DNA from: Nanobdellati archaeon
GTDB taxonomy: Archaea > Nanobdellota > Nanobdellia > Woesearchaeales > GCA-2686295
Assembly: GCA_014384375.1 (NCBI GenBank)
Contig: JACNFY010000016.1
Location: 1 to 60,655, forward strand
Direction: 5' to 3'
DNA length: 60,655 nucleotides
Shown here: positions 1-60,655 of the stretch, one piece after another
Layout: each line of letters starts with the position of its first letter
Numbering within the stretch: the stretch's first letter is position 1
Program-made: the position numbers and the translations under genes
The notes under the pieces: model-generated
The model's database searches: none
Seen by the model: the letters and a program-made list of their open reading frames with translations, nothing else
Told to the model about the DNA's origin: nothing

Positions 1-4
1 ATGC

Positions 5-35
5 TTTGAAATTCAATTAACCATTGAATTTCAAA
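5..35. repeat. 12-bp perfect inverted repeat (TTTGAAATTCAA-ttaacca-TTGAATTTCAAA)
   Basis: Arms 5-16 and 24-35 are exact reverse complements; upstream of aIF2-beta. Confidence 0.7.
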
Positions 36-100
36 TCACTATTCTGGACAGAGCCCTAAATAGAAAACATTTAAAAAATAAATAACTTTCTTACAAAAAC

Positions 101-508
101 ATGGATTACGAGCAAATGTTAAAGAAAGGAAAAAAACAAATTCCAGAAGTAGTTTCAAAAGAAGAAAGATTCAATATACCTAAAGTTAGAGGACATATTG
201 AAGGAAACAAAACAGTTGCTAGCAATTTTGTTGAAATCACAAAGGTTTTGAGAAGAAAAACAGAACACGTCTTAAAATACATACTTAAAGAACTAGCAAC
301 TCCTGGGGAGATGAGAAAAAACGCTGTAATCTTCGGAACAAAACTTTCAGCTTCAAAGATTAATGAAAAAATCGCTCAATATGCAGATACTTTCGTTCTT
401 TGCAAAGAATGTGGAAAGCCAGACACCAAACTAACAAAAGATGCAGGAATATCATTCCTAAAATGTCAGGCCTGCGGAGCAAAACATTCTTTTTACTCAA
501 AGATATAA
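101..508 (+). CDS. eif2b: Translation initiation factor aIF2 beta subunit
   Basis: IPKVRGHIEGNKTV..NF.EI and C-terminal CxxC zinc ribbon (CKEC..CQAC) typical of aIF2-beta. Confidence 0.95.
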   Translation: MDYEQMLKKGKKQIPEVVSKEERFNIPKVRGHIEGNKTVASNFVEITKVLRRKTEHVLKYILKELATPGEMRKNAVIFGTKLSASKINEKIAQYADTFVLCKECGKPDTKLTKDAGISFLKCQACGAKHSFYSKI

Positions 509-510
509 AA

Positions 511-801
511 ATGTCTTTCATAGTAAAAAAACATAAAGCAGAATCTTCAAAAATAATTCTTGCTATTATTGATGAAGAACTTGCAGGGAAAAAAATAACA
601 GAAGGAAACAAAGTTTTAGACCTTAACTCATCTTTCTACAAAGGAGAAAAAAAGAGAAAAGAAGAAGTTTTGGATTTAATAAAAGAAGCCGGTTGCCTAA
701 ACGTTGTAGGAAATAAAATTGTTGATTTACTTAAAAAAGAAAAGCTAATTGACAAAACATTAAAAATTGGTGGTGTTCCTTATGCACAAGCTGTTTTTTG
801 A
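511..801 (+). CDS. DUF424 family protein
   Basis: ATG at 511 inside ORF 400-801; 'GGVPYAQAVF' ending; located after aIF2-beta as is common in archaea. Confidence 0.75.
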   Translation: MSFIVKKHKAESSKIILAIIDEELAGKKITEGNKVLDLNSSFYKGEKKRKEEVLDLIKEAGCLNVVGNKIVDLLKKEKLIDKTLKIGGVPYAQAVF

Positions 802-805
802 GCGA

Positions 806-3800
806 TTAATCAAACCACTTACCAAGCCCTTCTTGCCTTTCCTTTTCTTGTCCGAAAACATCTTCTATTCTTCTCTTGGTTAATTCTAAGGATTGCATTA
901 AATAAGCTGAAACTTTATACTTCGCTGCTAAGCTTATACTTGGTTCCAAATATTTTACAACAGAACCCTCTGAAACTGTGAACATTAACTTTCCACCACA
1001 CTCTAAACACTTACCTATCAACGGGGGTCTTCTATATTTTTCATTGCAATTAACACATCTGAACTGCTGAGAGGAAAACTTCCTAAGATTACCTTTTATG
1101 TCCCTCAAGAAATGCTTTTCTATAACTAAACGAGCAACGTCTGTTTCATCAACAGCGATTATTTTCTCAGCTAAATCCATCTGGCCTTTTAATTTCTCTT
1201 TCATACTAGGAAGGAGCTTGTAAGCTGAACATAACACACCATTATTTAAGTCACTTGTTGGATGAGTATATCCATAACCTTCATATTGGAATGGTGTGTT
1301 AAGATAATCACCAACTTGCTTTATATTTACCTCCCAAGGCATCTTATACTGCAATGCTGCTAAATAGAATTTTAAAGGATATCTTGATGCTATATCAACA
1401 TGGAACACCATGTCATCAACTTCTGTAGGATTAAGAAAATAAGTCAAAACAAGAGGTGCATCCATTGTACTTCCTCTTGAAGAAGGTAAAAACTTCTGAG
1501 AAAAATTTAGTAATCCATCCATCAGCAAAAAGAAGCAAGATTCATCACCATCAACATCTCTTCTCATAGCAGCATGAAATAACGGGTGAGCAAAGAATCC
1601 CTGTGTTTTTGAAAAACCAATAATCCGTCCAAGAATCCCTGCAGAAGTATGTGGAGCTAAACAAATAATATAATGACCAATAATACCTTCTTTTGATTTC
1701 AAATTGTAAAAAGACTTCATTCCATACAAAGAAATTAGCAAATCATCAATGAATTTTGAGGTTCTAAACAAAATCTCATTAGCAGGTTCATTTGGAGATA
1801 TCGGACAAGCTGGGAGGATAACATCTTGTGGTTTTATCTCTAATACTTGAGAATCATTTTCCAAAGCTTTTCCTTCAATATCCTTTTTATATCCTAACTT
1901 TTTGAGTTTATCAACAGAAACCTCTATCTCCTTTGGTTTAAAATGTGTTATTGCTAACTCTGAAGAATCATATCTTGTTGTTCCATCCTTATTAACATTA
2001 ATTGAGTGTTTTGCTCTCAAAATGGCTTTTATAAGGTGCTCGGGAGTATGATCTGGATTGAAGGTTCCTCTAACTCCTTTTATCAAATCAGGAAAGATTT
2101 GCGTATCAAGCTTTTTTAATAAATTATTGAAAATCTTTTTAATATCAATCTCTTTTGAAACGTAAGTTTTAGGATTGTGCTCACATTCTTTTGTTAAATC
2201 GCAAGTGTTGCAGAAAAACATTTTTTCTGTCTTCTTTCCACATTCATCACAAACAGAAAAGACCGATTCCTTTTTACAAGAACCACAATAGAAAACTGCA
2301 AAATCGGCTTTAACTTTTCCTGCCTGCAAAGCTGATTGCAAAGACCTAAACTTTCCACCTTGCATACCAATAGGAAATAAACCGTGAGGTGCGCCAACCA
2401 TTTTTCTCATCTTAGCTTTTTCAGGTCTTCCCATTCTTGCACCAATAAAAGCACCCCCTTTGTCTCTGATTCTCAAAGGAGAAAACTTATTAATTAGGGA
2501 AAGTGTTTTTACTGGCTCTGTAAGATTTATTTTTTTAATTTTATCCTCGAAATCTCTCGGTTCTGAAATACCTATTTGAACTAGAAATGCCTTTGCAATA
2601 TCTTTTTCTAAAACCACAAATTCATTATTAACTAGTAAGTGTGGTATACCTGCGCGTTCTAATATTTCTTTTTCCTCAGATTTTCTTAGTACTAACTTCT
2701 CATCTCTTAATTCAAAATCACAAAACCAAGAAAATAGTTTTCTCATCTGATCAATGTTTATTGAACCCCAGAAAAAGGTGTGAGTTGGATGCAAAGGAAC
2801 ATCTAATGCTAAAGATATTTGGATAGCTGCATCAACAGATATTTTTGTGGTTAGCGGATTTTTAAATAACTTTTTCAAATCTTCCTCCGATATTTTTATT
2901 ATTTCCTTGACTTTGTCAAAATCAAAAGTTCCAAATAAATCCACGATTGCTTTCTCAACTTCTAGAATCCAGAATTCCTGACAGTAACCTGAAGGAATAA
3001 GAGAGTGTGCTCTATCAAAAAAATCTCCATAACTAATAAGAACGTCTCCTAAAAACAATATTTTCTCTATATTTTTAGTGTGTTTTTTTGCAAGCTCCTC
3101 TGTCTCTAAAAACATAACTGTTCCGTTCTTTAGTTTAACAATGGGTCCGTCTATGCTGTCACAAACAGTGTATGCTGCTGCTTTCCCAGGTCTTTCAACT
3201 TTCAGTTGTGTTGCTGATGCTAAATAACCATTAAGAACTTGCATAGTTGCAGGGTGAACTGATTGACCTGAATAACCAGACAGTCTTGATCTTCCATATC
3301 TAAGCCTGAATGCTCCTGAAGCCATTGGATGCCCAAGAATAGGTCTGCCTGCAACAATATCTTTAATATAAGTATAGTCTGGAGTTATCTTTCCTTTCTC
3401 ACTTTTTTTCCCTAATGCTTTTGATTGTTTTTGGACTTTTATGAATTCTTCTAGAAACTCCCATTGTTCTAAATCAAAATCTTTAGCCCATTTACTCATC
3501 TTTGCCCATATCTTTGGAGCCTTCAAAGGCAAACAACTACTATGTATCAAACAGTAACCACTTCTAAGACGATTGGTGTTTACTCGTGGCAAATTTTTAT
3601 AATTAATATTTGAAATTTCGTATTTCTCAGAAGGGTCTCCTGAAATCTCAACTGGTAAATGTTGCATTAAGAACTCTGATTCTTCTCTCGAAGGAAAATA
3701 TTGAAGGTTTGTAACAAACTCATGGTAGTCTTCTAATTCTGCAGTGCATCTCTTTATCTCTTTCTCTGTAGGATCATATTCTTGAAATCTAAATTTTTTT

Positions 3801-4321
3801 CTTAAATAATCTGCTATAACAACAGACCATGCAGCAGCTGTTCCCCCTGCATTTCTTATCGGACCTGAATAATACAAACAAAAATATTTTCCTTTACCAT
3901 CATTTCTGTCTTTAAATTCTAAATGAGTGAATCCTTCAAGAGGGCTACTAACAACTCCTAAAGTAACATATGTGAAACCTGTTCTTATACCTACTTCAAT
4001 TGCTTCTTTTTGATCTTCAAACTTACAAAATTTTTCTTTAGCAATTTCTTCTGCTATTGTTAAAGCAACTCTTATATCCAGAATTCCATATTTCTTTTCT
4101 AACTCCTCAATTCTCTTCTCTGCGCCTCGACCTTTAATTTGTGGTGTGACTACACCTATCAGACCTATAACTCTCTCAGCCATTGTTTCTGTAATAGTTA
4201 CTTCAACAACATCAGATGGGTCAAAACCTTTTTTTCTAGCTTCTAATGCTATTCCATAAGCCTTCAAGCAGTCTTTTTTCAAAGTTGAAAAATAATTTCC
4301 TAATTCTTTTGAATATTGCAT
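806..4321 (-). CDS. polC: DNA polymerase D large subunit (DP2)
   Basis: 1171 aa; zinc-finger cluster, DVDGDE active-site motif, archaeal PolD DP2 sequence; C-terminal QEGLGKWF PIP-like motif. Confidence 0.97.
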   Translation of the reverse strand: MQYSKELGNYFSTLKKDCLKAYGIALEARKKGFDPSDVVEVTITETMAERVIGLIGVVTPQIKGRGAEKRIEELEKKYGILDIRVALTIAEEIAKEKFCKFEDQKEAIEVGIRTGFTYVTLGVVSSPLEGFTHLEFKDRNDGKGKYFCLYYSGPIRNAGGTAAAWSVVIADYLRKKFRFQEYDPTEKEIKRCTAELEDYHEFVTNLQYFPSREESEFLMQHLPVEISGDPSEKYEISNINYKNLPRVNTNRLRSGYCLIHSSCLPLKAPKIWAKMSKWAKDFDLEQWEFLEEFIKVQKQSKALGKKSEKGKITPDYTYIKDIVAGRPILGHPMASGAFRLRYGRSRLSGYSGQSVHPATMQVLNGYLASATQLKVERPGKAAAYTVCDSIDGPIVKLKNGTVMFLETEELAKKHTKNIEKILFLGDVLISYGDFFDRAHSLIPSGYCQEFWILEVEKAIVDLFGTFDFDKVKEIIKISEEDLKKLFKNPLTTKISVDAAIQISLALDVPLHPTHTFFWGSINIDQMRKLFSWFCDFELRDEKLVLRKSEEKEILERAGIPHLLVNNEFVVLEKDIAKAFLVQIGISEPRDFEDKIKKINLTEPVKTLSLINKFSPLRIRDKGGAFIGARMGRPEKAKMRKMVGAPHGLFPIGMQGGKFRSLQSALQAGKVKADFAVFYCGSCKKESVFSVCDECGKKTEKMFFCNTCDLTKECEHNPKTYVSKEIDIKKIFNNLLKKLDTQIFPDLIKGVRGTFNPDHTPEHLIKAILRAKHSINVNKDGTTRYDSSELAITHFKPKEIEVSVDKLKKLGYKKDIEGKALENDSQVLEIKPQDVILPACPISPNEPANEILFRTSKFIDDLLISLYGMKSFYNLKSKEGIIGHYIICLAPHTSAGILGRIIGFSKTQGFFAHPLFHAAMRRDVDGDESCFFLLMDGLLNFSQKFLPSSRGSTMDAPLVLTYFLNPTEVDDMVFHVDIASRYPLKFYLAALQYKMPWEVNIKQVGDYLNTPFQYEGYGYTHPTSDLNNGVLCSAYKLLPSMKEKLKGQMDLAEKIIAVDETDVARLVIEKHFLRDIKGNLRKFSSQQFRCVNCNEKYRRPPLIGKCLECGGKLMFTVSEGSVVKYLEPSISLAAKYKVSAYLMQSLELTKRRIEDVFGQEKERQEGLGKWFD

Positions 4322-4322
4322 C

Positions 4323-5750
4323 TTATTGACCTAAAAAATTTATCACCTTAACTTTTCTTGTTTGTATGTTTAACATAAATGCTCTTCCTGGCTGAGGTTC
4401 TAATCCTCTCTTCTCCTGATCTTCTGTTATCTCACCCCAACAAGACGTATTCAATAAAGTAACATTTCTATATTGAGATACTGTTGCTCTGTGTATGTGT
4501 CCTGTTACAAAAATATCAGGAACTTTATCTATCACTAAAGGATCTTCTTCTGAATCCGGAATATACATATTAGATTCGTGAGTGGGTGCTAAATGTCTTC
4601 TCTGTAGCAAGAATTTCATTATTAAATCAACCCTTTTCTGTCCACCAGCGTTCCTTATACTCTCAACATTATTAGCATAGTATATTAATGAAAAGCCGTG
4701 ATACAAAAGAATATCTAAACCTGAAAAGTCTTCTGTACTATCAATATTTACTAATGCAGGGTTACTTACAATTATGGCATTTGGTAATTTCCACAAATCT
4801 TCTGCAAAGTCGTTATATAAAGGTGGTTGTGGTTCTGCTATTCTTCCTGCATCATGATTTCCAGGACAAATAATTAATTTCTTATTATGATTTATTTTAC
4901 TAAGGTATCTTGCTAATTCTCTATATTGATCTTTTATATCTGGAATTTCTAAATCCTCTTCTTGACCAGGATAAACACCAACACCTTCTACTAAATCACC
5001 ACATAAAAAAACATATTTTGTCTTTTTAGCTATTCTCTTTTGCTCTTCACTACCTGTTTTTCCATTTATCCAATCAATGAATTTTTCAAATTCTTTTCTT
5101 AAAAAAAATTTTGAACCGAAATGAAAATCGCTAATAAAAACAGCGTAAGCTTCTGTCGGGCCTTTCTTTAATTCTTTATTTAAAGAAATATCTGGAAAAA
5201 TTACATTATTGGAAAAAACAATGTTTCTTCCTAAAACACCAACCACACCTACAACTTCATCTAAAACTAAATCTTTTGCTATTTCATGAACTTCTTTGTT
5301 GTTTTTATGTATTAACACACTTATTTGACCTGACAAGTCTTCTAATATTAATAAAACATTGTTGTTCTTTGTTATTGATTTTTTTTTTATCATCCCTATT
5401 ATTGAAACCTGCTCTTTTTCTTCTTTTATCCCTACTTTACTTATAGATATTAATCCTTGCATTTCAGGTCTTTGTCTTATTAATCTTTCTAAGGCCTTAA
5501 ATCTGAAATTAAAGAATTTAACAAAATCATCAAAACTTCTTTTTTTTGATTTTTTATCATAACTATATAGAACTTTAACTCTTGGCAGGTCGTCTAGGAT
5601 TTCTTCTTTTGATTTTCTTTTATCTAAAACAACAGAACTTTCTTTTTTAATATCTTCAACTTTTTCTTTAGAAAGATTTTCATCTAATAAATCTGGACTA
5701 ACTAAAACTCCTTGTTCTAATAGAGAACTTACTTTATCAGAAAAGCTCAT
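4323..5750 (-). CDS. polB: DNA polymerase D small subunit (DP1), calcineurin-like exonuclease
   Basis: OB fold plus phosphoesterase motifs (SDFHFGS, CGDLVEGVG, CPGNHD, GHIH). Confidence 0.96.
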   Translation of the reverse strand: MSFSDKVSSLLEQGVLVSPDLLDENLSKEKVEDIKKESSVVLDKRKSKEEILDDLPRVKVLYSYDKKSKKRSFDDFVKFFNFRFKALERLIRQRPEMQGLISISKVGIKEEKEQVSIIGMIKKKSITKNNNVLLILEDLSGQISVLIHKNNKEVHEIAKDLVLDEVVGVVGVLGRNIVFSNNVIFPDISLNKELKKGPTEAYAVFISDFHFGSKFFLRKEFEKFIDWINGKTGSEEQKRIAKKTKYVFLCGDLVEGVGVYPGQEEDLEIPDIKDQYRELARYLSKINHNKKLIICPGNHDAGRIAEPQPPLYNDFAEDLWKLPNAIIVSNPALVNIDSTEDFSGLDILLYHGFSLIYYANNVESIRNAGGQKRVDLIMKFLLQRRHLAPTHESNMYIPDSEEDPLVIDKVPDIFVTGHIHRATVSQYRNVTLLNTSCWGEITEDQEKRGLEPQPGRAFMLNIQTRKVKVINFLGQ

Positions 5751-6966
5751 TTTTCCTTTCTACTTCTAAGGATTCTTCTAAAATTTGAATTATTTTTGGC
5801 TCGGTAGTTTTTGGAACAGATATTGATATTTCTCTTGTCCTACCATATCTTCCTTTTGATAAAACTCTCCCATTTATTATACCAGACATATCTAATTCAG
5901 AGATTATATCAGAAACTCTTCTTTGTGTTAAAGGTCTCAAACTAACTTCATTACAAATATTTTTATAATAATCATATATTTCTCCAGTAAAAATTTTCCC
6001 TTTCTGACTATTATTTTTCAATATAATTGCATATAGAATTAATTGGAATTGTTTTGGTTGATTCTTAATTAACTCTAAAATTCTGTCTTTCTCTATTTTA
6101 TCTTCTGCCTCATCGATATTTTCTATCTTTATTGTTTTCTGATTTTGCCTCTCAGCAAGCTCACCTGCAACTCTTAAAAGTTCCAAAGCTCTTCTAGCAT
6201 CCCCATGATCTCTAGCAGCATAAGCAGAACATTTTTCAACCACCCCTGACTCTATAATTTTTGGTTGAAATGCTTTTTTAGCTCTTTTTTTTAAAATATC
6301 TTGTATTTGAATAGCATTATATGGTGGAAATAGCACTTCTTCTTCACTCAAAGAAGATTTTACTCGAGGATCTAAATTATTAACAAAAGTTAAATCATTG
6401 CTTATACCTATTAAAGAAACTTTTGAATTTTTTAATTCAGAGTTTATTCTGGTTAAATTATATATTAATTCATCTCCTGTTTTTTTAACTAATTGATCTA
6501 TCTCATCTAAAACTATTATTATGATATTCTTCTTTTCATCTAAAGCGTTAAAGAAAACATTATAAACCTCATCTGTTGGCAAACCTGTGGGAGGTATTGC
6601 TTTTCCGAAATGTCTTGCTAACTGAGCAATAAGTCTATACTCTGTGTCGGCTATTTTTTTCAATTTACAATTCAAATATAAAATATCTAATTTTATCTTT
6701 TTTTCACGAGAAATCTTCATTAACTGTTCGGAAACATACTTTATTGTTAGTGTTTTTCCTGTTCCTGTTTTTCCATAAATAAACAAATTAGAAGGCAACT
6801 CTTTCTTCAAAGTGGGTGCTAAGATACTAGCTACTTGTTCTATTTGCTCATCACGATGATATATCTCATCAGGTATATAAGAAGACTGCAAAACACTTTT
6901 ATCTAAAAATAAAGACTTTTTGTCCACATATTTCTGAAAAAATTTCCCTAACTTTTTTTCCTCCAT
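5737..6966 (-). CDS. cdc6: Orc1/Cdc6 origin-binding AAA+ initiator
   Basis: Walker A GKTGTGKT, Walker B VLDEID, C-terminal wHTH; adjacent to PolD genes. Confidence 0.95.
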   Translation of the reverse strand: MEEKKLGKFFQKYVDKKSLFLDKSVLQSSYIPDEIYHRDEQIEQVASILAPTLKKELPSNLFIYGKTGTGKTLTIKYVSEQLMKISREKKIKLDILYLNCKLKKIADTEYRLIAQLARHFGKAIPPTGLPTDEVYNVFFNALDEKKNIIIIVLDEIDQLVKKTGDELIYNLTRINSELKNSKVSLIGISNDLTFVNNLDPRVKSSLSEEEVLFPPYNAIQIQDILKKRAKKAFQPKIIESGVVEKCSAYAARDHGDARRALELLRVAGELAERQNQKTIKIENIDEAEDKIEKDRILELIKNQPKQFQLILYAIILKNNSQKGKIFTGEIYDYYKNICNEVSLRPLTQRRVSDIISELDMSGIINGRVLSKGRYGRTREISISVPKTTEPKIIQILEESLEVERKNELF

Positions 6967-7200
6967 AAAATTTCCAGATGAAATGAAGGTTTATAAAGAT
7001 TTTGTATCCTCAGAATATATTATAAAAAATAGATTATTGAGAATATTTGAGACCCCTTTATTTCATGTGGAAAGTCCTTTTTATATTTTTTGAATTCTAA
7101 CTAAAATTAAGATAAATAATTGTTTTCAATATTGAAAATAATTTAATTAATTCAACATTTTCTTTTAATTTTCTTTTCTATAAGAAATTAAGGGGTTAGT
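6967..7200. other. Probable replication origin (oriC) with three ORB-like elements and an AT-rich unwinding region
   Basis: ORB-like sites at 6971-6992(+), 7052-7074(-) and 7174-7196(+); AT-rich segment 7075-7173; next to cdc6. Confidence 0.8.
7123..7138. repeat. 16-bp perfect palindrome TTTTCAATATTGAAAA inside the putative unwinding region
   Basis: Exact self-reverse-complement. Confidence 0.8.
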
Positions 7201-7305
7201 ATAATTACTAAAAAAACAAATAAAATAACTACTGAAGGATAATAAAAAACAAAAAGTTTAAAAATAACTCTTTCTTCCCTTACTTTCTAAATAGTAGTAA
7301 CAAAG

Positions 7306-8115
7306 GTGATTTGTTTGTTAGTTCAAAAAGATTTTTTGAAAAAAATAAAAGATTTCGGATTGAATAGTTATGAAGCAAAAATTTGGACTGCTCTTCTATC
7401 AAGAGGAGTAAGCACAGCAGGAGAACTAAGCGACATAGCAAACGTGCCAAGAAGCAGAAGCTACGACGTACTAGAAAGCCTAGAAAAAAAAGGATTCATA
7501 ATTATGAAAATAGGTAAACCAATCAAATATATAACTGTTCCTCCAAAAGAAGTTTTGGAGAGAGTGAAAAATAAAGTAAATGAGGACGCTAATGATCAAA
7601 TAAAATCTCTTGAAAAACTACAAAAATCAAAAATATTAGATGAATTAAATGTTTTACATAGTGAAGGAATTTCATTAGTCGAACCAACAGATATAACGGC
7701 CTCTTTCAAAGGTAGAGATAATCTTTATTCACATCTTGATCTTATGATAAAAGAAGCTGAAAAATCAATTATTTTAATGACTACAGAGCAAGGTATAATT
7801 AGAAAATTAAACGCTTTATCAAGAAATTTAGAAAAAGCACACAAAAGAGGAGTTGAAATAAAAATCGCAGTTCCTATAACAGAAAAAACTAAATCTTTGT
7901 TAAAAGAAGCAAGCAAATATGCAAAAGTTAAGGATTGTAAGACAAAAGGAAGATTCTGTATAGTTGATGAGAAAGAGATTCTATTTATGCTTTTAGACGA
8001 TGAAAAAATTCACCCTTCTTATGACATCGGAGTTTGGGTAAACACATCTTTGTTTAGCCAAACACTAATAGAATTGTTTAATCTTGCTTGGAGAGGTATG
8101 AAGGTTTTTACTTAA
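7306..8115 (+). CDS. TrmB-family transcriptional regulator (copy 1)
   Basis: N-terminal TrmB wHTH plus C-terminal PLD-like sensor domain; non-ATG start (GTG 7306, or TTG 7315 after GGTGA). Confidence 0.9.
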   Translation: MICLLVQKDFLKKIKDFGLNSYEAKIWTALLSRGVSTAGELSDIANVPRSRSYDVLESLEKKGFIIMKIGKPIKYITVPPKEVLERVKNKVNEDANDQIKSLEKLQKSKILDELNVLHSEGISLVEPTDITASFKGRDNLYSHLDLMIKEAEKSIILMTTEQGIIRKLNALSRNLEKAHKRGVEIKIAVPITEKTKSLLKEASKYAKVKDCKTKGRFCIVDEKEILFMLLDDEKIHPSYDIGVWVNTSLFSQTLIELFNLAWRGMKVFT

Positions 8116-8135
8116 GTTTAACTCACCTCTTTTTC

Positions 8136-8180
8136 CCAGGAAGATTCCGATTTTCTTGGAATCTTCCAGGGTTTTTCTAT
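8136..8180 (+). terminator. Stem-loop followed by T-tract
   Basis: Perfect arms GGAAGATTCC (8139-8148) / GGAATCTTCC (8158-8167), then gggttttt. Confidence 0.65.
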
Positions 8181-8214
8181 AACTTTTTTAAGCGCAAAGG
8201 TTTTTTCAATTTTT

Positions 8215-8895
8215 ATGTTTAAAAATATGAAAATAATTGGGACTTCACACATATCTAAAGATTCTTTCAAAAAAATCAAGAATTCGATAAAAACTTTTAA
8301 GCCAGATGTAGTTGCTGTTGAGTTAGATAAAAAAAGATATCATTCTTTGATTTTTCAAAAAGAAAGTAAGTTATCCTTTTTAGATGTTAGAAGAGTGGGT
8401 TTAACAGGTTTCTTATTTTTAATAATAGGAAAATATGTTCAAAAAAAATTAGGATCAATTGTTGGAATTGATCCTGGATCAGATATGAAACTAGCTATTG
8501 AATTATGCAAAGAAAACAATTTATCCTTAGAATTGATAGATAGGGATATAGAAGTTACTTTGAGAAGATTTTCTCAAAAGTTTTCCTTTAAAGAGAAACT
8601 GAATTTATTGAAAGATTTATTGTTTTTTCCCTTTTCTAAGAAAATAATTCCTTTCAATATTTCAAAAATTCCGAAGAAAGGTTTGATAAGAAAAATCTTA
8701 GAAGAAATAAAAACCCGCTATCCAAATATTTATTCTGTATTAATAGAGGAGAGAAACAAATATATGGCAAAGAAACTCTTTAAAATATTAAGAGATAATA
8801 AAAATTTAAAAATTCTTTGTGTGATAGGTGCAGGACACGAGGAAGGCTTACATCAAGAGTTAAAAAATTTATATTATTCAAATCTTTCTTTTTGA
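8215..8895 (+). CDS. TraB/PrgY/GumN family protein
   Basis: IIGTSHIS start, VVAVELDKKRY, C-terminal GAGHEEG. Confidence 0.8.
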   Translation: MFKNMKIIGTSHISKDSFKKIKNSIKTFKPDVVAVELDKKRYHSLIFQKESKLSFLDVRRVGLTGFLFLIIGKYVQKKLGSIVGIDPGSDMKLAIELCKENNLSLELIDRDIEVTLRRFSQKFSFKEKLNLLKDLLFFPFSKKIIPFNISKIPKKGLIRKILEEIKTRYPNIYSVLIEERNKYMAKKLFKILRDNKNLKILCVIGAGHEEGLHQELKNLYYSNLSF

Positions 8896-8937
8896 AAAGA
8901 AAAATTATTTAAAACATAATTTCTGTATTTAGAACAC

Positions 8938-9717
8938 ATGGCATTCGAAATATATTATAGAGTGAGAGATTATTTTAAATTTTCAATTAGAGAGCAAAAA
9001 GAACTACTTATTTCAGCAATTCTCTTCGGTTTTATATTGTCCTTTAGGATGTGGGGCGGTAAAGAGTTTGACGCCTTGACAGGTATAAAAAATTTGATAA
9101 TTGCTTCGATATTTATTCTTATAGTGCTTGTTTGGCATATTTCATGGCAAAAAATATTTTCATTAAATGAAGGCTATAGAACGCATTATCATTGGTGGTT
9201 TCCAGGCATTTTGATAAGTTTATTCATAGCATTCATCACATATGGGTACGTTCCTTTCCTATACCCTGGTCATTCATACTATGAATTTATGAAACGATTA
9301 AGGCTCGGCAGATTTAGGTATGGAATAAATATTAAAGATTTAGTTGTGCCTGCTGTTGCAGGTGTTATTTCAAGTGTCGTTTTAGCTTTACTAATGAGTT
9401 TTGTATATTTAGCAACAAAGAGTTATTGGGTTTTATTCTTTATTAAATTAAACTTCCTTTACGCTTTCCTTTCTATGCTACCAATTCCGAGAATTGAAGG
9501 AATTAGGATGGGGGGAGGATCAACAGTGGGTTTCTATATATTCTTTTTTGGTCGACCACTATATGTTTTCATGCTTATTTCATTGATATTATACGCTTGG
9601 TTTGTATATTATGCAACGACAGTTCTTGGAAGCTTTTTATTGCTTTTATTAGCTATGATTTTAGGTTTAATAGTGATGTTTGTATTCTTAAAAGTTGTTG
9701 AAAAAGTTGTGTGGTAA
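8938..9717 (+). CDS. Multi-pass membrane protein, divergent site-2-protease (M50)-like, probably inactive
   Basis: NxxxxLxMLPIPRIEG-like motif and 'WWFPG...YPG' layout resemble archaeal S2P; no HExxH. Confidence 0.5.
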   Translation: MAFEIYYRVRDYFKFSIREQKELLISAILFGFILSFRMWGGKEFDALTGIKNLIIASIFILIVLVWHISWQKIFSLNEGYRTHYHWWFPGILISLFIAFITYGYVPFLYPGHSYYEFMKRLRLGRFRYGINIKDLVVPAVAGVISSVVLALLMSFVYLATKSYWVLFFIKLNFLYAFLSMLPIPRIEGIRMGGGSTVGFYIFFFGRPLYVFMLISLILYAWFVYYATTVLGSFLLLLLAMILGLIVMFVFLKVVEKVVW

Positions 9718-9776
9718 ATAATTAAAAAACAAATATTTTAAATAGTAGTGTACACAATAAAGATTTGATTTTTAGA

Positions 9777-10097
9777 ATGGGAATAACATATATATTCGAA
9801 GTCACTTTTTTGATTCTATTGGTGTTAGGAGTGATATTTTCTTTGGTTTTAGATAATCTTTTTCTACAAAGTGTAACTATTTTTATTTTCGGAATTATTT
9901 CTGCAACGCTTCAAGAACTTAAGAGAGCAGAACTTAATTTTCCTTACATTTTATTGATTGTAGGTTTTGTTTTGGGGTATTTATTAGCTACAAAACCAGG
10001 ATATAAATTCTTAATATTGATAATCTTTTTCTTAGGACTTATCGCAGGCGTTTTCTTTAAAAGATGGATAAGAAAATACATTGAGACGACAAAATAG
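9777..10097 (+). CDS. Hypothetical membrane protein
   Basis: ORF with ATG at 9777; several predicted TM stretches. Confidence 0.55.
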   Translation: MGITYIFEVTFLILLVLGVIFSLVLDNLFLQSVTIFIFGIISATLQELKRAELNFPYILLIVGFVLGYLLATKPGYKFLILIIFFLGLIAGVFFKRWIRKYIETTK

Positions 10098-10147
10098 TCT
10101 TTTTTCGTCGGAAAATTTCGAAAGATTTAAATAATAAATACATTTTT

Positions 10148-10204
10148 ATAGACTAAAAGCATTAAAAATCATAGTCGAGAAAGATTTCGACTTTTAGACT
10201 ATGA
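10148..10204 (+). promoter_or_regulatory. Structured 5' leader with mutually exclusive pairings
   Basis: atagactaaaag/cttttagactat; AGTCGA/TCGACT; TCATAGTC/GACTATGA; upstream of the SD 'ggggg'. Confidence 0.45.
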
Positions 10205-10219
10205 AGGGGGTGTAATAAA

Positions 10220-10453
10220 ATGGCTGAAAAAGTAGCAAAAGCTGGAGTTAAGAAAGAAAACGGCTATCTATACTTTGTTGATAAGCAAGGCGATGTTTCT
10301 AGAGCTAAGATGTCTAGAGGTGGAGGAAAGAAAGGAAAACAACCAACTCAAAAAGTTGCTAAAGTTGGCGTGAAGAAGCAAGCAGGATACTTGTATTTTG
10401 TTGATAAGCAAGGCGATGTTTCTAGAGCTAAGATGGCAAGAGGAAGAAGATAA
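10220..10453 (+). CDS. Small basic protein built of two GYLYFVDKQGDVSRAKM repeats
   Basis: Two ~41-residue modules; SD 'aaggggg' upstream. Confidence 0.8.
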   Translation: MAEKVAKAGVKKENGYLYFVDKQGDVSRAKMSRGGGKKGKQPTQKVAKVGVKKQAGYLYFVDKQGDVSRAKMARGRR

Positions 10454-10527
10454 ATTCCTCTTTTTTTCTTTTTTTTAAAATTCTATTTTTTAAAAACACA
10501 TATAAATAATTCTTCAATTATAAATCT

Positions 10528-12735
10528 ATGATTAAAAAAATACAACCTAGGACATATCAGGAAACCATTTTTTATACAACAGTTAGAAATAATTGTTTAG
10601 TTGTTCTTCCAACAGGTCTTGGAAAAACACTTATATCTGTTCTTTTAGCAGCTTTTAGATTGGAGAATTATCCAAAGTCTAAAATTTTAGTTCTTGCACC
10701 AACTAAACCTTTAGCAGAGCAACATTTAGAGACTTTCAAAAAACATCTTGACTTGAAAAAAGATAAAATAATTCTTTTTACAGGTCTTGTCCGGCCAGAG
10801 AAAAGAGCCGAATTATGGGAAAACGCAAATATCATTATTAGCACACCTCAAGGAGTTGAAAATGACATAATAACGAACAGAACTCCTTTAGCAGATGTTA
10901 GTTTGTTAGTTTTTGATGAAGCACATAGAGCAGTAAAGGGTTATTCATATGTATTCATAGCGAAACAATATCAGAAACAAGCAAAACATCCTCGAATTCT
11001 TGGATTAACAGCTTCTCCTGGTTCAGAAATTTCTCAAATAGAAGAAGTGTGCAACAACTTATTTATTGATGATCTTGAGATAAGAACAGAGGAAGACGAT
11101 GATGTGAAGCCATATGTTCAAGAAGTAGATGTCAAGTGGGTTGAGATAGAATTTCCAGAATCACTAAAAGAAATTAGGAAATATTTGGAAAATTTTGTTA
11201 AAAGAAAATTATTAGAAGTAAAACAGAAGGGTTACTTGCAAGGTTTTTTATCAAGTTATACTAAAGTTTCATTATTAGCGCTTCAAGCGACTTTGAGAGG
11301 AAGGATTTCTGAAGGTGAGAAGGATTATAAAATTCTTAAGTCAATAAGTCTGTTGGCTGAAGTTATGAAAGTTCAACATGCTTTAGTGTTATTAGAGTCT
11401 CAAGGTCTAGAATCTTTGCAAAAATACATTCAAAAACTAGAGCAGCAAGCGGTTTCTGGAACTGTAAAAGCAGTGAAGAATTTAGTTAAAGACTCTGATT
11501 TTATAAATGCGAAAAACAAAATTTATGAGTTGATTGAGAAAGGAGTTGAACATCCAAAACTAGAAGTTCTAAATAAAATAGTAAAAGACGAAATAAAGAA
11601 GAATAAAAAAACAAAGATAATAGTATTTACTCAGTATAGAACAAGCTCTTCCAAAATAAAAAAAATCCTAGATGCCTTGTCTTTGAAAAGCAAAATGTTT
11701 ATTGGACAAGCTTCAAAGGAAGAAAAAGGCCTGACTCAAAAAGAACAAAAGCAAATAATAAAAGATTTTTCAGAAGGAAAATTTAATTGTTTGATAAGCA
11801 CATCTGTAGGAGAAGAAGGATTAGATATCCCACAAGTAGATTTAGTGATATTCTATGAGCCAATACCTTCAGCCATAAGAACTATCCAGAGAAGAGGCAG
11901 GACTGGTAGGTTAGAAAAAGGCGGTGTTATTGTTTTGATGACTAAAAAAACAAGAGATGAAGCATATAGGTGGTCATCTCACTACAAAGAAAAGAGGATG
12001 CATAGAAATTTAAAAAAATTAAAGAATAAACTTTACTCTTTTGAAAGAACTAAGATGAAAAACAAAGATTTAAGCTCTTTTATTCAAAATAATAATATAA
12101 AAATAATCGCTGATCATAGAGAAAAAGGTTCTGGCATCATTAAACTTCTTGCAGATGAAGGAGTAATTGTAGATTTACAAGCTCTTGATATTGGGGATTA
12201 TCTATTGAGTGAAGACGTTGTTGTAGAGTACAAAACAAAGAAAGACTTTGTTGATTCAATAATTGATAGAAGACTTCTTCAGCAAGTAAGAGATTTGACA
12301 AAATACTCAAAACCCGTATTGATAGTGGAAGGAGAAGAAGACATCTATTCTCAAAGAAATGTTCATCCGAACGCTATTAGAGGGATGTTATCAACAATAG
12401 CAGTTTCCTACAGAGTACCTATAATATTTACAAAAAACTCTCAAGACACAGCATCTCTTTTACAAACAATAGCGAAAAGAGAGCAGGATCCTGAAAAAAG
12501 AGAGTTTCAAAAGCATGTTGCAAAGCCACTTTCTTTGAAAGGGCAACAAGAGTATATAATAAGCGCGCTTCCGAATATAGGAGCTACTTTGGCAAAACCT
12601 CTTCTGAAGAAATTCAAATCTGTAAAAAAAGTGATTAATGCTAAAGAAGAGCAACTTAAAAAAATAGAATTAATAGGTGAAAAGAAAGCAAAGAAGATAA
12701 GAGATGTTATTGACTCACAATATGAAGAAGACTAG
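10528..12735 (+). CDS. hef: Hef helicase/nuclease (SF2 helicase + ERCC4 nuclease + HhH)
   Basis: PTGLGKT, DEAH, QRRGRTGR, ERCC4-type DHREKGSG..EYKTKKDF, C-terminal HhH. Confidence 0.95.
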   Translation: MIKKIQPRTYQETIFYTTVRNNCLVVLPTGLGKTLISVLLAAFRLENYPKSKILVLAPTKPLAEQHLETFKKHLDLKKDKIILFTGLVRPEKRAELWENANIIISTPQGVENDIITNRTPLADVSLLVFDEAHRAVKGYSYVFIAKQYQKQAKHPRILGLTASPGSEISQIEEVCNNLFIDDLEIRTEEDDDVKPYVQEVDVKWVEIEFPESLKEIRKYLENFVKRKLLEVKQKGYLQGFLSSYTKVSLLALQATLRGRISEGEKDYKILKSISLLAEVMKVQHALVLLESQGLESLQKYIQKLEQQAVSGTVKAVKNLVKDSDFINAKNKIYELIEKGVEHPKLEVLNKIVKDEIKKNKKTKIIVFTQYRTSSSKIKKILDALSLKSKMFIGQASKEEKGLTQKEQKQIIKDFSEGKFNCLISTSVGEEGLDIPQVDLVIFYEPIPSAIRTIQRRGRTGRLEKGGVIVLMTKKTRDEAYRWSSHYKEKRMHRNLKKLKNKLYSFERTKMKNKDLSSFIQNNNIKIIADHREKGSGIIKLLADEGVIVDLQALDIGDYLLSEDVVVEYKTKKDFVDSIIDRRLLQQVRDLTKYSKPVLIVEGEEDIYSQRNVHPNAIRGMLSTIAVSYRVPIIFTKNSQDTASLLQTIAKREQDPEKREFQKHVAKPLSLKGQQEYIISALPNIGATLAKPLLKKFKSVKKVINAKEEQLKKIELIGEKKAKKIRDVIDSQYEED

Positions 12736-12801
12736 CCCTATAAATAGCAAAAGAAGTGTGAGAATCACTAATAAAATAGTTGTTTTGAAATGATTTTTCA
12801 T
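12715..12801 (-). CDS. Candidate 28-aa single-TM microprotein MKNHFKTTILLVILTLLLLFIGLVFFIL
   Basis: Not in the ORF track; hydrophobic core; TATA-like ttttaaatct (minus strand, 12821-12830) ~25 nt upstream of ATG. Confidence 0.4.
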   Translation of the reverse strand: MKNHFKTTILLVILTLLLLFIGLVFFIL

Positions 12802-12888
12802 AATTAAAAGGATGAAAACAAGATTTAAAAAGATTATGCTGAATTTATACATAAAAATATAAATAACTAATAATTTTGAGTTTTTATA

Positions 12889-14463
12889 ATGTTCATCAGC
12901 AAAACCCTCAAGTTCTATAAACGGGAGGATGTTCAGGAAGCAATACTGAATATTGCAGAAAATAAAGAAATAGCAGTAAAATATGGTGAAAGAGGATTTG
13001 GAAGGAGGCCTGATGTGTTACAGTATAAAAATGATGTTCTTGAGCACGCAAAGAGAGGAGCAACTTCTTTTCATTGTTCTGAGGAGAATTGGCATAACCC
13101 CCTACAAATAGATAAAGACTTAAGAGCAAGCGATTTGAATAAACTAAGGAAAGGTTGGGACCTTGTGCTCGATATTGATTGTCCGAACTGGAAATTTTCA
13201 AAATTAACAGCGTTTCTATTTGTAAAAGCTTTGAAAACCCACAATATAACAACCATTTCCGCAAAGTTTTCAGGAAATAAAGGTTTTCACATAGCTGTTC
13301 CTTTTGAATCATTTCCAAAAAGAGTCGGAGGAAAGGAAACAAAAGATTTATTTCCAGAAGCTCCAAGAAAAATTGCTCACTACTTATTAAGTTATATAGG
13401 GAATTTCATTAAAGTAGAAGAAAAAACAGGAGCAATTTATTTTGATAAATACAAGATTTCAAAAAGCAAACTAGAAGAATTATTTCCAAATAAGAAAAAA
13501 GAATTAATAAAAACAATATGTAAAAGGTGCAAAACAGAAGTAAATCCTAATGATGATTTTATGATTAATTTTGTTTGTGCTTTTTGTAGTAACTCAATAA
13601 CAATTTCAAAACCTAAAGATCATCACATATGTCCTAAATGTAATAAATTAATGGAACGAATTGTTAATAAAGAATCTCAATGTAAATGTAATTCAAAAAA
13701 AGTAAATCCAAAAAAAGATTATATTTCTAGATTTAATCCTTTAGCTATAATAGAAGTAGACACGATTTTGATATCTTCAAGACATTTATTTAGAATGCCT
13801 TACTCATTTCATGAAACATCAAAACTAGTATCTGTACCAATTAATCCACACGAAATATTAACTTTTCAGAAATCACAAGCAGAGCCTGAACAACTTAAAA
13901 TAACAAGTTCTTTTTTAGATAGGTCTAATGTAGTTATTGGTGAAGCAGCAAATCTTTTGACTCGAGCATTTGATTTTGAAGAAACAGCTATTTTTGGTCA
14001 AACGAAACCCAAGCCAATGAAAGAGTATGATGAATTGACAGAGGCGATTCCAGAGCAATTCTTTCCTCCTTGTGTACACACAATTTTCAAAGGTTTGGAA
14101 GATGGAAGGAAAAGGTCGTTGTTCATACTAACAAATTTCCTATCTAAATTAGGATGGAATCATGATGAGATAGAAGAAAAGCTCAATGAGTGGAACCAAA
14201 ACAACAGGGAAGCGATGAGAGAGGTGTATATCAAAGGGCATCTAAGATATCACAAAGTACAGAAAAAGAAAATACCCCCTCCTAATTGCCCTCATGCATC
14301 AAAAGGACATAACTACTACTCAGACATAGGCGTTTGCCAACCAGATTCACTATGCAGAAAAATAAAGAACCCTATACAATACTCTAAAATAAAAGCAAAA
14401 GGGTTTTCTAAGCAAACAACCAAGAAACCTAAAAATGAGACTAAAAAGCGAAATCTATCATAA
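12889..14463 (+). CDS. priSL: Single-chain DNA primase: PriS (AEP) fused to a PriL C-terminal Fe-S-like domain
   Basis: PriS motifs (LVLDIDCP, SGNKGFHI, SRHLFRMPYSFHETSKLVSVP), internal CxxC insert, C-terminal PPCVHTI...NCPH...CQPDSLC. Confidence 0.85.
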   Translation: MFISKTLKFYKREDVQEAILNIAENKEIAVKYGERGFGRRPDVLQYKNDVLEHAKRGATSFHCSEENWHNPLQIDKDLRASDLNKLRKGWDLVLDIDCPNWKFSKLTAFLFVKALKTHNITTISAKFSGNKGFHIAVPFESFPKRVGGKETKDLFPEAPRKIAHYLLSYIGNFIKVEEKTGAIYFDKYKISKSKLEELFPNKKKELIKTICKRCKTEVNPNDDFMINFVCAFCSNSITISKPKDHHICPKCNKLMERIVNKESQCKCNSKKVNPKKDYISRFNPLAIIEVDTILISSRHLFRMPYSFHETSKLVSVPINPHEILTFQKSQAEPEQLKITSSFLDRSNVVIGEAANLLTRAFDFEETAIFGQTKPKPMKEYDELTEAIPEQFFPPCVHTIFKGLEDGRKRSLFILTNFLSKLGWNHDEIEEKLNEWNQNNREAMREVYIKGHLRYHKVQKKKIPPPNCPHASKGHNYYSDIGVCQPDSLCRKIKNPIQYSKIKAKGFSKQTTKKPKNETKKRNLS

Positions 14464-14533
14464 GATTTATAAAGTGCTCGTATTTTTGAGAAGAAGTTTG
14501 AGCTCTTAACAAACTCAAATCTTAAACAAAAGC

Positions 14534-14554
14534 CTGAAAAAGAAACTTTTTCAG
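14534..14554 (+). promoter_or_regulatory. 9-bp perfect hairpin in the leader of the L3 operon
   Basis: CTGAAAAAG-aaa-CTTTTTCAG. Confidence 0.65.
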
Positions 14555-14615
14555 TACGATTTTGAGAAATGTTTCTAATAGTTTAAAACAGGTTTTTAGT
14601 CGATAGAATAAAAAA

Positions 14616-15560
14616 ATGCCAACAATAAAAAAACCAAGAAGCGGAAGTCTCCAGTTTTGGCCTAGAAAGAAGGCTAAAAGGATTTATGCTAGAGTGCGTT
14701 CTTGGTCGAAATCAAAACAAGCAAAACCATTAGCTTTTTTAGGATATAAAGTGGGTATGACTCACTTAATAGGGTTAGTTGAAAACAAATATTCTCATCT
14801 AAAAGGAGAGGAACTCTTTGTTCCAGCAACAATAGTTGAATGTCCTCCTCTGAAGATTTTTTCAACAAGATTCTATAAAAGTGAGAAAGGAGCTCTACAA
14901 ATCAAGAAAGAAATTTTCTTTAAAACAGAAAAAAACCTAAGTCGAAAAATAAAGATTCCGAAAGAGAATTCTAAAGAACTAGAAAAGATAAACCCTAAAG
15001 AATATGAGACTATTACAATAACAATATATACTCAACCCTGGAAGGCAGGATATGGAAAGAAGAAACCTGAGTTAGTAGAAGTTGCTTTAGGAGGTACAAA
15101 CCAAGAGAAGTTAGACTTCATAAAACAGAATTTCGACAAAGAAATAGAAATAAGATCTGTTTTTGAAGAAGGTCAAGTAGTAGATGTTCACGTTATAACA
15201 AAGGGAAAAGGATTTCAAGGACCTGTAAAGAGACTAGGTATAGGTCTAAAAAGCCATAAATCAGAGAAAGGAAGAAGAGCTCCTGGATCACTAGGTCCAT
15301 GGAAGAGACAACAACACATTCTCTGGAGAGTAGCTCATGCAGGGCAAACAGGGTTTCACCAAAGAACAGAATATCACAAACAAATTCTTGAAATATCTGA
15401 TGAAATAGAAAAAAGAGGAAAAAACTTCCACAAATATGGAAACATAAAATCAACCTATATATTGCTTCATGGCTCTCTTCCAGGACCTAAGAAAAGAGCT
15501 ATAATAATGACTACTTCAATCCGAGAAAAACAAAATAAACACGAACTTTCAATAAAATGA
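14616..15560 (+). CDS. rpl3: Ribosomal protein uL3
   Basis: Archaeal L3 sequence, start of S10 cluster. Confidence 0.96.
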   Translation: MPTIKKPRSGSLQFWPRKKAKRIYARVRSWSKSKQAKPLAFLGYKVGMTHLIGLVENKYSHLKGEELFVPATIVECPPLKIFSTRFYKSEKGALQIKKEIFFKTEKNLSRKIKIPKENSKELEKINPKEYETITITIYTQPWKAGYGKKKPELVEVALGGTNQEKLDFIKQNFDKEIEIRSVFEEGQVVDVHVITKGKGFQGPVKRLGIGLKSHKSEKGRRAPGSLGPWKRQQHILWRVAHAGQTGFHQRTEYHKQILEISDEIEKRGKNFHKYGNIKSTYILLHGSLPGPKKRAIIMTTSIREKQNKHELSIK

Positions 15561-16453
15561 AACTAAAATTACTAACTATAAATAAAACAGAAACTCAAGC
15601 AATTGATTTACCTATTCAGTTCTATGAACCTGTAAGAACAGACCTTATCCAAAGAGCGTTTTTAGCCATACAATCCAACAAAAGACAACCATACGGTGCA
15701 GATCCTGAAGCAGGAAAAAGAGCCTCAGCTGTACTTTCAAGAAGAAGAAGAAAATACAGAGGAGCTTATGGTTTTGGAATATCAAGAGTTCCTAGGAAGA
15801 TTCTATCAAGAAGAGGAACAAGAATGAACTGGGTAGGAGCGTTTGCACCAGGAACCGTCGGAGGAAGAAGAGCACACCCACCAAAAGCAGAGAAGAGTTG
15901 GTCACAGAAAATCAACAAAACAGAAAGGAGAAAAGCAATAAGATCAGCTTTAGCAGCAACGATTAATACAGAACTAGTAAAAAATAGAGGTCACTTGCCA
16001 CCAAAAAATTATCCTTTTATTATAGAAGATAAAATAAATGAAATAAAACATACAAAGAAACTAAGAGGTGTTCTTGCAAAAATAGGCTTCAAAGAAGAAC
16101 TAGAGAAAACAAAAGCAAAGAACAAGAAAGGTCTTTTGCTAGTGACTACAACAGAAGAGTTGAAAAAAGTAGGCTCCAACATTCCAGGATTTGAATCAGA
16201 GAAAGCATCAAATCTAAACGTAGAGATATTAGCACCAGGGGGTGTGCCTGGAAGATTAACAATATTTACAAAATCAGCAATGAAAGAGTTAGTTGAGAAG
16301 AAGCTATTTACAAAAGAATACAAAGGAGAAACAAAAGAAAAATCGGAAACACCAAAAAAAACAAAACAAGAAAAGAAAATTACAGAAAAGGAAAGTGAAA
16401 AGCAAGAAGTTAAACACCAAAAGAAAGAACCAGCAAAGAATAAGGAAAAATGA
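15557..16453 (+). CDS. rpl4: Ribosomal protein uL4 with Lys/Glu-rich tail
   Basis: RRKYRGAYGFGISRVPRK...GGRRAHPPK. Confidence 0.96.
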   Translation: MKLKLLTINKTETQAIDLPIQFYEPVRTDLIQRAFLAIQSNKRQPYGADPEAGKRASAVLSRRRRKYRGAYGFGISRVPRKILSRRGTRMNWVGAFAPGTVGGRRAHPPKAEKSWSQKINKTERRKAIRSALAATINTELVKNRGHLPPKNYPFIIEDKINEIKHTKKLRGVLAKIGFKEELEKTKAKNKKGLLLVTTTEELKKVGSNIPGFESEKASNLNVEILAPGGVPGRLTIFTKSAMKELVEKKLFTKEYKGETKEKSETPKKTKQEKKITEKESEKQEVKHQKKEPAKNKEK

Positions 16454-16701
16454 ATGTAATAAAATATCCATTATCAACAGAGAAATCCCTTAGATTGATG
16501 GAATCAGAGAACAAACTAGTGTTTGTTGTTGACAGAATATCCACAAAGAAATCCATAAAAGAAGATTTGGAAAAAACATTTAGTGTTAAAATAAAGAGCG
16601 TAAACACCTTGGTTACACCAGAAGGAAAGAAGAAGGCTTATGTTAAGTTTTCAGATGAAACACCTGCAATTGATTTAGCTACAAAATTAGGATTGATGTA
16701 G
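16450..16701 (+). CDS. rpl23: Ribosomal protein uL23
   Basis: YPLSTEKSLRLME..N.LVFVV. Confidence 0.95.
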   Translation: MNVIKYPLSTEKSLRLMESENKLVFVVDRISTKKSIKEDLEKTFSVKIKSVNTLVTPEGKKKAYVKFSDETPAIDLATKLGLM

Positions 16702-16702
16702 A

Positions 16703-17404
16703 ATGGGAAAGAGTTTAACTCAACAAAAGAGAGGAAAAGGAAGCCCGACTTACAAAGCAAATAGTTTCAACTATGCAGCTCAAGTAACACAAATACTTCA
16801 AGATAAAGCACTAATTGTAGATATTATAAATTCAATAGGTCATTCAGCTCCTCTACTAAAAGTCAAATACAAGAACAATCAAGAAAGCTTAATGGTTGCT
16901 CCTGAAGGAGTAAAGATAGGTGATTATTTGGAAAAAGGCAAAGATGTTGAAGTAAGAACTGGGAATACACTTCCTCTAAGTAAAGTTCCAGAAGGAGTTT
17001 TTGTGTTCAACATAGAAGTTGTTCCTGGAGATGGTGGTAAATTAGTGAGGACATCAGGAACAACGGCAAGGATAGTTTCAAAAATAAGAAACAAAGTAAT
17101 CCTTAAGCTACCATCAGGTAAGCAGAAAGAATTTAATCCGAAATGTATGGCCACTGTAGGTGTTGTTGCAGGATCAGGAAGAATAGAGAAACCATATTTG
17201 AAAGCAGGAAATAGAATGAAATCAATGTATGCAAGAGGAAAATATTGGCCAATAGTTTCAGGAGCATCTATGAATGCAGTAGACCATCCTTTTGGTGGAT
17301 CAAGATCATCAAGGAAAGGCAGACCAACAATCGCTCCAAAAAATGCTCCTCCAGGAAGGAAAGTAGGTATGTTAAAACCAAAACATACCGGAAGAAACAA
17401 ATAA
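16703..17404 (+). CDS. rpl2: Ribosomal protein uL2
   Basis: NAVDHPFGG and L2 domains. Confidence 0.97.
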
Positions 17405-17414
17405 AGGTGAACTT

Positions 17415-17792
17415 ATGGCAAAAGAATTTTTATATCGAGGAAAAAAATTGGAAGAACTCAAAAACCTGTCGTTGAATGAACTCTCAGAATTGTTACCTGC
17501 AAGGCAAAGAAGAAAGATAAAGAGAGGATTATCTGACAATGAAAAAAAATTAATGATAAAAGTTGAAAAGAAGGATAATGTTAAGACTCATTTGAGAGAT
17601 ATGATACTACTTCCTCAAATGGTTGGTAAAACAATAAGAGTTCATAACGGAAAGGAGTTTCAGCCAGTCACAATTCAAGAAGAAATGATAGGGCACTATT
17701 TAGGTGAATTTGCATTGACTAGAAAGAAAACACAACACAGCGCTCCAGGAGTAGGAGCAACAAGGTCAAGTTCAAGTATATCAGTTAGATAA
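17415..17792 (+). CDS. rps19: Ribosomal protein uS19
   Basis: [25 protein letters not shown]. Confidence 0.96.
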
Positions 17793-17794
17793 AA

Positions 17795-18322
17795 ATGGCA
17801 AAATATAGTTACTCATACAAAACAGATCTTGAAAAAGTTGGAAGAGCAGTTTTGAAAGATACAGATATTTCAACAAAATCAGCAGTAGAAATCTGTTCGA
17901 GTATCAGAAATAAAACAGTTGAGGAAGCAAAAAAATATTTAGAAGCTGTAAAAAATAAAAAGAAAGCAGTGAGATTTACAAGATTCACAGAAGGAGCAGG
18001 ACACAAAAAAGGAATAGGTTCAGGAAAATATCCTATCAAAGCAGCAGAGAATGTCTTAAATGCAATAAACTCTGCAGAATCAAACGCAATTGACAAAGGA
18101 CTATCAAGAAATTTGAAGATTATACATGTTTCAGCTCAAAAAGCATCAACACCTTGGCACTATGGCAGACACAGAAGAAGAAAGATGAAAAGAACCCATA
18201 TTGAAGTTCTTGTAAAAGAAGCAGAAGAGAAGAAACAACAAAAAGATCCTGAAGTAAAACAAACAGAAGAGAGCAAGGAAGAATCTGCACCAAAAAAAGA
18301 GGAGAAAGAAACTAAAAAATGA
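17795..18322 (+). CDS. rpl22: Ribosomal protein uL22
   Basis: Archaeal L22 sequence and position; charged C-tail. Confidence 0.95.
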   Translation: MAKYSYSYKTDLEKVGRAVLKDTDISTKSAVEICSSIRNKTVEEAKKYLEAVKNKKKAVRFTRFTEGAGHKKGIGSGKYPIKAAENVLNAINSAESNAIDKGLSRNLKIIHVSAQKASTPWHYGRHRRRKMKRTHIEVLVKEAEEKKQQKDPEVKQTEESKEESAPKKEEKETKK

Positions 18323-18328
18323 TAGTTA

Positions 18329-18380
18329 CAAAAAAACAAGGTTTTTTTGAACTCCAAAATTTCATGGAGGTGAAATTTTG
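18329..18380 (+). promoter_or_regulatory. Two tandem perfect hairpins between rpl22 and rps3
   Basis: CAAAAAAAC-aag-GTTTTTTTG (18329-18349) and CAAAATTTCA-tggagg-TGAAATTTTG (18355-18380); second loop holds the SD and the stem ends in the TTG start. Confidence 0.8.
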
Positions 18381-19193
18381 ATAGAGAGAAAATTCGTAGC
18401 AGACAATATAAAAGAGTTTCAGATAAAAGAATTTGTAAAGCAGAATCTTGGAAGAGTAGGACTTAGTGATGTAAAAGTACAAAAAACTCCTTTAGGAGAG
18501 AAGATAATCATTTCAGCATCAAGACCCGGGCTTGTTGTTGGAAGAGCGGGAGCTAACATAACAAAACTAACAAATGATTTAAAAAAAGAATTCAAGTTAG
18601 AAAATCCGCAGATAGAGATAGAAGAAGTTAAAGAGACAGGTCTTGACGCAAACATAATAGCAGAACTGATTGCAGGTTCCTTAGAGAGATATGGCTCTAC
18701 AAGGTTTAAAGGAATAGGACATAAAGCAATGAGTGACGTTATGGGTGCAGGAGCCATAGGTGTAGAAATTTTGATATCAGGAAAGATACCAAGCAGCAGA
18801 TCTAAAACATGGAGATTTTATAAAGGATATTTGAAGAAATGCGGAGATATTTCGATTGTTGGAGTTCAGAAAGCATACTCCATAGCAAAACTGAAAACAG
18901 GAGTTGTGGGGGTAAAAGTAAGTATAATGCCTCAAACAATAAAATTACCTGACAAGATAAAGTTAACTTCAGAATTACAAGAAGTTATTGAAGAAGTAAG
19001 CGAAGATGAAGTAGATGAAGTAGATGAAGTAGATGAAGTAGAAGAAGAAAAACTAAAAACACCTGACGAAGAAGAGGTTGAGGAGAAAACAAAGAAACAA
19101 AAAGAAAAGAAGAAAGAAAAGAAACTAAAGAAAGAGACTAAGAAAAAAGAAACTAAAACTAAGGAAACAACTACAAAGAATGCAAAAAAATGA
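18378..19193 (+). CDS. rps3: Ribosomal protein uS3 with acidic/basic tail (TTG start)
   Basis: KH domain RPGLVVGRAGANI; S3 C-domain. Confidence 0.96.
   Translation: MIERKFVADNIKEFQIKEFVKQNLGRVGLSDVKVQKTPLGEKIIISASRPGLVVGRAGANITKLTNDLKKEFKLENPQIEIEEVKETGLDANIIAELIAGSLERYGSTRFKGIGHKAMSDVMGAGAIGVEILISGKIPSSRSKTWRFYKGYLKKCGDISIVGVQKAYSIAKLKTGVVGVKVSIMPQTIKLPDKIKLTSELQEVIEEVSEDEVDEVDEVDEVEEEKLKTPDEEEVEEKTKKQKEKKKEKKLKKETKKKETKTKETTTKNAKK
19005..19040 (+). repeat. Four perfect tandem copies of GATGAAGTA
   Basis: Encodes (DEV)4 in the S3 tail. Confidence 0.9.
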
Positions 19194-19378
19194 AGTACAA
19201 AGAACTAAAAGCTTTGAGTAAAGAAAACTTAGAAAAAAAATACGAAGAAGCGAAAATAGAGTTGATTAAATTAAACTCACAAGTTGCTACGGGAACAACT
19301 TTAAAGAGCCCCGGGCAAATAAAACAATTGAAAAAAACAATTGCAAAAATAAAAACCCTACAAAAACAAAATGAGTGA
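19190..19378 (+). CDS. rpl29: Ribosomal protein uL29
   Basis: L29 fold and operon position. Confidence 0.9.
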   Translation: MKYKELKALSKENLEKKYEEAKIELIKLNSQVATGTTLKSPGQIKQLKKTIAKIKTLQKQNE

Positions 19379-19682
19379 TATATGCAGCACTTGTGGACTG
19401 CCTAAAGATCTTTGCGTTTGTGAAACAATCGCAAAGGAAAGTCAAAAGATAACAGCAAGGACAATAAAGAAGAAGTTCGGAAAAACATACACCATTATAG
19501 AAGGAATAAACGAACACGAAATAGACTTGAAAGACTTGGCTAAGAAGTTGAAAACCAAATTTGCTTGTGGTGGGACAACAAAAGATGGATATGTTGAATT
19601 ACAAGGAAACCACCTTAAGCTTATAAGAGAGGAGTTGACATCTTTAGGCTTTGCTCCAGAAACAATAGAAATCAAAAAATAA
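19371..19682 (+). CDS. sui1: Translation factor aIF1/SUI1
   Basis: CGLPKDLCVC; LKTKFACGGTTKDGYVELQG. Confidence 0.95.
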   Translation: MSDICSTCGLPKDLCVCETIAKESQKITARTIKKKFGKTYTIIEGINEHEIDLKDLAKKLKTKFACGGTTKDGYVELQGNHLKLIREELTSLGFAPETIEIKK

Positions 19683-19694
19683 GAGAAGAAGGAA

Positions 19695-19943
19695 ATGAAC
19701 AAACTCAAACAAGAGTACATAGGACTAGATATAACAATTATCGAAAGCAAAAACAAGTCACTAATAGGATTAAAAGGAAAAATAATCGATGAAACAAAAA
19801 ACACATTCAAGATAAAAACAACAAATGAAACGAAAATGGTTTTGAAAAACACATCAACATTCAAAATTCAAAAAAAAATAGTTGAAGGAAACAAAATAAT
19901 GAGGAAATCCTATGATAGAATAAAAATGAAAGGTGAAAGATGA
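19695..19943 (+). CDS. rnp1: RNase P protein Rpp29
   Basis: GLKGKIIDETKNTF motif and operon position. Confidence 0.88.
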   Translation: MNKLKQEYIGLDITIIESKNKSLIGLKGKIIDETKNTFKIKTTNETKMVLKNTSTFKIQKKIVEGNKIMRKSYDRIKMKGER

Positions 19944-20266
19944 CAAAACAGAATCTAAAAAACAAGAAATCAAAAGAGAATAAAATCAGTCTCAGGGGAA
20001 GAACATTCGAAGGAGTAGTAATCTCTGATAAGATGCACAAAACAGTTACAGTGGAATGGAAAACAAGGGAGTACATCCCAAAATATGAAAGGTATGAAAG
20101 AAGAAGAACTAGAGTGAAAGCTCATAACCCCAAAGATATGAACGCAAAAATAGGTGATTATGTAAATATAATGGAAACCAGACCACTATCAAAAACAAAG
20201 CATTTCATAGTTATAGAAGTAAAAAATAAAGATCAAGAAGTTAAGAATGAAACCAGTCAAAGCTAA
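19940..20266 (+). CDS. rps17: Ribosomal protein uS17
   Basis: GVVISDKMHKTVTVEW. Confidence 0.95.
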   Translation: MTKQNLKNKKSKENKISLRGRTFEGVVISDKMHKTVTVEWKTREYIPKYERYERRRTRVKAHNPKDMNAKIGDYVNIMETRPLSKTKHFIVIEVKNKDQEVKNETSQS

Positions 20267-20648
20267 AGTAATAAAAGGAATAAATGTAGGTTCAAATGTT
20301 GAAACCTGCGATAATTCAGGAGCTAAAATGCTTCGAGTAATTAGTGTTAAGTCTAGTAAAACAGTGAAAGGCAGAATACCTTCAGCAGGCGTAGCCGACT
20401 TGGTTCAAGCCTCAGTAAAAAAAGGAAAACCAGATATGCGAAAACAAGTTGTTTTTGCAGTGATAGTAAGGCAGAAGAAAGAGTACAAGCGCCCTAGTGG
20501 TATGAGAATAAAATTCGAAGATAATGCTGCCGTCGTATTAAAAGATGATAAAGGAAATCCCAAAGGGACAATATTCAAAGGGCCAATAGCAAAAGAAGCT
20601 TGTGATAGATGGCCAGGAATTGCAAAAGTAGCAAGTATAATTGTGTAA
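20247..20648 (+). CDS. rpl14: Ribosomal protein uL14
   Basis: CDNSGAKMLRVISV..RIPSAGVADL. Confidence 0.96.
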   Translation: MKPVKAKVIKGINVGSNVETCDNSGAKMLRVISVKSSKTVKGRIPSAGVADLVQASVKKGKPDMRKQVVFAVIVRQKKEYKRPSGMRIKFEDNAAVVLKDDKGNPKGTIFKGPIAKEACDRWPGIAKVASIIV

Positions 20649-20650
20649 GA

Positions 20651-21034
20651 ATGAAGACAACTTTTTCAAAAACATGGATTAGAAGCAAACAACCAAGAAA
20701 ACAAAGGAAATATGTAGCGAGAGCTCCTTTGCATATAAAAGGAAAATTTCTAAGTACACACTTAAGCAAAGATATTAAGAAAAAATATGGAATAAGAAGC
20801 TTAAGATTGAGAACAGGAGACAAAGTAAAAGTGTTAAGAGGCAGTTATAGAAATGAAGAACAAAAAGTGGAAAGAGTTGATGTGAAAAATCAAAAGATAT
20901 ACCTTGAAAAAATCGAGTTCACAAAAAAAGATGGTTCAAAAGCAACAAGACCTTTCCAGCCATCAAACTTGATGATAACTGAACTTAATTTAGATGATAA
21001 AAAACGATTACAAAAACTCAAAGGTGAAAAATAA
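20651..21034 (+). CDS. rpl24: Ribosomal protein uL24
   Basis: ATG at 20651; KKYGIRSLRLRTGDKVKVLRGSYR. Confidence 0.93.
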   Translation: MKTTFSKTWIRSKQPRKQRKYVARAPLHIKGKFLSTHLSKDIKKKYGIRSLRLRTGDKVKVLRGSYRNEEQKVERVDVKNQKIYLEKIEFTKKDGSKATRPFQPSNLMITELNLDDKKRLQKLKGEK

Positions 21035-21723
21035 TGCCAAAAAATCATTTAAAGGCACAAAATGCTCCAAGAACATGGGCAATAAAAAGAAAGAACATTA
21101 CATTCGTGACAAAACCTAATTCAGGAGCTCATAGAACTGAACTGTCAATGCCATTAAATCTTGTGCTTAAAAATCTGTTAAGAAAAGCAACAACCAATAA
21201 AGAAGCAAAGAAAATATTACATAATCAAGAAATACTTGTCAACGGAAGAAGAAGAAAAGATTACAAATTTTCTATTGGTTTATTAGATATTCTTTCCATT
21301 CCAAAAACAAACGAATATTATCTTATGCTAATAAATACTCAGAACAAGTTACTCTTCCAATCAATTGATAAGAAAGAATCAAATCAAAAGATATGTAAGA
21401 TAACAGGTAAGAAAATAGTGAAGAAAGGGTTAACTCAGCTAAAAACTTTAGATGGAAGAATAATTTTAGTTAAGAAAGACACATACAAAACAGGAGATAC
21501 AGTTCTGGTATCTTTGCCAAAACAAGAAATAAAGGAAGTTTTGAAATTAGAGAAAGGAGCGACAGTAATACTATTCAGAGGAAAGTACACAGGAACAATA
21601 GCCACAGTTGTTGAAGTTAAAGACGCTATTTTGATTTTTAAATTAGATTCACAAACACTTGAAACAAGAAAAGAATACTCCATTGTGATAGGAAAGGATA
21701 AACCACTAATAAAAACAAAATGA
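21034..21723 (+). CDS. rps4e: Ribosomal protein eS4
   Basis: S4e signature H.K...AP..W and operon order. Confidence 0.95.
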   Translation: MPKNHLKAQNAPRTWAIKRKNITFVTKPNSGAHRTELSMPLNLVLKNLLRKATTNKEAKKILHNQEILVNGRRRKDYKFSIGLLDILSIPKTNEYYLMLINTQNKLLFQSIDKKESNQKICKITGKKIVKKGLTQLKTLDGRIILVKKDTYKTGDTVLVSLPKQEIKEVLKLEKGATVILFRGKYTGTIATVVEVKDAILIFKLDSQTLETRKEYSIVIGKDKPLIKTK

Positions 21724-22232
21724 AACTAATGAGGCATATAAAAATAGAAAAAGTAACCTTGAACATAGGTGCAGGAAAAGACCAAGATAGATTGAAGAAA
21801 GCAGTACAAATCCTAAGTAACATAACAGGATTGAATCCTGTCAAAACAGTAACTGATAAAAGAATTGCGGGATGGGGTTTAAGACCTGGTTTACCAATAG
21901 GTTGTAAAATTACTTTAAGAAGAGATAATGCAAAGACTATTTTGAGAAGATTGTTTAAAGCAAAAGACAATGTGCTTTTACAATCTTCAATTGATAACAC
22001 AGGAAATATATCTTTTGGAATTCACGAGTACATAGATATTCCTGAAGCAAAATATGACCCTGAAATAGGAATGATGGGATTACAGGTTAGTGTCACATTA
22101 GAAAGACCGGGGTTTAGAATAAAGAGAAGAAAAATAATGAAAAGAAAAATACCTTTGTCTCACAAAATATCAAAAGAAGATGCTGTTGATTATCTAAAAA
22201 AAGAATTTAAAGTTACAATAGGTGAAAAATAA
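21720..22232 (+). CDS. rpl5: Ribosomal protein uL5
   Basis: [11 protein letters not shown]...[15 protein letters not shown]. Confidence 0.96.
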
Positions 22233-22462
22233 TGACAGCATCAGATCCAAGAAAAGTGTTGAAGCAAATAAAAGGGAAAACTGCTAAGTATCAGAAATTT
22301 CAGAAACATAATCTGTCCAAAAAAAGAAAATTCGGTAGGTCCATAAAAAAATGTAGGAGATGCGGTAGAACAGGAGGTCATATTAGCAAATACGGGCTTG
22401 ACCTTTGTAGACAATGCTTTAGAGAATCAGCATTAAAATTAGGATTCAAAAAATACAGCTAA
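22232..22462 (+). CDS. rps14: Ribosomal protein uS14
   Basis: [25 protein letters not shown]. Confidence 0.96.
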
Positions 22463-22473
22463 AAGGTGAAACA

Positions 22474-22866
22474 ATGAGTCTAAACAATCCACTAGCAAAC
22501 GTGTTGTCATTCATTCAAAACTATGAAAGACTTGGAAAAAAGGATCTTATCACAAAAAATAATTCAAAACTTATAAGAAAAATCTTGGAGATAATGCAAA
22601 TAGAAGGTTATCTAGGTAGTTTTGAAGAAATCAAAGATAGCAAAGGAGATTTGCTAAAAATAAATCTTTTAGGAAACATAAACAAAACAAACGTTATTAG
22701 ACCATCATTTCAGATAAAATTAAATGAATTTGAAAAATTTGAGAAAAGATATCTTCCAGCAAAAGATTTTGGTATTTTGATTATATCAACAAGCAAAGGA
22801 TTGATGACTCATAATGAAGCTAAAGAAAAACACTTAGGAGGAAAATTATTATCTTTCTGTTACTAA
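22474..22866 (+). CDS. rps8: Ribosomal protein uS8
   Basis: LANVLSFIQNYE...GILIISTSKGLMTHNEA. Confidence 0.95.
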   Translation: MSLNNPLANVLSFIQNYERLGKKDLITKNNSKLIRKILEIMQIEGYLGSFEEIKDSKGDLLKINLLGNINKTNVIRPSFQIKLNEFEKFEKRYLPAKDFGILIISTSKGLMTHNEAKEKHLGGKLLSFCY

Positions 22867-22867
22867 A

Positions 22868-23416
22868 ATGAAAAAATTAAATTTTCAAGAAATAATTGAA
22901 ACACCTTCGAACTGTCAAGTAACCCTAGATGATGGAGTATTAACAGTTAAAGGAGAAAAAGGAGATGTTAGAAAAAATCTCTTTGACCCTGCAATCTCCT
23001 TAAAATTAGAGAATAACAATATAAATATTAGTACGAAGAACTTAAACAAGAGAAAAAAAAAGTTAATGAATACATACAAAGCACACATTAAAAACTTGTT
23101 TAAGGGGGTAAGTGTGGGTCATACTTACAAACTAAAAATTTGCTCAGGACACTTCCCTATGACAGTAAGTGTAAAAGATGATTTATTTGAGATAAAGAAT
23201 TTTCTAGGAGAAAAAGTTCCTAGAAAATTGAAAATTCTTGAGGGAACAGAAGTGAGAGTTGATGGTACAGAGGTAGTTGTAGAAAGCGTTAGCAAAGAAA
23301 AAGCAGGACAAATGGCCGCCTCAATAGAACAATTAACAAGAAGACCTGGTTTTGATAAAAGAATCTTTCAAGATGGCATTTACATAATAGAAAAAGATGG
23401 AAAGGTAGTAAAATGA
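22868..23416 (+). CDS. rpl6: Ribosomal protein uL6
   Basis: L6 sequence and operon order. Confidence 0.95.
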   Translation: MKKLNFQEIIETPSNCQVTLDDGVLTVKGEKGDVRKNLFDPAISLKLENNNINISTKNLNKRKKKLMNTYKAHIKNLFKGVSVGHTYKLKICSGHFPMTVSVKDDLFEIKNFLGEKVPRKLKILEGTEVRVDGTEVVVESVSKEKAGQMAASIEQLTRRPGFDKRIFQDGIYIIEKDGKVVK

Positions 23417-23985
23417 AAAAAAAGACAAAACTGGAGAATTTGAAGAAAAAAAAATTGTCATTCATTAGAACAGACGCTCATAAAAAAAAAAAACTTAAAA
23501 TAAAATGGAGAAGACCGAGAGGTATACAAAACAAACGAAGATTAAGAAAGAGAGGTTATCTGATTGTTGTGAAAAAAGGGTATCGTACTAGAAAACAAAC
23601 AAGAGGTCTTATAAGGGATGAATTAAAACTTGTGATGATTAATAATATTTCAGAATTAGAAAGCATTGATAAAAACTCGGAATTAATAGTTATCTCATCA
23701 AATGTTGGTAACAAAAAAAGGTTAGAGATATTGGAACAAACAAAAAAGCAAGAATTGAATGTTGTTAACTTTGATGTTGATACAAAGATCAAGCAGATAA
23801 AAGAATTAATGGATAAGAAGAAGAAAGAGAAAGAAGAGATAAAAAAGAAGAAAGAAAAGAAAGTAAAGCAAGAAAAGAAAAAAACAATCGAGGAATCAGT
23901 GAAAAAAGAAGAAAAAGAAGCACCTGAAGAAGAAAGAGACAAAGAGAAAAAAGAGTTTGACAAATTATTAACAAAAAAATCCTAA
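23413..23985 (+). CDS. rpl32e: Ribosomal protein eL32 with charged tail
   Basis: FIRTDAHKKKKLKIKWRRPRGIQNK. Confidence 0.93.
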   Translation: MKKKTKLENLKKKKLSFIRTDAHKKKKLKIKWRRPRGIQNKRRLRKRGYLIVVKKGYRTRKQTRGLIRDELKLVMINNISELESIDKNSELIVISSNVGNKKRLEILEQTKKQELNVVNFDVDTKIKQIKELMDKKKKEKEEIKKKKEKKVKQEKKKTIEESVKKEEKEAPEEERDKEKKEFDKLLTKKS

Positions 23986-23998
23986 TTTTGGAGGAAAT

Positions 23999-24493
23999 AT
24001 GGAATTAAAAACACAAAAAAAGCTGGCGTCAAGTGTATTGAAAGTAGCGAAGAAAAGAGTAGTTTTTGATCCAGAAAGATTAGAAGATATAAAGGAAGGT
24101 ATAACCAAAACAGACATTAGAGGGTTGATATCAGATAATGCGATAAAGAAATTAGAGAAAAGAGGAATCTCAAAGGTGAGAATCAGAAAGAGACAGCAGC
24201 AAAAGAGGAAGGGATTAAGAAAAGGTCCTTCAACAAAAAAAGGTAAGAAGACAGCAATTATAAGTAAAAAAGATGCTTGGGTTAGTAAGATAAGAACACA
24301 AAGAGAATTTTTGAAATCGTTGAAAAAAAAGAAACTCATAACTAACAAAACATTTGCAGATTTATACCTAAAAGCTAAAGGTAATTTTTTCAGAAGCAAG
24401 AGACACATAAATATATACTTAGAAGATCATAAATTGATAAAAAATGAGCAAAACAAAAACAAGGATACAATATCATCGGAAAAGAGAGGGTAA
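23999..24493 (+). CDS. rpl19e: Ribosomal protein eL19
   Basis: IRKRQQQKRKGLRKGPSTKKGKK; SD ggagg. Confidence 0.94.
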   Translation: MELKTQKKLASSVLKVAKKRVVFDPERLEDIKEGITKTDIRGLISDNAIKKLEKRGISKVRIRKRQQQKRKGLRKGPSTKKGKKTAIISKKDAWVSKIRTQREFLKSLKKKKLITNKTFADLYLKAKGNFFRSKRHINIYLEDHKLIKNEQNKNKDTISSEKRG

Positions 24494-24938
24494 GACCAAT
24501 TATAAGAAAAGGTTGAAGCTACTCCAAAGCAGAGTGGATAGATTAGTAATTAGAAAGACCAATAAATATGTTGTTGTTCAAATAGTGAAATATGGATTTG
24601 TAGGAGACAAAGTATTGATTTCTACAAACTCTAAAGAATTACAAAAGTTAGGTTGGAAAAACTCCTGCAAGAACATTCCTGCAAGCTACCTAACAGGATT
24701 ACTTTTAGGAAAGAAAGCAAACGAAAAAAAATTAAAAGAAGCAATTTTGGACTTAGGGCTTCAAACACCAATAAAACATTCAAAATTATATGCTGTATTA
24801 AAAGGAGTTATGGATTCAGGTGTAGAAGTTCCTTCCTCAAAAGACATATTTCCGTCAGATGAAAGAATAAAAGGAAATTACATCTCTGATAAAGTATCAA
24901 AAGATTTTGAAATCATAAAAGCTAAAATAATGAAATAA
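24444..24938 (+). CDS. rpl18: Ribosomal protein uL18
   Basis: REGKTNYKKRLKLLQSRVDRLVIRKTNKY. Confidence 0.94.
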   Translation: MSKTKTRIQYHRKREGKTNYKKRLKLLQSRVDRLVIRKTNKYVVVQIVKYGFVGDKVLISTNSKELQKLGWKNSCKNIPASYLTGLLLGKKANEKKLKEAILDLGLQTPIKHSKLYAVLKGVMDSGVEVPSSKDIFPSDERIKGNYISDKVSKDFEIIKAKIMK

Positions 24939-24939
24939 A

Positions 24940-25758
24940 ATGAAAGAACAACAAAGTTGGAACCCAAGAACAACTTTAGGAAAACAAGTACAAAATAAGG
25001 AAATAACAAAAATAGATGAAATACTCAAGAAAGGAAGAGTTATTTTAGAAGAACAAATAGTTGATAATCTTCTCGAATTGGAAACAGAACTCTTGCTTAT
25101 AGGACAGTCAAAAGGAAAGTTTGGTGGAGGACAGAGAAGAGTATTTAGACAAACCCAGAAGAAAACTAAGGAAGGAAATAAGCCGAGATTTACAACAATG
25201 GCTGTTGTCGGAGATAAGAATGGTCATGTAGGAATGGGATATGGAAAATCAAAAGAAACAGTTCCAGCAAGAGAAAAAGCAATTAGAAGAGCTAAGTTAA
25301 ACATTTTCATAATTAGAAGAGGGTCAGGCTCTTGGGAATCACAGTCACCCGAGCCACACTCAATACCTTTCGCTGTAGAGGGAAAATGTGGATCAGTAAT
25401 TGTTAAGTTAATACCTGCACCAAAAGGCACAGGTCTGTGCATTGAAAAGGAATGTGCAAAAGTACTAGAATTAGCAGGAATACAAGATGTATGGTCAAAA
25501 ACATACGGCCAAACAAAGAACAAGATAAATCTAATAAAAGCTTTGGAAAATGCTTTGAAACAGTTATCCAAAACAAAGGTTCAGCTAAAACAATCAGAAT
25601 CAATGTTCATTTTAGAAGGGTCAGAAGAGAAGAGAGAGGAAACTACTGAAGAAGTTGCTAAAAAGAAAACTAGCAATAAAAAAGAAGAATCTGAAAAAGA
25701 AAAATTAAAGAAAACCGAGTCTAAGAAGATAACCACAAAAAAGAAGACTAAAAAATGA
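24940..25758 (+). CDS. rps5: Ribosomal protein uS5 with charged tail
   Basis: VVGDKNGHVGMGYGKSKETVPAREKA. Confidence 0.96.
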   Translation: MKEQQSWNPRTTLGKQVQNKEITKIDEILKKGRVILEEQIVDNLLELETELLLIGQSKGKFGGGQRRVFRQTQKKTKEGNKPRFTTMAVVGDKNGHVGMGYGKSKETVPAREKAIRRAKLNIFIIRRGSGSWESQSPEPHSIPFAVEGKCGSVIVKLIPAPKGTGLCIEKECAKVLELAGIQDVWSKTYGQTKNKINLIKALENALKQLSKTKVQLKQSESMFILEGSEEKREETTEEVAKKKTSNKKEESEKEKLKKTESKKITTKKKTKK

Positions 25759-26183
25759 GTAAAGAACAAAAAGAAAAAACAGAGAAAAAGGCAAAAGAAA
25801 CCAAAAAAGATAAAGTAGCAGTTATATTAATAAGAGGGTTTATAGGGATGACAAAGCAAGTAAAAGACACAATTTTCTTATTAAGATTAAGAAAGAAGCA
25901 TACATGCGTTGTATTAGAAGACACAGAGTCAAGTAGAGGGATGATTAGAAAAGTAAAAGACTATGTTACATACGGAGAAATAGATGATAAGACACTAAAA
26001 GAATTAGTAGCTAAGAGAGGAAAAGAAAGTTCTAAGAAAAAAGGAAGAACCAAACCTTTCTTTGAACTAGCTCCTCCGAAAAAAGGTTTTGAGAGAAAAG
26101 GAATAAAAAAAGGCTATAAGGATGGTGGAGCTTTAGGATATAGGGGAGATAAAATAAATGACTTGATAAAAAGAATGTTATAA
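25755..26183 (+). CDS. rpl30: Ribosomal protein uL30
   Basis: L30 sequence and operon position. Confidence 0.92.
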   Translation: MSKEQKEKTEKKAKETKKDKVAVILIRGFIGMTKQVKDTIFLLRLRKKHTCVVLEDTESSRGMIRKVKDYVTYGEIDDKTLKELVAKRGKESSKKKGRTKPFFELAPPKKGFERKGIKKGYKDGGALGYRGDKINDLIKRML

Positions 26184-26184
26184 A

Positions 26185-26697
26185 ATGAAAAAGAGAAAAA
26201 AAAACACAAGACAAAGAGGATCTCACACACATGGTTGGGGCTCAAAAAAGAAACACAGAGGAGCTGGTAATCGTGGAGGAAGAGGAAAAGCAGGCTCTGG
26301 AAAGAGAGGAGACGCTAAAAAACCAAGTTTTTGGAAAAATAAAAACTATTCTGGAAAATCAAAAGGGTTTAAATCACTAAAAAAACCTTTGAAAACAATA
26401 AATATTGAAGAACTAAAACAATTCAAAGAAACAAAAATAAATCTTACAAAAGAAGGATATGACAAGCTGTTAGGAAAAGGAACTCCTAGCAGAGAGTATG
26501 ATTTAATTGTTTCACAAGCATCCGAATCAGCCATAAAAAAAATACAAAAAGCAGGAGGAACTGTTTCTGGACTAAAAGAAAAAAGGGAAAAACCGGTTGA
26601 AGGGGTAAGAGAAGTTACTAAAGAAAAGATAGAGAAACCACAAGAACCACAGGAAGAAGTAAAGAAAATAGAAACAGTCGAATCTGCGGAAGAATAA
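26185..26697 (+). CDS. rpl15: Ribosomal protein uL15 with charged tail
   Basis: RGSHTHGWGSKKKHRGAGNRGGRG. Confidence 0.95.
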   Translation: MKKRKKNTRQRGSHTHGWGSKKKHRGAGNRGGRGKAGSGKRGDAKKPSFWKNKNYSGKSKGFKSLKKPLKTINIEELKQFKETKINLTKEGYDKLLGKGTPSREYDLIVSQASESAIKKIQKAGGTVSGLKEKREKPVEGVREVTKEKIEKPQEPQEEVKKIETVESAEE

Positions 26698-26698
26698 A

Positions 26699-28066
26699 AT
26701 GTCATTTCTTGACACCATAATATATAACCTTCCGGGAGTAATCCCTCCAAAACAAAAGAGGTTATCTTTCAAAGAAAAACTAAAATGGACAATAATAGTC
26801 TTAGTTCTTTTTTTCATATTAGGACTAATACCCCTATACGGTCTTGGTCAGAATGCTTTGCAGCAGTTTGAATTCTTATCAGTGATATTAGGAGCTAGCT
26901 TTGGAAGTATCATAAGCTTAGGAATAGGACCTATTGTTACAGCATCAATTGTGTTGCAGCTATTGAATGGTTCAGGAATAGTGAAATTTGACTTAACAAC
27001 TCATGAAGGAAAGCAGAGATTTCAAGGAATACAAAAATTGTTATCTGTAGGTTTCATAATACTTGAAGGAGCCATATATGTAGGTATGGGTGGATTAGCA
27101 CCCTCTGCCGGAATACCTGCAAGCATATTAGTATTTCAGCTATTCCTTGGTGGAATAATGATAATGTTCATGGATGAATTAGTGACCAAATGGGGATTCG
27201 GTTCAGGAATAAGTCTTTTCATAGCAGCAGGAGTAAGTCAAACAATCTTTGTCAGAATATTTAATCCATTACCAAGCCCTAATAACCCAGATATAGCTTC
27301 AGGAGCATTGCCAGCTCTTTTTCAAAGTTTAAGTAGAGGCGATCCTCTAACAGCAGGATTAATGCTAGGTGGAATATTAGCAACTGTCTTAGTTTTCTTA
27401 GTTGTTGTTTACACACAATCAATGAAAGTAGAAATACCTTTGAGTTTTGGTAGAATAAGAGGACATGGAATGAGATGGCCTTTGAGCTTTTTTTATACAA
27501 GCGTCATACCAGTTATCTTAACAGCTGCTTTAGTAGCAAATGTTCAATTATTTGCCAGATTGCTTTATAATTGGGGAGTTCCAATACTTGGAACTTTTGC
27601 AGGAAACACACCTGTTTCAGGATTAGCATCATGGTTGTTTGCTCCTAACATAATTGATAATATTATAACAGGTTCATTAACTTTTTCAATGTTAGGACAG
27701 GCAATTGTGTATCTATTATTTTTCATGGGGGGGGCGGTTATGTTCAGTTATTTCTGGGTTCAAACAGCAGGTTTAGATGCAAGATCACAGGCAAAGCAGA
27801 TAATGTCCTCTGGCTTACAAATTCCTGGTTTCAGAAAGGACCAGAGAGTATTAGAAAGACTACTTCAAAGGTATATAGGTCCATTAACTATAATGGGTGG
27901 AATTGCTGTTGGATTATTAGCAGCTGTTGCAGACCTTACAGGAGCCTTTGGAAGCGGAACAGGAATATTACTTACAGTTATGATAGTTTACAGGTTATAT
28001 GAAGAGATAGCTCAACAACACATGATGGATATGAATCCAATGATGAGAAGATTTATAGGAGGATAA
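26699..28066 (+). CDS. secY: Protein translocase SecY
   Basis: 10-TM SecY sequence and position. Confidence 0.97.
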   Translation: MSFLDTIIYNLPGVIPPKQKRLSFKEKLKWTIIVLVLFFILGLIPLYGLGQNALQQFEFLSVILGASFGSIISLGIGPIVTASIVLQLLNGSGIVKFDLTTHEGKQRFQGIQKLLSVGFIILEGAIYVGMGGLAPSAGIPASILVFQLFLGGIMIMFMDELVTKWGFGSGISLFIAAGVSQTIFVRIFNPLPSPNNPDIASGALPALFQSLSRGDPLTAGLMLGGILATVLVFLVVVYTQSMKVEIPLSFGRIRGHGMRWPLSFFYTSVIPVILTAALVANVQLFARLLYNWGVPILGTFAGNTPVSGLASWLFAPNIIDNIITGSLTFSMLGQAIVYLLFFMGGAVMFSYFWVQTAGLDARSQAKQIMSSGLQIPGFRKDQRVLERLLQRYIGPLTIMGGIAVGLLAAVADLTGAFGSGTGILLTVMIVYRLYEEIAQQHMMDMNPMMRRFIGG

Positions 28067-28068
28067 AA

Positions 28069-28824
28069 ATGTTTGAAAAATTACTAGATCCAGTATTCAG
28101 TCCTTTATTAGATTTAGGATTCTTTTGGGCTCTACTAATAATATGTTTTTTTCTGACACTTATGATAACTTTGATTTACAAATATGCAACAGACCAAACT
28201 CTTATGAAGAAACTAAAGGCAGAGATGAAGGAACTCCAGAAGGAAATGAAGAGGTTAAAGAATGATCCTCAAAAAGCATTAGCTCATCAGAAGAAAATGA
28301 TGCAAAAGAATATGCAGTACATGAAACACTCATTTAAACCAACAATTTATACCTTTATACCTATTATAATAATCTTCGGTTGGTTAAATTCACACTTAGC
28401 TTTTTTGCCAATACAGCCAGATTCAGAATTCTTAGTTAGTGCTGAGTTTAAACAAGGAACATTTGGCGAAGTAACATTAGATGTTCTCCCAGAATTAAAC
28501 ATTTTGTCAAATAAAATACAAGAAATTAAGGATTATAAAGCAAGCTGGAAATTATCTGGTGAAGAAGGAGAATATCAATTAAAAATAATCTTTAGCAATC
28601 GAGAATTTGAAAAAGACCTTGTGATATCAAAAGAAAACAAGTATGCTCAACCAGTCAAGTTAATAAAGGACTCAGAACTAACAAAGATGGAGATTCACAA
28701 TGAGAGAGTACACCCATTAGGAAATATCAGCATATTTGGATGGAATCCTGGGTGGTTAGGAACATATATAATATTTTCATTAATATTCAGCTTTGGTTTA
28801 AGAAAATTATTGAAGATAAGCTAA
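28069..28824 (+). CDS. DUF106/EMC3-like (YidC-type) insertase
   Basis: Coiled coil between TMs (LKAEMKELQKEMKRLKNDP), downstream of secY. Confidence 0.88.
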   Translation: MFEKLLDPVFSPLLDLGFFWALLIICFFLTLMITLIYKYATDQTLMKKLKAEMKELQKEMKRLKNDPQKALAHQKKMMQKNMQYMKHSFKPTIYTFIPIIIIFGWLNSHLAFLPIQPDSEFLVSAEFKQGTFGEVTLDVLPELNILSNKIQEIKDYKASWKLSGEEGEYQLKIIFSNREFEKDLVISKENKYAQPVKLIKDSELTKMEIHNERVHPLGNISIFGWNPGWLGTYIIFSLIFSFGLRKLLKIS

Positions 28825-28857
28825 AGGTTTATAAATCGAACATTTTTTCATGTTAAA

Positions 28858-29124
28858 ATGCCATCAGGAAGCAGGAAATCAGGAACCTTAAGAAAGGTAT
28901 TTAAAAGAACACCAGGAGGCAAGACAGTAGTACATTATGAGAAGAGAAAACCCGCACAGCACAAATGTGGAAATTGCGGGAAAAAGTTAATTGGTACACC
29001 AAGATTAAGACCTTATAAAATGCAAAACCTTGCTAAAACAAAAAAGAGGGCTGAAAGACCTTATGGTGGCTATCTGTGCAGTTCATGTTCAAGAAAGAAA
29101 ATAATACAAGAAGTTAGACCTTAA
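28858..29124 (+). CDS. rpl34e: Ribosomal protein eL34
   Basis: RTPGGKTVVHYEKRKP..CG.CGK. Confidence 0.94.
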   Translation: MPSGSRKSGTLRKVFKRTPGGKTVVHYEKRKPAQHKCGNCGKKLIGTPRLRPYKMQNLAKTKKRAERPYGGYLCSSCSRKKIIQEVRP

Positions 29125-29168
29125 GTGTTACTGGTGACAGACACTGTTCTTAAGACCGGAGGTAGAAA

Positions 29169-29237
29169 ATGTTTATATCAAAAATCAAAGATTTTTGGGA
29201 CAACAAAAAAATCCTTGGAGGCGATTTTTTTGTTTGA
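29169..29237 (+). CDS. Candidate 22-aa leader ORF MFISKIKDFWDNKKILGGDFFV
   Basis: ATG after ggaggtagaaa SD; TGA overlaps the TTG start region of L14e. Confidence 0.4.
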   Translation: MFISKIKDFWDNKKILGGDFFV

Positions 29238-29646
29238 AGTAGGAAGATTGTGTATTAAAACAGCAGGAAGAGATGCAGGACTAAAAGGTGTCGTAGTTGA
29301 TGTTCTCGATAACAAATTTGTTTTAATAGACGGTCAGACTAGAAGGAGAAAATGTAACATAAAGCATTTAGAACCTTTAAAGGAAACTATTAAGCTGAAA
29401 AAGAAAGCCTCTCATAAAGAGGTTGTTACAGCATTTAAGAAGTTGAAAATAGAAATAAAAGAAACAAAACCAAAGAAACCCTCAGAGAAACCAAAGAGAT
29501 TGAAAAAAGAGAAGATAAAGTTAACAGAAGAAGACGTGAAAGCTACAGAAATACCTGTCAAAAAAGAAACTAAAAAAACAAAGAAAGAATTAAAAGAGAA
29601 AAAATTAGTTTTTAAAGGAAAAACTGGAAAAAAAGAAAACAACTAA
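29230..29646 (+). CDS. rpl14e: Ribosomal protein eL14 with long charged tail (likely TTG start at 29230)
   Basis: LFEVGRLCIKTAGRDAGLKGVVVDVLDNKFVLIDG; SD ggaggcgat. Confidence 0.9.
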   Translation: MFEVGRLCIKTAGRDAGLKGVVVDVLDNKFVLIDGQTRRRKCNIKHLEPLKETIKLKKKASHKEVVTAFKKLKIEIKETKPKKPSEKPKRLKKEKIKLTEEDVKATEIPVKKETKKTKKELKEKKLVFKGKTGKKENN

Positions 29647-29653
29647 GAAATAA

Positions 29654-30259
29654 TTATTTTTTTCTTTTTTTTGTAATATACTGACTGGCGCCTTTCTCCA
29701 AGTCCATCAATTCTTGGTCGAGTTTTGAAAGACTGTGTTTTTTCTTTTTGTGTTCTCTTGCTAGCTTAAGAATTTTTTTAACAGCATCTTCTGGTGTTTT
29801 TGCACCGATTATTTTTTGCGTTTTCCTTTTATCAAGATATTTATCTGCCACATATTCCGCTATCCCTCCACTAGGAGTTAAAGCAACTAATGGTTTATTT
29901 AGAATATAACCATACGTTATTTCATTTAACGTACCAGCGCCTCCTTCAACAATTATTGCGCCGTCTGAAGTGTTAAGGTTAATAGAGTTTCTGGACCAAC
30001 CAATACCTGTGGCTATAACTACATCAGCATACTTATTAACTAAGTTAGTAGTTTCCCAAGGGAGTATACCAACAGTTAAGCCTCCTGCTTTTTTAGCTCC
30101 TTTGAGAGCTGCTTCCATGACTCCTTTACCACCGCCAGTTACAACTGTACAACTTTTTTTTGCAAGCTCCTCTCCAACTTTTTCAGCCATTTGATATGCC
30201 TTTTTTGAACATATTGATTTGCTTGATCCTAAAACAGCAATCTGGATTTTTTTAGTCAT
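29654..30259 (-). CDS. LOG/TIGR00725-family Rossmann nucleotide-binding protein
   Basis: GGGKGVMEAALKGA...GGAGTLNEI. Confidence 0.85.
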   Translation of the reverse strand: MTKKIQIAVLGSSKSICSKKAYQMAEKVGEELAKKSCTVVTGGGKGVMEAALKGAKKAGGLTVGILPWETTNLVNKYADVVIATGIGWSRNSINLNTSDGAIIVEGGAGTLNEITYGYILNKPLVALTPSGGIAEYVADKYLDKRKTQKIIGAKTPEDAVKKILKLAREHKKKKHSLSKLDQELMDLEKGASQYITKKRKK

Positions 30260-30263
30260 ATAA

Positions 30264-31931
30264 TCACCTCATCACTTCCATTAGATCAGTAAGATTGAGT
30301 TCGAAAGCAGATACAGGCATTTCTATTCCGAAATTTTCAAGTATTTCAGGATTTATTTCTCCAATATAAGCTACGGCTTTGGTTTTGATATAAACTCTTC
30401 CAACTCTCCCTTTTATGAACGAGTTATGGTGAGTTTCTTCAATTGAATAATCAAGTCCTAGAGTTCTCATCAGGAAGTCTAGCGCCTGTTTTGCTTCTGT
30501 GAAACCAGCATTCTTGTCTGCTTTTGCCCACGCTAACCTTGTTGGGTTTTTTGTTTTTGTCTCTGTTTTTTGATCAAACAGGACAACTTCTCCAATCTCG
30601 AAAATTTCTTGAGGATATTCTTTATTGGTGTTTTTGCTTAGGAATTCCATGAGACAAGGAATTATCCACGTCCTGAAAACAAACCAATTCTTTGAGACAG
30701 GGTTGTCAACTTCAATAACTTTCATATCTTTAAGATTCATCTTTTTGATAAGTGTTTCTTTGTTTGTGAGTGTGTAGGAAAGGATTTCCTGAGTACCTAA
30801 TCCTAACATGATATTAATAATTTCCTTAGCAAACCAGTTAATCTGTACAATACCTTGCTCTGTAATCATTTCAGGGCTTCTGGGTTCAATGTTGTTGTAT
30901 CCGTATCTTATAGTTACATCTTCTCCAACATCTACGGCGTGCATGATATCTTGTCTGTAAGCGGGATATTCCAAATATAATGTGTTTCTTTTTTCTTTAA
31001 CAACAAGGTAGTTTGCTTCATTTAGTAAGTTAACAATTCTCTTTTTTCCGATATTCAAACCAATTCTGTTTTCTATGTATTTCCAATCAACCTTGATCTT
31101 TTTAGGTCTTAAATTTGGCGTAACTATTTTTTTATTAAGATAAGCAACCTTTACTGTTTCGAGTTTTCCACCCCTATCAACAAGCGCAGCTACAAGGATA
31201 TTGAGTGCAGGCATCAAGTATTTCAGGGTAAAACCACTACATTCGATAAATACATCTTTTGTTTTCTCATCGATTTTTCCTGTATAATTGGAATTAATAA
31301 TTGGCGGCATAGATAATACTTCTCCAGTAGCGTCAATGAATATAGGGTACTTATTGTAACCATCAAGCAGAGAGCCATACTCTTTCCCTTTAGGATGTCT
31401 TCTAAGGATTTGATTTAGGTCCATCTTCTCTCTGAATTCAAGAGGTATGAACTTAATCTCGTTTGATTTGAAAGCTTTATATGTTATAGGAGGAGTAATT
31501 TTATGAAGGTCATACACACCTATAGCTGTCTCTTTTCTTTTGCTGCCGAACGTCTCACACACTTTTTCCTGTAGCTGTATCATCTGAGATAATACCTCAG
31601 GAGTTATTTTCAAGTCTCGAATGACAGCACAGACAGTCATAGGCCTTATGTTTTTAAGATTATTATCGACTTTTACAATAATCCCAGAATCTTTGAGTTT
31701 TCCGTAAGAAGCATTCTTTTTTCCGTATTTTGTCTTAATCTCTCTGGCAATTCCTTCAGCAGACCACAAGTCTGGTCTATTAGTATCTGCAATCTCAATT
31801 TTTAGCAGATTATTATCAGCAGATTCTAACTCTCCTTTAACAAGCATCAAATCTTCTTCCAACTCTTTCAACGAAAGTTTTTTTCCAATCAGTTCAAATA
31901 AGTCTTTTTTTGAAACTTCAATAGTTGGCAT
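30264..31931 (-). CDS. pheT: Phenylalanyl-tRNA synthetase beta subunit
   Basis: MPTIEVSKKDLFELIG start; archaeal PheT. Confidence 0.95.
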   Translation of the reverse strand: MPTIEVSKKDLFELIGKKLSLKELEEDLMLVKGELESADNNLLKIEIADTNRPDLWSAEGIAREIKTKYGKKNASYGKLKDSGIIVKVDNNLKNIRPMTVCAVIRDLKITPEVLSQMIQLQEKVCETFGSKRKETAIGVYDLHKITPPITYKAFKSNEIKFIPLEFREKMDLNQILRRHPKGKEYGSLLDGYNKYPIFIDATGEVLSMPPIINSNYTGKIDEKTKDVFIECSGFTLKYLMPALNILVAALVDRGGKLETVKVAYLNKKIVTPNLRPKKIKVDWKYIENRIGLNIGKKRIVNLLNEANYLVVKEKRNTLYLEYPAYRQDIMHAVDVGEDVTIRYGYNNIEPRSPEMITEQGIVQINWFAKEIINIMLGLGTQEILSYTLTNKETLIKKMNLKDMKVIEVDNPVSKNWFVFRTWIIPCLMEFLSKNTNKEYPQEIFEIGEVVLFDQKTETKTKNPTRLAWAKADKNAGFTEAKQALDFLMRTLGLDYSIEETHHNSFIKGRVGRVYIKTKAVAYIGEINPEILENFGIEMPVSAFELNLTDLMEVMR

Positions 31932-33451
31932 TATAACACCTTCTTGCAAAATCTTAAAAAGTCAAGTTTATAACTGAAAAGGTCTCTTATATCCTCGATA
32001 CCTAATTTGAGCATTGCCAGTCTATCAATTCCAAATCCCCAAGCTATAACAGGTTCTTTTATTCCTAATGGTTCTGTCATTTCAGGTCTGAAAATACCAG
32101 CTCCTGCTAGTTCCATCCATCCAAAGTCTGGGTGCTTAGCAGATATTTGAACAGATGGCTCTGTGAATGGAAAATAGTCTGGAAAGAATTTAACCTCTTT
32201 TGCTCCAGTCATTTCTATTGTGAAATCTTTCAGTATGCCCAATAAGTCTCTAAATGAAAGGTCTTTTCCAACAACGAATCCCCCTAATTGATTGAACTCT
32301 ACTCCATGAGTCGCATCAATTACATCAGGTCTATAACATCTTACAAGGCTAAAATATTTTCCTGGTATTTTAACTCCTTTTGCAAGGAATCTTGGAGAGA
32401 TTGCTGTGTCATGGGCTCTTGGCATTAATTGTGAAGCAGTCTTTTCACTCCATTCATAATTCCATCCTGTTGAGTTGGTTTCTCCACCATTTTCATGTGC
32501 TGATTTTACTGCTTGAATGATTTTCTTTGCTGGTAATGTGCCTGTTTTGGGTTCTTTTATCCTATAAGCAGCAGACCAAGTCCTAGCAGGATGACCTTGT
32601 GGTTGATACAGAGCATCGAAATTATAGAACTCGAGCTCTATTATCGGACCACTCATCTCAACAAAGCCCATAGAGACAACTTTTTCCCGCACCTTATCTA
32701 TGAATTCAGAATATGGTTGTCTCTTACCGGCGAATATCTTCGGAACATTTATAGAGATGTCATATGCTCTGAACTTTTTTTTCTTCCAAGAACCTTTTTT
32801 TAGCATTTCATGTGTTAATTTGTCAACACGCTCTTTTTCGGAAACACCTATTTTTAGAACTTTTTTCCCTAGCTTTGTCAGAGATACTTTCTTGATTTTT
32901 TTAACTTTTTTTTTAAGAATTTTCTTTCTCTTTATCAAATTGTCAAATGAAAATTTCTCCTCAGGATCTAAAGAGCTCACTTCAAATGGAAATTCTTTCT
33001 TAAGAAACTGTTCCTCCAAAAATTCTTTCTCCAATAGTTTTTTACCCTCCTCTGTTAGTTTGACTTTTAATCCTCCGTCTTTTTCAACTATGACTGCTGC
33101 TTTCTTCTTCAAAGCACCTATGCAAACGTTAACTTCATCATTTTCTAGGCTTGCTAGTTTCTGGATTTCATTAACATTGGTTTCTCTGGAACTTGCTTGG
33201 AGGAATCTTCTTTCAGGAAGACCTTCCCTTGCATACTTCCTGCCATTTTCATCTAAGAATATTAATTCTTTTACTTTTTTCTTTATATTCACTAATTTTT
33301 TATTATATAACCATTGAACACCTCTGGTAGTTTCTACTTCTTTTAATGAGGATTTCTTTGCTAACTTAGAAATTGTTATACCATCAGATATATTTGGGAG
33401 AACTTTCCTTTCAAAAGAGTGCAATTTATCCAATATATTGTTGACGTTCAT
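31931..33451 (-). CDS. pheS: Phenylalanyl-tRNA synthetase alpha subunit
   Basis: Class II motifs (HDTAISPRFL, AGIFRPEM, GFGIDRLAML). Confidence 0.96.
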   Translation of the reverse strand: MNVNNILDKLHSFERKVLPNISDGITISKLAKKSSLKEVETTRGVQWLYNKKLVNIKKKVKELIFLDENGRKYAREGLPERRFLQASSRETNVNEIQKLASLENDEVNVCIGALKKKAAVIVEKDGGLKVKLTEEGKKLLEKEFLEEQFLKKEFPFEVSSLDPEEKFSFDNLIKRKKILKKKVKKIKKVSLTKLGKKVLKIGVSEKERVDKLTHEMLKKGSWKKKKFRAYDISINVPKIFAGKRQPYSEFIDKVREKVVSMGFVEMSGPIIELEFYNFDALYQPQGHPARTWSAAYRIKEPKTGTLPAKKIIQAVKSAHENGGETNSTGWNYEWSEKTASQLMPRAHDTAISPRFLAKGVKIPGKYFSLVRCYRPDVIDATHGVEFNQLGGFVVGKDLSFRDLLGILKDFTIEMTGAKEVKFFPDYFPFTEPSVQISAKHPDFGWMELAGAGIFRPEMTEPLGIKEPVIAWGFGIDRLAMLKLGIEDIRDLFSYKLDFLRFCKKVL

Positions 33452-33534
33452 GTTCTTTATTCGATTATTGAGAGTAGTATATAAATTTTATTAATTGATT
33501 ACTGTATAGAAACGTAATAGAGAAAAAGAAAAAA

Positions 33535-34341
33535 TTAAGCCTTTATAGGCTTCATAACTTTCCAGGCAAGTTCAAACAAATCTTCAAGTGCAGATGAAAA
33601 GAAAGGAGTGTTTATCCATATACCTATGTCATAGGTTGGGTGGACTTCTGAGTCATTCATCACCATAAATACAATCTCTTTTCCATCTACAACTATGAAT
33701 CTTGCTTTTTTATCAGTGTGCTTAACTTCTGCAACTCCTTGAACTAGTTTTGCAGCTTCCATTGACTCTTTGGTTAGAGGAGCCGCAATCCTTATCTTTA
33801 CACCCCTCTTCTTTACTTCTTCAAACACAGGCATTAATCCCTCAACTTTTCTCATCAAACCCTGAGCTGTTGTCATTATTGTAACTGTTTTCTCTGCATT
33901 TTTTATTGTTAATTCAAGGTGGTTGTATAAGTTATGTCTTCCTCTTAGAGAACCAGAGATGTCTGAAGGTTCTATAAGCTCAACACCTTGTGTATGTAGG
34001 GAATTAAGCTCAGTTATGACATCTGTGTTTTTCAAGTTTTCTAGCTTGCTCACTTGTTTCTCTGCTATAGTCTTAACGTTTTTCTTTACCCTTTCAACAA
34101 CTTCTTTTGGTGGGACTGCTAAGTACTTTATTGGTTTTCCTATCTTCATTACTACAAATCCTTTTTTTTCTAGGCTTTCTAGTACGTCGTAGCTTCTGCT
34201 TCTTGGCACGTTTGCTATGTCGCTTAGTTCTCCTGCTGTGCTTACTCCTCTTGATAGAAGAGCAGTCCAAATCTTTACCTCATATAAATTAAGTGAGAAA
34301 TACCTTCTCAACTGGCTTAGAAACTCTTCTTTAACTATCAT
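33535..34341 (-). CDS. TrmB-family transcriptional regulator (copy 2)
   Basis: Same wHTH as 7306-8115 and paralogous C-terminal domain. Confidence 0.92.
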   Translation of the reverse strand: MIVKEEFLSQLRRYFSLNLYEVKIWTALLSRGVSTAGELSDIANVPRSRSYDVLESLEKKGFVVMKIGKPIKYLAVPPKEVVERVKKNVKTIAEKQVSKLENLKNTDVITELNSLHTQGVELIEPSDISGSLRGRHNLYNHLELTIKNAEKTVTIMTTAQGLMRKVEGLMPVFEEVKKRGVKIRIAAPLTKESMEAAKLVQGVAEVKHTDKKARFIVVDGKEIVFMVMNDSEVHPTYDIGIWINTPFFSSALEDLFELAWKVMKPIKA

Positions 34342-34396
34342 TTATTTTACCTCCTAAAAAGTAGGACTAATCACCCCTTTTTAATATTGAAAACGC

Positions 34397-34421
34397 ATAA
34401 CTACTATATATATGTTACTAT
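34397..34421 (-). promoter_or_regulatory. Candidate TrmB operator: direct repeat ATAGTAAC-atatat-ATAGTAGTTAT over a TATA-like sequence
   Basis: Related ATAGTAGTAAC at 7291-7301 and AGTAGTTAT (rc of 7225-7233) upstream of TrmB copy 1. Confidence 0.4.
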
Positions 34422-34485
34422 TTTTTACGCTTTCCCAATAGTCAAAAAGTATTGTTTTTAAAAAAGTTTTGCTTATCAGAATTAT

Positions 34486-35310
34486 TTAAAACTTCTTTAC
34501 GACGACAAAGTATTCATTTGGAACCTCAAATTCCTTATAGAAAAAACCCTGTTTTTTTATGAAATTAATAAGCCATTTTCTTTTAGATTTAGCTATTTTT
34601 TTACCCCCGCCCAAACTTATTTTAGAAAAAGAAAAAACCAGCCAATTTGCGTTTATATTTTCTATCAAATTTTTAGAAATATTTTTTTCCCTAACTTCAA
34701 GGGAATCAAGTGTTTTAAAAAGAAAACAAATCTCTGCTTTTATGTTCTTTACTTTGTTATGCTCACTAACAAGATCAATCTGAATGGTTTTTCCATGTAT
34801 TCTAGTTTTTGCAAAGAGTTTTTGTATGAATTCAAGATCTTTCGAGGATATATCAGATGCTATATAGTTTGGTTTATATCCAAGCCACAAATAGCTTATA
34901 GGATTAAGACCACACGCAAGATCAAGAATTGTTTTTTGTTTTCCTGTAATCCTTAATATTTTCTCATAAACCTCATCATAGAACGGAAGTCTTTCCTTTG
35001 TTGATTTGTGCAGATTTAGTATCTTTGATATAATTTCTTCTTGATTATCCTTGCTGATTTCAGATAACAGTTTTTCTTTTTTAGAATAATTCTTCTCTAT
35101 GAATACTCCATAGATTTCCCTTAACTTTTTTCTGACTTCTTTTAATGTTCTTTTATATTCCTCACTCCTTTTATTGAACTCTTTAAGCTCTAATCTTTTC
35201 TTTATTTTTTTATTCTTCTCAAAATAATTTTCAAGTTGTTCTTTTACAAATTTCTTATTCAGATTCCTCAATTCTTTCTTAGATAGTATATCTTTAACTA
35301 AGCTTTCCAT
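34486..35310 (-). CDS. FmrO/Rmt-like rRNA methyltransferase (aminoglycoside-resistance 16S m7G1405 MTase superfamily)
   Basis: LHKSTKERLPFYDEVYEKI...ILDLACGLNPISYLWLG..YIASDIS matches the ArmA/RmtB/FmrO signature by recall. Confidence 0.75.
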   Translation of the reverse strand: MESLVKDILSKKELRNLNKKFVKEQLENYFEKNKKIKKRLELKEFNKRSEEYKRTLKEVRKKLREIYGVFIEKNYSKKEKLLSEISKDNQEEIISKILNLHKSTKERLPFYDEVYEKILRITGKQKTILDLACGLNPISYLWLGYKPNYIASDISSKDLEFIQKLFAKTRIHGKTIQIDLVSEHNKVKNIKAEICFLFKTLDSLEVREKNISKNLIENINANWLVFSFSKISLGGGKKIAKSKRKWLINFIKKQGFFYKEFEVPNEYFVVVKKF

Positions 35311-36347
35311 CTTAGAATTCCTGCTATTCCAGAAAGAGAATCCAGACTTTTTTGAGCTTCATCAGAACTAATAATATGGACTCTTCCATCCATCTTCTCA
35401 CAACTCAACATTATTTTTTCCAATTCTTCATACTTGTTTTTCCCCCTACACTTCTGCAAGAATGAATGACTGACTAATAAGTCACTTACAGCTCCGAAAA
35501 GAACTTTTTCCTTTGTTTCCTCAAAACCATAACATGCAGAGTCGTTTGACACTCCTTGAAAAAGCTTATCAACTAGCTTTGACTCTTGAGCAGCCCTGTT
35601 TTGCTCCAACACTTTCTGGAGTTCATCTCTTTTCATAAGTTCTGCTAAAGCTCTTTCAGTAGCCTGTGAAACAGTAGCAAGAACAATTTTCTTTTTCAAG
35701 TCTTCAGGAATCACTTTCATAAGGTTTTCTTTCCAGAAACCAGGACTTGCTAGGATTATGTTATTTATCTCTCTTGATTTGTCATATTCAACTATTTTTT
35801 TACTAATCTCATTATAGAAATCATCCTTTGAGATATGTTTTTCTTCTTTTTTCTGTACATCTCCCGCTATTTTTCCAAGGATGCTATATCCGTATCTTTT
35901 TAGTTTTGCAAAATAAGCTTCTTCTCTGTCAAAAACAACCATTAATATGTTGATAGGTGGCCCTTTTGATGCTTCTTCAATTTTTTGTAATTGGTAATTT
36001 AACCATTTGTTTTTTATAATTGTAAAAACAGAATTAACTTCCAAATTAAAGCTGTGATGATCATTTCTGGCAACCTCTTCAGGTCCTTCAATTATTGTTC
36101 CTAGAACTCTGAGTATTTCAGAGTTTTCAGAAATCTCTGTTTTTTCAACTTTTATTGATAAGAAAATCGATTTTCTGACAACTTTTATATTCCTATCTGA
36201 GGAGTCTCCTATCTTTATCTTTCTCTCTGTTTTTCCTTTTACGATATCATTTGGTTCTATAACCTGGTTAAGAACCCATATATCATCAAGATTTTCTATT
36301 TTAAGAGTTAATTCTTGTTTTTTGAGGTTTTTCTTTGTTATTTTCAT
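35298..36347 (-). CDS. pelA: mRNA surveillance protein Pelota
   Basis: Pelota N-domain, ASPGFWKENL, C-terminal SSDEAQKSLDSLSGIAGILRW. Confidence 0.95.
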   Translation of the reverse strand: MKITKKNLKKQELTLKIENLDDIWVLNQVIEPNDIVKGKTERKIKIGDSSDRNIKVVRKSIFLSIKVEKTEISENSEILRVLGTIIEGPEEVARNDHHSFNLEVNSVFTIIKNKWLNYQLQKIEEASKGPPINILMVVFDREEAYFAKLKRYGYSILGKIAGDVQKKEEKHISKDDFYNEISKKIVEYDKSREINNIILASPGFWKENLMKVIPEDLKKKIVLATVSQATERALAELMKRDELQKVLEQNRAAQESKLVDKLFQGVSNDSACYGFEETKEKVLFGAVSDLLVSHSFLQKCRGKNKYEELEKIMLSCEKMDGRVHIISSDEAQKSLDSLSGIAGILRWKA

Positions 36348-36432
36348 GCTTGGAAAAAGTCAGGTAACATGCTTTAAATGTTTTATTAAAAAACCAATAA
36401 ATTTATATATATTGTATACAGTATTTCAGTAT

Positions 36433-37620
36433 ATGCTAAGAAGAGGACAACAACCAGCCGCGTCAGGAGCAGCAGTTCTTGTGATTATAATTACTGCTAT
36501 TTTAATTTTATATATTCTGTTTTTACCACCTGAAGATAGAGCTGAGTTGCTTGGTGAGGAAAACAAGACTGAAGATAAATATAAAACCCCTTCAGGCTTT
36601 AACGAAACCTTGCTTCGTGAGCATATCGGTAGATTAGATTATTTAAAATTTGATTATCGGGAACACGATATTCCTTCATTCAGAATTTATTCAGAAAAAG
36701 AAGGTACAGCAATAAAATCTATTAATTCATTGTATGTGAGGAAAAGTTTAGGAGAAGAAAAATTCTTTGATTTAAGTTTTGAAATTGAGGAGAGGTTAAC
36801 TACTAATGCTATGCTTGCTTTTAATGTTAAACGCTCTAGAGGAAGGCTTGAGCTTTATTTAAATAACGCAGAAATCTTTAACGGAGTTCTAAGTGAAGGA
36901 ACTCCTAGTCCTATTGAGCTTCCAAAAGACTTTTTGAATGACAAGAATGTTTTATCATTCAAAGTTTCTAGCCCCGGAATTGCTTTTTGGAGAAACAATG
37001 AATACTTACTGGAGAATGTTGTAATAACAGGAGATGTTCTAGACGTAACTCATAGTAGAAGTAGACAATTCTTCTATATTTCAGAAATTGAGAACCTAAA
37101 CTTAGAGTCTGTAAAGTTGAAATACTATCCCAATTGTGATATAAGATCAGTTGGGCCACTACTTATTTACTTGAATGGTGAAGAAGTCTTTTCAGGGGTT
37201 GCAGATTGTGGAATTTATAACACTTTATATGTGGATAAGAACTCGGTTTTTGAGGATAGGAACGAGTTAGAATTTGTAGCCACAGAAGGTTCTTACTTTT
37301 TTGACAGGGTTTCTGTCAGAACAGAATTGAAAGAACTTCTCTACCCTGTTTATTATTTTGAACTAGACGAAAGCTTATTCGATGATGATGAGTTGAATGA
37401 AACATTCAATGTAACTCTAAGATTAAGATTTGTGAATGAGGATGATAAGAGATTGGAGTATCTTATAAATGGAAGAAGAAAACATATAAGAACAGATGAA
37501 TTAACGTATACAGCTCGTTTAGACGATTACGTGTTGTCAGAAACTAACTCTTTAGAGATAATACCGAGGACGGTTATTGATATTGCAGAGTTGCTAGTTA
37601 CTTTAGATGAAGAAAGCTAA
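36433..37620 (+). CDS. Membrane-anchored extracytoplasmic protein, envelope cluster protein 1
   Basis: N-terminal TM (AAVLVIIITAILILYILFLPPEDRAELLG) then large beta-rich ectodomain. Confidence 0.75.
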   Translation: MLRRGQQPAASGAAVLVIIITAILILYILFLPPEDRAELLGEENKTEDKYKTPSGFNETLLREHIGRLDYLKFDYREHDIPSFRIYSEKEGTAIKSINSLYVRKSLGEEKFFDLSFEIEERLTTNAMLAFNVKRSRGRLELYLNNAEIFNGVLSEGTPSPIELPKDFLNDKNVLSFKVSSPGIAFWRNNEYLLENVVITGDVLDVTHSRSRQFFYISEIENLNLESVKLKYYPNCDIRSVGPLLIYLNGEEVFSGVADCGIYNTLYVDKNSVFEDRNELEFVATEGSYFFDRVSVRTELKELLYPVYYFELDESLFDDDELNETFNVTLRLRFVNEDDKRLEYLINGRRKHIRTDELTYTARLDDYVLSETNSLEIIPRTVIDIAELLVTLDEES

Positions 37621-37622
37621 AA

Positions 37623-39155
37623 ATGGCTGATTCTCAATCAGGAGGTGGGGCTGAAAAAGCTAGAAAAGCAAGTAACTATGCTAAAAATAAATGGGATTCA
37701 TTTGTTAATTATGCAGAGGTTTTTCCTCAAGATAAAGATTTGCATGTTTTTCTGTTTCTAATTTTTGCTTTGATACTTCATTATATTGACGGACGATTTC
37801 TTGCATTTTCTCCTGCGAGTTATTATATAATGATATTACCATACGCTATTTTAACACTTCTAGGTCTTTTCTTTGTGTTCGGATCAGGTTTTTCTTTATC
37901 TTCAGACGGAATATATATAATAGGTGTCTCTGTAGCTGCTGTTGCAATACCAAGACTGGTTGTGTGGCTAGTGTCAGATTATACAATAGGTAGCAGAGTT
38001 GCCTCTTCTGTTTTAATAGCTGCGCCTGTTTGGCTGTTGTATTTATACTCTAGTAAGAGATATTCTTCTCCAAGAGTTCGAAAGTGGGGAGGACTATATC
38101 TCTTTGTGTTTCTATTTTTTGCTTTGATTAAAATAATACCTACTTTGCCTGTAGCTACGGGGCTTTCACCAGAAGGAATAGATGTTGGCATAGCAAAGAG
38201 AGATTTAAGTGACCTCTTTAGTCCAAAGAAAGCTGGTGAAAGGCTTTTTAGTTGGCGTGACAATCTACGACAGTTTGTTAATCAGTCTCTTGGCATGGAT
38301 TACTTCACAGGTAGGGTAGAGCAGAACAAGGATGCGCCTTTAGGTGTTTATCTCGAAGACTTGAGGCCTACAGAACCTGTTTTTTATGAAGGGAATCCAA
38401 TAGTTGTTTGGGCCAACATAAGAGGCAAGAGCTTTGAAGGAGCTATTACAGTACAAAATAGTTGTTATGCTAGTCAAGCACCACAAAAAATTTCAGGAAC
38501 AGTTTATCCTCAAACTCTAGAATTGTTCTATGATGAAGCAAGCACTTTAGAATGCGCTTTTGAAAATGAAAATAGTTTACCTGAAGGTTATTACACAATA
38601 ACTTTCCAATCTACTTTTAAGTTTCCTACTTGGGGTTATATAACATACACTTTTGTTGACCAAGAAACTTGGAAGGCTTATTATTCTCAGAAAAAAGATA
38701 TTCATCGAGAATTGGATATTCCTAGAAAGACACAAGCAATATATACAAGCGGACCTGCTGCTATAGGAATAGGTTCTGGTGACATGCCAATAACTATTAA
38801 CATTGATAATCCTCGCTCGTATTTCTTTGGTACCACTCTATCAAATGCTTGGTCTCATGGAGAAATACTTAGTGTCGAGAGTTTGGAAATAAGAACTCCT
38901 CCAGAGATAACCTTTGAAAGGTGTAATCCTTCTAACTATGAGTCTGCTAACGAATCCGATTTCAATGTTTACACTTTCTCACTTGAATCTCCTGAAAAAT
39001 TTTTTACAACAGTCACATGTTGGATGACATTAGAGAATCCACAAGAGTTTTTAGGTACAAATCTCAAAGTAATGAAAACCTTTGCAGTGAGTGCAAATTA
39101 TTGGTATATCTTAGAAAAAAGTACCAGTATAAGAGTTAAGAAGTCATTAATATGA
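37623..39155 (+). CDS. Multi-TM protein with C-terminal ectodomain, envelope cluster protein 2
   Basis: Several N-terminal TMs then ~300-aa soluble domain; 2-nt spacing to upstream gene. Confidence 0.75.
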   Translation: MADSQSGGGAEKARKASNYAKNKWDSFVNYAEVFPQDKDLHVFLFLIFALILHYIDGRFLAFSPASYYIMILPYAILTLLGLFFVFGSGFSLSSDGIYIIGVSVAAVAIPRLVVWLVSDYTIGSRVASSVLIAAPVWLLYLYSSKRYSSPRVRKWGGLYLFVFLFFALIKIIPTLPVATGLSPEGIDVGIAKRDLSDLFSPKKAGERLFSWRDNLRQFVNQSLGMDYFTGRVEQNKDAPLGVYLEDLRPTEPVFYEGNPIVVWANIRGKSFEGAITVQNSCYASQAPQKISGTVYPQTLELFYDEASTLECAFENENSLPEGYYTITFQSTFKFPTWGYITYTFVDQETWKAYYSQKKDIHRELDIPRKTQAIYTSGPAAIGIGSGDMPITINIDNPRSYFFGTTLSNAWSHGEILSVESLEIRTPPEITFERCNPSNYESANESDFNVYTFSLESPEKFFTTVTCWMTLENPQEFLGTNLKVMKTFAVSANYWYILEKSTSIRVKKSLI

Positions 39156-40390
39156 TGAGAAAAATCTTTTTTTCAGTATTAGTTCTGTTTTTGATAGTAT
39201 TAACATCTTGTGGTCCAAAGCAAAACCCATACATTGTTGATTATTATACTGGAACAAAAGGTTTGGAATTGGAGTTCTTAGGTGACAGCCCTCCAGATGA
39301 GATATATGAGAATACAGAGTTTCCACTAGCTGTTTTTGTATCTAATGAAGGAGCTTTCTCTCTCAATGGAAGTCCTTACAAAGGACTTATCAGTTACTCC
39401 TATGATTCCTTCTATTTATCACCAATTCTAGGAACCGCTCAAGAAGAAGTATTAGACATAATGCTTGAAGGAAAGTCATATACTTATCCAGAAGGAGATT
39501 TTGAAACATTTATTCTACCAGGGTTTCGCGCTAATTCAATAGTTGGTCAAAGAGAGAATCCTCTTACAGATTTATTTGTAACAGCATGTTATCCTTACAG
39601 AACTAAGCTAACAGACGAAATATGTATTGATACATCCGCGATAACTCGTGATATAAGAGAAAAAGTTTGTACATCAGAGATTAAAGGGTATAATGGGCAG
39701 GGAGCACCTGTAGCAATCACAGAAGTAAAGCCAGAGATGCAAACATTTGGGAATAGAATAAGACCTGTGTTTTTGATAACAATTCAAAATAGAGGCTCAG
39801 GTTCTGTGCTTTCACCAGTTGATAAATCTGAGATAGAGAGAGCTTGTGAAGTGCAAACAGACTCCTCAAGAAAGAAGAACTGGAATAAAGTACTTGTAAG
39901 AGCTCAACTCTCAGGCGAAGAATTAACTTGTGTTCCAGACGAAATAACTTTGAGAGAGCAGAAAGGTTTTGCAAGATGTTATTTAAGCTCAGAAGGATAT
40001 GGAAGCTCTTTGAATTATCTTGCCACCCTAATTGTTGAGCTTGACTATGTTTATTTGTCAAGTGTTTCAAAAACAGTTAGTATTGTGAGGTCAAATATTC
40101 CAGACCTAGAGCCTTTATCTTCAGGAAACTGCGATTACTGGCAGACAGAGATAAAAGGTGTATGTAAAAATAATTGTGAATTATGCTCAGAAGGAGCTAG
40201 ATTTGCATTTTGCAGTTCAATTTATGCCAACACAAACTGGACTTGTGGATGTGGAGTAGAGGATTGCGTGACTACTTTAGCTAATAAAAAGTTGAAAAAA
40301 TTGACAGACCAAATAGAGTTTAAAGCAAGCGATTGTATATTTACCTATAATCTTTGTGAGCCAGAAAAGTTTTGTTGTGCAAAACAATAA
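39152..40390 (+). CDS. Lipoprotein 1 of envelope cluster
   Basis: Signal with lipobox LTSC; YTGTKGLELEFLGDSPPDE. Confidence 0.75.
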   Translation: MMRKIFFSVLVLFLIVLTSCGPKQNPYIVDYYTGTKGLELEFLGDSPPDEIYENTEFPLAVFVSNEGAFSLNGSPYKGLISYSYDSFYLSPILGTAQEEVLDIMLEGKSYTYPEGDFETFILPGFRANSIVGQRENPLTDLFVTACYPYRTKLTDEICIDTSAITRDIREKVCTSEIKGYNGQGAPVAITEVKPEMQTFGNRIRPVFLITIQNRGSGSVLSPVDKSEIERACEVQTDSSRKKNWNKVLVRAQLSGEELTCVPDEITLREQKGFARCYLSSEGYGSSLNYLATLIVELDYVYLSSVSKTVSIVRSNIPDLEPLSSGNCDYWQTEIKGVCKNNCELCSEGARFAFCSSIYANTNWTCGCGVEDCVTTLANKKLKKLTDQIEFKASDCIFTYNLCEPEKFCCAKQ

Positions 40391-40423
40391 TTTTAAATAT
40401 TAAAAGGAACAAGAGGTTAATAC

Positions 40424-41731
40424 ATGAACAAGAAAATTTTAATTATAATATTAATATTATCTGTGTTTCTTCTTTCTTCATGCTATGGAAGAGGCGGAGT
40501 TGATTATAAACCAGATCCTAAGAGAGAAAGATTTTATAGAGGAACAGAAGGTGTAAGGATGATAATTGATCCAGGCGTGCCTCCTCCCAGACTTTACTAT
40601 TATAGTGATGCACCAACAGATGATTATAACGCTTTTAGCATAGATATAGAGCTTCAAAATATTGGAGCTTCTTGGACAAAAGGAGGATTATATGTTTCAG
40701 GCTATGACCCAACATTAATATTTCTAGAAGATGTTAATATCCCAAAAACCAGTGGAGGCTTCTTTGATAATTGCAGAGTTGACCTTAATCTAAGAGACTT
40801 AGCTTGGGATAGCATCGGAGGTTTTCTAAACTGTAACTCTGAAGAAGGAGGATTTGAATTAGGCGGAGATCCTACAACAGGACAATTTTTTGACAGTATA
40901 AGGATAAACAATCTGTTCCAACTATTCGGCTGTGAAAATTGCCCAGAGATAGATGTTAATTGGGATAGAGCCGCTGATGCTTTAAACTTTAATTTTGATT
41001 TCTCAGCTTTCGGATTAGACTTTGATTTACTTCATCATGGGCAAGCTTTACTTGTGATATTAGATAGTTTGACATTTGACAGGTTTAATGGTAAAGCATT
41101 CAGGTTAGCGCCTGATAATTACAATTATCCAGGAGGAGAATCAACATTAATATCTTTTCCCGGGTATATTCAAAAATCTTGGCCTTCTGGTTTGGATGAG
41201 ACCTATGTGACTTTTTTAATGACTTCTTGCTATGCTTACTCTACTTATGCAACCCCTGTTGTTTGTATAGACCCTGATCCTTTTTCAGAGAATGAGAAAG
41301 TCTGTTATCCAGGTCAGATTGACTTAAAGGGAAGTCAGGGAGCCCCTGTTGCAGTAACGTATGTATATCAAGAAAACACTCCTAGAAGTGTCATATTCAC
41401 TATACAAATACAGAATGTTGGTAGAGGGACAGTTATCTACCCTGGAGACCTAGAGCTTTGTAGTCCTTATTATCCAGGAAGATTAGGTGTTCAGAGCCTT
41501 GACACAGTTATTTTAGGGGATATAAGAATGTCTGGAAGTGCTCAAAGATTAAGATGCGCCCCAAATGACAATATTATCAGACTTAGAGATGGACGCGGCC
41601 AAATAACATGTACATATGATATGGAATACGCAACTGCTAAATCTGCATATAAAGCACCTCTCATAATCGAGTTGTGGTATGGTTATTATGAAACTCAAAG
41701 AAGGGATGTCTACATAAAGAGAGTTAGTTAA
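40424..41731 (+). CDS. Lipoprotein 2 of envelope cluster
   Basis: Lipobox LSSC; YRGTEGVRMIIDPGVPPP; internal CY.Y...CID..QGAPVAVT. Confidence 0.75.
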   Translation: MNKKILIIILILSVFLLSSCYGRGGVDYKPDPKRERFYRGTEGVRMIIDPGVPPPRLYYYSDAPTDDYNAFSIDIELQNIGASWTKGGLYVSGYDPTLIFLEDVNIPKTSGGFFDNCRVDLNLRDLAWDSIGGFLNCNSEEGGFELGGDPTTGQFFDSIRINNLFQLFGCENCPEIDVNWDRAADALNFNFDFSAFGLDFDLLHHGQALLVILDSLTFDRFNGKAFRLAPDNYNYPGGESTLISFPGYIQKSWPSGLDETYVTFLMTSCYAYSTYATPVVCIDPDPFSENEKVCYPGQIDLKGSQGAPVAVTYVYQENTPRSVIFTIQIQNVGRGTVIYPGDLELCSPYYPGRLGVQSLDTVILGDIRMSGSAQRLRCAPNDNIIRLRDGRGQITCTYDMEYATAKSAYKAPLIIELWYGYYETQRRDVYIKRVS

Positions 41732-41735
41732 TACT

Positions 41736-41770
41736 TCAGAGTAAAAAATAAAAAAATTTATATACTCTGA
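41736..41770. promoter_or_regulatory. Inverted repeat TCAGAGTA/TACTCTGA flanking a TATA-like box
   Basis: Exact 8-bp arms enclosing aaatttata upstream of lipoprotein 3. Confidence 0.5.
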
Positions 41771-41802
41771 TAAGATAAGAATATTCGTTAGGAGGTTTAA
41801 AA

Positions 41803-42747
41803 ATGAGAAAACAATTTATTATTACTCTTGCATTGCTTTTGGTGTTAGCTTCTTGTGCCGACCAGACAGTCACTCCTTCCAATCAAAAGAGTTTTCTTGG
41901 AGGAACAATTGGTTTACTTGTTAGCTTTGTGGAAGGCGAGCCGCCTTCAGAAGTTACTGATGGTGGTGCGACTCCATTTACTGTTTCTGTAAAGCTTGAG
42001 AATAAAGGAGAAACTTTTGTAGATGCTACTGATGTGACATTAACATTGAAAGGAATAGATGCTGCTTCTTTTGGAGTAACAAATGCAGACCTCACAATGA
42101 ATCCTTCCGAAGATTTATTAGATAATGATATAAACCCAGATACTGGAGAAGCCATAAATTCTCCGCCTGTGTATGTTACTTTTTCACAGTTGAATTACCT
42201 AGGAGAATTATCAGGTAATCAGCCTTTTCCATTTGTTGTAGATGTTTGTTATAAATACCAAACAATGGCGACTTCACAGCTCTGCATAAAGGAGAACTTG
42301 CTTGATTCATCAGATACCAAGGTCTGTACAGTAACAGGCTCAAAGAATGTTCAGAATTCAGGAGCGCCTGTCCAGATATTAAACTTTGAAGAATTCTCAG
42401 CGGGCCAGAATGCTGTTTCTTTCTCTTTTAGGGTGAAGAATGTCGGAAATGGCTTGTTGTCAGCAGCAAGCTCTTCATGTGACCAAACACCTGCTAATAG
42501 AGATTATGTAACTGTAACTGTTGATAGTGGCTTGCAAGGACTAACATGTAGTGGGCTTTCGAATCCTTCAGAGAATGGAACTGCTTACTCAGGAGATGTA
42601 AAGTTGGCAACAGGTGAAAGACAGATAAGATGCACGCAACAACTAAGTGATGCAGACCAGACAGATAAAATTATGATTGTTGATTCATCTGTTGATTATG
42701 ATTACCAAGAATCAACACGCACAGATGTTTTAGTGAAACACATATAA
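41803..42747 (+). CDS. Lipoprotein 3 of envelope cluster
   Basis: Lipobox LASC; FLGGTIGLLVSFVEGEPPSE; SD aggagg. Confidence 0.75.
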   Translation: MRKQFIITLALLLVLASCADQTVTPSNQKSFLGGTIGLLVSFVEGEPPSEVTDGGATPFTVSVKLENKGETFVDATDVTLTLKGIDAASFGVTNADLTMNPSEDLLDNDINPDTGEAINSPPVYVTFSQLNYLGELSGNQPFPFVVDVCYKYQTMATSQLCIKENLLDSSDTKVCTVTGSKNVQNSGAPVQILNFEEFSAGQNAVSFSFRVKNVGNGLLSAASSSCDQTPANRDYVTVTVDSGLQGLTCSGLSNPSENGTAYSGDVKLATGERQIRCTQQLSDADQTDKIMIVDSSVDYDYQESTRTDVLVKHI

Positions 42748-42749
42748 TA

Positions 42750-43223
42750 TTGAACAGAGTACTAGTAGTTGACGACAAAAAGTATTACAGGGATATTCTT
42801 ACTGACTTTTTTCTAAATAGAGGATTCGATGTTAGAACAGCAATTAATGCTGATAATGCAAGAAGCAGATTTATGCAAGACGGATTATTTTCTTTGGTTA
42901 GCTCTGATTGTAAAATGCCTGATTTTAAATATGAAATGTCTAGAAAAGCAGGTTTAGAACTAATTGAAATGATAAGATTAATAGAACATGACAGGTATGG
43001 TGAACATTTTGAAATATATACCCCCATTGTTATGGTTACTGGTTCAACGATAAATCCTCAAGATATAGCTTATCCTAACTCAAGATTCTTAGGTGTAATT
43101 GAGAAAAGAGTTAATTGGAGAGGAGAAGAAGAAGTAGTAATTCCAAAACTTAAAGAACTTCTTGAACATTCAGGTTTAGAATCAGCTGTTTATCAACACG
43201 AACTTACTCAACAGACTTTCTAA
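42750..43223 (+). CDS. Stand-alone response-regulator receiver-domain protein (TTG start)
   Basis: VLVVDD, phospho-Asp in VSSDCKMPD, VMVTGS, GVIEKR. Confidence 0.8.
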   Translation: MNRVLVVDDKKYYRDILTDFFLNRGFDVRTAINADNARSRFMQDGLFSLVSSDCKMPDFKYEMSRKAGLELIEMIRLIEHDRYGEHFEIYTPIVMVTGSTINPQDIAYPNSRFLGVIEKRVNWRGEEEVVIPKLKELLEHSGLESAVYQHELTQQTF

Positions 43224-44135
43224 TTGTATAAACTCATCACTTCCTTCTACCATTCTAAATTCTGCTTCTCCGCACTCTTTAACCATTTCAAGCTTTTTTC
43301 TGTCATCAATTTCAAGAGCCCATATCTCTTTCTGAATCTGCTTTATAATATCCAATCCAGATAAACCATATTCTAGCATTGTTTTCAGAAGTTCATTCTT
43401 TGCATTCACAAAATCTTTTTTTACACAGAAGGTTAATACTTCTTTCACTTCTTTTGGTCTGGCAACACTCGCCATTTCATATATTAGAGTTTCAGTGATT
43501 TTTTTACTAATAGCAGCAGATGCTTGTAAAATGTTTTCAACCCTTCTACAATCACCATCAGATATTTCGTAAAGAGCTTTCTTTGCTTTAGAATCAACAG
43601 TTAAACCTTCATTTTTCGCTATTTTATCAATTATGTTAAACAAGTCTTGTTTTGATAGAGGTTTGAATCTAAATACAGAACATCTCGATTGGATTGGATC
43701 GATGATTTTTGATGAATAATTACATGAAAGTATAAATCTGCATGTCTGGGTGTAGTTCTCCATTGTTCTTCTAAGGGCTTGCTGTGCTTCCTTTGTCAAC
43801 GCATCACATTCATCAAGATAAATGATTTTAAAAGGAACTTCTCCTATTGACCTTGTTCTTGCAAAGTTTTTGACCTTAACTCTTATAACATCGATTCCTC
43901 TCTCATCAGAAGCGTTTAGTTCTAGAAAGTTCTCCCTCCAATTACCTTTAAAGAGTTGTTTTGTAATAACAAGAGATAAACTTGTCTTTCCAATTCCTGC
44001 GGGCCCTGCAAACAAAAGGTGAGGCATGTTTTTTTGTCTGACAAAAGCTTCTGTTCTCTTTACAACTTCATTTTGGCCTTTAATTTCAGAGAATTTTTGA
44101 GGCCTATATTTCTCAGTCCAAATAGCTGTATCCAT
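43182..44135 (-). CDS. rfcS: Replication factor C small subunit
   Basis: WTEKYRP, GPAGIGKT, DECDALT, SRC (RFC boxes). Confidence 0.96.
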   Translation of the reverse strand: MDTAIWTEKYRPQKFSEIKGQNEVVKRTEAFVRQKNMPHLLFAGPAGIGKTSLSLVITKQLFKGNWRENFLELNASDERGIDVIRVKVKNFARTRSIGEVPFKIIYLDECDALTKEAQQALRRTMENYTQTCRFILSCNYSSKIIDPIQSRCSVFRFKPLSKQDLFNIIDKIAKNEGLTVDSKAKKALYEISDGDCRRVENILQASAAISKKITETLIYEMASVARPKEVKEVLTFCVKKDFVNAKNELLKTMLEYGLSGLDIIKQIQKEIWALEIDDRKKLEMVKECGEAEFRMVEGSDEFIQLESLLSKFVLINS

Positions 44136-44175
44136 GCCTCGAAAGAATAAAGAACTGTTTATAAAACTTGTTGAA

Positions 44176-44439
44176 TTAAACTATGTCTTCTTCGGCGACA
44201 ACAAGAAAGTCACCAATTGCTATGACTGCGCTGAAAGGTATTAGAATTTCTCCTTCATTTGTTTTTTCTAGCTCAAGTTTTTCAGTGTAAGAAGAAGGGT
44301 TTGCTAGAACCATATGTATAAGTTCACCAGAACTTGTTTCGAAAACAATGTCTCCAACCTCGCCGAATTTCTTTCCTGTTTTAGAAACAACTGTCTTTCC
44401 AATCAGCTGTTTTGAAAACTTTTTTTCTTCTTCTGCCAT
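44176..44439 (-). CDS. PRC-barrel domain protein
   Basis: IGKTVVSKTGKKFGEVGDIVFE. Confidence 0.8.
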   Translation of the reverse strand: MAEEEKKFSKQLIGKTVVSKTGKKFGEVGDIVFETSSGELIHMVLANPSSYTEKLELEKTNEGEILIPFSAVIAIGDFLVVAEEDIV

Positions 44440-44588
44440 TGAACCACCCTGAAATGATAATAATCAAAAATTACAACATTATTGAGTGACAGCAAGTATT
44501 TAAAACTTTTGTTTTTAAGAGGAATCCCCGAATATGTTTCGAACGATTTCACAAAAGATTTATAAAAAATAAGCAATGATTTTTTTCT

Positions 44589-44966
44589 ATGACTTCATTA
44601 GTGGCTTGTTTATCAAGTGGTAAAGGTACTTGGGCACAACTAATAGAAATAATCCGCGGAGCACAATGGGATGACGTTTTTTTGATAACAAACGAATTTG
44701 GGAAAGAGAAATTCAAAGAAAAAAATGTTAAATTAGTAATCCTTGATTTGAACAAATCTCCCAACATTCTATCAGATGAGATAGTAGATGCTTTGCATGA
44801 AAAAGATCTTGGAACAGAAGTAGCCATTAATATTTCTTCAGGAACAGGGAATGAACACATGGCTTTACTATCAGCAATCCTTAAGTTGGGATTAGGAGTT
44901 AGATTTGTATTCTCAAAGAACGGAAAAGTTGAGGAATTAAAGTTGTTTAAGTTTTCTTTTGACTGA
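44589..44966 (+). CDS. CARF-like Rossmannoid protein
   Basis: INISSGTGNEHMALLSAILKLGLGVRFV resembles CARF nucleotide-binding loop. Confidence 0.5.
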   Translation: MTSLVACLSSGKGTWAQLIEIIRGAQWDDVFLITNEFGKEKFKEKNVKLVILDLNKSPNILSDEIVDALHEKDLGTEVAINISSGTGNEHMALLSAILKLGLGVRFVFSKNGKVEELKLFKFSFD

Positions 44967-45540
44967 TGTATACTCTGTATCCAGAACTCTTAACTATCTC
45001 TTTGACATTTCCAAAGGTTGAATTCATTTTCTCAGACAAAGTTTTCCCGCCTTTGTTATGTCTTGCAACAAGCTCGAGCAAACCACTTTTATTCAAATGT
45101 TCAAAGGAATCTTCTATTAGTTTGAAACAAACCTCTTTCCCAGCTACTTGAGGAGGATTTAATAGTATAGCATCAAATGATTCTTCAATTTTTTCAAACC
45201 CATCAGAACATATTACCTCAACATCAAGATTATTTAGATTAGCATTTTTCTTTGTTAGATAAACTGCTCTTTTGTTAACATCACTCATAACAACATTTGT
45301 TTTTGGAAAAACTTTCTTAACATAAATTCCGACAACACCCATTCCACAACCTAAGTCAAGTACTTTCCAATTATTTTTTACAATAAGATTTTTCAGCAAG
45401 ACTTCAGTTCCTTTATCAAGCTTCTTCTTAGAAAAAATTCCTGAACCAGAAAAGAGTTGGAAAAAAATATTTCCAATCCGAATATTTATTTCTCTAAGGT
45501 TTAAATCAGATGTTTGCTTTTTAGAGTAGTAGTGAGGCAT
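44947..45540 (-). CDS. RsmC-like small-domain SAM methyltransferase
   Basis: VLDLGCGMGVVGIY, LLNPPQVAG. Confidence 0.85.
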   Translation of the reverse strand: MPHYYSKKQTSDLNLREINIRIGNIFFQLFSGSGIFSKKKLDKGTEVLLKNLIVKNNWKVLDLGCGMGVVGIYVKKVFPKTNVVMSDVNKRAVYLTKKNANLNNLDVEVICSDGFEKIEESFDAILLNPPQVAGKEVCFKLIEDSFEHLNKSGLLELVARHNKGGKTLSEKMNSTFGNVKEIVKSSGYRVYISQKKT

Positions 45541-45541
45541 T

Positions 45542-46147
45542 TTACATTATTTTCAAGAGATGATAAGCAAAAGCGTCAGCAACATTGATAGGATGTTCTT
45601 CTTTGAATTCCAATATAATACACCTTCCACTGCTGCTAACAAGGTTTTTATCACTTCTTTCAAAGGAAATAACAACTGTGTTTTCATCCGCATCATCACA
45701 GGTTGCAAAAGGTAAATTTTCAAATTCTTCATTAACAGCACTTGTTGTAGGTATTCTAAGCAAGTGAAATCTTTCTCCGGTTAGTTTAGATATCTCAATT
45801 CCTGCAAGAGCGATTTCTGAGCTACTATTATTAGGAACACTTATTATTATGTTTTCAGGTCTGTTCTTCCATATTATGTCTTCAATGTTATCTTCCACAA
45901 TTATATCTTCTAGTTCTCTCGGATGATGGTAAAAAGGTATATTATAAGGAATTTTTCCGATTTGTATCTGGGTGTACCAGAATCCTTCATTTTTGTCAAA
46001 GTAAAAAGGAAAGTTATTATAGTTGTCTTTAGTTAGTTTTTTTTGAGTATTATATCTTCCAAAGAAAATTAATACTGAGAAAAAAGCAACTAGTATTATT
46101 AAAGTAATAATAAATTGTTTTGTACTCTTATTCTTTTTTCTAGCCAT
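45542..46147 (-). CDS. Single-TM membrane-anchored protein A
   Basis: N-terminal TM, ectodomain with two Cys. Confidence 0.6.
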   Translation of the reverse strand: MARKKNKSTKQFIITLIILVAFFSVLIFFGRYNTQKKLTKDNYNNFPFYFDKNEGFWYTQIQIGKIPYNIPFYHHPRELEDIIVEDNIEDIIWKNRPENIIISVPNNSSSEIALAGIEISKLTGERFHLLRIPTTSAVNEEFENLPFATCDDADENTVVISFERSDKNLVSSSGRCIILEFKEEHPINVADAFAYHLLKIM

Positions 46148-46724
46148 TTATAACCCCATAATAAGTATACACAAGTAAATCCCTTATTTTAAAGAAGTCA
46201 ATTGTTTGTCCATTTAGGACTATACAGTTATTTTTATCAACAATAGAAGTCTGGTTTGAGACATTAAAGTATATTACAGGGACAAAGAGAGTGGCATTTT
46301 CGCAGCTGATAGTTGGAAGAAAATAAATCTCTGATTTCTTAGTCACTGCACTTACAATTACAGAATTCAATGTTGTTTGTAAGTCATTCCTAACAGTGTC
46401 AATATAAAGAAGATTTTGCATATCGGTTTCAGGATCGAAGGTTAGGTACATCATAGGCGATAAAATCTTATTCTTAAGATTTGGAGAAGTATTGATTGTT
46501 AGAAGTGTTTGGGGAAGAAAATTAAAACCTTTTTTTTGATTGTTTATTTTAGTAACAAAAATATTTTCTTCACGAATAAATTTGTATCCGTTGTACTCCC
46601 ATCTTTCGCCACCTCTACTACCTATTAAAATACCCATTATACCAAAAGTCATTATAAATACAAGAAGGGTACCCATCCAAAACTTTTTTCTCCTTTCTTT
46701 TCTAGTTTCTATCCTTCTAAGCAT
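46140..46724 (-). CDS. Single-TM membrane-anchored protein B (possible paralog of A)
   Basis: N-terminal TM, two Cys, similar C-terminal pattern; overlaps neighbour by 8 nt. Confidence 0.6.
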   Translation of the reverse strand: MLRRIETRKERRKKFWMGTLLVFIMTFGIMGILIGSRGGERWEYNGYKFIREENIFVTKINNQKKGFNFLPQTLLTINTSPNLKNKILSPMMYLTFDPETDMQNLLYIDTVRNDLQTTLNSVIVSAVTKKSEIYFLPTISCENATLFVPVIYFNVSNQTSIVDKNNCIVLNGQTIDFFKIRDLLVYTYYGVING

Positions 46725-46798
46725 GTTTTTCAGAATAAAAGGTTTATTTAAATAGTTTGTTCAAAAGCTTTAAATATCATCCATTTTTTGTAGTCAGT

Positions 46799-49330
46799 AT
46801 GTTGCCAGATAAGGAGATAAAGAAAAAATTCCAACCAGTATTTTGGAAAAACCCTGAAAAGTACTATCCTATAGAAGTTTTAAAAGGAGAGGGCTTTACC
46901 AGAAAAATCTGTTCTTCATGTAAAAAACCTTTCTGGACAACTACTGCTAGAAATACTTGTGGAGATCCTGCATGTAGCAAAGAATTTGGATTCATAGGTA
47001 GCACTCCTGCCAAGAAAAAGCTTGGCTATGTTGATGTCTGGACAGAGTTTGCTAAGATGTTCAAGAAATTTGGTTATACTCCTATAAAGCGTTATCCTGT
47101 TGTTTCAAGATGGAATTCTACAATGGAATATACTAATGCTTCTATAGCAGCTTTTCAGCCATATGTTATATCTGGTGAGATAAAACCTCCTGCAAATCCT
47201 TTAGTTATTCCACAATTCTGTTTAAGATTCAGTGATGTTGACAATGTTGGAATAACAGGTAGTCACAACACAGGGTTTGTTATGATAGGACAACACATGT
47301 TTGTTCCACCAGAAGAATGGGATCAGAATGAAGTCTTTAGACATATACATACATGGGTTAATAAAGGAATTGGATTGCCAAACAGAGAAGTAACCTATCA
47401 TGAAGATGCGTGGGCTGGCGGTGGGAACTTTGGTTGTTGTATGGAGTTCTTTTCAAGAGGTTGTGAGCTAGGAAACCAAGTTTATATGCTTTATGAACAA
47501 ACAAATAAAAGCTACAAAGAGCTCAGTATAAAGGTTTTGGATATGGGTATGGGTCAGGAGAGAAATGCTTGGTTTAGTCAGGGAACTAATACTATGTATG
47601 ATGCTATATTTCCAACAGTCCTTAAGAAATTAAGACAAAAGACAGGAATAAAAATTGATGAAAAAATAATGAAAAGATATGTTCCTTACTCTGGCTTGTT
47701 AAATCTTGATGAAGTCAAGAATATTGAGACTTCATGGAAGATTGTTGCAAAAAAAGCAGGTGTTGATGTTAAATATTTGAAAGAATTGATTATTCCAGTT
47801 TCAGGCATTTATTCTTTGGCAGAACATTCACGCTCTTTACTTGTTGCTCTTTCAGACGGAGCACTTCCAAGTAATGTTGGGGGAGGATACAATCTAAGAA
47901 TGATTCTAAGAAGAGCGTTATCATTTATCGATAGAAATGGCTGGAACGTTTCATTGAATGATACTTGTGAATGGCATGCAGATTATTTGAAAAAAATATT
48001 TCCTGAATTATCTGAAAATTTGTCTGAGGTCAATGAAATACTGGATGTTGAGAGGAAAAAATACTTTGAAACCAAGAAAAGAAATAAGCAGATTATTTCA
48101 CAAATAATAAAGAAGGAGATTTCTGAGAAGAAACTTATAGAATTGTATGATAGTCATGGCATAACCCCCGATCAAGTTGTTGAAAAAGCAAAAGCACAGA
48201 AAAAGAAAATTGTTGTACCTGAGAATTTCTATGGAATGGTTGCTGAGAGACATGAAGTTCAAGAACAGCAGACACAAACACAGAAAGAAATAACTTTAGA
48301 TTTGAAAGGAATCTCAAATACAGAAGCATTGTACTTTGATCATTATGACTTTACAAATTTCAAAGCAGTAGTTTTGAAAATCATAGATAAATTTGTGGTT
48401 CTTGACAAGACTGCGTTCTACCCAACATCTGGAGGGCAGGTTAATGATAAAGGAACACTTGGAAAGCACGAAGTTGTAGATGTCTTTAAGCAAGGAGGGA
48501 TTATAGTTCATACATTAATTGGAAAACCTTCTTTCAAAGAGGGAGATTTTGTGTATGGGAAGATAGATCCTGGCAGGAGAGTGCAACTTGCTCAGCATCA
48601 CACAGGAACACATATACTAAATGGTGCTGCTAAGAAGCTACTTGGAAATCATGTTTGGCAGGCAGGAGCTGCTAAGTTTATGGATAAAGCAAGGTTAGAT
48701 ATAACCCATTATGACCAATTAACACCAGAACAAGTGAAGAAAATAGAAGAAATAGCCAACAACGTCATAAAACAGGATTTGCCTGTATACAAATCTTTTA
48801 TGCCAAGAGAATTAGCTGAAACAAAGTATGGTTTTACAATCTATCAGGGAGGAGCAGTTCCAGGAAGAAAACTGAGGATTGTGGAAATACTGAACTTTGA
48901 TGTTGAAGCCTGTGGAGGAACTCATCTTAATCTGACAGGAGAATGCAAGATATTAAAGATACTCAAAACAAGCAAAGTACAAGATGGCATAATAAGAATC
49001 GAATTTGTGTGTGGCAATGCAGCTTATAAGCATATTGAACAGCAAGAAAAACTCATTAAAGAAATAACAAAGCTCTTGAAGTGTAAAGAGGAAGAGATCG
49101 TTTTCAGGGTTGAAGAGTTATTCCAGAAATGGAAGCAAGCAAAGAAAGCAGTCAAGAAAAACAAGAAATTACCTTTAAAAGAGTTAGAGTTAACTTCTAA
49201 AAAGAAATTCTCAGGAGATGTAATTACAAAAGCAGCTGAAGTTTTAAGAACCCAACCAGCGCATCTTCCTAAAACAATAAGCAGGTTTTTACAAGACTTA
49301 GAAGAAACAAAGAAGAAACTTAGTGAATAA
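46799..49330 (+). CDS. alaS: Alanyl-tRNA synthetase (archaeal type)
   Basis: Archaeal AlaRS N-terminal Zn site, class II motifs, HHTGTH editing motif. Confidence 0.97.
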   Translation: MLPDKEIKKKFQPVFWKNPEKYYPIEVLKGEGFTRKICSSCKKPFWTTTARNTCGDPACSKEFGFIGSTPAKKKLGYVDVWTEFAKMFKKFGYTPIKRYPVVSRWNSTMEYTNASIAAFQPYVISGEIKPPANPLVIPQFCLRFSDVDNVGITGSHNTGFVMIGQHMFVPPEEWDQNEVFRHIHTWVNKGIGLPNREVTYHEDAWAGGGNFGCCMEFFSRGCELGNQVYMLYEQTNKSYKELSIKVLDMGMGQERNAWFSQGTNTMYDAIFPTVLKKLRQKTGIKIDEKIMKRYVPYSGLLNLDEVKNIETSWKIVAKKAGVDVKYLKELIIPVSGIYSLAEHSRSLLVALSDGALPSNVGGGYNLRMILRRALSFIDRNGWNVSLNDTCEWHADYLKKIFPELSENLSEVNEILDVERKKYFETKKRNKQIISQIIKKEISEKKLIELYDSHGITPDQVVEKAKAQKKKIVVPENFYGMVAERHEVQEQQTQTQKEITLDLKGISNTEALYFDHYDFTNFKAVVLKIIDKFVVLDKTAFYPTSGGQVNDKGTLGKHEVVDVFKQGGIIVHTLIGKPSFKEGDFVYGKIDPGRRVQLAQHHTGTHILNGAAKKLLGNHVWQAGAAKFMDKARLDITHYDQLTPEQVKKIEEIANNVIKQDLPVYKSFMPRELAETKYGFTIYQGGAVPGRKLRIVEILNFDVEACGGTHLNLTGECKILKILKTSKVQDGIIRIEFVCGNAAYKHIEQQEKLIKEITKLLKCKEEEIVFRVEELFQKWKQAKKAVKKNKKLPLKELELTSKKKFSGDVITKAAEVLRTQPAHLPKTISRFLQDLEETKKKLSE

Positions 49331-49751
49331 GCAGGAGTTTCTCTTTGAAAGCCTCTGCGCAGTGAGAGCAGCAAAATACTTTATCTTCATTACCGATTAT
49401 TTCACTATGACCGCCATTATAGATTTTGCACGGGCAATGAGAACATGTAGAGATTCTTTTTTCTATTACTGTATCTATCACTCCATCTAATTTACTAAAT
49501 ACGACTTCAACGAAATTCTCACCGTTCTTGGTTAGATAGTACCTTTTTTTATCTCTTTGTTCTACACTCTTGCAAGCAATAAATTTGTTGTCTTCAAGTG
49601 ATTTCAAGAAAGGATAAACATGGCTCGCGCTTATGCTGCGATTCATCTTGTTTTCTAGTTCTTTTATTATTTCATAGCCGTGTTTCGGACCATTATTTAG
49701 AAGGCATAAAGTGTAAAGTTTAACTACACTGTTTATCTTAACTTTTGGCAT
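49320..49751 (-). CDS. PadR-family regulator with C-terminal Cys-rich (TRASH-like) module
   Basis: PadR wHTH (KHGYEIIKELE) then CSHCPC...FCCSHCAEAFKEK. Confidence 0.8.
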   Translation of the reverse strand: MPKVKINSVVKLYTLCLLNNGPKHGYEIIKELENKMNRSISASHVYPFLKSLEDNKFIACKSVEQRDKKRYYLTKNGENFVEVVFSKLDGVIDTVIEKRISTCSHCPCKIYNGGHSEIIGNEDKVFCCSHCAEAFKEKLLLIH

Positions 49752-49839
49752 ATCATAGAGAATTGATGTCTCATTTAAAAACCTAACTGATGATTTTAGA
49801 AACCTTTTTAAATTGAAAATAAAGAGTTAGATTAAGGCA

Positions 49840-50484
49840 ATGAGTATTCTAAAGAACCTCAAAAGAATAAATGATAATTTAAGAGGTGAGGTGAAGTTAG
49901 TAGTTGTCACAAAGAATCGCTCAGTTAGAGAAATCAATCAAGTACTTTTTCTAGGAGTTAAGGATATAGGGGAGAGTAGACTATATGAAGCAAGAGAGAA
50001 AAAGCCTTTGGTGAAAGGAGAAGCAAAGTGGCATATGATAGGACATCTTCAAAGAAACAAGGTTAAGGATGCTGTTGAACTGTTTGACATGATACAAAGT
50101 GTTGACTCCTTAAAACTCGCAAAGAAGATTAATAATGTTTGTAAAAGCAAAAATAAAAAGATGGTAGTATTGATTCAAGTAAATATTTCAAGAGAACCTC
50201 AAAAGTATGGAGTAATGGAAGAAGAACTAATATCTTTTCTAAAAGAGTTAAGTGAATTAAAGAATATAAAAGTTCTTGGATTAATGGCAATGGCGCCTTT
50301 TGTTGAACCAGAGGAAGCTAGGCCTTTCTTCAGAAGAGTGAGATTATTATTTCAGAAAGCAAAGAAAGAAAAGATACCTAATATAGAAATAAAATACTTG
50401 AGCATGGGAATGACAAACGATTACAAAGTTGCAGTACAAGAAGGAGCTAATATGGTTAGGATAGGAACAGCTATTTTTGATTGA
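49840..50484 (+). CDS. YggS/PLPBP-family PLP homeostasis protein
   Basis: LVVVTK, IGESRLYEA, WHMIGHLQRNK, SMGMTNDY, VRIGTAIF. Confidence 0.92.
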   Translation: MSILKNLKRINDNLRGEVKLVVVTKNRSVREINQVLFLGVKDIGESRLYEAREKKPLVKGEAKWHMIGHLQRNKVKDAVELFDMIQSVDSLKLAKKINNVCKSKNKKMVVLIQVNISREPQKYGVMEEELISFLKELSELKNIKVLGLMAMAPFVEPEEARPFFRRVRLLFQKAKKEKIPNIEIKYLSMGMTNDYKVAVQEGANMVRIGTAIFD

Positions 50485-51316
50485 ACTCTAAGATTTTCTT
50501 CTTCATAAAAGTTTGGTTATAACACTGTTCTTTTAAAGAACAAGCATTGCATTTGTTCTTATTATCACAGAAATCAGGTAGTTCTTTTTCTTCAAGAATT
50601 TTGATAACTTCATCACGAATCTTCAAAACTTTTTCCCTCAAAAAAGGATTGATAGCTATCTCTCTTGACTCATTAATGTCAAGATAAGTTACAAAACAAG
50701 TATCGACATTTTTTTCAGCTTCTTCGAGCATCATGACATAAGCAGCTAACTGTAACTTGTGGCCTGACCATACGCCAATATCGGGAGCTTTTCCTGTCTT
50801 TATCTCAAAAGGAATCACACTATCAGGATAAATCTCAACTTTGTCAATAACCCCTGTTAGCTTTAACTCTTCAGATTCAATTTTGAACTCAGACTCAATC
50901 TTTGGAGTTAGCTTGTCCCAAAGCTCTCTACCATAAATCTCATTCTTTGCAATAAAACTAAGCAGATTCTCTGCTCTTGATTTACATTCTCTAATAATAA
51001 GTGGCCACATTTGCTTGAAAAAATCAATAAGAGAAATATTAACTTCTATCAAAGCTTTTTTGTTGTTAGAGATAGTATTTCTGACAATATCTGCATAAAC
51101 ATTCTTATATAACTCCAAAATCTGTGTGTATGACAATCTCTTTGTGATTGATACTATTAAGTTTTTTTCTTTCTTATTTATCAGATCATAAACTTCGTGT
51201 CTTACAGAACCCTTAACCATAACGTCTTTAGGTGGAACAACAAGTTTGAGAACTTTTTCTAAAAAAAGTTTCCTACTACAGAACTCGTACTCAGAAATCA
51301 TTGTAACAGGTATCAT
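50471..51316 (-). CDS. Cas4-like PD-(D/E)XK exonuclease with Fe-S cysteines
   Basis: YEFCSRKLFL, GVIDKVE, PFEIKTG, QLAAYVMMLEE, C-terminal CDNKNKCNACSLKEQC. Confidence 0.85.
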   Translation of the reverse strand: MIPVTMISEYEFCSRKLFLEKVLKLVVPPKDVMVKGSVRHEVYDLINKKEKNLIVSITKRLSYTQILELYKNVYADIVRNTISNNKKALIEVNISLIDFFKQMWPLIIRECKSRAENLLSFIAKNEIYGRELWDKLTPKIESEFKIESEELKLTGVIDKVEIYPDSVIPFEIKTGKAPDIGVWSGHKLQLAAYVMMLEEAEKNVDTCFVTYLDINESREIAINPFLREKVLKIRDEVIKILEEKELPDFCDNKNKCNACSLKEQCYNQTFMKKKILEFNQK

Positions 51317-51389
51317 AATCTATAATAGTGAAGAAAGATTTAAATGTCTTGTTGAAAAAATATAAAAACAACTTTCTATTTTGAATACT

Positions 51390-52415
51390 ATGAAAATCAA
51401 AAAGTTTCAGAAAAGGCTTGTAGAAAACAAGCTTGATGGGGCATTGCTATTTTTCAAAGACCCCAATTTCTTTTATTTTGTACAACAGAAAGTTGATAAC
51501 AGTTTGTTACTTATACCATCAAAAGGCGAACTTATCCTGCTTGTAAGTAAACTAGAGAATGTTGAAACTTTTATGAAAAAAATAATTTATGAAGACCCAT
51601 ATAAAGATTTGAAAAAACTATTATCAGATTTGAAAATAAGAATGCTAGGCATAAATGAGTCAAACATAACTGTAAGACAGAAGAAGAAACTTTCAAGAAT
51701 AGTAAAGACAAGAGATATTGAATCAATTCTAACTAATCTAAGAAAAATCAAGACTAAAGAAGAGATATTAAAAATCCGAAAAGCTTGCTCACTAACAGAA
51801 AAAATTATGAAGAAGATCGTTAAAAATTTCAATTTTAGATACGAAGAAGATGTTAGGAAATTTATAAAAATAGAAGCTCTAAAAAACAGTTGTGAACTTT
51901 CATTTAGCCCGATAGTAGCTTCTGGAAAAAATGCTTCTCTACCTCATTACGCAGGAAACAAAAAGATAAAAAAAGGTTTTTTCGTGATAGATGTAGGATT
52001 AAAGTATAAGGGATACTGTGCTGATATAACAAGAACTTTCTACATAGGAAATCTGAGCGAAGAAGAATTAAAGCATTATAATGAAGTTTTGAAAATACAA
52101 AAGAATATCATAAAGAAAATTAAGCCTGGAGTGAAGGTTAAAGAACTTGAAGAATATGTTAGAAAAGAACTTGGTTCTAAAGAAAAACACTTCATCCACA
52201 GCTTAGGACACGGTTTAGGGATAAAGGTTCATGAGGCACCAACCATAAGTGTTAAGTCAAATGAAAAACTTGAAAAAGGAATGATTATAACCATTGAGCC
52301 CGGAATTTATCATGATTTTGGAATAAGAATAGAAGACGATGTTCTAGTAACCAGTAAAGGAAGCAGATTATTGACTAAATTTCCAAAAGAGCTTATAATA
52401 ATCCCAAAGGTTTAA
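51390..52415 (+). CDS. M24-family Xaa-Pro peptidase
   Basis: DVGLKYKGYCADITRTF, HSLGHGLGIKVHEAP, TIEPGIY, RIEDDVLVT. Confidence 0.93.
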   Translation: MKIKKFQKRLVENKLDGALLFFKDPNFFYFVQQKVDNSLLLIPSKGELILLVSKLENVETFMKKIIYEDPYKDLKKLLSDLKIRMLGINESNITVRQKKKLSRIVKTRDIESILTNLRKIKTKEEILKIRKACSLTEKIMKKIVKNFNFRYEEDVRKFIKIEALKNSCELSFSPIVASGKNASLPHYAGNKKIKKGFFVIDVGLKYKGYCADITRTFYIGNLSEEELKHYNEVLKIQKNIIKKIKPGVKVKELEEYVRKELGSKEKHFIHSLGHGLGIKVHEAPTISVKSNEKLEKGMIITIEPGIYHDFGIRIEDDVLVTSKGSRLLTKFPKELIIIPKV

Positions 52416-52452
52416 AAACAATCCTGCATTATTCTATAGGTAAGAAGACAAA

Positions 52453-53592
52453 ATGAAGTCAAAAGAAAATTTAGAGAAGACAATGTTTTCTTACACCATA
52501 GATTCTAATGGTTTAGAAGAAGAAAACAAACTTTTAAGAGAAACAATATCACAGCTGAAATCAGAGGTTGACAAATTCAAGACCCCTGCATTATTAGTTG
52601 GTGAGATAATGGATTTAACAGAAGAAAACGCAATTGTTAGGTTACCAAACGGAAATAGTTTTTTAGTAGAAATTTCTAACTCTGTAAAGAATATTAAACC
52701 AGGAGACTCTGTCTTGCTAGAGCAGAAAAACTTAACAGTTGTAGATAAAGTTACAAAATCAAAAAAATTCAATGTTGAACAATTTGTAATTCTTGAAAAA
52801 CCAAAAGTTTCATGGAGTGACATAGGAGGATTGAAAGAGCAAATAGAAGATATAAAAGAGGTTATAGAGTTACCGTTGATAAAGCCAGAACTATTCAAGA
52901 AAGTTGGCATTCAACCACCTAAAGGCATATTATTATATGGTCCGCCTGGAACGGGTAAAACATTGCTTGCAAAAGCAGTTGCTTCTTCAACACATTCAGC
53001 ATTTATAGAGATTGTTGGTTCTGAATTAGTTCAGAAGTTTATAGGAGAAGGAGCAAAGTTAGTAAAGGAAATATTCCAATTAGCAAGGGAGAAAGCACCT
53101 TCAATTGTTTTTATTGATGAATTGGATGCTTTAGCATCAAAAAGAATTGATATTGGAACATCTGGTGAAAGAGAAGTCCAGAGAACATTTATGCAATTCT
53201 TGGCAGAATTAGATGGTTTTAAGCCTTTGGGCAATGTCAAAGTAATAGGTTGTACAAACAGAGAAGACATACTAGACCCTGCAATTATAAGACCTGGGAG
53301 ACTTGACCGCTTGATAATGGTTCCTGGTCCGGATGAGGATGGGATAAGAGAAATTTTCAAAATTCATACTAGAAACATGACTTTAGATAAGAGGATAGAT
53401 TTAGATAAAGTTCTAAAAAAAATGAAGGAATTTTCAGGCGCGGAGATAAAGGCAGTATGTACAGAATCAGGGTATTTTGCAATAAGAAGTAATAGAAAGA
53501 AAATAATAGAGGAAGATATTCTAAAGGCGATAAAGAAAGTCATGAAAGAAGAAGAAAAACTAGGAAAAGACATCCTAAAGATGTATGGATGA
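52453..53592 (+). CDS. pan: Proteasome-activating nucleotidase (PAN)
   Basis: Coiled coil, OB domain, AAA (GPPGTGKT, DELDA); C-terminal MYG matches HbYX. Confidence 0.92.
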   Translation: MKSKENLEKTMFSYTIDSNGLEEENKLLRETISQLKSEVDKFKTPALLVGEIMDLTEENAIVRLPNGNSFLVEISNSVKNIKPGDSVLLEQKNLTVVDKVTKSKKFNVEQFVILEKPKVSWSDIGGLKEQIEDIKEVIELPLIKPELFKKVGIQPPKGILLYGPPGTGKTLLAKAVASSTHSAFIEIVGSELVQKFIGEGAKLVKEIFQLAREKAPSIVFIDELDALASKRIDIGTSGEREVQRTFMQFLAELDGFKPLGNVKVIGCTNREDILDPAIIRPGRLDRLIMVPGPDEDGIREIFKIHTRNMTLDKRIDLDKVLKKMKEFSGAEIKAVCTESGYFAIRSNRKKIIEEDILKAIKKVMKEEEKLGKDILKMYG

Positions 53593-53609
53593 TATTTCTG
53601 CTAAACAAC

Positions 53610-53622
53610 CTTTTTAAATAAT
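53610..53622 (+). promoter_or_regulatory. TATA-box-like element
   Basis: ctttttaaataat centred ~25 nt upstream of the RNA start near 53641. Confidence 0.55.
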
Positions 53623-53639
53623 CAATTATTATATTCTAG

Positions 53640-53712
53640 TGCGTGCAATGACCGAGTGAACACCCACTGAGGCTTTGCCTATGAAGAACGGAAGTAACTA
53701 GGGAGCACGCCT
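53640..53712 (+). ncRNA. Unclassified structured RNA candidate (~72 nt)
   Basis: GC-rich island; terminal stem GCGTGC/GCACGC, internal AGTG/CACT and AGGC/GCCT hairpins, own promoter. Confidence 0.55.
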
Positions 53713-53731
53713 ATAATTAAATAATAAAAAA

Positions 53732-54145
53732 ATGAAACGCATTTTTAATAGATTAGCCACCATATCAGCAACATTATTAGCTCCATTAAGTGTTGGATGG
53801 GGTTTTACTGGCGTAGTTGCAACAAAATTTGGTGTAAAATATTCAATTTTTCGTCCAGAAGGTATGCTTTTAGTCCTTCTGAATGGAATAATAGGCTTTG
53901 TTATAGGTGTATTTTTGATTTTTTTCTTATATGATTTTCTAAAAAAGAAAATCTGTGTATGTGCGGGGTTTGTATCATTGGTGATATTTGTAGCTTACAG
54001 TGTTTTTTTAATAATCTCAGCTCCTTTTTCTGCAAATATTCATGAAACATATGCTTTAATAATATTACAACTTATACCTTTATGGATTGGTTTTCTCTTT
54101 GGAACTATGATTTCATCGTTAGTTGTGGGCATAAGAAAAAAATAA
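53732..54145 (+). CDS. Hypothetical four-TM membrane protein
   Basis: Hydrophobic ORF downstream of RNA candidate. Confidence 0.6.
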   Translation: MKRIFNRLATISATLLAPLSVGWGFTGVVATKFGVKYSIFRPEGMLLVLLNGIIGFVIGVFLIFFLYDFLKKKICVCAGFVSLVIFVAYSVFLIISAPFSANIHETYALIILQLIPLWIGFLFGTMISSLVVGIRKK

Positions 54146-54290
54146 TTAAATTATTTGTAAAGCTGTTTTTGTCGTCTAAGAAGACCAATTCCTAGATATT
54201 CACAGATATCACCGAGATATCTACCCTTTAAACACTATTAAATCTCCAATATTCACATTTAGAAGATTTACTTTTGTAATTTAGATAATA

Positions 54291-54821
54291 TTAAATTTTT
54301 TCAGCCATAATTTTAGTTATATCTTCATTGTAAGATAACCTTAACATATTAAATGAATCAATTTCGTTCATAAAAACGATGTTCTTCTTTTTGCATATTG
54401 AAAAATGATAAAACCCTTCTATTGCATTCCCACCTTTATCAGCAAAACAATCTGCAGGAATACTTGAATAATCTAATTCTGTATATCCTCCCTCTTGTTT
54501 TATATTATTAACTTTGTTATTATAATAATTGTTTGCATTATCAATATTATTAAATTTATAAACTGATAATATCCCTTGAGATAAGGTAGTGAATTCGAGT
54601 CTTTCAAAAATCAATTGATTTCCTGAAATAAAACCAACAACGCTATCTTTAAACCAATCACTGGTTACCTCTTTTACATCTCCCATTACCCATTCAGTAG
54701 CAATTTCTTCTCGACTTGGAAGTATATCTGATGGATTACCATTAAATAAGGTGTCTTTTTGGCATCCAGAAAGAACTAAAATAAATAAAAGTAATATATA
54801 AATAAAAATTATTTTTTTCAT
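54291..54821 (-). CDS. Lipoprotein, uncharacterised
   Basis: MKKIIFIYILLLFILVLSGC lipobox; ATG at 54821. Confidence 0.7.
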   Translation of the reverse strand: MKKIIFIYILLLFILVLSGCQKDTLFNGNPSDILPSREEIATEWVMGDVKEVTSDWFKDSVVGFISGNQLIFERLEFTTLSQGILSVYKFNNIDNANNYYNNKVNNIKQEGGYTELDYSSIPADCFADKGGNAIEGFYHFSICKKKNIVFMNEIDSFNMLRLSYNEDITKIMAEKI

Positions 54822-54892
54822 AGTAACCCCCAAACAGTCCATCTTTATGTGAAAGAACTATTTAAGTTTTTCTTTTACATCAAGTATCTTAT

Positions 54893-55912
54893 TTATTTTC
54901 TCTCTAAAACTCTAAAATCCAAACAAACCCTGAACTTCCTTGGTGAGTATTGCCCGCACTTCACGAAATTAAGGACTTTATATTTTACTCCTTTTTTTTC
55001 ACAAGCTTTTTTAACTTTCTCTTCTACTTTCTCGAACTCTGTCTCACGCAAAAAGTCGTAGAAATGAATTATTGTTCCTTTCCTAGCAACCATCAATGCT
55101 TCTCTTAGAAAGCTTTCTCCGCCTCTTGGCAACGGCATGCATATCCTGTCAAACTTTTCTTTCAGCTTTTGAGCAATCTTTTTCACATCTCCAAGAATAA
55201 GCTTTACATTGTTTGATTTGTTCAGTTTAACGTTTTTCAATCCGAACTCATGTGCTTTTTTGTTTATCTCTATTCCAACAATCTTTTTAGCCTCTGTATT
55301 TTTAGAGAAAACACAAGGGTAAGGGGCGCAGCCAGAGAACATAACCAGTATTTTTTCTCCTTTTCTGATTTGCTTCATTACTCTTTTCCTTTCTGAATTT
55401 AAGCGAGAACTGAAATACATATCTTCAACATTAACTTTAAGCCTAACATTATTCTCCTTATGCATTGTATCTTTTGTCTTCTCTCCTGCTAACCATTTCA
55501 TCTTCTGAGTTCTAAATCTTCCACTATGCTCTCCTGCTTTTTTCAATACTGTCTTAACATTCTTTTTTGTTTTCAGCAAAGCATCTGCAATCATCTTCTC
55601 TTTTTTCTCAAGCTCAGCAGGTATTTCAAGAATTGCAATGCTGCCAACAACATCATGGGCAGATATTAAAGAATCAAATTCTTCCTTGGTTAACTTCTTT
55701 TTTAGAATACTTTTCCAGTTTTCTCTTTTTTTCTTTTTTGAAAATTTTTCATTTGAAAAAATAACATCTCGCTTTTTGAATTTTTTAATAACAGGAAAAA
55801 CTATGAAATTCTCTTTTTTCAGAGATAAATAATTGAAGTCTAACAAACCATTTTTTATCAAGAATTTCTTTGTTTTTTCAGCTTTGTTTAAAGGAACTTT
55901 AACTCCGAGCAT
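54893..55912 (-). CDS. trm5: tRNA (guanine37-N1)-methyltransferase Trm5
   Basis: MFSGCAPYP (Trm5 motif), GIEINKKAHEFGLKNVKLN, MPLPRGG. Confidence 0.9.
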   Translation of the reverse strand: MLGVKVPLNKAEKTKKFLIKNGLLDFNYLSLKKENFIVFPVIKKFKKRDVIFSNEKFSKKKKRENWKSILKKKLTKEEFDSLISAHDVVGSIAILEIPAELEKKEKMIADALLKTKKNVKTVLKKAGEHSGRFRTQKMKWLAGEKTKDTMHKENNVRLKVNVEDMYFSSRLNSERKRVMKQIRKGEKILVMFSGCAPYPCVFSKNTEAKKIVGIEINKKAHEFGLKNVKLNKSNNVKLILGDVKKIAQKLKEKFDRICMPLPRGGESFLREALMVARKGTIIHFYDFLRETEFEKVEEKVKKACEKKGVKYKVLNFVKCGQYSPRKFRVCLDFRVLERK

Positions 55913-55942
55913 GCTAATAAGAACAAGAATGCTTTTTTAAAG

Positions 55943-56815
55943 TTATAGTAAAATAAAGACAGCACCCCATATCATTATGATGCAAGCAAGCACTTTGACT
56001 AATAAGTTTTTCTCATGAAATAATTTGCCACCAAAAATTGTTGTAAACAAAGTAGATGTTCTTTTAATTGGGATGATTAATGAGATAAATGCGTTTGGAA
56101 AGGAAACAGCGAAAAAATATGATAATTGACCAAAAAATAAGAATATAGAATCTGAAAAAAGAAGTTTAAAATCTTTCTTAAAATCGTGCATGATTTCAGA
56201 AAATCCGAATCTATAAGCTTCAAGAGAAACAAAATTAATAGATTTAAACATCGTTAATAAGAATAAATATGTAACAAAATTTGTATGGTTTGTGATTATG
56301 AGCTTGTCAAAGGTTGCAGTAATACTGAATATTACTAATGAAAACAACATGTAATGTATAATTTTTGATTTTAAGAAGACTTTTATTGGCTCTAGAAAGC
56401 CTCTATCTGTTATTCCAACTTCTAAGGAATATGCTCCTAATATTAATAAAAAAACACCAAAATATTGTTTTGGAGTTGGTGTTTCACCTAATACAAAGTA
56501 AGCAATTATTAAAAGAAACAAAGGACTAATATTTGTTAATGGTGTCATGGAAGATAATTCCCCATGCCTTATACTTTTAAGAAAGTAAATTATTCCACCA
56601 GTTACAAGCAAAGAAACGAAATAAATCAAAACATATATCTTCCACGAAATAGAAAAGTCAACAAATGGGATTAGAAATAAGGCAAAAAACACAAAAAATA
56701 AGCTTCTAGAAGCAGTGAATTCTAAAACGTGTTCATGAAACAAAATCTTCTTGTTAATAAGCCCTCCAATAGATGCGAAAACAGCTGCTAACAGAGCATA
56801 TATGAACCACTCCAA
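55943..56815 (-). CDS. EamA/DMT-superfamily transporter
   Basis: 10-TM EamA pattern. Confidence 0.85.
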   Translation of the reverse strand: MEWFIYALLAAVFASIGGLINKKILFHEHVLEFTASRSLFFVFFALFLIPFVDFSISWKIYVLIYFVSLLVTGGIIYFLKSIRHGELSSMTPLTNISPLFLLIIAYFVLGETPTPKQYFGVFLLILGAYSLEVGITDRGFLEPIKVFLKSKIIHYMLFSLVIFSITATFDKLIITNHTNFVTYLFLLTMFKSINFVSLEAYRFGFSEIMHDFKKDFKLLFSDSIFLFFGQLSYFFAVSFPNAFISLIIPIKRTSTLFTTIFGGKLFHEKNLLVKVLACIIMIWGAVFILL

Positions 56816-56820
56816 TCATC

Positions 56821-57861
56821 TCACCTCTTAAAAAAATCACTTAATGCCTTCTGATCCTTGCTAGGTTTTCCTTTCATTAACTTATTAAGAGTCTTCTTAA
56901 CTCTTTCCTTGTTGAAGTCGTGCTCTTCAACCAACAAATGTATGATTGCTTCTCTATCAATGGTTTCCCATTTTAATTTATAATCTTTCTTCACAGGCAT
57001 ATTCTTAATAAGGTAAAACACTTCCTGCCACTCAAACTCAAAATTATTGCTCCAATCAGTTTCTTTGAAGAGTTTATCATAATCATTTCCATAAGTCAAC
57101 ACTAAGTTAATAGCTTTCTTAGGTCCAATTCCTTTCACACCACCAATGTTATAATCAGTTCCTGCCAGCATAGCTATTATTATAAGTTGCTCCTGATTGA
57201 TTCCTAGTTTATTCAAACTTTCAGAAAGAGAAACAAGTTCTGGATTGACTGTTTTATATGTTAATTTATTAATAGCTTTTCTCCTGCCGCTAATAGTCAA
57301 GTTTTTTACCACAAGAGGAGCCCCAAATACTAATGAATCAGTATCTTGGCTGACAACAGCATAACAATCACCTTTCTCAACCATAAAAGATGCCTGTGCC
57401 TCTCCTTCAGAAGGAGCATCTACAATCGGCATTCCCAAAGCCTTGATGAGTTTCTTTGCTTCTTCAATCATCTCCTCATTCAAAACAGAGGTTCGTGAGG
57501 CATACTTCTTCATATCCTCTAAGTCTTCTTTTTGCTTTGCTTCTTCATATAAATGAGTTGCTTCAAGCTTTAACTTCTTCCTCCTCTCACGCTCCTTCTT
57601 TTTTAATTCAGGAACTTCTCCATCAAATACAAAGACAAATTTAATATCTTCAATCATTAGTTTAGTTATTCTGTTAAACAAACCTGTCAAGTGGCTTGTA
57701 ACTCTGCCTTTAGAATCCATTAAAGGAGCACCATCCACTTGTCTAATGCTTGACAAAAACTGGTAGAGCATATTAAAGGAATCAACAGCTAATGTTTTTC
57801 CTTTCAAATCTTCAAGCATTATCTCCTTGCTAACTAAAATGTTTGTTATAGGTGTTCCCAT
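56821..57861 (-). CDS. fen1: Flap endonuclease 1
   Basis: FVFDGEVPELK, EGEAQASFM, GTDYNIGGVKGIGPKKA; C-terminal PIP box QKALSDFF. Confidence 0.97.
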   Translation of the reverse strand: MGTPITNILVSKEIMLEDLKGKTLAVDSFNMLYQFLSSIRQVDGAPLMDSKGRVTSHLTGLFNRITKLMIEDIKFVFVFDGEVPELKKKERERRKKLKLEATHLYEEAKQKEDLEDMKKYASRTSVLNEEMIEEAKKLIKALGMPIVDAPSEGEAQASFMVEKGDCYAVVSQDTDSLVFGAPLVVKNLTISGRRKAINKLTYKTVNPELVSLSESLNKLGINQEQLIIIAMLAGTDYNIGGVKGIGPKKAINLVLTYGNDYDKLFKETDWSNNFEFEWQEVFYLIKNMPVKKDYKLKWETIDREAIIHLLVEEHDFNKERVKKTLNKLMKGKPSKDQKALSDFFKR

Positions 57862-57864
57862 TTT

Positions 57865-58704
57865 CTAGATTTTCTTCAGAACTAAACCTTTAAATTCTTT
57901 ACCAAGCATTTCCTTGGCTTTTTTAGTAATCTCCCCTGTAGTTATGAATAAAACAGGTAACTTAAGTGATTGTCCTTTAATGTATGCAGAGCTTAAATCA
58001 CCGTCATTACATCTCTTCTTGTTCTTTGCCTTGCAGAAATACTCTATGTTACCAACAGAGCTTGAGATTATCACTTGGAATTCTATGTCAGAGTTTTTCC
58101 TTATGACTTCTTCTTCAATAACTTCAATCTTCTTTTCTTCAAAATAATCATACAATCTCTTCAAGAAACCTTCTTTAGAAGTTTCTGTTCTCTTAAGTAT
58201 TTTCTGTTTCTCTTCTTTTATATCAGGTTTTATCTCTTTTTTCACTTCTTCTTTTGTAGGTAATCTAGCGAATTGTTTTTTTATCAAATCCGCAGCTTCA
58301 TCTTTCAGAGTCAGATACCATTTCCAGAAAATCTCTTTTTCACCTTTAACCTTTACTTCTAAAGGTTTGGCAAAGTCTTTTATGTTTCTCAAACTAACCC
58401 TGACAAGCATTTCTTGATTTTTATCCCTCAAAACTTTCTTTTGTCTCAAAAGGTCAAAAGTTCGCTGGTCCTTTTCATTGAGATATTTCTTAAGTTCCTG
58501 TAGTTTGAATTCTTGGCCAGAAGCATAATATGTTGGTGAAGCACCAATCTTTGTATAAGAAATCTTTATCAGACCATCCTTAGCCAACTCAGATAAAACA
58601 GCGCTTATAAGATAGGTTTCACCACCTACTTCTTTCTTTATCTGGTTTGGAATTATAGGGCCCCTACTTTTTACAAATTGAAGAATTGTTTCCTTGTTGG
58701 CCAT
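57865..58704 (-). CDS. wHTH protein with C-terminal restriction-endonuclease-like domain
   Basis: N-terminal wHTH; SDIEFQVIISS..YFCKAKNKKR..LPVLFITTGEITKKAKEML. Confidence 0.6.
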   Translation of the reverse strand: MANKETILQFVKSRGPIIPNQIKKEVGGETYLISAVLSELAKDGLIKISYTKIGASPTYYASGQEFKLQELKKYLNEKDQRTFDLLRQKKVLRDKNQEMLVRVSLRNIKDFAKPLEVKVKGEKEIFWKWYLTLKDEAADLIKKQFARLPTKEEVKKEIKPDIKEEKQKILKRTETSKEGFLKRLYDYFEEKKIEVIEEEVIRKNSDIEFQVIISSSVGNIEYFCKAKNKKRCNDGDLSSAYIKGQSLKLPVLFITTGEITKKAKEMLGKEFKGLVLKKI

Positions 58705-58742
58705 TGGTTTTCTTAAGCAGAATTAGTTTTAAAAACTTTCGT

Positions 58743-59360
58743 TTAGGGTCTCATCCATTTGATTTCCCAGTAAGTAACATCCCCTTCATCATCAACTACT
58801 CCCATCATCAATCTCTTTTTGGTAGAGTGAGCTACTCTGTTCTTTGCTGCGAATTCATACCAAGTCAATATAGCTCCTTCGTGTACCGGGTAGATTATCC
58901 AACGAGCGTGATCTTCTCCTGGTTTTATGCCACGGTCATAAACTCTGAAATCAGCACCGAATTTCAACGCTGTTTTGACAATATATCCACGAGAACGCAT
59001 ATCTCTATACACGCTATACCTTATCCAAAAGGTGGGTTCTATCTTTGTCGCTCTCTTTACGAATCTTTCAAATGTGAATTCTTTATTCCTCGCATCTAAG
59101 ATTGCGATTTTTTTTTTCTCCATCAAGAACAATGCTTCTTGTAAAGATAATTGTAATTTTTTATCTTCCAACACAGTGCCATAACTCCCTTTGTTATAGA
59201 TTTCTTGAGCCTCGTCACTACTATCAAGAATCACTCTTTCATTGGCAAACATTGCTTTGAGAATCTCTTTTTTAGTTTTAGCTCTAGCTGTTTCTTTCTT
59301 AACTTTCTTCTTCGTGGTTTTCTTTTCAGTTTTTTTCTTGACTACTTTCTTTTTTGGCAT
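58743..59360 (-). CDS. endA: tRNA-splicing endonuclease
   Basis: FRVYDRGIKPGEDHARWIIYPV...HSTKKRL catalytic Tyr/His/Lys. Confidence 0.93.
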   Translation of the reverse strand: MPKKKVVKKKTEKKTTKKKVKKETARAKTKKEILKAMFANERVILDSSDEAQEIYNKGSYGTVLEDKKLQLSLQEALFLMEKKKIAILDARNKEFTFERFVKRATKIEPTFWIRYSVYRDMRSRGYIVKTALKFGADFRVYDRGIKPGEDHARWIIYPVHEGAILTWYEFAAKNRVAHSTKKRLMMGVVDDEGDVTYWEIKWMRP

Positions 59361-59433
59361 GTTGAAAATTAAAATAATCCTCTTTAAATACTTTTGCAAA
59401 ACTGTTATAAATATTCCTCTTTTACAAATACCT

Positions 59434-60336
59434 ATGCAATTAACATTTTTAGGAACCTCATGTATGGTTCCTACAAAAGAAAGAAATGTTCAAGGAATGT
59501 TCTTATCTTACAAAGCCGAAGGCATATTAATTGATTGTGGAGAAGGTACACAGAGGCAGATGAACCTTGCAGGAATTAACAGGAACAAAGTAAACATGAT
59601 TCTTGTCACTCACTGGCATGGAGATCATATCGGTGGTATTATAGGTCTTCTCCAGACAATCTCTGACAAGGAAAATCCACCTAAGATAGAGATTTTTGGA
59701 CCGAAAGGAACCAAGAAAAGAGTTCAACACTTGTTGGATTCTGTTGTTTTTGATGGTTCAAATCTAGATTTGAAAATAGTTGAATTAATTCCAAAGAAAG
59801 TTGAGACTTTTAAGAAAAAAGATGATTATTATATCCAATGTGCACCTATGGATCACACAACCCCCTGTATAGCTTACTCTTTTGTTGAAAAGGATAAAAG
59901 AAAAATAAACCTGGCGAAAGCTAAGAAAATAGGGTTGAAAGAGGGTCCTTTGCTCGGGAAATTGCAGACAGGACAAAAAATTGTTGTAAATAGAAAAACT
60001 ATCAATCCTGATGATGTATCTTCAATCAAAAAAGGAAGGAAAGTAACCTTCCTATTTGATACTCTTCTTTCTGAGAATTGTTATAAGATAGCTAGTGAAG
60101 CTGATTTACTCGTTGCAGAAGCTGTTTATCTTCCAGAACTAAGAGAGAAAGCAGATAAGTATAAACACTTAACCACTCAGGATGTTGGATTGATAGCAAA
60201 CAAAGCTAATGTGAAGAGGTTAATCATAACACATTTCTCACAGAGATATAAAACAATTAGTGAATTAGAATCAGACGTGAAGACTTATTTTGCTAGCTCT
60301 TCTTGTGCTTACGATTTCATGAAGGTAAATGTTTAG
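59434..60336 (+). CDS. rnz: Ribonuclease Z
   Basis: LGTSCMVPTKERNVQG, THWHGDHIGG, ITHFSQRY. Confidence 0.96.
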   Translation: MQLTFLGTSCMVPTKERNVQGMFLSYKAEGILIDCGEGTQRQMNLAGINRNKVNMILVTHWHGDHIGGIIGLLQTISDKENPPKIEIFGPKGTKKRVQHLLDSVVFDGSNLDLKIVELIPKKVETFKKKDDYYIQCAPMDHTTPCIAYSFVEKDKRKINLAKAKKIGLKEGPLLGKLQTGQKIVVNRKTINPDDVSSIKKGRKVTFLFDTLLSENCYKIASEADLLVAEAVYLPELREKADKYKHLTTQDVGLIANKANVKRLIITHFSQRYKTISELESDVKTYFASSSCAYDFMKVNV

Positions 60337-60542
60337 CGAGTAGCCAACTTTATATCATCTGCCTTAACAGTTTTTCTACCAGCGTGTACTGCAAATTTGA
60401 TAGCTGCCTCAGAAACTTCCTCTCCAAATTCTTCTAAAATATCCCTTAAGGAAGCTTTGGCATCCTCTGACACCCTCTCGGCTCCTGCTTTCTTTATTAG
60501 TCTTTCCATTGCTGCTAAAGGAATTATTCTTTTATTAGCCAT
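60333..60542 (-). CDS. Archaeal histone
   Basis: IPLAAMERLIKKAGAERVSEDAKASLRDILEEFGEEVSEAAIKFAVHAGRKTVKADDIKLA. Confidence 0.96.
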   Translation of the reverse strand: MANKRIIPLAAMERLIKKAGAERVSEDAKASLRDILEEFGEEVSEAAIKFAVHAGRKTVKADDIKLATR

Positions 60543-60655
60543 TAAAATCACCTTGTATAGAGGAAAGAAGCTTGTTTATATATTTATTTGTTAAAAATAG
60601 GGTGTTGTCAACTTAAGTGGGAAATCTTAAATTCTCTTTTTCTTTAGAAAAAGTC

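Follow-up and report, generated by a model that had tools for sequence, protein, structure and literature searches.

Box C/D guide sRNAs with relaxed boxes in an order of Woesearchaeota: predicted targets at U2552 and U2438 of 23S rRNA and alternation with RlmE-like proteins

The stretch analysed here (the window) comprises the 60,655 nucleotides of contig JACNFY010000016.1 of a Nanobdellati archaeon. On its + strand, a GC-rich island of about 72 nt (53640..53711, ends approximate) forms an RNA gene that is present as a single copy in its own genome, and covariance model R1, described below, matches it at 53637-53715 with 89.7 bits. A box A/TATA element, TTTAAA (53613..53618, +, within TTTTTAAAT, 53611-53619), lies about 27 nt upstream of the island. 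Its assignment as the RNA's own promoter rests on sequence and on enrichment in homologues, as a TATA-like motif occurs 31-44 nt before box C in 75 of 103 distinct homologues, versus 23 in one control window and 7 in another. A T-run was found 3' of the RNA in 53 of 121 cases, against 19 in one control window. The original prediction of a structured RNA behind an archaeal promoter, with a TATA-like box ahead of the island, is thus borne out. Promoters of their own have been reported for approximately 20% of archaeal C/D sRNAs (PMC7994747), and the promoter of the Woesearchaeota RNA contrasts with that share.

The gene (all parts on the + strand) is closed by a terminal stem, GCGTGC (53641..53646) with GCACGC (53705..53710), every pair of which covaries. 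Next to it, a degenerate box C (ATGACCG, 53648..53654; consensus RTGATGA) and a degenerate box D (GGGA, 53701..53704; consensus CTGA) form the outer C/D k-turn, with loop AAT at 53647-53649 and GA at 53650-53651; that is, AAT-GA-CC (53647-53653) faces GG-GA (53701-53704), with Watson-Crick C-G pairs at the consensus U.U and G-C positions. All 53 homologues share the T, G and A of RTGA as well as the GA facing them, and the pairs preceding the box D GA covary with box C. The inner motif consists of box D' (CTGA, 53667..53670; GA nearly invariant, CTGA in 25/53), an apical hairpin GGC-ttt-GCC (53671..53679; 100% paired, and each of the two modelled pairs changes on both sides) and box C' (ATGAAGA, 53681..53687; TGA invariant, neighbouring pairs covarying with D'). 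Between the motifs lie the D' guide, GTGAACACCC (53656..53665), and the D guide, CGG[A]AGTAACT (53689..53699).

Much of this architecture had been read correctly from the letters alone. The terminal pairing and an AGGC-ttt-GCCT hairpin had been proposed and both covary, and CTGA and ATGAAGA, placed correctly, had been likened to D'/C' boxes, a hint that the conserved GA and TGA and the covarying k-turn confirm. The outer boxes had been called weak, which holds for their sequences, although both are present as a k-turn nonetheless. Two other pairings did not survive. Covariation of an AGTG/CACT hairpin was not above shuffles (115/500), and AGTG and CACT are portions of the D' guide and the D' box; a competing CCTA/TAGG pairing was equalled by 31/500 shuffles, and of its four pairs one cannot form in 37 of 53 sequences.

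Homologues of the RNA are widespread. By blastn it was detected in 59 of 99 related genomes, the weakest matches being near chance, and a pattern scan matched many 'Candidatus Woesearchaeota' and 'Nanoarchaeota' MAGs among the named genomes. Bacterial matches in that scan have other spacings or another context and look like chance. Model R1 was built from 53 homologues and searched in the 353 genomes of the window's order. It matches 276 of the 353 (Woesearchaeota), a count that slightly exceeds the true orthologues as it includes weak matches in family f25, and 147 of the 180 good-quality genomes. In the alignment, GTGAACACC is invariant and CGG(A/T)(A/T)GTAACT nearly so, with variable helices between them; GTGAACACC is found in 57/57 strong model matches, and GTAACT in all 57 as well. 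The modelled structure consists of the terminal stem, the apical hairpin and, next to each of the two k-turns, two further pairs. Compensatory changes on both sides occur at 13 of 13 modelled pairs, and the covariation score is 0.688, compared with 0.220 (sd 0.016) for shuffles and at most 0.183 when the structure is slid. A second alignment of 62 model matches gave 0.636 against 0.196, a comparison that leans towards the model, to which this alignment was fitted. By folding energy alone the RNA does not stand out from shuffles (z = -1.74; 12 of 200 do equally well); what sets it apart is conservation in dozens of relatives together with covariation.

Few rRNA modifications are as widespread as Um2552, in the A-loop of 23S rRNA. 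As searches for 16S and 23S found no rRNA genes in the window's assembly, targets were read from the rRNAs of relatives, with numbering taken from alignment with E. coli 23S. The D' spacer, GUGAACACCC, is perfectly antisense to the A-loop segment GGGTGTTCAC in 13/13 rRNAs. Positions +2 to +11 of the guide pair with E. coli positions 2549-2558 as a perfect 10-bp duplex, placing +5 (A53662, counted from D') opposite U2552 in the 13 LSU sequences aligned. Members with A at +2 (L029, for example) lose the outermost pair and keep the other nine. In a test of 13 guides against 23S, and against 16S where available, each formed its best duplex at the A-loop; for the window's own guide the rRNA came from a congener (G002). 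By the N+5 rule this pairing selects U2552, so the D' guide very probably directs 2'-O-methylation of that nucleotide.

The second guide is less straightforward. An ungapped scan of rRNA gave nothing consistent for the D guide; when mismatches were scored, one site was common to all LSUs, and its duplex becomes continuous once one base is bulged. The D spacer pairs there with AGTTACTCCG (2435-2444), in every LSU that covers the site, through 7 bp, one bulged guide base and 3 bp. Position +5 from D (A53696) falls on U2438, and A53692 (+9) is the bulged base in the window. Among 12 genomes tested, duplex energy puts this site first in 6, second or third in 5, and outside the top three in G067. 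The tRNAs of the same genome offered no convincing target for this guide. That the D guide directs methylation of U2438 is likely, judging from complementarity and register. It is rather unlikely that only the D' guide methylates, with the D spacer serving as a chaperone contact in rRNA folding or matching by coincidence. Such a reading would suit the bulge in the duplex and the better sites found in some genomes, as well as our search of the open-access literature, which returned no paper naming an archaeal Um2438. Against it, GTAACT is kept in every strong match, and the guide positions that vary (+8/+9: A, T, an extra A, or absent in L277) are precisely those that would be bulged; L277, lacking the bulge, forms an unbroken duplex. 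The GTAACT guide is also retained in the diverged RNAs L240 and L244, although their D' guide has been swapped. Methylation at both sites is thus the reading that we carry forward. As a separate observation, the D guide GGAAGTAACTA also resembles, in the sense orientation, a 23S segment, GGGAGTAACTA (L031 and other LSU loci), a likeness that probably reflects partial complementarity between the GGGAGTAACTA segment and the 2435-2444 target.

The family as a whole has the layout stem - (N)RU GA - spacer - NNGA - hairpin - (N)RU GA - spacer - NNGA - stem, with spacers of 12 nt (C-D') and 12-13 nt (C'-D) and constant spacing from the guides to the GA of D' and D. It has structural features of C/D sRNAs, namely a k-turn core (sheared G.A/A.G pairs and the box C uridine) beside the terminal stem and an internal C'/D' motif with a short apical loop. 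The k-turn cores keep an invariant G, A and U, and their U, G, A and opposing GA stand in 53/53 homologues. Outside the core the boxes are relaxed. The first pair beside the k-turn is U.U in 19/53 and otherwise C-G, A-U, G-C or a mismatch, whereas the second covaries, being mainly U-A, G-C or C-G; the window copy has C-G at both. Canonical boxes are scarce, with RTGATGA as box C in 2/53 homologues and CTGA as box D in 15/53, and the window copy has the structural k-turn equivalent without the RUGAUGA/CUGA sequence consensus. With nothing but the RUGA/GA core retained in these degenerate boxes, the RNA escapes Rfam and box-based finders. With cmscan, the window copy gave chance matches only, none at the Rfam gathering score, and ARAGORN gave no tRNA, so that neither a tRNA, discounted from the outset, nor a catalogued Rfam family accounts for it. 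Among homologues nearer the consensus, 19 of 19 sub-threshold Rfam matches are C/D snoRNA families; for L268 and L274 the best are sR1 (RF01152) and snoPyro_CD (RF00095) (25.8 and 27.1 bits; gathering score 45 bits).

Could this be a new class of structured sRNA, outside C/D, that merely uses k-turns? The rarity of canonical boxes and the lack of an Rfam match for the window copy speak for such a class, which is nevertheless very improbable: both spacers are antisense to rRNA in the N+5 register, the sub-threshold matches of the homologues are all C/D snoRNAs, and the family includes members close to consensus (L030, for example). The sequence, structure and covariation of the RNA, its complementarity and register, together with gene content and distribution, give us high confidence in a free-standing gene for a box C/D guide sRNA, predicted to direct methylation at U2552 and U2438. 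The original labels, 'unclassified' and 'novel sRNA', were therefore wrong as to kind.

The RNA usually lies between the genes for PAN (proteasome-activating ATPase) and Trm5, in either orientation: PAN is near it at 75 of 135 loci and Trm5 at 79 of 135, about 30 loci being too short to show neighbours. In the window, the sRNA is separated from Trm5 by genes for a 4-TM protein (53732-54145) and a lipoprotein-like protein (54291-54842) without a Pfam match, an insertion into a neighbourhood otherwise conserved as PAN-sRNA-Trm5-FEN1. A Cas4/Csa1-like PD-(D/E)XK nuclease is encoded nearby (50471-51316, -). The proposal that the RNA is a cis-acting riboswitch or leader of the 4-TM gene draws on its position about 20 nt upstream of the ATG, but it is rejected, as the two downstream genes occur at no other locus, which excludes a conserved riboswitch role, the neighbours elsewhere are PAN and Trm5, and the competing pairing has no covariation support.

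RlmE/RrmJ (FtsJ) is a stand-alone methyltransferase for Um2552. Of the order's 353 genomes, 13 (families f8, f9, f28, f60, f69 and f84) encode full-length RlmE-like proteins. One example, L234, matches FtsJ in Pfam and, among solved structures, SPB1 and E. coli FtsJ, and by likeness these proteins are putative Um2552 enzymes. The RNA is present in none of these 13 genomes but in 276 of the remaining 340 (Fisher p = 1.1e-9, genomes being counted regardless of kinship), and its absence from the 13 holds with laxer filters. The two alternate inside three families, f8, f28 and f60, each of which shows both states. Genomes G075, G090 and G096 of the 99-genome set are also without a clear fibrillarin. 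Neither RNA nor RlmE was found in 64 genomes, some of them incomplete, and the window's own genome yielded no full-length RlmE.

Several diverged relatives of the RNA were observed in the order. G026, counted above as an RNA match, carries a related sRNA (L240:1501-1571) in which the U2438 guide is kept and the D' guide is replaced by TCTTTACCCAT; RlmE is also absent from this genome. In family f25, genomes G118, G131 and G031 encode a related-looking C/D sRNA (L241-L243; 1501-1580, 1501-1578 and 1501-1575) whose guides are mutually similar and differ from those of the main family (GAATCCCA; TGGAA). Given the different guides, these weak model matches were judged to be other C/D sRNAs and not orthologues, and no convincing rRNA target was found for them in the LSU and SSU examined. 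A diverged C/D sRNA of G100 (L244:1501-1572) has a D' spacer that can pair with CCGGGGATAAC, near the catalytic A2451 region, and a D spacer that still matches AGTTACTC.

Taken as a guide RNA, the ~72-nt transcript would fold with its terminal stem against the C/D k-turn and its apical hairpin against the D'/C' k-turn, and L7Ae, Nop5 and fibrillarin would bind this fold. Fibrillarin is encoded in the same genome (G000:C18:61807-62451) with Nop5 directly beside it, and L7Ae is universal in archaea (PMC5539422). We infer transcription, RNP assembly and methylation, as well as catalytic use of the second duplex: the D' spacer would pair with the A-loop (helix 92), where fibrillarin would 2'-O-methylate U2552, and the D spacer would pair with 2435-2444, one guide base bulged, for methylation of U2438. 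The guide RNA may thereby do the job of RlmE, the enzyme without a counterpart in the window's genome.

C/D-guided modification of U2552 is already known. It was described in five of seven archaea (PMC4644070), and Pyrococcus abyssi sR25, as cited in PMC2584109, is predicted to guide U2669, the equivalent of E. coli U2552. That archaeal C/D sRNA has its target nucleotide in common with the RNA described here; as far as its description there goes, the Woesearchaeota family differs in its putative U2438 D guide, its clear terminal stem and the degeneracy of its boxes. The Rfam families sR1 and snoPyro_CD share the archaeal C/D architecture. In yeast, snR52 guides Um2921 (= U2552), with Spb1 as back-up (PMC11121408): a C/D guide likewise serves the A-loop uridine and a stand-alone FtsJ-type enzyme is the alternative, but this system is eukaryotic and yeast has both, whereas the Woesearchaeota RNA and RlmE-like proteins were never found together. 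RlmE itself is a functional alternative to the guide RNA, but a protein enzyme. In halophiles an RlmE homologue is present and no guide was found (PMC2584109), which is the same alternation on a larger scale, and the RNA-guided, RlmE-type and SPOUT-type systems for Um2552 are a noted convergence (PMC12123411). Archaeal C/D sRNA sets have no target common to all seven species and are small in mesophiles (PMC7994747, PMC4644070). A search of the open-access literature returned nothing on Woesearchaeota C/D sRNAs among its top results. What is new is the family with its relaxed boxes, the invariance of both guides throughout the order, the bulged putative U2438 guide and the repeated exclusion between RNA and protein within one order.

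For annotation, these results mean that C/D finders requiring consensus boxes or the U-U pair can miss a deeply conserved DPANN guide RNA, and model R1 would annotate it. An order-wide sRNA with invariant guides that is exclusive with RlmE also makes the switch from guide to enzyme testable by comparison. The fullest form of the proposal, to which we give even chances, is a near-core, relaxed-box C/D sRNA of one DPANN order that directs Um2552 and, through a conserved bulged duplex, Um2438 as a second modification of the peptidyl-transferase centre, and that has been exchanged with RlmE several times independently. If this is true, RNA-guided and protein-only rRNA modification would be interchangeable on short evolutionary scales.
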